NCBI GenBank assembly: GCA_902785645.1
Contig: CACZZG010000008.1
Coordinates: forward strand, 1-39,012
Source of the DNA: an uncultured Erysipelotrichaceae bacterium
Lineage (GTDB): Bacteria; Bacillota_I; Bacilli_A; RFN20; CAG-826
Length of the DNA stretch: 39,012 nucleotides
Direction: 5' to 3'
Numbering within the stretch: the first letter of the stretch is position 1; each line of letters starts with the position of its first letter. The notes beneath the pieces were generated by a model. It saw nothing but the letters and a program-made list of their open reading frames with translations. It did not search any database and was not told the origin of the DNA. Positions 1-39,012 of the stretch are shown piece after piece. The position numbers and the translations under genes were made by a program.

Positions 1-1135
1 TCTCTTCTAACTTTTTACTTAAAGGTAAAATTGCGGCTTTGTAAGCATCAACTGCTGGAGATAAGTGCATGACAACCCTTGTGTCATTATCACCAATTTG
101 TTCTTCGTCATATGCATCGCATAAAGTCATCAAAACAAGGCGATCCAAACCAACGGATGGCTCGATACAATATGGAACATATTTCTCGTTTGTTTCTGGA
201 TCTAAATATTCTAAAGATTCTTTGCTATATTCCATATGACGTTTTAAGTCATAATCTGTTCTATCGGCAATGCCCCATACTTCACCCCAACCAAATGGGA
301 ATAAATATTCAATGTCTGTTGTGGCTTTGGAATAGAAAGCTAACTCCGCTTGCTCGTGGTCACGGTAGCGTAAGTTCTCTTTCTTGATTCCTAAAGAATC
401 AACGAATTCTAAACAGTGTTTCTTCCAATATTCAAACCATTTTAAATCATCTCCTGGTTTGCAGAAGAATTCCATTTCCATTTGATCAAATTCTCTTGTT
501 CTGAAGGTCATTTGACCTGGAGTAATTTCATTTCTAAATGCACGACCGACGTTACAAATACCTAAAGGTAATTTCTTTCTAGTTGTTCTTACAACATTTT
601 TGAAATTTACAAACATACCTTGGGCGGTCTCTGGTCTAAGATAAACAACAGCCTTACTGTCTTCTGTGACACCGATATGGGTTTTGAACATCATGTTAAA
701 TTGACGAATGTCAGTGAAGTCTTCTCCACCACAATTTGGACATTTAACGTGATTTTGATGGATAAAATCCATCATTTGATTATTGTCCATACCGTTAACA
801 TCAGCTTCTGGGAATTGAGCTTCGATAAGTTGGTCAGCTCTAAAACGTTGTTTACATTTTTTACAATCGATTAAAGGATCGTTAAATGTTGAAACATGTC
901 CTGTAGCTTCCCAAACTTTTGGATTCATTAAAATGGCGGCGTCGATACCAACATTCATTGGGCATTCTTGAACAAATTTCTTCCACCACATCTTACGAAT
1001 GTTCATTTTTACTTCGCTTCCTAAAGGACCATAGTCCCATGTATTAGAAAGACCACCATAAATTTCACTTCCTTGGTAGTAGAAGCCTGAAACTATAAAG
1101 TGATTACATACTTTATCAAATTCATATTTTCCCAT
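1..1135 (-). CDS. glyQS: Glycyl-tRNA synthetase, single-chain type, N-terminal part
   Basis: Charges tRNA-Gly with glycine in the cytoplasm. The start is the ATG at 1133-1135 behind a strong AGGAGG. The first 378 residues lie in the window and the C-terminus runs off its left edge. Translation shows the class II features of the dimeric (alpha2) enzyme: an opening with [12 protein letters not shown], two CxxC pairs (CKKC, CPNC) likely holding zinc in the insertion, motif 2 around [12 protein letters not shown], and motif 3 [10 protein letters not shown]. Only the beginning of the anticodon-binding domain is present. This is the eukaryote-like single-subunit form, not the GlyQ/GlyS two-subunit form. 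It lies downstream of recO on the same strand but has its own promoter. I see no glycine T-box in the 84-nt leader region. Confidence 0.96.
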
Positions 1136-1165
1136 ATATTCTCCTCCTGAAAGGCATTCTAAAAT

Positions 1166-1194
1166 AATCTACACTTCTGTAACTATCGTGTCAA
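1166..1194 (-). promoter_or_regulatory. Promoter of glyQS
   Basis: On the minus strand TTGACA (1189-1194) and TAGATT (1166-1171) are separated by 17 nt, a good vegetative promoter. It sits between the recO stop and the glyQS Shine-Dalgarno and leaves a leader of about 25 nt, too short for a T-box. Confidence 0.7.
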
Positions 1195-1219
1195 CCTATT
1201 ATAAGTGTATATTTTATTT

Positions 1220-1930
1220 CTATTTATTTAATAAATCAAAGCACTTTAGATTTAATCCATATGAGTCAACGATAAACTCATTAAACTTATTTAATACGAC
1301 AATCGCATCTTCTTTAGTGCATTCAAAATTTGCCTCTTTAATATCTTTAGTATTAAATGCGGATCTAATTAAGAGCATTTGAGTCTTGCTTAAGTCTCGT
1401 TCTGTATCCACTTCCATGCAGTTTTTGCAAACAAACCCACCATCTTTGAACGAGAAAGCGACAATCTCTTTTTTGGTGCCACAAAAAACGCATTGGTTAA
1501 CTTCAAATTCATAACCGCCAATGGTTAATAGCTTTGCTAAATAGACAAGAACTATTGGCCAAGGATTATCTGTGGTTTTTAATTTTTGAACAGCATCTGC
1601 CAAGGTTTCAAATATTTCTATTTTCTCTTCATCTTGCAAAAGTGTTTTTGTCACTTCTCCGATGAATAATAATGATGATAAGTAATAGTAACTATTACTT
1701 GTTTTCATTGGAGTAAAGGTGATTGAAGCTGTCTTTAAAACAGGATATTTGTAATTTCCTTCATTTAATTCAATGTCCGCGATAACTAATGCGTTGTTAA
1801 TAGCGGAATTCTTGTTTTTAGGATCCATGATGCCTTTGGCTAAGAAGGTAATGCTACCCTGTTCGCTTATAGCGTCGATGATTCCGTCTTTTTCTTTGTA
1901 TTGTGTTATTGATAAAACAATTATTTTCAT
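1220..1930 (-). CDS. recO: DNA repair protein RecO
   Basis: Recombination mediator that helps load RecA at single-strand gaps with RecF/RecR. The 236 residues match the usual family length. The N-terminus (MKIIVLSITQYKEKDGII) fits the RecO OB-fold, and a zinc-ribbon-like pair CVFCG and CKNC lies near residues 142-170. It follows era with only 3 nt between the era stop and the recO ATG. No Shine-Dalgarno is visible, so translation is probably coupled to era. The era-recO-glyQS order is the standard Bacilli arrangement. Confidence 0.93.
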   Translation of the reverse strand: MKIIVLSITQYKEKDGIIDAISEQGSITFLAKGIMDPKNKNSAINNALVIADIELNEGNYKYPVLKTASITFTPMKTSNSYYYLSSLLFIGEVTKTLLQDEEKIEIFETLADAVQKLKTTDNPWPIVLVYLAKLLTIGGYEFEVNQCVFCGTKKEIVAFSFKDGGFVCKNCMEVDTERDLSKTQMLLIRSAFNTKDIKEANFECTKEDAIVVLNKFNEFIVDSYGLNLKCFDLLNK

Positions 1931-1933
1931 TTG

Positions 1934-2818
1934 TTATTTTTTGCATTTATATCCGTAAGTCTCAAGTGATTTTTCATTATCTCTCCAGCCCTCTTGAACT
2001 CTCACAAATAATTCTAAAAAGACATGTTTGCTAAGCAATTCTTCAATATCTCTTCTTGCTTGGCTGCCGATTGATTTGATTCTTTTTCCACCAGCGCCGA
2101 TGACAATTCCTTTTTGGCCCTCTTTCTCCACGATTATTGATGCACGGATATGAATTGGATTAGCGTCCCAATCAATATCCTCCATATAAATCGCTGTTGC
2201 GTGAGGAACTTCATCACGAAGATTTCTTAAAACTTTTTCTCTAATCATTTCTTTTATTTGAAAAATAACATCTTTATCAGTGACTTCTTCCGCTGAATAA
2301 TAAGCAGGGCCTTCTGATAAATTTTCAATGATTTTTTCCAATAATAAATCGACATTAAATCTATCTTTAGCGACAGTATCGATCATGATTGCGTGTGGTA
2401 CTTTTTCTTTGTATATCTCTTTTAGGGAAATGACTTTATCTAATCTCGCTTGGTCAATTTTATTGAAGACAAGGATTAAAGGACAATCTTTAATATCCAA
2501 ATGACTGAGAATATATTCATCGCCAGGACCAAATGGTTCAGAAGCATCCACCACCAAAACGTTGACATCAACATCATGGGCGGCACTATAAGCCATATTG
2601 TTCATCTCTTGACCGAGTTTTTCTTTTGGCTTGTGAATGCCTGGAGTGTCAGTAAAAACAATTTGAACATCTTCGGCGTTATATATGCCTTTGATGTTGT
2701 TTCTTGTTGTTTGGGATTTATCTGTAACAATGCTGACTTTCTTGTTTAAAATAGCGTTCAACAAAGTTGATTTTCCAACATTTGGGCGACCTAAAATGGA
2801 AACAAATCCAGATTTCAT
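1934..2818 (-). CDS. era: GTPase Era
   Basis: Essential Ras-like GTPase that binds 16S rRNA and helps mature the 30S subunit. In the 294 residues one sees G1 GRPNVGKST, G3 DTPG and G4 NKID, followed by a C-terminal KH domain (IVIGAGGKRIKSIG). The ATG overlaps the cdd stop in a TAATG junction, with GAGG about 10 nt upstream. It sits with ybeY and cdd, a conserved Bacilli cluster linking rRNA maturation genes. Confidence 0.97.
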   Translation of the reverse strand: MKSGFVSILGRPNVGKSTLLNAILNKKVSIVTDKSQTTRNNIKGIYNAEDVQIVFTDTPGIHKPKEKLGQEMNNMAYSAAHDVDVNVLVVDASEPFGPGDEYILSHLDIKDCPLILVFNKIDQARLDKVISLKEIYKEKVPHAIMIDTVAKDRFNVDLLLEKIIENLSEGPAYYSAEEVTDKDVIFQIKEMIREKVLRNLRDEVPHATAIYMEDIDWDANPIHIRASIIVEKEGQKGIVIGAGGKRIKSIGSQARRDIEELLSKHVFLELFVRVQEGWRDNEKSLETYGYKCKK

Positions 2819-3219
2819 TATTTTAAATCCTCAGAGGAAAAAGCAAATGGTAGCAATTCTTCGGCATTTGTTTCTTTGACATCGCCTTTGATATTACTCA
2901 TATAAATAGGTGCGGTTTTTGGGAATAGTTCGCTGATAACTTGACGGCAAGCTCCACATGGAGAACAAGGTCCATCTGTATCAGCGCAAAGCGCTAAACC
3001 GACAAGGTCTTCTTTTTTATAGCCGTGCATATAAGCGTTATACAAAGCGTTTCTTTCAGCACACATGCAAAGAGGATAGGACGAATTTTCTACGTTAGCG
3101 CCAAGAAAAATTTGACCATCATTAGTTTCCACTGCTGCGCCAACAGCAAAATTTGAATATGGTGAATAGGATAGTTTTCTAGCTTCTTGTGCTTTAATTA
3201 ATAATTCTTTCTTTGGCAT
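2818..3219 (-). CDS. cdd: Cytidine deaminase
   Basis: Deaminates cytidine and deoxycytidine to uridine and deoxyuridine in pyrimidine salvage. The sequence has the zinc-site motif CAERNA with the catalytic glutamate, and PCSPCGACRQ with the two other zinc cysteines, as in the small homotetrameric enzyme. The length of 133 residues is typical. I place the start at the ATG at 3217-3219 because AAGGAG lies 8 nt upstream; an earlier TTG two codons upstream is less likely. The ybeY stop (TGA, 3222-3224) lies just before it. The dgkA gene often found between ybeY and cdd in Bacilli is absent. The uridine product could feed the pyrimidine-nucleoside phosphorylase at 33083-34393. Confidence 0.95.
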   Translation of the reverse strand: MPKKELLIKAQEARKLSYSPYSNFAVGAAVETNDGQIFLGANVENSSYPLCMCAERNALYNAYMHGYKKEDLVGLALCADTDGPCSPCGACRQVISELFPKTAPIYMSNIKGDVKETNAEELLPFAFSSEDLK

Positions 3220-3221
3220 AA

Positions 3222-3677
3222 TCAATTCTCCTTTGGAGGCAATATTTCATCTTGAAGTTTAAACATCACTGCCTCGTCTTCTTTATTCATGTGGTCGTAA
3301 CCAAGCAAATGTAATAATCCATGGACAAATAAGAATGACAATTCTCTTTTTAAAGGGTGATTGTATTCTTTTGCTTGTGCAATGGCTCTGTCAATAGAGA
3401 TATAAATATCTCCTAAACAGACAGGCGCACTCCCTTTCAAAAGCTTTTCACGATCTGGCTCATCATCCAAGAAAGCAAATGAGATAACATCTGTAGGACG
3501 ATCGACATGGCGATAATCGCGATTCATTTGGTGAATGAATTCATCGTCCACGAACGTCACGCTCAAAATAGCATCAAATTTTAGATGTAAATGCTTCAGT
3601 GTTTTTTCTAATAAAGAAAGATAAATATCTTCATATTCATCATATCCAGAAACGTTTGAAACAAAATCTAATTCCAT
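3222..3677 (-). CDS. ybeY: Endoribonuclease YbeY
   Basis: Metal-dependent endoribonuclease involved in 16S rRNA 3'-end maturation and ribosome quality control. The signature HGLLHLLGYDH supplies the three metal-binding histidines, and the upstream block RPTDVISFAF is typical of the family. I choose the ATG at 3675-3677, giving 151 residues, because MELDFVSNVSG aligns with the usual YbeY N-terminus. A GTG six codons earlier is possible. Neither start has a Shine-Dalgarno. Instead an extended -10 (TGG-TATTAT) lies 8 nt before the ATG, so an internal leaderless transcript is plausible in addition to read-through from upstream. The gene ends in TGA, evidence against Mycoplasma-type code. Confidence 0.93.
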   Translation of the reverse strand: MELDFVSNVSGYDEYEDIYLSLLEKTLKHLHLKFDAILSVTFVDDEFIHQMNRDYRHVDRPTDVISFAFLDDEPDREKLLKGSAPVCLGDIYISIDRAIAQAKEYNHPLKRELSFLFVHGLLHLLGYDHMNKEDEAVMFKLQDEILPPKEN

Positions 3678-3685
3678 GGGTAAAT

Positions 3686-3694
3686 ATAATACCA
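3686..3694 (-). promoter_or_regulatory. Extended -10 before ybeY
   Basis: The minus strand reads TGG followed by TATTAT, ending 8 nt before the ybeY ATG. Spacing is right for transcription to begin at or beside the start codon. A good -35 is not seen, but extended -10 promoters often lack one. Confidence 0.4.
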
Positions 3695-3711
3695 CATAAG
3701 TATTGTTTTAA

Positions 3712-4914
3712 CTAATCATTTCTTTTGTCTAATTTAACAACGTTTATCATTTTGATTTTGGCGAGATTGTATTCTTCTATTCTTTCGTTGAAAGAAAGCA
3801 TCTCATCAAGAGACTTGAAGATTGTCACAGAAATGCAAGAGTAGAAAATGATGAATGGGAATGATGAAATGCCACATATGCGCATTGTAAGTAAAGCACT
3901 TAGTATTATTAGCCCAGCATATACATATCTAATTGCGATATCTAAATAGCCGTAGTTATAAGCTTTATCGTGTATTTCCGACATTCTTTCTCTGAGTTCT
4001 TCACCACTACGAACATCATCAAGGCTATTCTCAAGTTGAAGAATATCTTTTTTCTTATTCTTTAAGATAGGTTGGACAATGATGTTATTCAATAACGCTA
4101 ATACCATCGGCACTAATGCGAGCATAATGTTTCGATAGTCATTGAGAATTACAATAGTAATCAAACCGATTGATAACACAATAATCAGCAATAGATTCAT
4201 TGGAGAAGATAATGAAAGCTTCTTATACTGCTCATATCTTTTGATGTAATCTTTAAATTTTTTTTCCGGTAGATAGTCATTGGAAAAATACTTTTTATCT
4301 AGATTCTTCATAATTCGATATGAGACGAGTTTAAGAATCAACTCTGCAATAATGGCTAACGAAAGGAATAAAGCAGGAATATAAACCTTTGTGTCATCTT
4401 TTATAAAATAAACACCCGCTACCGCTAAACCCATAGCTATTATTTGGATAATGCTGAGTCCAATCTTTGAGGAAACACTGAGTGGTTCTACCTTTGGCTT
4501 AGTGGCTTTTTTAAATTCAAAGCTCTGCACATAAAGGCCTGTTCCATCCCAAATTTCAATGAACTTATTGATTGGCAAAGAATACTTTCCGCGACTTGGA
4601 TCTAAGAGATAAACTCTTTTCCATCTTATCTTTGTCACTACAACCGCATGTTTTGCCCCATTTTTAAGCGCCATTGAGGCAATAAAGGGAAAAGATGTGC
4701 AATTATTCAATTCACTTTTTTCCGTGACTTTAAGCGCTTCTAAATTAACTCCTTCCTTTTTCGCTAGCTTCATCAAATCAGAATAAGAATAAGCACCGTG
4801 TTCTTCTTTTTGTGACATGAAAAGATAGTTTTTATCCTTATTGATGTTTGCTAACACCATCTTTAGACAAGCGAATCCGCAATCGTCTTTTTGTACTTGT
4901 GGAATATAAAACAT
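3712..4914 (-). CDS. Peptidase C39-domain membrane protein lacking an ATPase domain
   Basis: 400 residues. Residues 1-135 form a peptidase C39 domain with an apparently intact catalytic set: Gln6, Cys12 in DDCGFACLKM, His89 in AKHAVVV and Asp105 in LLDPSRGKYSL. C39 peptidases normally cut after the double glycine of bacteriocin or pheromone leaders as part of an ABC exporter. About six hydrophobic segments follow (near 152-171, 178-198, 239-257, 262-283, 330-349, 353-367). The protein ends at residue 400, roughly where an exporter would enter its nucleotide-binding domain. No Walker motifs exist here or in the 34 nt before ybeY. It may be a stand-alone processing peptidase or use an ATPase encoded elsewhere; the substrate is unknown. 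The start has AGGAGG 6 nt upstream, inside a hairpin nearly identical to the one before comEA. It sits between dnaJ and ybeY, not a standard position for such a gene. Confidence 0.85.
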   Translation of the reverse strand: MFYIPQVQKDDCGFACLKMVLANINKDKNYLFMSQKEEHGAYSYSDLMKLAKKEGVNLEALKVTEKSELNNCTSFPFIASMALKNGAKHAVVVTKIRWKRVYLLDPSRGKYSLPINKFIEIWDGTGLYVQSFEFKKATKPKVEPLSVSSKIGLSIIQIIAMGLAVAGVYFIKDDTKVYIPALFLSLAIIAELILKLVSYRIMKNLDKKYFSNDYLPEKKFKDYIKRYEQYKKLSLSSPMNLLLIIVLSIGLITIVILNDYRNIMLALVPMVLALLNNIIVQPILKNKKKDILQLENSLDDVRSGEELRERMSEIHDKAYNYGYLDIAIRYVYAGLIILSALLTMRICGISSFPFIIFYSCISVTIFKSLDEMLSFNERIEEYNLAKIKMINVVKLDKRND

Positions 4915-4963
4915 AAAACACCTCCTACCAACTAATAGGGATGTTTTGTCATTATTTTTTCAC
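4915..4963 (-). promoter_or_regulatory. SD-sequestering hairpin leader, copy 1 (shared with comEA)
   Basis: On the minus strand the region opens with GTGAAAAAATAATGACAAAA and folds into AAAACAUC-CCUA / UAGG-A-GGUGUUUU around the loop UUAGUUGG. The stem has 12 pairs, one U-G wobble and a bulged A. AGGAGG (4921-4926) is in the 3' arm, and the ATG of the C39 gene follows the U-rich end. The copy before comEA aligns without gaps over about 50 nt. It could act as an SD sequestrator, a terminator-like attenuator, or a protein or DNA operator. The mechanism is inferred; the shared sequence and fold are visible. Confidence 0.72.
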
Positions 4964-4970
4964 ATAAAAT

Positions 4971-4993
4971 AAAAAAGACTCAAATGAGTCTTT
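4971..4993 (-). terminator. Intrinsic terminator of dnaJ
   Basis: Minus-strand stem AAAGACTC / GAGTCTTT with loop ATTT, followed by a run of T. The dnaJ TAA (4992-4994) overlaps the first bases of the stem. It separates the heat-shock operon from the C39 gene. Confidence 0.85.
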
Positions 4994-6119
4994 ATTTTTT
5001 GAACATTTTTTTGAATTTATCAAATAGGTTCTCGTTTTTCTTTCCGGTTTCCTCTTTGAACTGTTCCAAAAGTTCTTTTTGTTTCTTGCTGAGGGACATT
5101 GGAACTTTGATGTTAAGTCTGACATATTGATCGCCAGGCTTACCACTTCTTAAGTCTTTCACACCACAACCCTTCATTCTGAGGATTTGGCTTGGTTGAC
5201 TTCCGGCAGGAATTGTTAGTGTCATATCTCCATAAACGGTTGGGACATCAATTTTAGTACCTAAACATGCATCTGCAAAGTCGAGTGGAATATCTAATTC
5301 AATATCATTGCCCTCACGTTTGAAGAATTGATGTTCTTTAACAAGAATTTCGATATACAAATCGCCATTTTGTCCACCATTGTATCCTCTTTCGCCATTT
5401 CCGCGAGAGATGATCTGTTGTCCCTCTTTAATACCAGCGGGAATATGGACTTTAATGTTCTTTTTCTTATGGATATAACCTTTACCGTTACAATCTTTAC
5501 ATTTTTCGCGAATGATTTTGCCAGTTCCACCACAAGTTGGACATGTTTCTTGACTGGTTATTGCGCCAAAAAGACTCTGTCTTTTCACACTAACATATCC
5601 ACGACCTTGACATTGCGAACAGGTTTGAACATCACTTGGAGATTTTGCGCCAGTACCACCACATGTTGGACATGGCTCATCGACTTCGATAGGAATTTCA
5701 ATATCGCGACCATTAATCGCATCCATGAAATCGATTTTGACACGTTTAACGACATCATTACCTCTTCTTGGAGCGTTAGGATTAGCTCTTTGTCTTCCGC
5801 CTCCACCAAAGAATTGTGAGAAGATGTCACCTAAATCACCAAAGCCACCGAAGCCTCCACCTTGGAATGGATTGGCGCCTGGGTTTCCACCAGCTTGATC
5901 GAATGCAGCGTGGCCAAATTGGTCATATGCACTACGTTTTTGGTCATCATAAAGAATATCATAGGCTTCTTGAATCTCTTTAAATTTTGCTTCATCACCA
6001 GTTTCTTTGTTGTCTGGATGATATTTCTTAGCTAATTTACGATATGCGCTTTTGATTTCATCTTTAGAAGCACTTTTATTAATGCCAAGTACTTCATAAT
6101 AGTCTCTTTTATCAGCCAT
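4992..6119 (-). CDS. dnaJ: Chaperone protein DnaJ (Hsp40)
   Basis: Co-chaperone that delivers unfolded clients to DnaK and stimulates its ATPase. Visible in order over 375 residues: J domain with the HPD motif (KKYHPDN), a Gly/Phe-rich region (about 75-110), four zinc repeats (CPTCGGTG, CSQCQGRG, CPTCGGTG, CKDCNGKG) and the C-terminal substrate-binding domains. This is a complete type I DnaJ. The start ATG is preceded by AAGGAA. It is the last gene of the hrcA operon, separated from dnaK by about 70 nt that contain a strong UUCG hairpin, and ends at an intrinsic terminator. Confidence 0.98.
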   Translation of the reverse strand: MADKRDYYEVLGINKSASKDEIKSAYRKLAKKYHPDNKETGDEAKFKEIQEAYDILYDDQKRSAYDQFGHAAFDQAGGNPGANPFQGGGFGGFGDLGDIFSQFFGGGGRQRANPNAPRRGNDVVKRVKIDFMDAINGRDIEIPIEVDEPCPTCGGTGAKSPSDVQTCSQCQGRGYVSVKRQSLFGAITSQETCPTCGGTGKIIREKCKDCNGKGYIHKKKNIKVHIPAGIKEGQQIISRGNGERGYNGGQNGDLYIEILVKEHQFFKREGNDIELDIPLDFADACLGTKIDVPTVYGDMTLTIPAGSQPSQILRMKGCGVKDLRSGKPGDQYVRLNIKVPMSLSKKQKELLEQFKEETGKKNENLFDKFKKMFKK

Positions 6120-6143
6120 ACTATATTCCTTTCTATCATATTC

Positions 6144-6171
6144 ACCGAAAGGGCCCGAAGGCCCAATCGGT
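6144..6171 (-). promoter_or_regulatory. UUCG-capped hairpin between dnaK and dnaJ
   Basis: The minus-strand RNA can fold ACCGA / UCGGU, a UU/UU internal loop, then GGGCC / GGCCC closed by UUCG. No T run follows on this strand, so it is more likely an mRNA stabilising or processing element, or a partial terminator, than a full terminator. It could set different dnaK and dnaJ levels. Confidence 0.6.
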
Positions 6172-6189
6172 TAAATTAACTTTTAGTTA

Positions 6190-8019
6190 TTAGGCGTTAT
6201 TTCCGCCGTCTTTTTTGGTGTAATCAGCATCGACTACATCATCTGGATTGCTTCCTGCAGGTTGTTCACCACCAGCATTAGCTTGTCCAGCTTGAGCTTG
6301 TTGCATATATGCTGCTGCTTGTTCGAGTTCATTGATACGTTTCTTAAGTGTTTCAATATCATTGTTGTCTAAAGCAGTCTTGAGCTCATCTCTGAGTTTT
6401 TGTGTTTGCTCTTTTTGAGTGACATCCATTTTGTCGCCTTTGTCTCTCATAGCAGCATCGATATCATTGATCAAAGATTCAGCCTTATTCTTTAATTCGG
6501 TTTCTTCTTTTCTCTTTTGATCGGCTTCAGCGTTTTCTTCGGCTTCACGGACCATTCTATCGATATCTTCTTTACTTAAACCATTAGAACCAGAGATGGT
6601 AATGTTTTGTTCTTTTTGTGTATCTAAGTCTTTAGCACTGACTTTAACGATGCCGTTAACGTCGATGGAGAATGTGACTTCAATTCTTGGTTCACCTCTA
6701 CGAGCTGGTTTAATACCAGTTAATTGGAAGTGACCTAACAATTTGTTGTCATGGGCCATTGGACGTTCACCTTGATAAACCATAATGTCAACGGCTGGTT
6801 GATTATCCGCAGCGGTTGAGAAGATTTGACTCTTTGTGGTTGGAATTGTGGTATTTCTTGGGATAAGTGGAGTCATGACTTCACCTAAAGTTTCAATACC
6901 TAAGGTTAATGGAGTGACGTCTAATAAGACTACGTCTTTGACATCGCCGGAAACCACACCACCTTGATAAGCCGCACCGATGGAAACAGCTTCATCTGGG
7001 TTGACGGATAAGTTTGGAGTCTTGCCAGTTAATTGTTTGACCAATTCTTGAACGGCTGGCATACGGATGGAACCACCAATTAATAAGACTTGGTTGAGTT
7101 CATTCGCGGACATATGAGCGTCTGCTAATGCACGTCTGACAGGTTCTTCACATCTCTTTAAGAGGTGTCTTGTTAAGTCTTGGAATTTAGCTCTTGTTAA
7201 AGTTGTTTCAAAGTTAACTGGGCCAGCACTTGTCATAGAAATGAATGGTAATGAGATGACTGTTTCTGTTAAAGCGGATAATTCAATCTTGGCCTTTTCA
7301 GCAGCTTCTCTAATTCTTTGAAGCGAAGCTTTATCAGTAATATCAACATTTGTTTCAATCTTGATTTGCGCTTTGATCCAATCAGCGACGACTTGATCCC
7401 AGTCATCACCACCGAGTTTGTTATCGCCAGCGGTTGAGATAACTTCGAACGTGCCATCACCGATATCGAGGATGGAGACGTCGAATGTACCACCACCTAA
7501 ATCGAAGACGAGAATCTTTTCGGATTTTTCGTTCTCTAAGCCGTAGGCTAATGCTGCGGCTGTAGGTTCATTGATGATACGGACGACTTCTAGACCAGCG
7601 ATTTGGCCAGCATCTTTTGTCGCTTGACGTTGTGCGTCATTGAAGTAGGCAGGAACTGTAATGACTGCCTTTTGAATCTTTTGACCAATGTTCTTTTCGG
7701 CATAGTTCTTCATATAAGCGAGAATTTTTGCGGAAATTTCTTGTGGAGTAAAGTCTTTATTAACACAATTGATGTGAACTTTTTCTGCACTACCCATCTT
7801 TCTTTTAATAGAACTGACGGTGTCTGGGTTCATAACCGCTTGACGTTTCGCGGCATTACCGACGATTTCTTCACCGCTTGCTTTAAAAGCAACGACGGAT
7901 GGTGTTGTTGGAGTTCCTTCTGGATTTGGGATGACCTTAACTGTGCCATCTGCTTGTAAATAACTCACGACGGAGTTTGTTGTACCTAAGTCGATACCTA
8001 AGATAATTTCTTTTGCCAT
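6190..8019 (-). CDS. dnaK: Chaperone protein DnaK (Hsp70)
   Basis: ATP-dependent cytosolic chaperone. The 609 residues are full length for a Gram-positive DnaK. Visible motifs include the phosphate loop [34 protein letters not shown] and [12 protein letters not shown] in the ATPase domain, the linker [15 protein letters not shown], the beta-sandwich substrate domain with NTTIPT, and a helical lid with a Gln/Ala/Gly-rich tail ending in DDVVDADY. Start ATG has AGGAGG 9 nt upstream. It is co-transcribed with grpE and dnaJ and is expected to be repressed by HrcA through the two CIRCE sites at 9658-9730. Confidence 0.99.
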
Positions 8020-8035
8020 AATTAATTCCTCCTAT

Positions 8036-8617
8036 TTATGCATCGATTTTTGTTTCGTTATTGTCTTGTTTCTTTTTAACGCTGACGGTGACATTTGCTG
8101 GTCTAATTAAACGATCATGCAATTTGTAACCTTTGACATGGACATCAAGGACAAGATTTTCTTCTCCTTCACTTTCCATTGTCTCAACAGCGTTCATAGT
8201 GTCTGGTGAGAATTTATCTCCCACCTTTGGTGATATTTCAACCACCCCTTCGTTTTCCAAAGCACTTACTAAGTTTTTATAAATGTATTGGAATCCGATT
8301 AAGTAATTTTTTAGATTTGGATCACTTGGCTCGTTTTTGAGCACGGCATAGAAGCTATCGAGAACCGGTAAGAGTTCTTCAATGAATCCTTCAGCGCGGT
8401 ACTTCATCGCAGCAAGATGATCTTTTTCTAATTGGTTGCGTAAGTTTTTTGTATCTGCGTAGGCACGATAGAATTCATTTTTCCAATGTTCCATATCGGC
8501 CACAGCTTTATCTTTTTCCTCTTCTAATTTACGAATTTTCCTTTGGAAAGACTTTTTTGGATTATCTTTTTCTATATTTTCTTCATTTAGTTTTTCTTCT
8601 TCATTAGGCATCTCCAT
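8036..8617 (-). CDS. grpE: Nucleotide exchange factor GrpE
   Basis: Releases ADP from DnaK. About 193 residues: an acidic N-terminal tail, a long coiled-coil stretch (FQRKIRKLEEEKDKAVADMEHWKNE), then the beta-wing ending KVGDKFSPDTMNAVETMES. The start is one of the ATGs at 8620, 8617 or 8611. I use 8617 because GGAGG lies 5 nt upstream. The gene overlaps the 3' end of hrcA by about 14 nt, so the two are translationally coupled. Confidence 0.96.
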   Translation of the reverse strand: MEMPNEEEKLNEENIEKDNPKKSFQRKIRKLEEEKDKAVADMEHWKNEFYRAYADTKNLRNQLEKDHLAAMKYRAEGFIEELLPVLDSFYAVLKNEPSDPNLKNYLIGFQYIYKNLVSALENEGVVEISPKVGDKFSPDTMNAVETMESEGEENLVLDVHVKGYKLHDRLIRPANVTVSVKKKQDNNETKIDA

Positions 8618-9644
8618 CATTTCCTCCCTTATTTAATTCTTCGAAATATTTATTTAACTCTTCAGTCAAGTATTCAAGTGCGGATAAGACTTTGTCGTAA
8701 TCCATTCTTGTTGGCCCTAATAAGGTAATTGTGCTTTCTTCACCATTACCGATTTTAAATTTTGTGGTCACCATACTGACATCAGGATTTGTTTCACCAA
8801 TATTGAGTAACACTTCGTCTTCTTTGGTGTTCTTGGCTTCGTTATTCACTTCTCTAAACAACGATTTATCATTAAGCAATTTATAAACTTCTTGAAGTTT
8901 TTCAGCGTCGTTTTTGAATTCAGGTTGATTGAATAACTCATCTCTACCATATAAACTCAAGCGGTCACCAGCGAATCTAATGAATGTTTCAAGCAAAGCT
9001 TGGTAAACAATATCATGAGAGACAACATAGTCGTTAAGAATTGGTTTAAGAGCCTCAACTTTATCTACGAGTTCATTAACTGGTGTGCCTTTCAAACGAT
9101 CGTTGAGAATCTTGACACAGTCCACAACTTCATTCGCTTTAATGGATGTCGGAATAATAAATGTTTTGTTTTCGACATATCCTTTATCGGTAACAAACAC
9201 CGCGGTTAAGGTATTTTCACCAATTTGAATGAGTTGAACATTCGCTAATCTTTCAATTGTTTCACTGCTGCCATTAACAACGGAAACAAGGTTTGTCATA
9301 TGGGAGAGAATTTCACAACTTTCCTTGATGACTTCTTCGATTGAACGAACTTTTTGTTCTAGAACAACTTGTAATGAATTCTTTAATTGCTCATCAACGT
9401 TTTTATCACGTAAGTGTTCGCAATAATATCTATATCCTTTACTAGAAGGAACGCGTCCGCTGGAAGAGTGTGTCTTTTCGATAAAGCCCATTTTCTCTAA
9501 TGCGAACATCTCATTTCTGATTGTCGCGGAAGAATATGGAAGCTTATATTCATCGATAAGTGTATGACTTCCTACTGGTTGGGCATTCTTGATGAAATAT
9601 TCAACGATGTATTTCAAGATTGTGTCACTACGTGTTAATCCCAT
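8604..9644 (-). CDS. hrcA: Heat-inducible transcription repressor HrcA
   Basis: Represses the class I heat-shock genes by binding CIRCE; its activity depends on GroEL in model Firmicutes. The 346 residues begin MGLTRSDTILKYIVEYF with an N-terminal winged helix (SSATIRNEMFALEKMGFIEKTHSSSGRVPS), followed by the GAF-like domain (VQLIQIGENTLTAVFVTDKG). The start is the ATG at 9642-9644 with AGGAG 6 nt upstream. The frame is open back to a TTG at 9677, but that lies inside the CIRCE and has no ribosome site. First gene of hrcA-grpE-dnaK-dnaJ, so it represses itself. Confidence 0.97.
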   Translation of the reverse strand: MGLTRSDTILKYIVEYFIKNAQPVGSHTLIDEYKLPYSSATIRNEMFALEKMGFIEKTHSSSGRVPSSKGYRYYCEHLRDKNVDEQLKNSLQVVLEQKVRSIEEVIKESCEILSHMTNLVSVVNGSSETIERLANVQLIQIGENTLTAVFVTDKGYVENKTFIIPTSIKANEVVDCVKILNDRLKGTPVNELVDKVEALKPILNDYVVSHDIVYQALLETFIRFAGDRLSLYGRDELFNQPEFKNDAEKLQEVYKLLNDKSLFREVNNEAKNTKEDEVLLNIGETNPDVSMVTTKFKIGNGEESTITLLGPTRMDYDKVLSALEYLTEELNKYFEELNKGGNDGDA

Positions 9645-9657
9645 ACTAGTCTCCTTT

Positions 9658-9684
9658 TTAGCACTCTTTCTTTTCAAGTGCTAA
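9658..9684 (-). promoter_or_regulatory. CIRCE operator, proximal
   Basis: Plus strand TTAGCACTC, nine bases, AAGTGCTAA. This is the HrcA operator with one mismatch from the consensus second arm GAGTGCTAA. It lies around and just after the expected transcription start and ends 13 nt before the hrcA ATG. Confidence 0.93.
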
Positions 9685-9688
9685 CTAT

Positions 9689-9716
9689 ATTTTACGTTTT
9701 TTATTAGCAGTGTCAA
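9689..9716 (-). promoter_or_regulatory. Promoter of the hrcA-grpE-dnaK-dnaJ operon
   Basis: Minus strand TTGACA (9711-9716), a 16-nt spacer, TAAAAT (9689-9694). The -35 is inside the spacer of the distal CIRCE and the -10 lies directly upstream of the proximal CIRCE, so HrcA at either site would block RNA polymerase. Confidence 0.8.
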
Positions 9717-9730
9717 CAATTAAGTGCTAA
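9704..9730 (-). promoter_or_regulatory. CIRCE operator, distal
   Basis: Plus strand TTAGCAGTG, nine bases, AAGTGCTAA. A second, slightly less perfect CIRCE 19 nt from the first, covering the promoter -35. Two operators in tandem should give tight, possibly cooperative HrcA repression. Confidence 0.85.
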
Positions 9731-9732
9731 AA

Positions 9733-9755
9733 AAGCGCATCATTGCGACGCGCTT
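9733..9755 (-). terminator. Terminator after the RDD protein gene
   Basis: Minus-strand stem AAGCGC / GCGCTT followed by a short T run that runs directly into the distal CIRCE. It isolates the heat-shock operon from the lepA-hemW side. Confidence 0.75.
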
Positions 9756-9777
9756 AATCCTTATATATAAATATATA

Positions 9778-10185
9778 CTATAGACGTGTATCGATGGCAA
9801 ATGAGTTGCTCAGACGATCAATTACGCCTCTTTCTGTGTTGTTTTTAATGAAATACATGAGATCAATGATGACAAATATAAGCATAGATTCAGAGGCAGA
9901 CCTCACCATGGCTTGACGACGATTGATTCTTTTTCCGTCACTTGAGACATATTTAATACCTAATATTGCAGTCCCGATTGTGTATCCCTTGCTCACCACA
10001 AGAAGAAATAAATCGAAGAAAAACGAGAGGATAATAGCGACGCCAAAAGAGATCAATATATAAAAGATGACTTGAACATCTAATAAAATTAAAAATGGCA
10101 CTCCAGCCGCAAAACCAATCCCCAAATAGAGGACTAGATTAATGATATATGCCCATATTCTTTTAGCGAGTACTGCGGTTTCCAT
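9778..10185 (-). CDS. RDD family membrane protein
   Basis: 135 residues with three to four hydrophobic segments (near 13-30, 35-66 and 99-115). The opening LAKRIWAYIINLVLYLG and the block SKGYTIGTAILGIKYVSSDGKRI match the RDD family, small inner-membrane proteins of poorly defined function with transport or ion-homeostasis roles proposed for some members. The ATG overlaps the hemW stop (TAATG), so it is the end of a coupled hemW-RDD pair. A terminator follows. I cannot assign a substrate. Confidence 0.8.
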   Translation of the reverse strand: METAVLAKRIWAYIINLVLYLGIGFAAGVPFLILLDVQVIFYILISFGVAIILSFFFDLFLLVVSKGYTIGTAILGIKYVSSDGKRINRRQAMVRSASESMLIFVIIDLMYFIKNNTERGVIDRLSNSFAIDTRL

Positions 10186-11294
10186 TATTCTTCAATTAAT
10201 TGCATGATGATTTGATCTAAAACCATCATCCCTTCATAAGTTGGATATATTCTATCATTTTCCCTATCATGAACAAGGAGTTTATCTTTAACTAATGCGG
10301 ATATTTCATCATGTTTTGTTAATAACAAATTTTCATCGAATTTCTCTTTGAACTCTGCCAAATCAATACCATAGATAGTTCTTAAATTGAGCATGATGAA
10401 ATAAGTCCTATCATCTTTTTTATCCACTATTTCTTTTTCATCAATATAGTTTCCGGATAAATATTTATCGAGATTTCTGGTGTTTTTGTAGCGGATACCG
10501 TTTATATAACCCGCTGCGCCTAGACCAACACCATAATATTGTTCATCTTTCCAATAAGTCAGGTTATGTAATGATTCTCTTCCTGATTTAGCCCAGTTAG
10601 AAATCTCATAATGAACGAATCCTTTTTCTTTTAGAAAGCTTTCTGCATAGTCATATAAATCTCTGGCAAAAGAATCTGTTGGTTCTTCTATTCCTTTAAT
10701 TCCGAAGACGGTATTTGGATGAACGGTTAAACTATAACACGAGATATGTTCAATCCCCAAAGTCACCAAATTATTTAAATCTTCTTTGAATTGCGCTTTA
10801 TTGACATGGGGTAAGCCGATAATTAAATCGACATTAAGATTATCAAAACCATTGTTTCTCGCGTTTATAATGGCTGTTTTGACATCTTCAAATGTATGTT
10901 GACGATTAATGGTTTTTAAAATCTTGTTATTTGTGGTTTCAACCCCTATAGAAATGCGGTTAACAGCATATTTTTTAGCGATTAATAGTTTACTATTCGT
11001 CAAAGATTCAGGATTGGCTTCAATTGTATACTCTTTAACAGTCTTAATATATTTAGCCAAATACAAAAGTAATTTTTCAAATAGATCATCATCTAATGCG
11101 GTTGGTGTACCGCCACCAATATAGATGGTTTTGAGATTTTTTATTTTATAACTCTCAATTTCTTTAATTAGCGATTCAATATATTTTTCCGCAAAATTAC
11201 GAAAATACTGCAACTTTGGAAAGTCACAGTAATCGCATAAATGTGTGCAAAATGGTATGTGGATGTATAAAGATTGAACTTTATTATTCATCAT
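10185..11294 (-). CDS. hemW: Radical SAM heme chaperone HemW (HemN-like)
   Basis: Radical SAM protein of the family shown to bind and deliver heme, often misannotated as coproporphyrinogen III oxidase. The cluster motif FCTHLCDYCDFPK (CX3CX2C) is at the N-terminus, followed by the GGGTPT block and the C-terminal HemN domain; about 369 residues. The start is the ATG at 11292-11294 or 11289-11291, overlapping the end of the upstream small membrane gene. The frame extends further upstream but MNNKVQSLYIHIPFC matches the family start. The position near lepA and hrcA is conserved in Firmicutes. No heme-biosynthesis gene is in the window, so its client here is unknown. Confidence 0.92.
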   Translation of the reverse strand: MMNNKVQSLYIHIPFCTHLCDYCDFPKLQYFRNFAEKYIESLIKEIESYKIKNLKTIYIGGGTPTALDDDLFEKLLLYLAKYIKTVKEYTIEANPESLTNSKLLIAKKYAVNRISIGVETTNNKILKTINRQHTFEDVKTAIINARNNGFDNLNVDLIIGLPHVNKAQFKEDLNNLVTLGIEHISCYSLTVHPNTVFGIKGIEEPTDSFARDLYDYAESFLKEKGFVHYEISNWAKSGRESLHNLTYWKDEQYYGVGLGAAGYINGIRYKNTRNLDKYLSGNYIDEKEIVDKKDDRTYFIMLNLRTIYGIDLAEFKEKFDENLLLTKHDEISALVKDKLLVHDRENDRIYPTYEGMMVLDQIIMQLIEE

Positions 11295-11529
11295 CGTTTT
11301 GCTTATAATCTTGAATCTCTTTAGAGACTTTTTCATCCTCAACTGGTTGAAGCACTCTATCGAGCTCTTCTTTAGCGTAATCAGCTTCAGTTGGTTTATC
11401 TTCTTTTTGTTTGAGTTTTGGTCTTAATAATTTGTGGAGAATAAACGCCACAATAGCAATTAAAGCGAAGGCACCTAAAACAATAAGAAACGTCGCCCAT
11501 GCTGGAAATTCTACATATACTTTAAACAT
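11284..11529 (-). CDS. Small single-pass membrane protein, unknown function
   Basis: 81 residues: one strong membrane segment (about 10-33, WATFLIVLGAFALIAIVAFI), a basic stop-transfer patch (HKLLRPKLKQK), then a charged, Glu/Lys-rich tail probably in the cytoplasm. The start ATG has GGAGG 7 nt upstream. It lies 12 nt after the degenerate Fic gene and overlaps the start of hemW, so it is in their operon. I do not recognise a family; the layout resembles small membrane-anchored adaptor or assembly proteins, but that is only a shape comparison. Confidence 0.75.
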   Translation of the reverse strand: MFKVYVEFPAWATFLIVLGAFALIAIVAFILHKLLRPKLKQKEDKPTEADYAKEELDRVLQPVEDEKVSKEIQDYKQNDDE

Positions 11530-11541
11530 AGTTTATCCTCC

Positions 11542-13041
11542 TTATTTTCTTGGAATTGGTGTGTAAATGAATTTCTTGTTGCTGCTATCTTTACGATAAT
11601 AACCGAGTTCCACCAAATGGTCCATGGCTGTTCTAGCAGTTTCATAAACACAACCTATCATACGCTTATATTGCGCAATTGTATAACTTTTACCTAATGT
11701 ACAGTGGCGAGCATAAAATTTAGCTTCATGTTTCCTTAAGGAAGGATCTAACTCTAACAAGTGTTGTTCTAATCTTAATGCTTGCTTCTCATCAATTGCT
11801 GGTGGAATATAACTGACTGCAATTTGTTCTTGAACCTCTTCTCTAATCGCAGGTTGTGGTTGCTCAACTTGTTGTCTAACGGGTTCTGGTTGTGGTTCAG
11901 GTTGTTTTTCAACCTTTGGTTGCTCCACAACTACTGGAGCAGGAGCTGGTTGTTCTTTCTTTTCTTCTCTTGGTTCTTCTTGAGCGGAATCAAACAACGA
12001 AGGCTGCTCAACAACATATGTTGTGTGATTAGGTTTTTCGTCATCAGTTTTGTAGAAGTCCGCCCTTAAATTGCGGCTCTTCATTTCTGTGATGGCATCA
12101 AATAATGAATCACATTTTGCATCTAAAGTCTTGATACCATAGTTGACGAAATATGTTGTATCAGAGGTCTTTTGAACTTCTAAGAATAATTTCATTATTT
12201 CTTCTTGATTCTCTGATAGTAATGACTCGATTGGAATTAAAACACCGACTTCACCTAAATCACCATGGGCCAAGATTGATTTGGCTAATAAAACAGCGAT
12301 TTCATCACTATAATCTTGGAATGGTTTGATGTAATTGACGTAATAATAGGCAATACTTGCTTTGCAAGCAGCACTTAATGTCGACTGTTGAATAAAGTCA
12401 AACAAACTATCCATCATTGTGTCAATCAAGATTGTTGGAGCGGATGTATAGACGCGGTCGATTAATACTCTATTTTCTCTATTTGTGTCCTCGACGTTTC
12501 TATAGAAGGTTGTTAACTCATTGCTACCAATTAAACGCGAATAAATCTCTCCTAAGAAATCGACATCGATTGGGCTATTATACTTTTTCTTAATAAAATT
12601 AAGTGCATCTAAATATCTCAATAAGATTCTTGTTGATGGAGCGGTTTCACGAATGTCGCCATGAATCAAAGAACGTAAATATTGATCAGATACTTCAATA
12701 TCGTGTTTTGCAGCTAATGATTTTAAACTATTGATTAAGCAGAAATCTTCAAATCTTTTCAAATCTCCGTTTTGGATATTCAATAATGAATATTCTCTCA
12801 TCAAACGAATGAGCTTCATATCTGTAGTGTTGAGTGAAGCCACAATTGATGGGCAAGAGCACACCACTAATTGGTTTTTCTCAATACTCTTGATTGTTAG
12901 ATATCTATTGTAACTTGAACGATAACTCAAAATATTGCTCCAGATACTATCGATCATGGACATGTTGAGTTCCTTCATTACTTCTGATCTTGTTGCGTAT
13001 TTTTCTTCTGTAAAGCGAATCGCTAAATCATTTCTCGCCAT
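11542..13041 (-). CDS. Degenerate Fic-fold protein with Pro/Gln/Glu linker and C-terminal winged helix
   Basis: 499 residues from the ATG at 13039-13041 (GGAGG 9 nt upstream). Residues about 160-260 follow the Fic core: FLGEIYSRLIGS, then FYRNV, then AACKASIAYYYVNYIKPF and a helix with VLLAKSIL. At the place of the catalytic loop HPFxxGNGR the protein has KPFQDYSDE (239-247): the histidine, both glycines, Asn and Arg are replaced while Pro-Phe remains. AMP transfer is therefore unlikely. Residues 345-408 are a low-complexity Pro/Gln/Glu/Val linker. Residues about 440-499 look like a winged helix (SYTIAQYKRMIGCVYETARTAMDHLVELGYY) as seen at the end of many Fic proteins. It could be a binding or regulatory protein. 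The gene lies after lepA's terminator with its own promoter and leads into the small membrane protein and hemW. Confidence 0.8.
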   Translation of the reverse strand: MARNDLAIRFTEEKYATRSEVMKELNMSMIDSIWSNILSYRSSYNRYLTIKSIEKNQLVVCSCPSIVASLNTTDMKLIRLMREYSLLNIQNGDLKRFEDFCLINSLKSLAAKHDIEVSDQYLRSLIHGDIRETAPSTRILLRYLDALNFIKKKYNSPIDVDFLGEIYSRLIGSNELTTFYRNVEDTNRENRVLIDRVYTSAPTILIDTMMDSLFDFIQQSTLSAACKASIAYYYVNYIKPFQDYSDEIAVLLAKSILAHGDLGEVGVLIPIESLLSENQEEIMKLFLEVQKTSDTTYFVNYGIKTLDAKCDSLFDAITEMKSRNLRADFYKTDDEKPNHTTYVVEQPSLFDSAQEEPREEKKEQPAPAPVVVEQPKVEKQPEPQPEPVRQQVEQPQPAIREEVQEQIAVSYIPPAIDEKQALRLEQHLLELDPSLRKHEAKFYARHCTLGKSYTIAQYKRMIGCVYETARTAMDHLVELGYYRKDSSNKKFIYTPIPRK

Positions 13042-13064
13042 AAGCAAAAACCTCCGTTGGCTTC

Positions 13065-13094
13065 ATTATAAAATAAAAAGCACCATAGGTGCAA
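13065..13094 (-). promoter_or_regulatory. Promoter of the Fic-like/hemW operon
   Basis: Minus strand TTGCAC (13089-13094), 18 nt, TATAAT (13065-13070), about 24 nt before the ATG. The -35 overlaps the start of the lepA terminator stem. Confidence 0.6.
13075..13092 (-). terminator. Terminator after lepA
   Basis: Minus-strand stem GCACC / GGTGC with loop TAT followed by TTTTTATTTT. It lies 44 nt after the lepA stop. Short but GC-rich, with a clear T run. Confidence 0.75.
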
Positions 13095-13135
13095 TATAAA
13101 ACTAAAAATGTACTAAATTTTTACTGGAAATCTAG

Positions 13136-14950
13136 TTAATTGTCTTCATCGTCAATCGATAAGATTGACATAAATGCTTCTTGTGGAACTTCGACTGAGC
13201 CAATCTTCTTCATGCGCTTTTTGCCTTCTTTTTGTTTCTCTAAAAGCTTCTTTTTACGGGTGATATCACCACCATAACACTTGGCTAAAACGTCTTTTCT
13301 CACTGCTTTTACATCACATCTAGCAATAGCTTTGCCACCAATCGCGGCCTGGATTGGAATTTCGAATTGATGACGAGGAATAACTTCTTTTATTCTACGA
13401 ATAATACCCAAACCTCTTTGATAAGCATTTGGTCTATAAACGATACTACTTAAAGCATCCACGACTGTTCCATTAAGTAAAACATCTAACTTAACTAAGT
13501 CGCTCTTTTTATAATCAGAATATTCATAGTCAAATGAAGCATATCCTTTAGTGTAGCTCTTAAGTTTATCAAAGAAATTGTAAACAATTTCTGACAAAGG
13601 TAATTCGTATGTCAGAATCATTCTTGTGTCATCAAAATATTCTAAGTTGGTATAAATACCACGTCTTTCTTGACATAATTCCATGATTGGACCGACATAT
13701 TCTTTTGGTGTCATGATACTAGCTTTAACGTATGGTTCTTCAATAGAAGAAATTTTACTACTATCTGGCATTTTTGCCGGGTTATCCAAATTGATAATTG
13801 TGCCATCGGTTAGATTGATATGATAAATAACGCTAGGTGCAGTCAAAATGAGATCAAGGTTATATTCTCTTTCTAGTCTTTCTTGTACTATATCCATGTG
13901 TAATAAACCCAAGAAACCACATCTAAAACCAAAACCTAATGCTTGGCTGGTTTCAGCAACATAATGAAGCGAAGCATCATTAAGCGTTAATTTTTCCAAG
14001 GCTTCTTTGAGGTCTTGATACTTTTTGCTGTCGACAGGATATAAGCCACAATACACCATTGGATTTATAACTCTATAGCCAGGTAAAGCTTCTTTGGCGG
14101 AGTTATCAAAATTTGTAACGGTATCGCCAGGATGGACATCTTTAATGTCTTTGATTTGTGCGCATAAATATCCGACTTGTCCTGCACTCAATGACTTAGT
14201 TTTTATTTCATCCGGAGTTCTAATGCCTACTTCAGTAACGATATAATCGGTTCCTGCTTGCATGAGCTTAATGTGGTCTCCAACTTTAACTTCGCCATCT
14301 TTAATTCTTGTAAGAATTACTACACCACGATATGGATCATAGTAACTATCAAAAATCAAGGCTTTTAATGGTGCGGATAAGTCTCCATCAGGTGCCGGCA
14401 CGTTATGTACGATATATTCGAGTAATTCATGAATATGAAAACCAGTTTTAGCGGATACTTCGACTGCATTTGAACAATCAATTCCAATTCTTTCTTCGAT
14501 TTCTTTTTTAGCCCAATCTGGTTGAGCACTAGGTAAATCAACTTTGTTGATAACTGGCAAAATTGTTAAATCATTATCGACTGCTAAATAGACGTTAGCT
14601 AAGGTTTGGGCTTCCACTCCTTGAGTGGCATCGACGACCAAAACAGCACCTTCGCAGGCGGCCAACGATCTTGATACTTCGTATGTGAAGTCGACATGCC
14701 CTGGAGTGTCGATCAAATTAAAGACATAATCTTCGCCATCATCAGCTTTGTAACCTAAGGTTACGGCATTTAATTTAATCGTAATACCTCTTTCTCTTTC
14801 GAGGTCCATTGAGTCAAGAATTTGTTCTTTCATCTCGCGCGATTCTATTGCGCCTGTAGACTCCAAAATACGATCAGCAAGTGTTGATTTGCCGTGATCA
14901 ATATGAGCAATGATGGAAAAGTTTCTTATTTTCTTTTGATCGAAGTTCAT
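13136..14950 (-). CDS. lepA: Elongation factor 4 (LepA)
   Basis: Ribosome-dependent translational GTPase that back-translocates or remodels ribosomes and affects 30S biogenesis. 604 residues, full length. G1 AHIDHGKST, the switch I region RERGIT, G3 DTPGH and G4 NKVD are visible, followed by domain II, EF-G-like domains III and V, and the LepA-specific C-terminus ending with the basic [19 protein letters not shown] segment. A TATAAT box ends 9 nt before the ATG and there is no Shine-Dalgarno, so this gene probably makes a near-leaderless mRNA. The distance to the upstream helicase gene is only 25 nt. Confidence 0.97.
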
Positions 14951-14959
14951 AATGTAAAC

Positions 14960-14965
14960 ATTATA
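14960..14965 (-). promoter_or_regulatory. -10 box of lepA, near-leaderless
   Basis: TATAAT on the minus strand, 9 nt before the lepA ATG. A weak TTTGAG-like -35 lies about 16 nt upstream, within the 3' end of the helicase gene. Confidence 0.6.
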
Positions 14966-14975
14966 TCAATATTTT

Positions 14976-17315
14976 TTATTCCTCAAAGAATTTTGTAAGT
15001 GATTGTTCCACTTCTAATGGTTCCAAAACCACTTCGTAATTCTTCCACTCGGCGCGGAATAAATCTTGGTATTGATGATTCATATATCTTTCGTCTATGA
15101 GTAGTACCGCTCCGCGGTCTTTCTCACTGCGGATGACTCTTCCCACTGCTTGCATGATTTTATTCATGCCTGGGTTTAAATAAGCATAATCATGACCCGG
15201 CAATTCATTTTCTTTATAGTATTCAGCGATTTTATCGCTTTCAAAATTAATACGTGGCATACCAATACCGATAATAACCGCACCAATTAAACGGTCATTG
15301 ACCAAGTCAATTCCTTCACTAAATGCTCCACCAATAACGATAAAACCAAGCGTGGTTTTTTCTGGATTTTCTTTGAAATTATCTAAAAATGCCTTTCTTT
15401 CTTCTTCGCTCATCTCTTTGTTTTGAATGAAATAATCAGTATTTGATAAATCAATTTCCGGTAACAAATTTTGCATATACTCATAGCTTGGAGAATATAT
15501 GAAATAATTGCCCACTTTATTTTTAATAAAAGAATCAATGTATTGAGCAACAACTTTATATGATTTATCCCTATTTTTGTATTTGGTTGATACTTTAGGA
15601 GCCACTAAAATCTTTAAGTTATCAATCGGGAACGGAGAAGGAAGAATTAAACGCGGGTCTTCTTTTTTATCTCCACCTAGAGTGTCTATATAATAGTCAA
15701 TCGGTTGTAAAGTTGCGGAAAATAAGACCGTGCCTCTGACCTTTTTTAGAGTTCTTCCAATAAATGAACTAGCATCTAAGCAAAATAGATGAATGTCAAC
15801 CAAATCATCATGCTTATCTATATAAAATAGATATTTGTCACAATAGAAATCGCTTAGCTTAAAGAATTCGTTTGTGTCTAAATAGAATTCAAGGAGTTCT
15901 TTTGTCATTTCCTTATGATCGTTTTTGTTTATATCTTGCATCGTATTGATAAAGTAATTGATGACGGAATAAACATCATCTGGATAATGGTCATAGACAT
16001 TTTGTCCATCTTCTTGTGTCTCGAGCAAATCTTTGAATAATTTATTCATTTTACTCATCGCTCTTTTGAGTTTTACATGATGGGAATGAGTGACTGATTT
16101 TCTCGCTTCTTTAAACTTTTTATAAGATAAAGTCGCAGAATACATGTCTCTTGAACGATCGATGAGATTGTGTGCTTCATCCACTAAAGCGAGGTGATGA
16201 GAAGCATCTTCATCAAAGTATCTTTTCATATATGAAATAGGATCAAACATGTAATTGTAATCGCAGATGATAATATCGCAAAACAAAGACAAGTCTAATT
16301 CGAATTCAAAAGGACAAATTTCATTTTCCTTGGCGATTCTTGTGATATTGTCTAAATCAAATGTTGAATAATTCAACAAAGAATACTTAAGGACAGATTG
16401 TATTTTATTATAATAACCCTTCGCAAACGGACATTCGTCAGGGTTACATGCCTTTCCTTTGCAGAAGCATATTTTATCTTTTGCAGTTATAACGATATCG
16501 TTAGCGACAAAACCATTCTCTTTGAGAATGTTAACTGCTTGATACGCCGATTCTTTTCCGGAGGTTTTTGCAGTGAGATAAAAGATCTTTGTCTCTTCAT
16601 CTTCCAATGAACCTTTGATAAACGGAAACAATGTCGACATCGTTTTACCGATGCCAGTTGGCGCTTCTGCGAAAAATCTTCCACCATTAACGGCTACGGC
16701 ATAGCAGTATTTAGCTAATTCGCGTTGTCCTGAGCGGTATTTCTTAAAAGGGAAAGATAATCCCTGGATTGATTTGTTTTTCTCTTCTATGTGTCTAAAA
16801 ATAATGTTGTAGAAAGCAAGATAATCTTCAAATAATGAGAAGACAAATTGTTCCAATTCGGATTTTAAAAACGAATATTCTTCGATGCGTTTTTCTTTCT
16901 CTTTGCCTTGTCTGATATATGTTAGTCTTACGGAAATAAAATCGAGATTTTGTTCGATTAAAAAGAGAAATGCATAGCATTTAGCTTGACCGATGTGCCA
17001 TTCAAAGTTGTCATCTCTAAACTTTTGCAAATCCTCCACTGTCGATTTAATTTCATCGATGATATATTCGCCGTTTTTTCTTTTGATGATTCCGTCAGCG
17101 CGGCCTTGTAATGTGATATCCACTCCTTCGACGTTAAATGTGTGGAGTAAGGGATATTCGCTGATATAATCAGAGCCTTGTTTGGCTTGATAACTTGCGT
17201 GTATTCTACTTCCTTCAGTCATCGATGAACGATTAAAAACGCGATTATCAATATCGCCTGTTCTTAATAAGAAGTCCACAAGTTGATGAACTGATAAAGT
17301 GAGTGTTCGATTCAT
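14976..17315 (-). CDS. RecB-type nuclease domain fused to XPD/DinG-family helicase
   Basis: 779 residues. The N-terminal part (about 1-180) carries the Cas4/RecB-type PD-(D/E)XK set: His39, Asp74 in GRAD, Glu88-x-Lys90 in DEIKS and the Gln110-xxx-Tyr114 motif. The helicase part has Walker A APTGIGKT (about 218-225), a cysteine cluster (283, 285, 290, 295, plus Cys334) placed as in Fe-S helicases, the DEAH box VDEAHNL (378-384), and C-terminal superfamily 2 motifs including GAFSEGID and QAVGRVIRS. The family unwinds DNA 5' to 3' and acts in repair of structured or damaged DNA. The exact substrate is unknown. It follows fmt after a terminator; no Shine-Dalgarno is visible before its ATG. Confidence 0.88.
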   Translation of the reverse strand: MNRTLTLSVHQLVDFLLRTGDIDNRVFNRSSMTEGSRIHASYQAKQGSDYISEYPLLHTFNVEGVDITLQGRADGIIKRKNGEYIIDEIKSTVEDLQKFRDDNFEWHIGQAKCYAFLFLIEQNLDFISVRLTYIRQGKEKEKRIEEYSFLKSELEQFVFSLFEDYLAFYNIIFRHIEEKNKSIQGLSFPFKKYRSGQRELAKYCYAVAVNGGRFFAEAPTGIGKTMSTLFPFIKGSLEDEETKIFYLTAKTSGKESAYQAVNILKENGFVANDIVITAKDKICFCKGKACNPDECPFAKGYYNKIQSVLKYSLLNYSTFDLDNITRIAKENEICPFEFELDLSLFCDIIICDYNYMFDPISYMKRYFDEDASHHLALVDEAHNLIDRSRDMYSATLSYKKFKEARKSVTHSHHVKLKRAMSKMNKLFKDLLETQEDGQNVYDHYPDDVYSVINYFINTMQDINKNDHKEMTKELLEFYLDTNEFFKLSDFYCDKYLFYIDKHDDLVDIHLFCLDASSFIGRTLKKVRGTVLFSATLQPIDYYIDTLGGDKKEDPRLILPSPFPIDNLKILVAPKVSTKYKNRDKSYKVVAQYIDSFIKNKVGNYFIYSPSYEYMQNLLPEIDLSNTDYFIQNKEMSEEERKAFLDNFKENPEKTTLGFIVIGGAFSEGIDLVNDRLIGAVIIGIGMPRINFESDKIAEYYKENELPGHDYAYLNPGMNKIMQAVGRVIRSEKDRGAVLLIDERYMNHQYQDLFRAEWKNYEVVLEPLEVEQSLTKFFEE

Positions 17316-17331
17316 AGAATTTATAAAATAA

Positions 17332-17347
17332 GACTAGTAAACTAGTC
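17332..17347 (-). terminator. Terminator after fmt, overlapping its stop codon
   Basis: Minus-strand stem GACTAG / CTAGTC, loop TTTA, then TTATTTT. The fmt TAG (17342-17344) is part of the first arm, so ribosomes would reach the stop inside the stem. Confidence 0.7.
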
Positions 17348-18280
17348 CAATTTCTTATTTAACAATCCCTGATTACCGTTTAAGAAGGATTTATAGTCCA
17401 TTCTATTCTTTCCTTCTTTTTGTAATTCCAGCAAGGATAATTGACCATCTTTCAATTGAACGACAAGGCCTCTTTTATCCGCTTGAACAATTGTACCGAC
17501 TTCAGCGGAAACTAAATCATTAATGATTTGAGCTTTAAAAACTTTAAGCTTCTTTTCTTCTAAAATAAAGTACGCACCTGGATGATCAGATAATCCTCTA
17601 ATCCATCCGAGGATTTCTTTAGAAGTTAGATTTAAATCTAATCTTTCTTGCTCGGGCTTGATGGTTGGACAAAAACTGACTTGAGTTTCATCTTGTTCAA
17701 CCCCTTTTAATTGACCATCAATATATTTAGGTAAGGCCTCAAGAATTAGTTCTTTAGCCGCAACCGCCATCTTTTTAAATAACGAAGTGGAATTATCTTC
17801 ATCGGATATTTCAACTTCCTTTTGGGCGTACATCCTTCCAGCATCCATTGCCGCCACCATTTCCATTAATGTCATGCCGGTGACCTTATCACCATTAATA
17901 AGTGCATACTGGATAGGTGCGGCTCCACGATATTTAGGGAGTAAAGAACCATGGAGATTTAAACAGCCATATTGTGGAATATCAAGTAGACCTTGTGGAA
18001 CTATTTGGCCATAGGCCAATGTAATGATAATATCTGGTCTTAATTCTTTTACAAAATCATATTCTTTACGGATTTTAACAGGTTGAAAAACGGGGATATT
18101 GTATTTCTCCGCAACGACTTTTGTTGGGACTTTTTCTAGTTGCCCTTTTCTACCGACCGGACGATCGGGTTGAGCGATTAATCCCACAAACCTATACCCA
18201 TCTAAAATCATCGCTTCAAACACTTCTGCGGAGATTTCTGGAGTACCCATAAATATGACTCGTAAATTATTCTTATCCAT
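17342..18280 (-). CDS. fmt: Methionyl-tRNA formyltransferase
   Basis: Formylates initiator Met-tRNA using 10-formyltetrahydrofolate. The N-terminal block VIFMGTPEISA, the loop LLPKYRGAAPIQYALINGD and the catalytic-core GMTLMEM are visible, followed by the C-terminal OB-fold domain. The start chosen is the ATG at 18278-18280 (MDKNNLRVIFMGTPE), giving 312 residues, the usual length; an upstream extension to 18313 would cover the promoter. TATAAT ends 7 nt before this ATG and no Shine-Dalgarno is present, so the mRNA is probably leaderless. It is divergent from the phosphoesterase gene. Confidence 0.96.
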   Translation of the reverse strand: MDKNNLRVIFMGTPEISAEVFEAMILDGYRFVGLIAQPDRPVGRKGQLEKVPTKVVAEKYNIPVFQPVKIRKEYDFVKELRPDIIITLAYGQIVPQGLLDIPQYGCLNLHGSLLPKYRGAAPIQYALINGDKVTGMTLMEMVAAMDAGRMYAQKEVEISDEDNSTSLFKKMAVAAKELILEALPKYIDGQLKGVEQDETQVSFCPTIKPEQERLDLNLTSKEILGWIRGLSDHPGAYFILEEKKLKVFKAQIINDLVSAEVGTIVQADKRGLVVQLKDGQLSLLELQKEGKNRMDYKSFLNGNQGLLNKKLD

Positions 18281-18335
18281 GGCTATTATTATAAAATCTT
18301 TTTCTCTTTTCACAAATAATTGTATTATTTATAGC
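18281..18335. promoter_or_regulatory. Divergent leaderless promoters, fmt and phosphoesterase
   Basis: Only 55 bp separate two divergent ATGs. Minus strand: TATAAT at 18288-18293, 7 nt before fmt, with a TTGTGA -35 16 nt upstream. Plus strand: TATTAT at 18323-18328, 7 nt before the phosphoesterase ATG, -35 weak. Neither gene has a ribosome-binding site. The two promoters overlap, so they should compete for polymerase. Confidence 0.65.
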
Positions 18336-18791
18336 ATGAAAATACTGTTAGTTAGTGACTCTCACGGAAACAATGAAGCTCTAGATTTATTGGTCAAGAC
18401 TTATCCAAACATGGATTTATATCTGCATCTAGGTGATTCAGAAAGCGATGAATATTCAATTTTTCCCTTCCGTTCAGTGAGAGGCAATTGCGATTATTTC
18501 GGCGACTTTAACGATCAATTAATTATTCCAACCCCATATGGCAATTTGCTTGCACAGCATAAACCCACTCCAAATAGTGATTTAATGCGCGATTACAAAG
18601 TAAAAATATTTGCTTATGGTCACACTCATGTTAGAAAACATATTGATCAAATGGGTATTATCACCATAAATCCTGGGGCTATTTCATTTGCAAGAGATGG
18701 CAATGATGGTTCCTATGCGATTTTAGATATTTCTAATGATAAAGTGGATGTAGAATTCCATGATTTGACCGAAATAATTTCTAAAAAATAA
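18336..18791 (+). CDS. YfcE/MJ0936-family metallophosphoesterase
   Basis: 151 residues from the ATG at 18336. The calcineurin-like metal sites are visible: DSHGN at the N-terminus, HLGDSE, RGNCD, and GHTH near residue 95 followed by INPGA. Small proteins of this type are phosphodiesterases acting on artificial or nucleotide substrates; the physiological substrate is usually unknown. A longer frame from 18255 has no supporting start. No Shine-Dalgarno precedes the ATG and a -10 box ends 7 nt upstream. Ends 39 nt before the adenylation-carrier gene, with which it may be co-transcribed. The classical Bacilli partner gene rdgB is not here. Confidence 0.9.
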   Translation: MKILLVSDSHGNNEALDLLVKTYPNMDLYLHLGDSESDEYSIFPFRSVRGNCDYFGDFNDQLIIPTPYGNLLAQHKPTPNSDLMRDYKVKIFAYGHTHVRKHIDQMGIITINPGAISFARDGNDGSYAILDISNDKVDVEFHDLTEIISKK

Positions 18792-18830
18792 TATTTTTTT
18801 GTAAAATGTATTAGAAAGGCGAATTATTTT

Positions 18831-20861
18831 ATGGCAACTAATTTAGAAAAAGCTTCAGAATTCTTACAATCTGCTGCTCAACTCCTTCAAACATCCAAGA
18901 GAATGGAAGATATCTTCTATTTCACGATGAAGAAAAACGAAAGAAAAATTGCTGTTGAATACGTTAATAGCAAGGGAAAAATAAAACATTATAAATATAA
19001 TAAAATGCGTTCACACAGTTATGAACTTGCCAGCGCATTATCACAATATTTGATTCAACAACCAAAAAACCGTCCGGTTATTTTAAAATGTACAAACTCT
19101 CCACATTGGTGTGAAATTTTCTGGGCTATTTTAATGTGTGGTTATAAACCACTACTCATTGATGCCAGAACTTCTAAAGAAGGCACAATTCACGTTGCAG
19201 AAATGAGCAAGGCTCTTGCGATTGTCACTGATGACTTATATCAATATCCATTCACCAAAATATCGATGAGTGATTTATTGGAAGTTAAGCACCGTTATTC
19301 ATTCACTCCAACATGGGAAAACGAAGTGATTTTCTCCTCAAGTGGCACCACTGGCGATGTTAAACTCATGGTCTTTAATGGTGAAAACTTATGTAATCAA
19401 ATTTGTTGTTCATTAGAAATGGGCAAAGAAACTGCAGATATCATGTATCCAGATAAGATGGGTAAAGTGAAGAATTTAGCAATGATCCCATTCCATCATA
19501 TCTTTGGTTTCGTCGCCGTCTTCTTGTGGTACACATTCTACGGAAAGACTTTAGTCTTCCCATCAAGCAACGCTCCAAGTGATATCCAATACATTTGTCA
19601 AAAGACAGGTGTTACACACGTCTATAGTGTGCCTCTATTTTGGGATTCTTTAGCGTTAGCAATTTCAAGAAAAGCGGCTTTAGAAGGCCCACAAAGACAA
19701 GAATTACTCGATAAGATGATTGGCTATAACACCGGTAAAATCGATAAGACAGAAGCTGGTATTGCCGCTTCAAAAGCTGCAAGAGATATCGTTCAAAAGA
19801 AATTGCTTGGTAACAAAGTAAGATTCTGTATTTCTGGCGGTGGTTTCTTATCAAGAGAAACATTAACTCAAATCAATGGTTTAGGTTATAACCTATACGA
19901 TGGCTATGGCATGACTGAAATCGGTGTTACATCCGTTGAATTATCACCTGAAGTTGAAGTTAGATTAAAAGGCCGTATCGGTAAACCACTCCACGGTGTT
20001 GAATACAAAATTGATGGCAAAGGTCAATCAGGCGAATTATTAGTTAAATCACCCACTATTCACGTTCGTGAGATTATTAATGGTGTCGAACAACCTGCAA
20101 CATTAACTGAAGATGGCTTCTTTAGAACAGGTGATATCGCAGAAAAAGATGCAACCGGTGGTTGGTATCTCAAAGGCCGTATCAAAGATATTATTATTAA
20201 CCCAGATGGTGAAAATATTTTCCCTGATGAATTAGAAATCTACTTCAAGGAATTACCATGCGTCCAAAATTTATGTATCCTTGGCTATTCTCCAGAACAC
20301 AATAATATCGAGAAGATTGCTTTGGTTTTAGAGCTTGATAACAAGGCGACAGAAGAAGATTTACAAGAAATCAAAAAGCAAGTGAAAGAAATTTCTAAAG
20401 ATTTGCCACACAAGGTCAAAATTGACTCTGTCTTCCTTTCAAAAGGAAGATTACCACTCGCCAACAACATGAAAGTCAAACGTTTCATGATTAAAAAGGC
20501 TCTTGAAGATGATTCAAAAGAGTATCTCCCAATCGATAATAAGAAAGAAGCAAAAACATTCGAAGGCTTCGATCCAAAATTAATTGAATCAATCTTAGTT
20601 CCAATGAGAGAAATCTTCTCTAAAGTATTGATTCTTCCTACATTTAAGATTGATGATGACGCTCACTGGATCAATGATTTAGGTGGCGATTCCATGAGTT
20701 ATGTTGAACTCATTAGAGATGTTCAAGATAAATTCCAAATCGAATTCCCAGAATCACTCCTTGGCCAAATGACTTGTGTTAACGACTTCGTGTTCGAGGT
20801 TGCTAAACTACAAAGCGCTAAACAGCCAGCTCCTAAAGCAACTGGTAAAAAACAAAAATAG
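18831..20861 (+). CDS. Acyl-adenylating enzyme fused to a C-terminal carrier domain
   Basis: 676 residues. The ANL adenylation domain (about 25-560) has the P-loop SSSGTTG (168-174), YGMTE (359-363), the TGD core (433-435), the hinge block LKGRIKDIIINPDGENIFPDE (447-467) and a probable catalytic Lys548 in NNMKVKR. Residues about 585-660 form an acyl-carrier domain with the phosphopantetheine attachment Ser621 in LGGDSMS. A basic Lys-rich tail ends the protein. It would activate a carboxylic acid with ATP and load it on its own carrier arm. The overall sequence looks closer to long-chain fatty-acid ligases than to amino-acid adenylation domains. No condensation, reductase or thioesterase domain is attached, so the acceptor is unknown; a lipid role is inference. 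GAAAGG lies about 11 nt before the ATG. Confidence 0.85.
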   Translation: MATNLEKASEFLQSAAQLLQTSKRMEDIFYFTMKKNERKIAVEYVNSKGKIKHYKYNKMRSHSYELASALSQYLIQQPKNRPVILKCTNSPHWCEIFWAILMCGYKPLLIDARTSKEGTIHVAEMSKALAIVTDDLYQYPFTKISMSDLLEVKHRYSFTPTWENEVIFSSSGTTGDVKLMVFNGENLCNQICCSLEMGKETADIMYPDKMGKVKNLAMIPFHHIFGFVAVFLWYTFYGKTLVFPSSNAPSDIQYICQKTGVTHVYSVPLFWDSLALAISRKAALEGPQRQELLDKMIGYNTGKIDKTEAGIAASKAARDIVQKKLLGNKVRFCISGGGFLSRETLTQINGLGYNLYDGYGMTEIGVTSVELSPEVEVRLKGRIGKPLHGVEYKIDGKGQSGELLVKSPTIHVREIINGVEQPATLTEDGFFRTGDIAEKDATGGWYLKGRIKDIIINPDGENIFPDELEIYFKELPCVQNLCILGYSPEHNNIEKIALVLELDNKATEEDLQEIKKQVKEISKDLPHKVKIDSVFLSKGRLPLANNMKVKRFMIKKALEDDSKEYLPIDNKKEAKTFEGFDPKLIESILVPMREIFSKVLILPTFKIDDDAHWINDLGGDSMSYVELIRDVQDKFQIEFPESLLGQMTCVNDFVFEVAKLQSAKQPAPKATGKKQK

Positions 20862-20878
20862 CTTTTACAAATAAATAA

Positions 20879-20907
20879 TTGAATTATTTGTTCGTATTTG
20901 TTAACAT
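20879..20907 (+). promoter_or_regulatory. Possible promoter of rpsT
   Basis: TTGAAT (20879-20884), 17 nt, TAACAT (20902-20907), about 31 nt before the rpsT ATG. Reasonable spacing but a weak -10; read-through from the upstream gene is also possible. Confidence 0.45.
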
Positions 20908-20938
20908 AACTAACGATATTCAAAAAGAGAGGTAAATT

Positions 20939-21202
20939 ATGGCAAACATAAAATCCCAAATTAAACGTAATCGCACAAACGAAAAAGCACGTCAAAGAAA
21001 CGTCTCCGCTAAAAGCGCATGCCGCACTGCTGCTAAAAAAGTTAGATTAGCAGTTGAAGCAAAAGACTTAGCAAAAGCTGAAGAAGCATTAAAGGTTGCT
21101 TTCCATCTTATCGACAAAACAGTCTCTGATGGCATTCAACACGAAAATACTGCCGCAAGACAAAAAGGCGAATTACAACGTTTGGTTAATTCTTTAAAAT
21201 AA
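20939..21202 (+). CDS. rpsT: 30S ribosomal protein S20
   Basis: 87-residue, Lys/Arg/Ala-rich helical protein beginning MANIKSQIKRNRTNEKARQRN, the S20 signature, with the C-terminal HENTAARQKGELQRLV. It binds 16S rRNA early in 30S assembly. GAGAGG lies 6 nt before the ATG. The gene is convergent with holA with only 3 nt between stops, the same holA-rpsT pairing seen in other Bacilli. Its transcript probably ends at a terminator lying inside holA (21249-21273). Confidence 0.98.
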   Translation: MANIKSQIKRNRTNEKARQRNVSAKSACRTAAKKVRLAVEAKDLAKAEEALKVAFHLIDKTVSDGIQHENTAARQKGELQRLVNSLK

Positions 21203-21205
21203 GTA

Positions 21206-22189
21206 TTAATCTCTTTTGAAATTTATTAAAAACAATTCAAATGCATAGAAGCGGTCGACAAGGCCGCTTTTAATTTGTAAATCTAGATTGAATAAATCAT
21301 CTAAAGTTCTATATATAGCTTTTTCAGACATTGAATATGTCTGTCTTTTTAATATTTGCACTCTAATAGGTTTGATTCCAAGCTCTTTAGCAATATCGTC
21401 GTTGCTCATACCTTTTTTGGATAAAAAGACGACTTCGTTTAATAAGCGAAATTGATTTCCGAGCATACCAATTAAGGTAACTGGTTCAACGTTACTGACT
21501 TGTAAATCGCGGAATAAACCCACTGCTTTTTCGTTTTCGTTGTTTAATAAGAAATTAAAGAGTTGGAAAGTATTATCCTCAAGTGGTCTTGTGACCATCA
21601 AAAGAACATCTTCATACCTAACATGGTCAGTATATAAGAATAATTTAATAACACTATTCCTTAATAAAGGAATGTCTCCTGCGGTTCTTTCGGTTAATTC
21701 CATTAATGCTTCAGAATCAATGCGACTACCAGGATTCTTTTTAATATAATCCTCAACAGTCGCCCTCGCGTATTTGTTCCATTCTTTTGTGTCAGGGTCT
21801 TTAATCTCAGTAATTCTTCCGCTTTCTTGAATGATCTTAAAAATCTCAGAAGATGTATCAATCTGGCTTGTCGGAACAGTTAATATCAAATCGCAATCAG
21901 GATTAGGATTTCTTAAATAAGAAAACAAGGCTTTATAATCTTGATCACTTTCAATTTTGTTTCTTGGTTTTGGTTTAATCAAAAAATAGCAATTGTCCAC
22001 CGCTACGACTTTATGGTCATAGCCTAAAGGAACATAGTTCGCTTCATCAATTACTTCTTGAATTAAAGTATTGTTTCCATCATATCGAACAAAATTCATC
22101 TCATCGCGTTCAGGTAAAGATTGTTTTGCAATGAGCTTGATGACTTTTTTAATTTCGGAACTTTGATTGCTATATACTAAATGAACCAT
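21206..22189 (-). CDS. holA: DNA polymerase III subunit delta
   Basis: Clamp-loader subunit that opens the beta sliding clamp. 327 residues, the usual length, with the delta-type AAA+ fold lacking a functional ATP site. The late region ELGIKPIRVQILKRQ and the C-terminal LFNLDLQIKSGLVDRFYAFELFL are typical. Start is the ATG at 22187-22189. TATAAT ends 6 nt upstream and no Shine-Dalgarno exists, so it probably has a leaderless mRNA after the comEC terminator. Its 3' end carries the rpsT terminator in antisense. Confidence 0.93.
   Translation of the reverse strand: MVHLVYSNQSSEIKKVIKLIAKQSLPERDEMNFVRYDGNNTLIQEVIDEANYVPLGYDHKVVAVDNCYFLIKPKPRNKIESDQDYKALFSYLRNPNPDCDLILTVPTSQIDTSSEIFKIIQESGRITEIKDPDTKEWNKYARATVEDYIKKNPGSRIDSEALMELTERTAGDIPLLRNSVIKLFLYTDHVRYEDVLLMVTRPLEDNTFQLFNFLLNNENEKAVGLFRDLQVSNVEPVTLIGMLGNQFRLLNEVVFLSKKGMSNDDIAKELGIKPIRVQILKRQTYSMSEKAIYRTLDDLFNLDLQIKSGLVDRFYAFELFLINFKRD
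21249..21273 (+). terminator. Terminator of rpsT inside the holA coding region
   Basis: Plus-strand stem AAGCGGTC / GGCCGCTT with loop GACAA followed by TTAATTT, starting 46 nt after the rpsT stop. It lies wholly within the convergent holA gene, so the same bases code for the delta C-terminus on the other strand. Confidence 0.7.
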
Positions 22190-22195
22190 ATATTT

Positions 22196-22201
22196 ATTAT
22201 A
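22196..22201 (-). promoter_or_regulatory. -10 box of holA, leaderless
   Basis: TATAAT on the minus strand, 6 nt before the holA ATG, downstream of the comEC terminator hairpin. No convincing -35 or Shine-Dalgarno is seen. Confidence 0.55.
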
Positions 22202-22207
22202 TAAACA

Positions 22208-22227
22208 AACTACATAAAAATGTAGTT
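22208..22227 (-). terminator. Terminator after comEC, overlapping its stop codon
   Basis: Minus-strand stem AACTACAT / ATGTAGTT with a TTTT loop, then TGTTT. The comEC TAG (22210-22212) falls in the 3' arm. AT-rich, so it may be a weak terminator. Confidence 0.55.
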
Positions 22228-24222
22228 AGAATATGTAATTGTTCCTTCAATATATGTACTTCTGATCTTCACATTGTTGCGGTTTAACGTTTCAATTACA
22301 GACTTATGAGGGTGGCCATATTTATTGTTTTTTCCGCACGAGATAATTGCTTCTTTTGGTGAAAGATATTTTACAAACTCATCACATGTTGAAGTGTTTG
22401 AGCCATGATGACCCGCTTTAAGAATGTCACAATCGATATGTTGATATGTTTTGATGATATCCTTTTCCACTTTTATTGGTGCATCACCCATTATTAAAAA
22501 ATCTTTTTTGCACAAGGAAAAACCGAGGACTAACGAACCATCATTATCTTCACTACTAGTAATTATATTGTTGTAATTATTGAATATAATTCCAGCAAAG
22601 CTTAATGGAAATTTAGCATGCTCAGTAATGACGTTTTTAACATAAAAATTCTTTTTTAAAGAATCCAGACTACCAGAGTGATCAAAATCATCATGTGTTG
22701 TGACAACTAAATCGATATTATATATTCTCTTTTTCCTTAGATATGGGATGAGTGATTCTTTGGCAAGATCAAACGAGATAGATCCACCCACATCAATCAT
22801 CATCGTTTTGGTTCCTTTTCGTATCAAGCAGGCATCTCCCTGTCCAACATTAATGAAGCTAACCTCCTCGCTAACGAAGTTTTTAAACGGCACTAGATAA
22901 AGTGTTAGCCCTACAAGTAAAGCTCCAATAGCGGCCTTATAAATGGGTATAAAATCGATGCTCTTATAGTAGAAATAGACTAGAAGAATTAAAACATATA
23001 TTAAAATCCAATATTCATTAAATGGAGGGGCATTAATTTGAAAAGAAGCATAGCTTAGCCAACCCAAAAGATTAGATATTCCCTTATAACAAAAGTCCAC
23101 CACACCATAAATCGGTATTCCATAAAAAGTCACTAACGCAAATATCGCCACCACAACAAATAAAGGAGAAAGCAACAATTGCAAAGGCAAAGATAAAGGA
23201 TTTAGCCCGTTGTAGAATTTCAATTCAAAAGGAATGAAGTATAGATAAAATAAACATAACTCCATAATCCTTTTCCTAATTCGTTTATGATGGATAATTG
23301 CGTCTTTTATGAATATCCCAAATAAAGGTGTCATATAGCCAAGAACAAAAGATATTTGATATGACAAATGATAATCTACAAGGATAAAAAACATAGCAGA
23401 TATTGATAATAAATCAATATGCTTAAACTTATTCTTCAGAAAAAGATCATTGATGCACTTTAAAAGTTCAATCAGACAAATTCGAATGATTGTAAATCTT
23501 GGGAAAGTGAAAATTAAATATGGAAATAAAAAAGCAAGTGACAGATATTTGATCCTTTTGTTTTTGATGAAATAAGACAAAATAAACTCTATAAAGTGCA
23601 AAAAGGCATAAATATATAAACCTGTCGCGTTTGCAAATTTAGTAAGGTGTAAGCGATTGATGTTTGTTAAATCCTCACTATCGTCATTTAAAGAAAATAG
23701 CATCGAGCCAATGATCGTTTTGCTTTCATCATTAAAGTGAGATAGGAATTTTTGTTGTTTTTCTTTTATTCTGATGGGATTAGAGAATTTAACTTCTACC
23801 CCATCCGGATAAAGCTGATAATTAACTCCTTTTTTCTTTAAATAATCCTCAAAATCGAATTGTGATTCTATTCTAGTAAAATCAAGACTCTTTTTCTTCC
23901 CTTTTATCTTAAGATAATCACCAATTTCAAATTCATTATTCTTACTATATGTATAGAGCTTTTCTCCTTTGGAGAGCAAGATGAAATAATTTTGATGGGA
24001 ATCAATTACAATGCCGGCGTAATATTCTTGCTTAAAATCAAATTTAACAAACGATAATCCCACTCCCAAGCCAAAAGCAATCAAGCATATAACACTTATT
24101 CTCTTTCCATAATTCCTTATTAAGATAATTAAAATAAGAAAACCTATAATGCCAAAGACTATATAAGAGAATCTAAGTGATACACCTAAATATAAATATA
24201 GGAAAATGAAAAACAGTATCAC
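22210..24222 (-). CDS. comEC: Competence DNA-uptake channel ComEC
   Basis: Membrane channel that moves transforming single-stranded DNA into the cytosol. 670 residues: N-terminal hydrophobic segments and a soluble OB-like part (about 60-160), the multi-spanning Competence domain (about 175-450), then a C-terminal metallo-beta-lactamase-like domain with TTHDDFDHSG and GHHGSNTST. Both metal motifs are intact, consistent with nuclease function in this family. The start is a GTG overlapping the comEA TGA by 4 nt, so the genes are translationally coupled. comEB, often between comEA and comEC, is missing. Confidence 0.93.
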   Translation of the reverse strand: MILFFIFLYLYLGVSLRFSYIVFGIIGFLILIILIRNYGKRISVICLIAFGLGVGLSFVKFDFKQEYYAGIVIDSHQNYFILLSKGEKLYTYSKNNEFEIGDYLKIKGKKKSLDFTRIESQFDFEDYLKKKGVNYQLYPDGVEVKFSNPIRIKEKQQKFLSHFNDESKTIIGSMLFSLNDDSEDLTNINRLHLTKFANATGLYIYAFLHFIEFILSYFIKNKRIKYLSLAFLFPYLIFTFPRFTIIRICLIELLKCINDLFLKNKFKHIDLLSISAMFFILVDYHLSYQISFVLGYMTPLFGIFIKDAIIHHKRIRKRIMELCLFYLYFIPFELKFYNGLNPLSLPLQLLLSPLFVVVAIFALVTFYGIPIYGVVDFCYKGISNLLGWLSYASFQINAPPFNEYWILIYVLILLVYFYYKSIDFIPIYKAAIGALLVGLTLYLVPFKNFVSEEVSFINVGQGDACLIRKGTKTMMIDVGGSISFDLAKESLIPYLRKKRIYNIDLVVTTHDDFDHSGSLDSLKKNFYVKNVITEHAKFPLSFAGIIFNNYNNIITSSEDNDGSLVLGFSLCKKDFLIMGDAPIKVEKDIIKTYQHIDCDILKAGHHGSNTSTCDEFVKYLSPKEAIISCGKNNKYGHPHKSVIETLNRNNVKIRSTYIEGTITYSNYIFM

Positions 24223-24761
24223 GCGTGAAGAATGACGAAGTTTCTAATTTTACGATAAGTAGCGTTACCAATTCCGTAGACTTCAGTTAATTGCTCAAGA
24301 GTCTTAAATGATCCATTGCTTGTTCGATAACTAACAATTGAACTAGCAATTGATGAAGTAATACCGTTGATTGTCATCAATTTATCAGCATCATCAACAT
24401 TAATGTTGACTTTGGCAATTTCTGAATTGTTACAGACATCTGTGTTATCAAATTTAGATGCAATATAGTAGGTGTTTCCGTTCTTGAGTGTTGCATCCTC
24501 ATAGTACGCTAAAGAATCTGCATTACTTGTTGTACCACCACCAGCATTAATTAAGTCAGCCATGGTAACTGTTCCAGAAGATAGCACATATGTTCCTGGT
24601 TTTTGTACCTCTCCTTCAATTGTGTAGGAATAGCCTTTTTCGTTTTGAGCTATTTCCGAGTCGTTGGTTGTTTTTGTGTTGTTAACTTTCGGATCAATAA
24701 TCATAAAACCGATTATGACTACTGCTGCTGCGATGACAACACCAATAATAACTTTGTACAT
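24219..24761 (-). CDS. comEA: Competence DNA receptor ComEA
   Basis: Membrane-anchored DNA-binding protein that hands captured DNA to ComEC. 180 residues: one N-terminal membrane anchor (about 3-22), a SLBB domain (YTIEGEVQKPGTYVLSSG, about 50-100), and a C-terminal helix-hairpin-helix pair (VNINVDDADKLMTINGITSSIA and LTEVYGIGNATYRKI). Ends in TGA. AGGAGG lies 8 nt before the ATG but is buried in a 12-bp hairpin (24765-24796), suggesting post-transcriptional control of the comEA-comEC operon. The same leader precedes the C39 membrane protein. Confidence 0.95.
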   Translation of the reverse strand: MYKVIIGVVIAAAVVIIGFMIIDPKVNNTKTTNDSEIAQNEKGYSYTIEGEVQKPGTYVLSSGTVTMADLINAGGGTTSNADSLAYYEDATLKNGNTYYIASKFDNTDVCNNSEIAKVNINVDDADKLMTINGITSSIASSIVSYRTSNGSFKTLEQLTEVYGIGNATYRKIRNFVILHA

Positions 24762-24812
24762 ATAAAAAACCTCCTACCAACTAATAGGAGGCTTTTGCTA
24801 TTTTTTTGTCAC
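24762..24812 (-). promoter_or_regulatory. SD-sequestering hairpin leader, copy 2 (comEA)
   Basis: On the minus strand GTGACAAAAAAATAGCAAAA is followed by the stem AAAAGCCUCCUA / UAGGAGGUUUUU (12 pairs, one G-U) with loop UUAGUUGG. The 3' arm contains AGGAGG (24770-24775) and runs into a U tract that stops at the comEA ATG. The form is that of an intrinsic terminator placed exactly over the ribosome-binding site. It aligns without gaps with copy 1 at 4915-4963. The 5' arms differ in four of eight inner bases yet still pair, which supports a functional fold. The loop with flanks resembles a tRNA D-loop (AGUUGGUA). Confidence 0.78.
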
Positions 24813-24827
24813 TTTTTTTGAAAAAGA

Positions 24828-25298
24828 TTATTTTGAACCAATCTTTAAGATTTCAACTTTATAGTTTTTGATAGCTTTGACATCAATGATGTCACCAACT
24901 GATTTGCCCATAATGGCTTCGCCTAAAGCACAAGAGTTTGAAATTTTACCGTTAAATGGATCGCTTTCAACTGTACCGACGATCATATATTCGGCTTCTT
25001 TGCCAGTTTCGACAAATCTTAATGTGACTGTTGAACCTAAACCAACACGATTGCCTTTAGAATTTTCTTCTAAAATTTCACTGTTATTTAAGATATCTTC
25101 GATTTCTTTAATACGACTTTCGACTTCGGCTTGTTTTTGTCTGGCGGCATCATAGTCAGCGTTTTCGCTTAAGTCACCTTGTGCACGAGCTTCGGCTAAT
25201 TGACGTTTAACTTCATCTCTAACAACATCAATTAAATAACGTAATTCTTCTTCAAGTTTTTTATATCCAGCTTTAGTGAGTTTTGTTTTCTCTGCCAT
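24828..25298 (-). CDS. greA: Transcription elongation factor GreA
   Basis: Rescues backtracked RNA polymerase by stimulating cleavage of the transcript. 156 residues: the N-terminal coiled coil with the conserved acidic tip (ARAQGDLSENADYDAAR) and a C-terminal FKBP-like domain (GSTVTLRFVETGKEAEYMIVG). GAGG lies 7 nt before the ATG. Its stop is 67 nt upstream of comEA; no strong terminator lies between other than the comEA hairpin itself, so greA transcripts may reach that hairpin. Confidence 0.97.
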   Translation of the reverse strand: MAEKTKLTKAGYKKLEEELRYLIDVVRDEVKRQLAEARAQGDLSENADYDAARQKQAEVESRIKEIEDILNNSEILEENSKGNRVGLGSTVTLRFVETGKEAEYMIVGTVESDPFNGKISNSCALGEAIMGKSVGDIIDVKAIKNYKVEILKIGSK

Positions 25299-25329
25299 AA
25301 TAGTACCTCAATAATTTTTTGCGAACGTT

Positions 25330-25335
25330 ATTATA
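25330..25335 (-). promoter_or_regulatory. -10 box of greA
   Basis: TATAAT on the minus strand, 31 nt before the greA ATG; the -35 is weak. Divergent to the chrA promoter about 50 bp away. Confidence 0.5.
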
Positions 25336-25385
25336 ACAAATAACGAACTGATAATTCCATAGTTTATTTATGAAGTTGCGTTCTA

Positions 25386-25391
25386 TATAAT
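25386..25391 (+). promoter_or_regulatory. -10 box of the chrA pair, leaderless
   Basis: TATAAT ends 7 nt before the GTG start at 25399, with no Shine-Dalgarno between. A weak TTTATT lies at -35 spacing. Confidence 0.55.
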
Positions 25392-25398
25392 AGAAGTC

Positions 25399-25986
25399 GT
25401 GAAAAAAGACGGCAAATTCTTCCAAATATTAATTCTATTCCTCACCTTTTTGAAAATTGGTGCTTTTACTTTTGGTGGCGGATACGCAATGATTCCCATC
25501 ATTCAAAAAGAAGTTGTCGAGAAGCGTAGATGGGCCACAAACGCGGATATATTAGAAATTTTAGCGATTAGTGAATCCACTCCTGGGCCAATCTCAGTAA
25601 ACGCAGCTACATATATTGGTTTCAGAGTTGCGGGATTCTGGGGAAGCCTTTTTGCAACTTTAGGATTAGCTTTACCATCATTTGTCATTATTTTCGTTAT
25701 CTCATTTTTCTATAAAACGTTTATGACTTGGAGAATAGTTCAGGCCGCATTTAAAGGGTTAAGCATTGGAGTTATTATCCTACTTTGTATGGCAGTCATT
25801 AAACTTAAAAAGTCTATTCCAAATTCTTTTCTCTCAGTCATTTTATTTGTTATAACTTTTGTGGGTATGATGCTCATAAATTTATTTAGTTGGAAGATTC
25901 CTTCCGTTACTTTAATATTCATTGGATTTGGCTTATTAGTCGGTATTGTTACTACCGCTATTACTAGAAAGGAGAAGAAAAAATGA
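25399..25986 (+). CDS. chrA: Half-size ChrA family transporter, first subunit
   Basis: 195 residues with one ChrA domain: TFGGGYAMIPIIQKEVVEKRRW near the N-terminus and ESTPGPISVNAATYIGF about 30 residues later, then four to five hydrophobic segments. Short-chain ChrA proteins occur as paired genes and together resemble the two-domain chromate exporter. In gut anaerobes the true substrate may not be chromate. Start is GTG with no ribosome site, so probably leaderless. The stop overlaps the second gene by 4 nt. Confidence 0.88.
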   Translation: MKKDGKFFQILILFLTFLKIGAFTFGGGYAMIPIIQKEVVEKRRWATNADILEILAISESTPGPISVNAATYIGFRVAGFWGSLFATLGLALPSFVIIFVISFFYKTFMTWRIVQAAFKGLSIGVIILLCMAVIKLKKSIPNSFLSVILFVITFVGMMLINLFSWKIPSVTLIFIGFGLLVGIVTTAITRKEKKK

Positions 25987-26558
25987 TTTATTTTGAATTG
26001 TTTTATACCTTCTTTCTAATTGGTTTATTCACCTTTGGTGGTGGCTACGCCATGATTCCAATGATTGAAGATCAAATTGTCGGAAAAGGATGGATGACAG
26101 ATGCTCAACTTACCGATTTTATCGCTATTAGTGAAACTACGCCCGGCCCATTTGCTATTAATATATCAACCTTTGTGGGTTCACAAACCGGCGGTATATT
26201 CGGTGCTATTTGTTCAACAATAGGTGTCATTTTGCCTTCCTTCATCATCATTCTTTTAGTGGCTATTATCTTGTCGAAATTCTTAAAGAATAGATTTGTT
26301 AAAGGTGCATTAAATGGAGTAAAGCCGGTTATTGTTGCTTTAATCGCAGTTACCGCAGTGACATTCTTTATTAAAACGATATTATTCTCTGGAAATGCGA
26401 TTAGATCTGTGCCAATGTATTTTGACCGCGCCGCATTTACATTGTTATTTGTCTTAGCAAGTTTTGCTATTATTTATAAAATAAATAAAAAGAAGAGTGT
26501 TAATCCGATTTCACTCCTCTTGTTAAGTGCCTTTTTTGGAATAGTATTATTCTATTAG
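25983..26558 (+). CDS. chrA: Half-size ChrA family transporter, second subunit
   Basis: 191 residues, again one ChrA domain (TFGGGYAMIPMIEDQIVGKGW and SETTPGPFAINISTFVG) with several membrane segments. It is a diverged copy of the preceding gene and overlaps it by 4 nt, with GGAGAAG just upstream of its ATG. The pair probably forms a heterodimer with opposite membrane orientation, as proposed for short-chain ChrA pairs. It ends tail-to-tail with the DUF1292 gene, the two stops sharing bases at 26555-26558. Confidence 0.88.
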   Translation: MIYFELFYTFFLIGLFTFGGGYAMIPMIEDQIVGKGWMTDAQLTDFIAISETTPGPFAINISTFVGSQTGGIFGAICSTIGVILPSFIIILLVAIILSKFLKNRFVKGALNGVKPVIVALIAVTAVTFFIKTILFSGNAIRSVPMYFDRAAFTLLFVLASFAIIYKINKKKSVNPISLLLLSAFFGIVLFY

Positions 26559-26827
26559 GCTTCTTCTTTTATTTCTTGAATTTTTGGATCTTCTTGATAA
26601 GCGTTGAAAACTTCTTCAACTTCTGCGTATTCATCAGGATCTTCGATTTCTTCTAATTCACCACTGTCTTTGTAGCGCATAGCAAAGACTTCATCAGGGT
26701 TTTCTTCACTATAGAAGAAGACATATGAAGTTTTTCTTTCTTCGTTATCATAGGTAAATAGAACAGTCATTAAATGTTCATTACCTTCTTCATCAACAAT
26801 TGTAATTGTTTCGTTTTCCTTAACCAT
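26555..26827 (-). CDS. DUF1292 (YrzB-like) protein
   Basis: 90 acidic residues, beginning MVKENETITIVDEEGNEHLMTVLFTYD with a short beta-rich core and a Glu/Asp-rich tail, the DUF1292 pattern. Molecular role unknown. The order alaS-ruvX-DUF1292 is conserved in Bacilli, suggesting a housekeeping role. GAGAGAAG lies 3 nt before the ATG; the ruvX stop overlaps its start. The last base pairs overlap the chrA stop. Confidence 0.88.
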   Translation of the reverse strand: MVKENETITIVDEEGNEHLMTVLFTYDNEERKTSYVFFYSEENPDEVFAMRYKDSGELEEIEDPDEYAEVEEVFNAYQEDPKIQEIKEEA

Positions 26828-27255
26828 TATCTTCTCTCCTTCATTCTTACGTATGTATCTAATATAATGCAGGCCGCAATACGATCGACACTATTTTTTC
26901 TTTGCGCATGATTCATTCCTCTTTCGCTTATGGAATTATTCGCACTAACAGAAGTTAATCTTTCATCAACAGTGTTGATAATCAAGCCTGGTTTTTCTTT
27001 CAACAAATCTTCTTTAAATCTTAGAACATTGTTGGCCATTTCTGACATATTTCCACTTAAGTGGAGTGGAAGGCCAATCGCGATTTCATTGATGCCCATT
27101 TTCTCTAATAATTCTAAGACATGTTTTCTCGCGACAATATATTGATTTCTATCAAATCTAAATGTCTCAATGCCGTGAACAAATCCAAATGAATCGCTAT
27201 AAGCGATACCAAGTGTAGTTGTGCCAAGATCTAATCCCAAAACTTTATCTAACAT
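26827..27255 (-). CDS. ruvX: Holliday junction resolvase-like RuvX/YqgF
   Basis: 142 residues with an RNase H-like fold: LGLDLGTTTLGIAYSD (first Asp), IAIGLPLHLSGN, and DERLTSVSAN (the later acidic site). YqgF proteins act in 16S rRNA 5'-end processing in E. coli and have been described as junction resolvases in other bacteria. Its ATG overlaps the alaS stop in TAATG. Confidence 0.94.
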   Translation of the reverse strand: MLDKVLGLDLGTTTLGIAYSDSFGFVHGIETFRFDRNQYIVARKHVLELLEKMGINEIAIGLPLHLSGNMSEMANNVLRFKEDLLKEKPGLIINTVDERLTSVSANNSISERGMNHAQRKNSVDRIAACIILDTYVRMKERR

Positions 27256-29861
27256 TATTTGATTAAGCCTTTCACTAAATCATTGATTTCACTGACTTTG
27301 GAGGCATCTTTACCAGAACCACTAGCCATATCTGGTCTACCGCCACCATTGCCACCTAATTTGTTAGCAACTGCTCTAATAATCGTTCCAGCCAATAAAC
27401 CTTTTTCAATAGCCTTTTTGCTAGATAAAACGACGATTGGTAAGTTGCCATTTTCTTCACCAATTAAGACGATAAGATAATTTTCTTTTGCGGTTTTTAA
27501 ATTATCAGCAAGTGATAATAAATTATCTCTCTTATTACCTTTTAGGTAAGAAACTAATAAATTCACACCATTAATCTCTTCAAAGCTATCTTTCAAAGAT
27601 TGTGAAGATAAATAAGATAATTTATCGTTTAAAGACACATTGAGTTTTCTCATGTCTTCTTTTTCTTTTAATAAAGAAGTAATGCGGGCTGGTACATCTG
27701 AATATGAACCGATGGATAATAAATCTCTAGATCTCACTAATAAAGCTTCTCTCTTTTTAATGAGTTCATATGCTCCAAAAGAGGTTCTGGCTTGAATTCT
27801 ACGAATGCCTGCCGCGACACTTTCTTCATATTCTATGACAAAGATGCCAATATCAGAGGTATTGCTGACATGTGTTCCACCACAAAATTCTTTACTGACA
27901 TCGCCAAAGCACACTACTCTAACAACATCGCCATATTTATCATCAAATAAGGCTTTTGCGCCAATCTTTTTAGCTTCTTCAATTGGGAGAACTTTGGTTT
28001 CTGATGGGATGCCTTCAGCAATCCATTCATTAACCTTCTTTTCCACTTCAGCTAATTCTTCAGCACTAACCTTTTGGTAATGATTAAAGTCAAAGTGTGA
28101 ATATTCATCATTAACATAAGAACCGTGTTGAGAGATGTGGTCACCAAGAACATCAGTTAAAGCTTTTTGTAATAAGTGAACAGAAGAGTGATTTCTCATA
28201 ATTCTCATTCTTCTTAATTCATCGACCTTAACAGTGACTTTGTCTCCTTGTTTCACTTCACCATATAAAACTTCAACATGATGTAAATGTTGTTTATTTG
28301 GAGCTTTAATAACGTTTGTAACTTTTAAAGCAAGTTCATCATTTTCAATAGTGCCAGTATCAGCAACTTGACCACCGCTTTCAGCGTAGAATGTGGTCTT
28401 ATCTAAAATAATGTCACCTTCATCAGAGATGGAATCAACTTTTACTCCATCTTTAAATAAAGCAACTACTGTGGCTTCAATTGGTTTGACACCATAGGTA
28501 AATTCGCTTTTAATTGTGCAATCAATCAAATCTTTTGATTGCTTATTCATACTTTGCAAATCACCGCGTGCTTTTCTAGCTCTTTCTTTTTGTTCTTCCA
28601 TAAGCTTTTCAAAGCCTTTTAAATCGACTTTAACGTGATTCTCATCGCAGATTTCCATTGTGAGTTCTTTTGGGAAACCAAAGGTATCGTAAAGTAAAAA
28701 CATATCCTTTGCAGCGAGTTCATCTTTTCCTTTGATTGATTTAAGTAAGAGGTTTTCACCGTTTTCTAACGTTTTAAGGAACTTTTCTTCTTCCGCCTTA
28801 ATCATCTTTGCAATGATTTCTTTCTTGCCTTGGAGATATGGATAATAAGCTTTCATGATTTCCGCAACTATATCAACAAGTTGATATAAGAATGGATGAA
28901 CGATGCCTAAAACACGTCCATAACGCTCAGCTCTTCTAAGAAGTCTGCGTAAAACATAGCCTCTTCCTTCATTGGAGAACATTTCACCATCCGCTAAAGC
29001 GAATGTAATAGCTCTAATATGATCAGCGATAACACGGAAAGCTAAAGTATTATCTTCATATTTTTTGCCAGAATATTCTTGAACCTTTTCAATGATTGGC
29101 CAGAATAAATCGGTTTCAAAGTTTGTTTCTGTTCCTTGAATAATACAAGCTAATCTTTCTAAGCCGGCACCGGTATCGATGTTTTTGCTTGGTAATTCCT
29201 TATAATCCTCTCTTTTTACACCGGAAACTGAGTTAAATTGAGAGAAGACAATATTCCATATTTCGATGTATCTATCGTTTTCGATATCATCGACTAATAA
29301 TTTAATACCTAATTTATCAGGATCGTATTTTTCACCTCTATCAAAGAAGATTTCGGTATCTGGACCACATGGACCTTCACCGATTTCCCAGAAGTTATCT
29401 TCTTTAGGAACTAAATGAGATTCTTCAATTCCCGCATCCATCCAACATTTTTTAGTATCTAAATCATGTGGGTGATATGTGATATATAGCTTTTCCTTAG
29501 GAAAAGCAAACCACTTCTCTGATGTCAATAATTCGACAGCCCAAGGGATGACTTCTTTTCTGAAATAATCACCGATTGAGAAGTTGCCCAACATTTCAAA
29601 GAATGTGTGATGTCTTGCGGTGTGTCCAACATTTTCAATGTCGTTTGTACGAATTGATTTTTGAGCATTTGTAATTCTTCTGCTTGGTGGAATTTCGCTG
29701 CCATCAAAATATTTCTTTAATGCGGCAACGCCAGCGTTAATCCATAGTAAAGTTGGATCGTTCTTAGGAATTAAAGAACTACCTGGTTCAACGTGGTGGC
29801 CTTTACTTTTAAAGAAGTCTAACCACATTTGTCTAATTTCACTTGATGTCATTTTTTTCAT
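27255..29861 (-). CDS. alaS: Alanyl-tRNA synthetase
   Basis: Charges tRNA-Ala and edits mischarged Ser or Gly. 868 residues, full length: class II core at the N-terminus (EIRQMWLDFFKSKGH, then RITNAQKSIRTNDIENVG), editing-domain zinc site with HSSVH and CGGTH, and the C-terminal Gly-rich block GGNGGGRPDMASGSG. ATG preceded by GGAGG at 8 nt. Expression is controlled by the T-box leader immediately upstream, sensing uncharged tRNA-Ala. ruvX and DUF1292 are overlapping or adjacent downstream genes and should share that control. Confidence 0.98.
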   Translation of the reverse strand: MKKMTSSEIRQMWLDFFKSKGHHVEPGSSLIPKNDPTLLWINAGVAALKKYFDGSEIPPSRRITNAQKSIRTNDIENVGHTARHHTFFEMLGNFSIGDYFRKEVIPWAVELLTSEKWFAFPKEKLYITYHPHDLDTKKCWMDAGIEESHLVPKEDNFWEIGEGPCGPDTEIFFDRGEKYDPDKLGIKLLVDDIENDRYIEIWNIVFSQFNSVSGVKREDYKELPSKNIDTGAGLERLACIIQGTETNFETDLFWPIIEKVQEYSGKKYEDNTLAFRVIADHIRAITFALADGEMFSNEGRGYVLRRLLRRAERYGRVLGIVHPFLYQLVDIVAEIMKAYYPYLQGKKEIIAKMIKAEEEKFLKTLENGENLLLKSIKGKDELAAKDMFLLYDTFGFPKELTMEICDENHVKVDLKGFEKLMEEQKERARKARGDLQSMNKQSKDLIDCTIKSEFTYGVKPIEATVVALFKDGVKVDSISDEGDIILDKTTFYAESGGQVADTGTIENDELALKVTNVIKAPNKQHLHHVEVLYGEVKQGDKVTVKVDELRRMRIMRNHSSVHLLQKALTDVLGDHISQHGSYVNDEYSHFDFNHYQKVSAEELAEVEKKVNEWIAEGIPSETKVLPIEEAKKIGAKALFDDKYGDVVRVVCFGDVSKEFCGGTHVSNTSDIGIFVIEYEESVAAGIRRIQARTSFGAYELIKKREALLVRSRDLLSIGSYSDVPARITSLLKEKEDMRKLNVSLNDKLSYLSSQSLKDSFEEINGVNLLVSYLKGNKRDNLLSLADNLKTAKENYLIVLIGEENGNLPIVVLSSKKAIEKGLLAGTIIRAVANKLGGNGGGRPDMASGSGKDASKVSEINDLVKGLIK

Positions 29862-29886
29862 AAAAATTCCTCCAAATATAAGAAAA

Positions 29887-30085
29887 CGTTCCTTTTAAGG
29901 AACGATAATATACCGCGGTACCATCCTTATTCATTCGCTATTACGAATGCACTTATTTAAACTTTTTCGCAGTTAACGGCGATGATTGGTCGCTTTCTTC
30001 AGAAGTGGCCCACTTATTTATCACTTATGTCCTTTTCACCGCTAGACACTCGCTATTAAGTCTTCAATAAGCTTCTCTTCTTGCT
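29887..30085 (-). promoter_or_regulatory. T-box leader of alaS (tRNA-Ala sensing)
   Basis: On the minus strand the conserved T-box AGGATGGTACCGCGG is at about 29913-29927 and is followed by a terminator stem CGTTCCT / AGGAACG and TTTTC (29883-29904). The UGGU in the T-box can pair with the ACCA end of tRNA-Ala. A stem I can be drawn from GAAG near 30080 pairing with CUUC near 30002, with CUUAUU / AAUAAG above it. The internal loop then presents GCC, an Ala codon, at 30007-30009 followed by a purine, a good specifier candidate. The terminator should be overridden when uncharged tRNA-Ala binds. The stem I fold was drawn by eye. Confidence 0.92.
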
Positions 30086-30151
30086 CAACGTCAATAAAAT
30101 ATCATATATTTTACTAAAAAACTATGTTTAATTAGCAAAAATAACATTTTG

Positions 30152-31282
30152 CTAGCAATTGATTTTTCCTTTATAGAAAGTCTTATCAATTAAACCCCCG
30201 CCCAAACATATATCTCCATCATACAATACAGCCGCTTGTCCTGGAGTAACAGCTTTATATGGCTCATCATAGATGAGTTCAATAGTATTTTCATCAAGAT
30301 AATGGATAGTAACACCTTTATCTTCTTGTCTGTATCTAAATTTAGCGAATATATGTTGTCCTTCTTTAGGTTTATTGGTAATAAAGTTTAATTGATCAAC
30401 TGTACACTTATCGCTAAATAAGTAATCGTTTTCTTCTCCGCTAGCAACATAAAGAATATTCTTTTGGATATCTTTTTTAGCAATGAACCAGCCTTTAGCA
30501 ACTTCTCCATGAATACCGCCTATGCCTAGTCCTTTTCTTTGGCCAATTGTGTAATACATAGCGCCTTCGTGCGTGCCGATAACTCTACCAGTTTCAATAT
30601 CTACGATATTGCCTTTTTGAGCAGGTATATAATTCTTTAAAAATTCACGGAAATTTCTTTCGCCAATAAAACATACGCCGGTGCTATCTTTCTTATCCAT
30701 GACTGATGAAAGATTTAGCTCGTGGGCAATTTTTCTAACTTCAGTTTTATCAATATCTCCTAGAGGGAATAAACATGAAGAAACTTGCTCTTGATTTATT
30801 TGTGACAAAAAATAAGTTTGGTCTTTATTCTTATCAAAAGATTTACATAAATAAGTTTTTCCATTTTTATCGATTCGTTTTGCATAATGGCCCATAGCAA
30901 TCATGTCAAAGCCATTTTTCTTAGCAAAATTTAAAAATGCATCAAATTTAATATATTTGTTACAGAAAATATCAGGGTTTGGAGTTCTTCCAGCTTTATA
31001 TTCGCGAATTAAATAAGAAAATACATCGTCCCAATATTCTTTAACAAAATCGATTCTCAATAACGGTATGCCAAGCATTTTAGCGACTGCGACGGCATCA
31101 TCATAATCTTTTTCTTGTGGACATTGATTATTATTAATTGTTGGGTTACCTAAATAATCGTTGTTTGCTAAAGCGTCCCAGTTACGCATAAAACAGGCTG
31201 AAACATCATAACCTTGTTTAATTAATAAATGTGCCGCGACAGCTGAATCAACACCGCCAGATAAGCCAATCAAAACTTTCAT
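30152..31282 (-). CDS. mnmA: tRNA-specific 2-thiouridylase MnmA
   Basis: Makes 2-thiouridine at wobble U34 of tRNA Lys, Glu and Gln. 376 residues: PP-loop GLSGGVDSAVAA, catalytic cysteine in NPDIFCNKYIKF and second catalytic cysteine in STGVCFIGERNF, then the C-terminal beta-barrel. Start ATG with AAGGAG about 11 nt upstream, inside the end of dtd, whose stop it overlaps. Last gene of the rarA-dtd-mnmA operon. Confidence 0.97.
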   Translation of the reverse strand: MKVLIGLSGGVDSAVAAHLLIKQGYDVSACFMRNWDALANNDYLGNPTINNNQCPQEKDYDDAVAVAKMLGIPLLRIDFVKEYWDDVFSYLIREYKAGRTPNPDIFCNKYIKFDAFLNFAKKNGFDMIAMGHYAKRIDKNGKTYLCKSFDKNKDQTYFLSQINQEQVSSCLFPLGDIDKTEVRKIAHELNLSSVMDKKDSTGVCFIGERNFREFLKNYIPAQKGNIVDIETGRVIGTHEGAMYYTIGQRKGLGIGGIHGEVAKGWFIAKKDIQKNILYVASGEENDYLFSDKCTVDQLNFITNKPKEGQHIFAKFRYRQEDKGVTIHYLDENTIELIYDEPYKAVTPGQAAVLYDGDICLGGGLIDKTFYKGKINC

Positions 31283-31734
31283 TATTGGAACAACTCCTTG
31301 CTATCTAAAAGTAGGGTAAATGGTCCATCGTTGACTGAAGTGACTTTCATATCTGCTCCAAAAACACCTGTAGATACTTTTTGATGCTTCAATTCAAGTT
31401 GTTGATTGAAATAATCGTATAAAGGTTCAGCTTCTCCAGGTCTTAATGCATCAACAAATGATGGTCTTCTTCCTTTTGCGGCATTTGCATATAAAGTAAA
31501 TTGACTGACGGACAAAATGGATCCGTTAACATCTTGTAATGAAATGTTGATTTGTCCATGTTCATCAGGGAAGACTCTTAAAGACAATATTTTATCAACC
31601 ATTTTATCAACGGTTTCTTTGTTGTCTCCATCAGTAAAACCCACTAAAAGTAAATAACCACGAGAAATCTCACCAACAATACGATTGTTGATCGACACAT
31701 TTGCGCTTAAGACTGTAGTTAAAACAACACGCAT
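31282..31734 (-). CDS. dtd: D-aminoacyl-tRNA deacylase
   Basis: Removes D-amino acids wrongly attached to tRNA. 150 residues, the usual size, with the active-site motif SVSQFTLYA and the cross-subunit Gly-Pro motif NDGPFT. It lies 1 nt after the rarA stop and overlaps the mnmA start, so is tightly coupled in a small tRNA quality and modification operon. Confidence 0.95.
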   Translation of the reverse strand: MRVVLTTVLSANVSINNRIVGEISRGYLLLVGFTDGDNKETVDKMVDKILSLRVFPDEHGQINISLQDVNGSILSVSQFTLYANAAKGRRPSFVDALRPGEAEPLYDYFNQQLELKHQKVSTGVFGADMKVTSVNDGPFTLLLDSKELFQ

Positions 31735-31735
31735 A

Positions 31736-32971
31736 TTATTTCTTCACCTTGTCCCAATATTCTTTTAGAGTTTGTTCAAATTTATTGTCTTGATAAATAT
31801 AATATTTCGCATCTTTTATATCATCAGGTAAATATTGTTGCTTTACCCAATGATGTGAATAGTTATGAGGATATTTATAATTTTGTCCTTTTACCTTTGC
31901 ATCCTCGCCATCAAAGTGTGTGTTTTGTAATGAACGAGGAACATTAATCCCCTTCCCTTGATGGACATCAGAAATTGCTGTATCAATAGCCAAAACTGCC
32001 GAATTACTCTTAGGAGCAGTCGCGATTAAAATAATTGCGTTTGTTAATGGGAGTCTTGCTTCTGGCATGCCAAGTTGTAAAGCAGAATCGACGCATGCTT
32101 TAACAATAGGAATGATGTTTGGATAAGCCATTCCCACATCTTCTGAAGCTGAGCAAAGCAATCTTCTACATGCTGCGATTAAGTCGCCGGCCTCTAGCAT
32201 TTTAGCCAAATAAAAGACCGCTGCATTGGGATCAGAGCCCCTTAAAGATTTCATTAAAGCGGATAAATTATCAAAGTGTTTATCTTCGCTTCTATCATAG
32301 GAAATATTGGCTTTATCAATAAGCGAATTCACCATTTTTAGCGTGATTTTGCTGCTTTTTGTGAGGGAATTGCTAAGAAATTCGAGATTATTGAGGGCTT
32401 TTCTCATATCGCCATTTGCGGAAAGTGCAAGCAAAGATAAGGCCTCTTTTTCAAACGTCACATTAATTTCTTTGGCGGCTCTAAGCAAACCTTTTTGAAT
32501 TTCGTCTTTTGTGATTGCTTTAAATTCAAAAACAGTACAACGAGATAACAACGCTGGGTAGATATAGAAATATGGATTCTCGGTTGTGGAAGCAATTAAA
32601 GTTATGTCACCATTTTCCACAAACTCGAGCAATGATTGTTGTTGTTTTTTGTTAAGATATTGGATCTCATCTAGATATAATAAGATACCATTTGTATTAA
32701 ATAGACCATTGATGTCAGCGATGACTTTTTTAATATCTTCTGTTCCGGCAGTTGTTCCATTCAATTTATAAAGGCTCATGTTAGCTTTTTTCGCTATTAT
32801 GTTCGCCATTGTGGTTTTGCCGGTTCCTGGAGGACCATAAAAAATCATGTTGGAAATATGACCTGAGTCAATAAATTTTCTAAAAGAAGAATCTTTATTC
32901 AATAAGTGAGTTTGCCCCACCATATCTTCAATTCTTTCTGGTCTTATTAAATCTGCTAATGGTTTTTTCAT
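31736..32971 (-). CDS. rarA: Replication-associated recombination protein RarA (MgsA)
   Basis: AAA+ ATPase acting at stalled replication forks. 411 residues: MKKPLADLIRPERIEDMVGQTHLL start, Walker A GPPGTGKTTMAN, Walker B LYLDEIQYL, sensor STTENP, and the C-terminal tetramerisation domain. TTGATT, 17 nt, TATTAT ends 6 nt before the ATG and there is no Shine-Dalgarno: the clearest leaderless candidate in the window. Confidence 0.96.
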   Translation of the reverse strand: MKKPLADLIRPERIEDMVGQTHLLNKDSSFRKFIDSGHISNMIFYGPPGTGKTTMANIIAKKANMSLYKLNGTTAGTEDIKKVIADINGLFNTNGILLYLDEIQYLNKKQQQSLLEFVENGDITLIASTTENPYFYIYPALLSRCTVFEFKAITKDEIQKGLLRAAKEINVTFEKEALSLLALSANGDMRKALNNLEFLSNSLTKSSKITLKMVNSLIDKANISYDRSEDKHFDNLSALMKSLRGSDPNAAVFYLAKMLEAGDLIAACRRLLCSASEDVGMAYPNIIPIVKACVDSALQLGMPEARLPLTNAIILIATAPKSNSAVLAIDTAISDVHQGKGINVPRSLQNTHFDGEDAKVKGQNYKYPHNYSHHWVKQQYLPDDIKDAKYYIYQDNKFEQTLKEYWDKVKK

Positions 32972-32977
32972 GCGTAT

Positions 32978-33006
32978 ATAATACTTTTCTTTTCTTGTAT
33001 AATCAA
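32978..33006 (-). promoter_or_regulatory. Promoter of rarA-dtd-mnmA, leaderless
   Basis: Minus strand TTGATT (33001-33006), 17 nt, TATTAT (32978-32983); ATG 6 nt later. Transcription should begin on or next to the A of the start codon. Confidence 0.7.
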
Positions 33007-33035
33007 GAAATACACTCTATTAAAGGTAAATAAAA

Positions 33036-33059
33036 ATCCAGTTCATTAAAGAACCGGAT
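33036..33059 (-). terminator. Terminator after the nucleoside phosphorylase gene
   Basis: Minus-strand stem ATCCGGTTC / GAACTGGAT with one G-U pair and loop TTTAAT, followed by TTTTATTT. Confidence 0.82.
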
Positions 33060-33082
33060 ATTTTTATTAATTAATAAATTAA

Positions 33083-34393
33083 TTATTTCTCGATGATTTC
33101 CTTGATAACAGGACGCGCTTCAACTTTCTCTTTAACAATTACGTAAGCGTGTTTAATGTCTTCAATGATTGGAAGATATTCTGATTCAGGTTTGTTGGTG
33201 TGAATTGTGCACAACGTTTCGCCTTTTTTGACATAATCTCCAATCTTCTTGTTGAGCATAATACCAGCGGACATGTCAATGACGTCTTCGAGTGTTTCTC
33301 TACCACCACCGAGCTTCATACTGCTAACGCCAATTTCAAGAGCTTCTAATTCTTTGACATAACCATCTTGTTCTGCTTTGACATCAACAATGTGTTTGGC
33401 GAGTTCAAATTTCTCTGGATGTAGGATATATGATAAATCTCCGCCTTGTGCTTCGATCATCAAACAGAATTTCTCAAAGGCCTTACCATTTTTGATACAT
33501 TCAACAAGAGCTTTTCTACCTTCTTCTTTGGTTTTGAATACTTTGGCTTGTTGAAGCATAATTGAACCTGCTGTGTAGCATAATTCCATTAAATCTTCTG
33601 GTCCTTCGCCATGTAAAGCGGCGATTGCTTCTTTGACTTCAAGAGCATTACCAACAGCTTTACCTAAAGGTTCACTCATATCAGAAAGAACGGCTCTGGT
33701 ATCTCTACCTAATCTATTTCCGATTTCGACCATGATGTTAGCGAGTTCTCTTGCGTCATCCATGTTTTTCATGAATGCACCTTCACCTACGGTGACATCT
33801 AATAAAATGGTATCAGCACCACTAGCTAATTTCTTTGACATAACGCTAGCGGCAATTAAAGGAATGGATTCAACTGTTCCAGTAACATCTCTCAATGCGT
33901 ACATTTTCTTATCGGCAGGAACTAGTGATGCGGTTTGTCCAACAATTGCGCAACCAATTCTATTAACTTGATCGACAAATCTTTGACCTTCGATGGCGAT
34001 TGTGACACCAGGAATGGACTCTAACTTATCTAATGTGCCACCAGTATGACCTAAACCACGACCGCTCAATTTTGCTAATGTCGCACCACAAGCAGCGACC
34101 ATTGGGCCTAAAACTAAACTAGTTTTATCACCAACACCACCTGTTGAGTGTTTATCGACTTTAACACCTTTAAGCATTGATAAATCTAAGACTTCACCAG
34201 AATGTTCCATGGCATCAGTCAATGTACTGACTTCTCTTTTACTCATTCCACGGAAAACAATGGCCATTTGCATAGCGCTACTTTGATAATCAGGAATTTC
34301 TCCTTTTGTGTAGCCATTTACCCAGAAGCGAATTTCTTCATCGCTTAATTCATGACCATCACGTTTTTTGATAATCAAATCTACCATTCTCAT
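33083..34393 (-). CDS. pdp: Pyrimidine-nucleoside phosphorylase
   Basis: Cleaves uridine, deoxyuridine or thymidine with phosphate to base and (deoxy)ribose-1-phosphate. 436 residues from the ATG at 34391-34393, chosen because MRMVDLIIKKRDG is the standard family start and GAGG lies 9 nt upstream. Signature SGRGLGHTGGTLDKLE and the phosphate loop KHSTGGVGDKTSL are present, with the C-terminal lipoyl-like half-barrel. The broad Firmicute enzyme is more likely than a strict thymidine phosphorylase. It complements Cdd in pyrimidine salvage. Confidence 0.95.
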   Translation of the reverse strand: MRMVDLIIKKRDGHELSDEEIRFWVNGYTKGEIPDYQSSAMQMAIVFRGMSKREVSTLTDAMEHSGEVLDLSMLKGVKVDKHSTGGVGDKTSLVLGPMVAACGATLAKLSGRGLGHTGGTLDKLESIPGVTIAIEGQRFVDQVNRIGCAIVGQTASLVPADKKMYALRDVTGTVESIPLIAASVMSKKLASGADTILLDVTVGEGAFMKNMDDARELANIMVEIGNRLGRDTRAVLSDMSEPLGKAVGNALEVKEAIAALHGEGPEDLMELCYTAGSIMLQQAKVFKTKEEGRKALVECIKNGKAFEKFCLMIEAQGGDLSYILHPEKFELAKHIVDVKAEQDGYVKELEALEIGVSSMKLGGGRETLEDVIDMSAGIMLNKKIGDYVKKGETLCTIHTNKPESEYLPIIEDIKHAYVIVKEKVEARPVIKEIIEK

Positions 34394-34463
34394 ATATAAA
34401 TACCTCGCTATAATCATAACATATTAGAAGATAAACTTTGCATATATTTTCTATAAGAAAAGT

Positions 34464-34469
34464 CATAAT
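34464..34469 (+). promoter_or_regulatory. Possible -10 box of the RsmF-like gene, leaderless
   Basis: CATAAT ends 8 nt before the ATG at 34478; no Shine-Dalgarno between. The -35 is unclear, so this is weaker than the rarA and fmt cases. Confidence 0.4.
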
Positions 34470-34477
34470 ATATTTGT

Positions 34478-35734
34478 ATGAACTTTTACGAACATTTGAA
34501 ATCATATTTAAACGATGAACAAATCGATAAATTAAAAGCTTCATTAAGTGAAGAAAATAAGCATGGTGTTTTAGTAAACACCAAAAAGATGAGTGATGAG
34601 ATGTTTTTATCACTGTTTCCTCATGTCGAAAAACACCCAATTGTAAAACACGCTTATATATTTGATAAAAGAGAATATGAGCTAGGAAAAAGTATATATC
34701 ATGCTTTAGGATGCTTCTATATTCAAGAGCCTTCCGCAATGGTCCCTGCCTACTTACTTAATGCACAAGAAGGCGATATTGTTTTGGATTTATGTGCAGC
34801 TCCTGGAGGAAAAACAATACAGACATCACTACTAATGAATGATTCTGGTTTGATTGTTGCTAATGATCTATCAAAGTCTCGTGCTTTTTCTATTATCGAA
34901 AACGAAGAAAGATTAGGTTTAGGAAACATCATCGTCACAAATAATGACTTTTCTAAAATATATAAAAACTATTTATCAACTTTTGACAAAATCATTTTAG
35001 ATGCCCCATGTTCTGGATCCGGCATGTTCAGAAAAGAAGATAAAATGATGCAGGATTGGTCTTATAACAAAGTTTTGAAATTCGCGGAAATACAAAAAGA
35101 ATTGATCCTATATGCATATGAAATGCTAAAACCAGGTGGAACTATGTGTTATTCAACGTGCTCTTTTTCTCTAGAAGAAGATGAAGATGTCATTGAATAT
35201 TTATTAGAGAAAACTGATGCGGAAATCGTTAAAAGTGACCACCAGCTTTTCTTTAGAAAAGACAATAACCCGTTGGGCTTTCATCTATTGCCATCATTGT
35301 TCCCTGGAGAAGGACATTATATTTGCTTAATAAGGAAACCTGGAGTGTTTATAAAAGCACCTAATTCTAAGACAAATAAAACTGGAAAATATGGTTTCCA
35401 ATTTGAGTATAAGTTTGGTAATTATCTATTTGGAAACAATGTTTCTTTTAATACCAAACATCTTAATATTGTGCGCTTAGGTGTTAAAATTGGCGAGATA
35501 TTTAATAATGACATTAAATATGATTATCACTATGCGCATTATATCCAAAAATTTAGTAAAAAATACGAACTTAATGACGCTCAAGTTAAAACTTATTTCA
35601 CCGGTAATGTGCTAAATGTTCCTATTGATAAAGGAACCTATTTATTAACATATAAAGGCATTAGTGTTGATATTACTAAATCCGATGGAAGAATGATCAA
35701 AAATTCACTTCCCAAAGGACTAAGAACAAAATAA
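34478..35734 (+). CDS. RsmF/NOL1-NOP2-Sun family rRNA cytosine-5 methyltransferase
   Basis: 418 residues. SAM-binding DLCAAPGGKT (about 101-110), the first catalytic-loop DAPCSGSGMFRK and the catalytic cysteine motif YSTCSF are all present, followed by an insertion and a C-terminal PUA-like region (VLNVPIDKGTYLLTYKGISVDI). This architecture matches RsmF-type enzymes that methylate 16S rRNA. Exact target positions cannot be read from sequence. The gene is alone, divergent from the phosphorylase and convergent with plsC. Confidence 0.9.
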   Translation: MNFYEHLKSYLNDEQIDKLKASLSEENKHGVLVNTKKMSDEMFLSLFPHVEKHPIVKHAYIFDKREYELGKSIYHALGCFYIQEPSAMVPAYLLNAQEGDIVLDLCAAPGGKTIQTSLLMNDSGLIVANDLSKSRAFSIIENEERLGLGNIIVTNNDFSKIYKNYLSTFDKIILDAPCSGSGMFRKEDKMMQDWSYNKVLKFAEIQKELILYAYEMLKPGGTMCYSTCSFSLEEDEDVIEYLLEKTDAEIVKSDHQLFFRKDNNPLGFHLLPSLFPGEGHYICLIRKPGVFIKAPNSKTNKTGKYGFQFEYKFGNYLFGNNVSFNTKHLNIVRLGVKIGEIFNNDIKYDYHYAHYIQKFSKKYELNDAQVKTYFTGNVLNVPIDKGTYLLTYKGISVDITKSDGRMIKNSLPKGLRTK

Positions 35735-35735
35735 A

Positions 35736-35759
35736 AAAGATTAGTTTTAACTAATCTTT
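35736..35759. terminator. Bidirectional terminator between the RsmF-like gene and plsC
   Basis: Near-perfect palindrome AAAGATTAGTT / AACTAATCTTT starting 2 nt after the plus-strand stop. On the minus strand it runs into TTTTTTATTTT and overlaps the plsC TAA. The plus-strand T run is short, so it should work best for plsC. Confidence 0.75.
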
Positions 35760-36546
35760 AGAATATTTGATTGAAACGATAATTTTTCTTGTTATATTTC
35801 AACATCAATTGATGATCTTTGGCTTTTAAGTTGAATGTCACCGCTCTTTCGATACGGTCATGAACAACTTCGGCAATTTGCTGTGTCGTCATATCTTTAT
35901 ATTCCTCGTAACAAAGAGGTTTCAAGAATTCAACGCAAACAGGATATCTCTTATAAAGAGGTTTTTTCTTAAGTGGTCTAAATGTTCCGTAAATGGCAAC
36001 TGGCACTATTGGAGTCTGGCTCTTATAGGCGGGTCTAAATGTTCCGTGATGGAATTCAGGAATATTATGCATTTGATCTTTATTTCTTGTACCTTCAGGG
36101 AAAATAATCCAGCTCTTATCTTTTTTCTCAGTTAAATCTTTCTCCACCGCCATCATGATACGAAGACTTTGTTTTAAGTCTCCTCTATCCAAGAATTGTC
36201 CTTCAATTCCGGTGATGACTTTTCCAGCAAATGGTTTGTTTTGCAATTCCTTTTTAGCAACAAATGTGCATGGTTTATCCAATAAACATATTAATGATAC
36301 AGGATCATAAGCGGATAAATGGTTGCAAACAAAGAAACAAGTTTCTTTAGGAACGTTTTCTAATCCTTCAACGTGATGTTCAATGTCTAAAGCTTTGGAT
36401 AATCTAATCAATAGTTTTCTCAGTTTTTTATAACGGTATTCAAATGGAATTATAGCGACCTTTTTGGCGAATTTTCTGATCCACGAAAAATAAGCCACAA
36501 TAATGTGACCGCCTACTCTAAAAACCGCTTTTAAAAAATGCCACAT
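35758..36546 (-). CDS. plsC: 1-acyl-sn-glycerol-3-phosphate acyltransferase
   Basis: Adds the second acyl chain to lysophosphatidic acid in phospholipid synthesis. 262 residues with the catalytic NHLSAYD (HX4D) motif and the FPEGTRNKD substrate motif; the N-terminal part (about 1-25) is weakly hydrophobic and basic, suiting membrane association. Its ATG follows the pulA stop by 2 nt with no clear ribosome site, so translation is probably coupled. Confidence 0.93.
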   Translation of the reverse strand: MWHFLKAVFRVGGHIIVAYFSWIRKFAKKVAIIPFEYRYKKLRKLLIRLSKALDIEHHVEGLENVPKETCFFVCNHLSAYDPVSLICLLDKPCTFVAKKELQNKPFAGKVITGIEGQFLDRGDLKQSLRIMMAVEKDLTEKKDKSWIIFPEGTRNKDQMHNIPEFHHGTFRPAYKSQTPIVPVAIYGTFRPLKKKPLYKRYPVCVEFLKPLCYEEYKDMTTQQIAEVVHDRIERAVTFNLKAKDHQLMLKYNKKNYRFNQIF

Positions 36547-36548
36547 AA

Positions 36549-38684
36549 TTACTTTTTATATAAAACCTGGATTGATAACGGAGAAATCATTCCGTTTTTT
36601 GTAAATACTTTTTGAGTCTTCTTATCGGAAGAAATGAACACTGAATAATAATCATCTAATTCATATGTCTTTGGTTCACTGTTTGGATTGATTAATAAGG
36701 CGACTTTTTTATTTGGCTTAACAAGATCTTCTTTGTCGCAGTTATATGCAATGATTCCATTGTTCCAATACATGGTGTCAAAAATCTTATTTAAATCGCT
36801 ATTCTCTTTAACGTTAAGATAAGAATACATTCTCTTTCTAAAAGAAATTGTCTTGGCTAATTCTTCCACCATTTCAAATCTTTCATCAACGAGTTTCCAA
36901 TCCATATTGTTAACTTTTAATAAATTATATGTATTATCTAATCCAGACTTTGATAATCCAATTTCTTGACCCATATGGATGAAAGGAATTCCAAGCGCAA
37001 ACAAAACTAATTTATTCGCAAACAAAACCCTCTTTAATAAAACATCTTTTGGTTCGTCTTCATTAGAAAAAGATAGTTTATCAAAAAGCGTGTTGTTATC
37101 ATGACACTCAACATAGTTAAGTGATTGGTTGATGTCTAAGAAACGGTGTTTGAATGGATAATCAATAGAACAACCTCTCATGGCATAGTTAAATGCGCTG
37201 GCGTTTTCTAGATTTCCACCGACATATCCTTTTTGGCGAATGGAATCTTTGAAGTTCCCACCTCTTAATGTGTCGCGGAATAAATCGTTAAAGAATCCAA
37301 TACCTGGCATTCTATCGGCGTTTTCTGAACAAGCCTTCTGAGATAAAGGAAGTTCGGAGCCCATATTCCAGCCCTCACCATAGAAAATAATATCTTCTTT
37401 GAGCTTTTTACAAATCTTGAAGCCTTGATTAACGGTTTCAATATCCATTAAACCCATCAAATCGAAGCGGTAGCCATCGATATCAAAGATATCGGTAAAA
37501 TATTCAAGAGATTCAAGAATCGCTTTTCTAGCCATCTTTCTTTCACTGGCAAAATCATCACCACATCCAGAAGCACATGCTTGAAGTCCATTTGGTCGAC
37601 GACGATAGAAATAATTAGGGACAACTTTTTCAAAAGATGTATACATGAATTCGTATAAATGGTTATAGACAACATCCATTACTACGCGAATATCATTTTT
37701 GTGTAAAGCTTCCACCATTTCTTTGAATTCTAATAAACGATTCATTGGATCTTCTGGTTTAGTGGAATAACTACCTTCAATTGCGAAGAATGATGTTGGG
37801 TTATATCCCCAGTTATATCCTTTGGATATGTCTTTATCATCATTACCATAGAAATCCATTACAGGCAGGATTTGCAAATGAGTAATTCCTAAATACTTTA
37901 GATAATCTAAACCAGCGGGATTACCGCCTTTAGTCTTTCTTCCTTCTTCTGTAAGAGAAAGGAACTTGCCTTTATTGACAATATTTGTGTTTTTATCTTC
38001 AGAAAAATCTCTAATACAAGTTTCATAAATAATCGCATCAGAGTTCTTTTTGAAATGGGTGGTTGGTTTAATCTTTTTAATGGCTTTAACTTGTTCAATG
38101 TCCACAACCGCAGAATATTCACTATTAAATGAAACGCCCTTTCCCCATGGGTCATTTGTTTCATTTACAATTCCACTATTGGTGACAATGTAATGATATT
38201 TTGCGTTTAATAAATCACCTTTTAATGTATATCTAAAGACGCCTTTTTCGCTTCTTTCCATGAAAAATCTCTGGAATTTGCCGTCAATTTCGATTTTTAG
38301 AACAACTTCAGATGCCAAAGGAGCCCAAACATTAAACTTGGTCTCTTCTTTGCTATAATTTGCGCCTAAATCGTTTCCATCATAATAGAATTTGTCATCG
38401 AATCCATGGAAATTTACAGCGTCAGAAACATCAACATTGATACGAGGAAAACCCTCAAGAACAATGACATAAGAATGGCCATATTCGAATTCTTTTTTCA
38501 TTTCCAATTCAAATAAAGAAACACTGCTGTTGGAAATGTGCTTGGTGATGTTTAATTTTACTTCTGGTTCATCATCTTTCTTTAGAAAGAAGGATGGATT
38601 ATATGGCAAACTAACTGCGGTAAAAAGCAAGACATTAATCTTGTTTAAAGAAACTAAGTTTGCCTGGAAATATGTATTTTTCAT
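36549..38684 (-). CDS. pulA: Type I pullulanase
   Basis: Hydrolyses alpha-1,6 links in glycogen, pullulan or limit dextrins. 711 residues without a signal peptide, so intracellular: an N-terminal domain, a CBM48 region (NYSKEETKFNVWAPLASEVVLKI, about 110-190), then the GH13 barrel with DVVYNH, nucleophile Asp in GYRFDLMG, acid/base Glu in FYGEGWN and VECHDN, and a beta-rich C-terminus. The family-typical YNWGYNP motif is present. It points to glycogen or maltodextrin breakdown in the cytosol. The ATG is 6 nt after the ftsK stop with no Shine-Dalgarno. Confidence 0.96.
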   Translation of the reverse strand: MKNTYFQANLVSLNKINVLLFTAVSLPYNPSFFLKKDDEPEVKLNITKHISNSSVSLFELEMKKEFEYGHSYVIVLEGFPRINVDVSDAVNFHGFDDKFYYDGNDLGANYSKEETKFNVWAPLASEVVLKIEIDGKFQRFFMERSEKGVFRYTLKGDLLNAKYHYIVTNSGIVNETNDPWGKGVSFNSEYSAVVDIEQVKAIKKIKPTTHFKKNSDAIIYETCIRDFSEDKNTNIVNKGKFLSLTEEGRKTKGGNPAGLDYLKYLGITHLQILPVMDFYGNDDKDISKGYNWGYNPTSFFAIEGSYSTKPEDPMNRLLEFKEMVEALHKNDIRVVMDVVYNHLYEFMYTSFEKVVPNYFYRRRPNGLQACASGCGDDFASERKMARKAILESLEYFTDIFDIDGYRFDLMGLMDIETVNQGFKICKKLKEDIIFYGEGWNMGSELPLSQKACSENADRMPGIGFFNDLFRDTLRGGNFKDSIRQKGYVGGNLENASAFNYAMRGCSIDYPFKHRFLDINQSLNYVECHDNNTLFDKLSFSNEDEPKDVLLKRVLFANKLVLFALGIPFIHMGQEIGLSKSGLDNTYNLLKVNNMDWKLVDERFEMVEELAKTISFRKRMYSYLNVKENSDLNKIFDTMYWNNGIIAYNCDKEDLVKPNKKVALLINPNSEPKTYELDDYYSVFISSDKKTQKVFTKNGMISPLSIQVLYKK

Positions 38685-38690
38685 ATGAAA

Positions 38691-39012
38691 TTAAAAGCTT
38701 GTTTGGTCACTACTGACTGGAATGTCGCTTTCAACACTTCCATCGTAGAATTTATCTTTAATTAAGACCGGACACCCTTTGTTGCCTTCGGTTTCTTTAG
38801 CGACGATACCTTCGCTTTGCATACGCAAGAAGAAGCGACCCGCTCTATTGAAGCCAACACCCATTTCTCTTTGAATACGAGAAATTGACATATATTCTTG
38901 ACTCATAACCCAGCCCTTGATTTCTTCATATTTAGCTTCTTCACTATTAGCTTGACTGGTTTGGAACTCAGTGGAAGCCAAAACTGGAGCAGCAGCTTTT
39001 GCACTAGCTTCT
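38691..39012 (-). CDS. ftsK: DNA translocase FtsK/SpoIIIE, C-terminal end
   Basis: Only the last 107 codons are in the window; the frame is open to the right edge. They contain an Ala/Ser-rich linker (SAKAAAPVLAS) and then the gamma winged-helix domain, KYEEIKGWVMSQEYMSISRIQREMGVGFNRAGRFFLRM followed by GIV, which reads the oriented KOPS/SRS sequences in this family. The reading frame has an internal TTG at 38979 but no reason to begin there. The motor domain must lie beyond 39012. Confidence 0.88.
   Translation of the reverse strand, partial: EASAKAAAPVLASTEFQTSQANSEEAKYEEIKGWVMSQEYMSISRIQREMGVGFNRAGRFFLRMQSEGIVAKETEGNKGCPVLIKDKFYDGSVESDIPVSSDQTSF

Follow-up and report, generated by a model that had tools for sequence, protein, structure and literature searches.

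Why should a gene for DNA uptake carry, across its own ribosome-binding site, a hairpin that ends in a U-tract? The question is posed by comEA on contig C8 (the window, 39,012 nucleotides), which belongs to a 1.17 Mb, 88% complete genome of an uncultured Erysipelotrichaceae bacterium of the CAG-826 lineage. The close relatives of the source genome are rumen Bacilli, one of them from water buffalo, and all these organisms are known here solely as metagenome assemblies. An earlier note on this DNA had described the hairpin, found a second copy before a gene for a C39 membrane protein, and read the two as a shared cis-acting switch. The features concerned are as follows.

24759–24820, minus strand: whole module before comEA (motif, hairpin, Shine-Dalgarno sequence (SD) and start codon), filling the gap between greA and comEA
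24807–24812, minus strand: −35-like GTGACA inside AAAAAAAGTGACAAAAAAAT (24800–24819), placed by TG spacing; putative function
24783–24796, minus strand: 5′ arm AAAAGCCTCCTATT of the comEA module, containing −10-like CCTAT at 24784–24788; putative promoter role
24765–24778, minus strand: 3′ arm GGTAGGAGGTTTTT of the comEA module, containing the SD AGGAGG at 24770–24775
24764–24769, minus strand: start of the U-tract, listed within the 3′ arm
24219–24761, minus strand: comEA (SLBB and helix-hairpin-helix domains, found by Pfam/NCBIfam search)
22210–24222, minus strand: comEC, directly after comEA
24828–25298, minus strand: co-directional greA-like gene upstream of the comEA module, with its stop at about 24828
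4911–4970, minus strand: complete module preceding the C39 gene and closely following dnaJ
4958–4963, minus strand: −35-like GTGAAA before the C39 gene; putative function
4934–4947, minus strand: 5′ arm AAAACATCCCTATT of the C39 module, with CCTAT
4915–4929, minus strand: 3′ arm GGTAGGAGGTGTTTT of the C39 module, with the SD AGGAGG
3712–4914, minus strand: C39 peptidase-domain membrane protein, 400 aa (PF03412, E 6e-21)

Both hairpins were recovered on the minus strand when the coordinates were rechecked and the folds recomputed. The comEA leader, which reads AAAAAAAGTGACAAAAAAATAGCAAAAGCCTCCTATTAGTTGGTAGGAGGTTTTTTATATG on that strand, folds at 24765–24796 into a stem of 14 paired positions, capped by an AGUU tetraloop that two U·G pairs close; its energy of −17.8 kcal/mol was matched by none of 200 dinucleotide shuffles (z = −4.3), and the predicted unpaired probability of its SD is 0.00. 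The C39 hairpin (4915–4947) has −13.0 kcal/mol (z = −2.2, with 5 of 200 shuffles equally good), and a separate terminator-like hairpin of dnaJ (AAAGACTCATTTGAGTCTTTTTT) lies upstream of its module. The two leaders can be aligned gap-free along 51 nt with 82% identity, close to the 50 nt or so of the earlier description, and rank first and second in fold energy among 33 start regions of the window, in keeping with the remark that ordinary ribosome sites here have no such fold. A literature search found no paper on this element or on competence in this lineage.

The expectation that a shared element should have further copies held. A search with a 91-nt query gave 8 copies in the genome, and pattern searches combined with covariance models gave 13, each of about 60 letters; the comEA module scored 79.8 bits (E 3e-11) with model R1. 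Covariance-model matches of 18–23 bits in the same genome (L053–L059) were put aside as chance or inspected. An antisense or small-RNA origin of the loop was also dropped: nine of the ten exact copies of the loop block in the genome are full modules and the tenth stands without one, so that no separate sRNA locus stood out. Gene calls came from open reading frames and homology, and the key domains of the following genes were checked with Pfam and NCBIfam. Besides the modules of the window, before comEA–comEC and before the C39 gene, the copies stand as follows.

L002: before a gene for a 61-aa peptide, then radC
L003: before dprA
L004: before an ABC transporter gene, after a formate–THF ligase-like gene
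L007: before recA, immediately after a cinA-like gene
L006: before a stretch of rpiB, a small protein and a ComFA-like helicase
L014/L060 (G000 C6, about 32500–35060): at the head of an operon with a TadB-like protein and, about 2 kb on, a TadA/CpaF-type ATPase
L051: before a PemK-like gene
L052: before a MuF_C-domain gene
L099: before a small lipoprotein-like gene
L008 (C10) and L012 (C2arg): before short hydrophobic ORFs, divergent and not adjoining a start codon

Because copies precede comEA–comEC, dprA, recA, the peptide–radC pair, the Tad operon, the ComFA-like helicase, the C39 gene and the ABC transporter gene, the module-bearing set is, to judge from its gene content, a competence regulon, and the earlier remark that the element precedes DNA-uptake genes applies well beyond the window. 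The sole T2SSE match above cut-off in the genome is a Tad-type, not a ComG-type, pilus ATPase, which suggests that a Tad-type pilus may serve DNA uptake in place of ComG. Tad pili have been reported to be necessary for DNA uptake in Liberibacter (PMC8513845).

Some of the smaller genes behind the module deserve description in their own right. The peptide before radC is 58–61 aa long and conserved (L002, 1559 onward, with homologues in L029, L042, L100, L136, L138, L150, L205 and L214), with a leader-like start LSKEEC...VGEG, a hydrophobic core and a segment ..RLFMSGKG.AAIPGGWKFTW; it had no match in Pfam or NCBIfam. With the C39 protease and the ABC transporter also in the regulon, it may act as a bacteriocin or pheromone linked to competence. 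Short ORFs (21–37 aa, partly hydrophobic) follow the L008 (about 1536–1760) and L012 (about 1500–1665) modules in sense orientation at a distance of about 50–150 nt, and at the L008 copy a second stretch that pairs with an SD (AAGCGTCTCCTA / TAGGAGGCGATGCTT) recalls the leaders of type I toxins. Toxin- or defence-like cargo, namely ASCH-domain proteins, YhcG/DUF1016 nucleases and PemK-like proteins, occurs behind the module at L120, L124, L163, L168, L207, L051 and L151. In many genomes the module is followed, after rpiB and other genes, by members of protein families of 96–136 aa (L006, L101, L113, L121, L132, L159, L209); some of them lie before a ComFA-like helicase, and the one tested had no Pfam match.

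Comparison of the copies indicates that the hairpin is a real RNA structure. Among the ten main copies of the genome, each outer arm tends to fit its own partner more closely than a swapped one (p = 0.0013). Covariance models, the check that the earlier note had proposed, yielded further copies in relatives together with covariation of the arms: across 27 genus copies double-change cells numbered 37 against 19.0 in shuffled pairings (0 of 500 shuffles as high), and shifting the partner reduced the fraction of cells that paired as well as the covariation score. Over 106 family copies, arm matching reached z = −11.6.

The hairpin is preceded by a second conserved block, AAAAAAAGTGACAAAAAAAT, and the two are held at a promoter-like distance. 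The TG of this block lies exactly 23 nt before CCTA in 12 of 12 tabulated copies of the genome and in 24 of 27 genus copies, the other three deviating by no more than 1 nt, and a TG..AAAA motif stands at a nearly fixed distance of about 17 bp from the CCCTAT of the 5′ arm. The family consensus, drawn from 106 copies, runs TTTTTTGnnAAAAAAT, AAAAAnCCCCCTATTTA, TAGGAGG, U-run, ATG; the motif occupies −24 to −19 relative to CCTA in 104 of the 106, and the gap between CCTA and the 3′ arm is 5–13 nt. With its spacer of about 17 bp, this two-block motif places the predicted start of transcription after the 5′ arm. The −10-like sequence corresponds to no known σ consensus, and its hexamer is ambiguous (CCCTAT or TATnTA). 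Furthermore, in 42 of 68 copies the base of the 5′ arm that faces the A of GGAGG is a C, which does not pair, and in 25 it is a U; this argues that the C-run of this arm is kept for more than pairing.

A start at this position would decide the fate of the SD. In read-through RNA, prediction and covariation both pair the SD with the upstream arm, as in an SD mask: its mean unpaired probability is 0.11, with values below 0.2 in 95% of 93 copies. In RNA that begins at the predicted start, the mean is only 0.44, a value at which some own-promoter RNAs must keep a weaker structure, and it is 0.68 for comEA, where the first 37 nt from about the predicted start have no stable structure. Because the predicted start lies after the 5′ arm, the SD would be free in the gene's own mRNA and buried in read-through RNA.

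The strength of the hairpin depends on what lies upstream. A co-directional gene ends within 20 nt of the module in 68 of the 103 copies with an assigned neighbour, and these have a median U-run of 6 and a mean hairpin energy of −14.2 kcal/mol, against 4 and −10.9 kcal/mol in the 35 others (p = 1e-8 for the U-run and 5e-6 for the energy, values that are optimistic because the copies are related and were picked by a structured model). Sixty of the 68 have a U-run of at least 5, which with their G+C-rich stem gives them the make-up of an intrinsic terminator. In the 14 divergent copies the median U-run is 3 and the mean energy −9.9 kcal/mol, and the arm matching of these 14 was not significant (z −1.4, p 0.09).

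As the 106 copies had all come from a structured model, we also took an independent set of 80 comEA orthologue leaders, which are still related to one another but were fetched by protein match regardless of any match to the model. Among the 78 with an assigned upstream stop, the median is −13.8 kcal/mol and the U-run 6 where the gap is short and a separate terminator is lacking, against −9.4 kcal/mol and 2 where the gap is long or a separate terminator is present (p 1.2e-6 and 2.0e-6, respectively); a U-run of at least 4 is present in 44 of 51 of the former and 9 of 27 of the latter. In one genus where a separate terminator can be seen (GGACC..GGTCCTTTTTT), the U-tract is gone and the SD is mostly open (L262, L264, L265), L263 being the exception. 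Within the source genome, the recA copy is the sole adjacent co-directional one that is nearly without a hairpin (no U-run, −3.5 kcal/mol), and this may allow basal expression of a gene that every cell needs. The strict idea that divergent copies are hairpin-free proved too simple: on average their hairpin is weaker and their U-run shorter, and the divergent L099 has a moderate one (−14) that protection from read-through alone does not require.

Combining these findings, we consider it likely that a promoter, a terminator and an SD mask are united in one compact module of the competence regulon. The module's own promoter (−35-like TTTTTTGnnAAAA / GTGACA, a spacer of about 17 bp and a C-rich −10-like CCCTAT..) would overlap the 5′ arm and the loop, so that its transcript would begin at or just before the 3′ arm and expose the SD a few bases from the 5′ end. 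RNA arriving from a co-directional upstream gene would carry the 5′ arm, which would pair with the SD; this SD-pairing stem and the U-run behind it would act as an intrinsic terminator for the upstream gene, and in RNA escaping termination the SD would stay buried. Since read-through RNA has its SD buried, competence genes would be translated only under their own σ factor and would be silent unless that factor is active. At comEA, read-through from greA would be either stopped or masked by the hairpin. The same letters would thereby serve as promoter, terminator and mask, and a silent regulon could adjoin active genes.

What survives of the earlier proposal is the shared cis element and the sequestration of the SD; the view that the element is mainly an RNA switch, read by an RNA regulator, an antisense RNA or an RNA-binding protein, is not supported. 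Such a riboregulator, a leader that always contains the hairpin and is opened across the regulon by a trans-acting RNA, a protein, a ligand or temperature, would account for the covariation of the SD-masking stem and for the hairpins still present in some divergent copies. Loops from one genome also resemble each other more (0.55) than loops from different genomes do (0.40), whereas flanks score 0.29 in both comparisons, as if the loop were read by a species-specific factor, although the same likeness is equally expected of a −10 region under a drifting σ. The spacing of the two blocks is promoter-like, and the loop and stem sequences differ between species. In two divergent copies of the source genome, L008 and L012, CCTATTAGTTRGT and the TGA block are retained at unchanged spacing but no convincing SD hairpin accompanies them, and the hairpin and U-tract follow the upstream neighbour, not the controlled gene. 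The upstream stop codon often lies 0–10 nt before the −35-like block, which leaves no room for another conserved promoter. Moreover, the window has no covariance-model match at the gathering score in Rfam 15, its riboswitches, leaders and thermometers included. Taken together, we regard a riboregulator as unlikely.

Still less probable, in our estimate, is plain genome economy, whereby the 3′ arm of an upstream terminator happens to double as the next SD and has no regulatory meaning. The genomes are tiny, the gaps are short and the terminator features vary with the neighbour, all of which would fit. However, a strong fold that buries a perfect SD occurs at just 2 of 33 start regions of the window, both of this family, and the module marks competence genes and not junctions at large. 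Economy also leaves the second block at its near-constant spacing without explanation, and the arms still match in several copies without a U-tract (z = −4.1 in 17 copies). A DNA-level operator, in which a dimeric regulator would bind the inverted repeat and pairing would be incidental, accords with a bipartite sequence at fixed spacing and with the likeness of copies within a genome, but is very improbable given that the outer arms keep their pairing and not their letters (AAAUAC/GUAUUU, GUACC/GGUAC, UUAUUU/AAAUAA), which a protein-bound repeat would keep.

The putative promoter of the module would be served by the regulon's own σ factor. The genome encodes an RpoD-sized σ, an ECF-type σ and a 181-aa SigH-like σ that sits after cysS and rlmB; rlmB adjoins the SigH-like homologue in 10 of 10 loci checked, and identity to the SigH-like σ of this genome is 26–37% among the best family matches. 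This fast-evolving SigH/ComX-type factor of the cysS–rlmB locus is the likely and a plausible candidate for driving the putative module promoter, and a σ that drifts in this way would fit the greater likeness of loops inside one genome than across genomes. Co-occurrence is uninformative here because the σ is nearly universal in the family (120 of 146 genomes in a profile search); a single-sequence search found it in 35 of 57 element-positive genomes, about 30 being expected. The streptococcal cin-box is TACGAATA, from which TTTTTTGnnAAAA / CCCTAT differs, and the cin-box was absent from the module consensus of the genus and family copies. We know of no SigH/ComX-type com promoter that overlaps an SD hairpin. 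SigH of L. sakei, encoded in a cysS–nusG region, activates late com genes including dprA (PMC3364868); the σ of this genome resembles it in its cysS–rlmB synteny.

The earlier statement that no element of this form had been described was too strong, as the same logic is known at single genes. In phage T4 gene e and I-TevI, a hairpin masks the SD in RNA initiated upstream and a late promoter lies within the 5′ strand of the hairpin (PMC3014915). The transcript of that late promoter lacks the 5′ strand and is translated, whereas the longer early transcripts of gene e are repressed about 100-fold (PMC3014915). In T4 the arrangement serves individual phage genes under late promoters of that phage; in the present genomes it would serve about a dozen operons each, and the module has in addition a U-tract that makes its hairpin terminator-like. 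For the sigG hairpin of B. subtilis, the proposal is that it keeps spoIIG read-through RNA from being translated, and transcripts of the sigG promoter itself are unable to form it (PMC5942855). The sigG case differs from the module in that it concerns one gene, a larger hairpin and sporulation σ factors, and the available text of that report claims no terminator function for the hairpin (PMC5942855). Ordinary intrinsic terminators share with the module a G+C-rich stem followed by a U-run; the module departs from them in that its 3′ arm doubles as the SD of the following gene and that its U-run shrinks or disappears next to a divergent or separately terminated neighbour. The novelty lies in the stereotyped deployment across an entire bacterial regulon and in the fusion with terminator features.

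The element was found with model R2 in 57 of 146 family genomes (19 of 35 genera) and with model R3 in 103 of 279 order genomes (30 of 56 genera), including members of two other families, where some matches lie close to the E cut-off and could be due to chance and where the strongest copy, L199, precedes dprA. comEA itself is present in 138 of the 146 family genomes, and its excess over the 57 with the element may reflect model sensitivity, real variation or both. In one genome (G020), the modules L139, L142 and L145 are near-identical, spacer included, before three unrelated genes with different flanks, and these bear signs of within-genome copying or gene conversion. Such near-identical copies at unrelated genes, together with loops more alike within genomes, allow a tentative and rather doubtful further reading: a portable cassette may be copied between loci and enlist new genes into a competence regulon that has a drifting σ and uses a Tad pilus. 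The bacteriocin-like peptide, the PemK-like protein, the YhcG nuclease and the ASCH protein would be among the genes so enlisted.

If the proposed module is real, it would give a large uncultured order of gut Bacilli a defined competence regulon with a probable promoter, and the read-through safeguard of T4 lysozyme and B. subtilis sigG would have become a regulon-wide standard part. As upstream neighbours vary naturally (divergent, separately terminated or adjacent), comparison could test how transcriptional interference relates to leader structure, and the motif would offer a search handle for competence-linked genes that have no assigned function.
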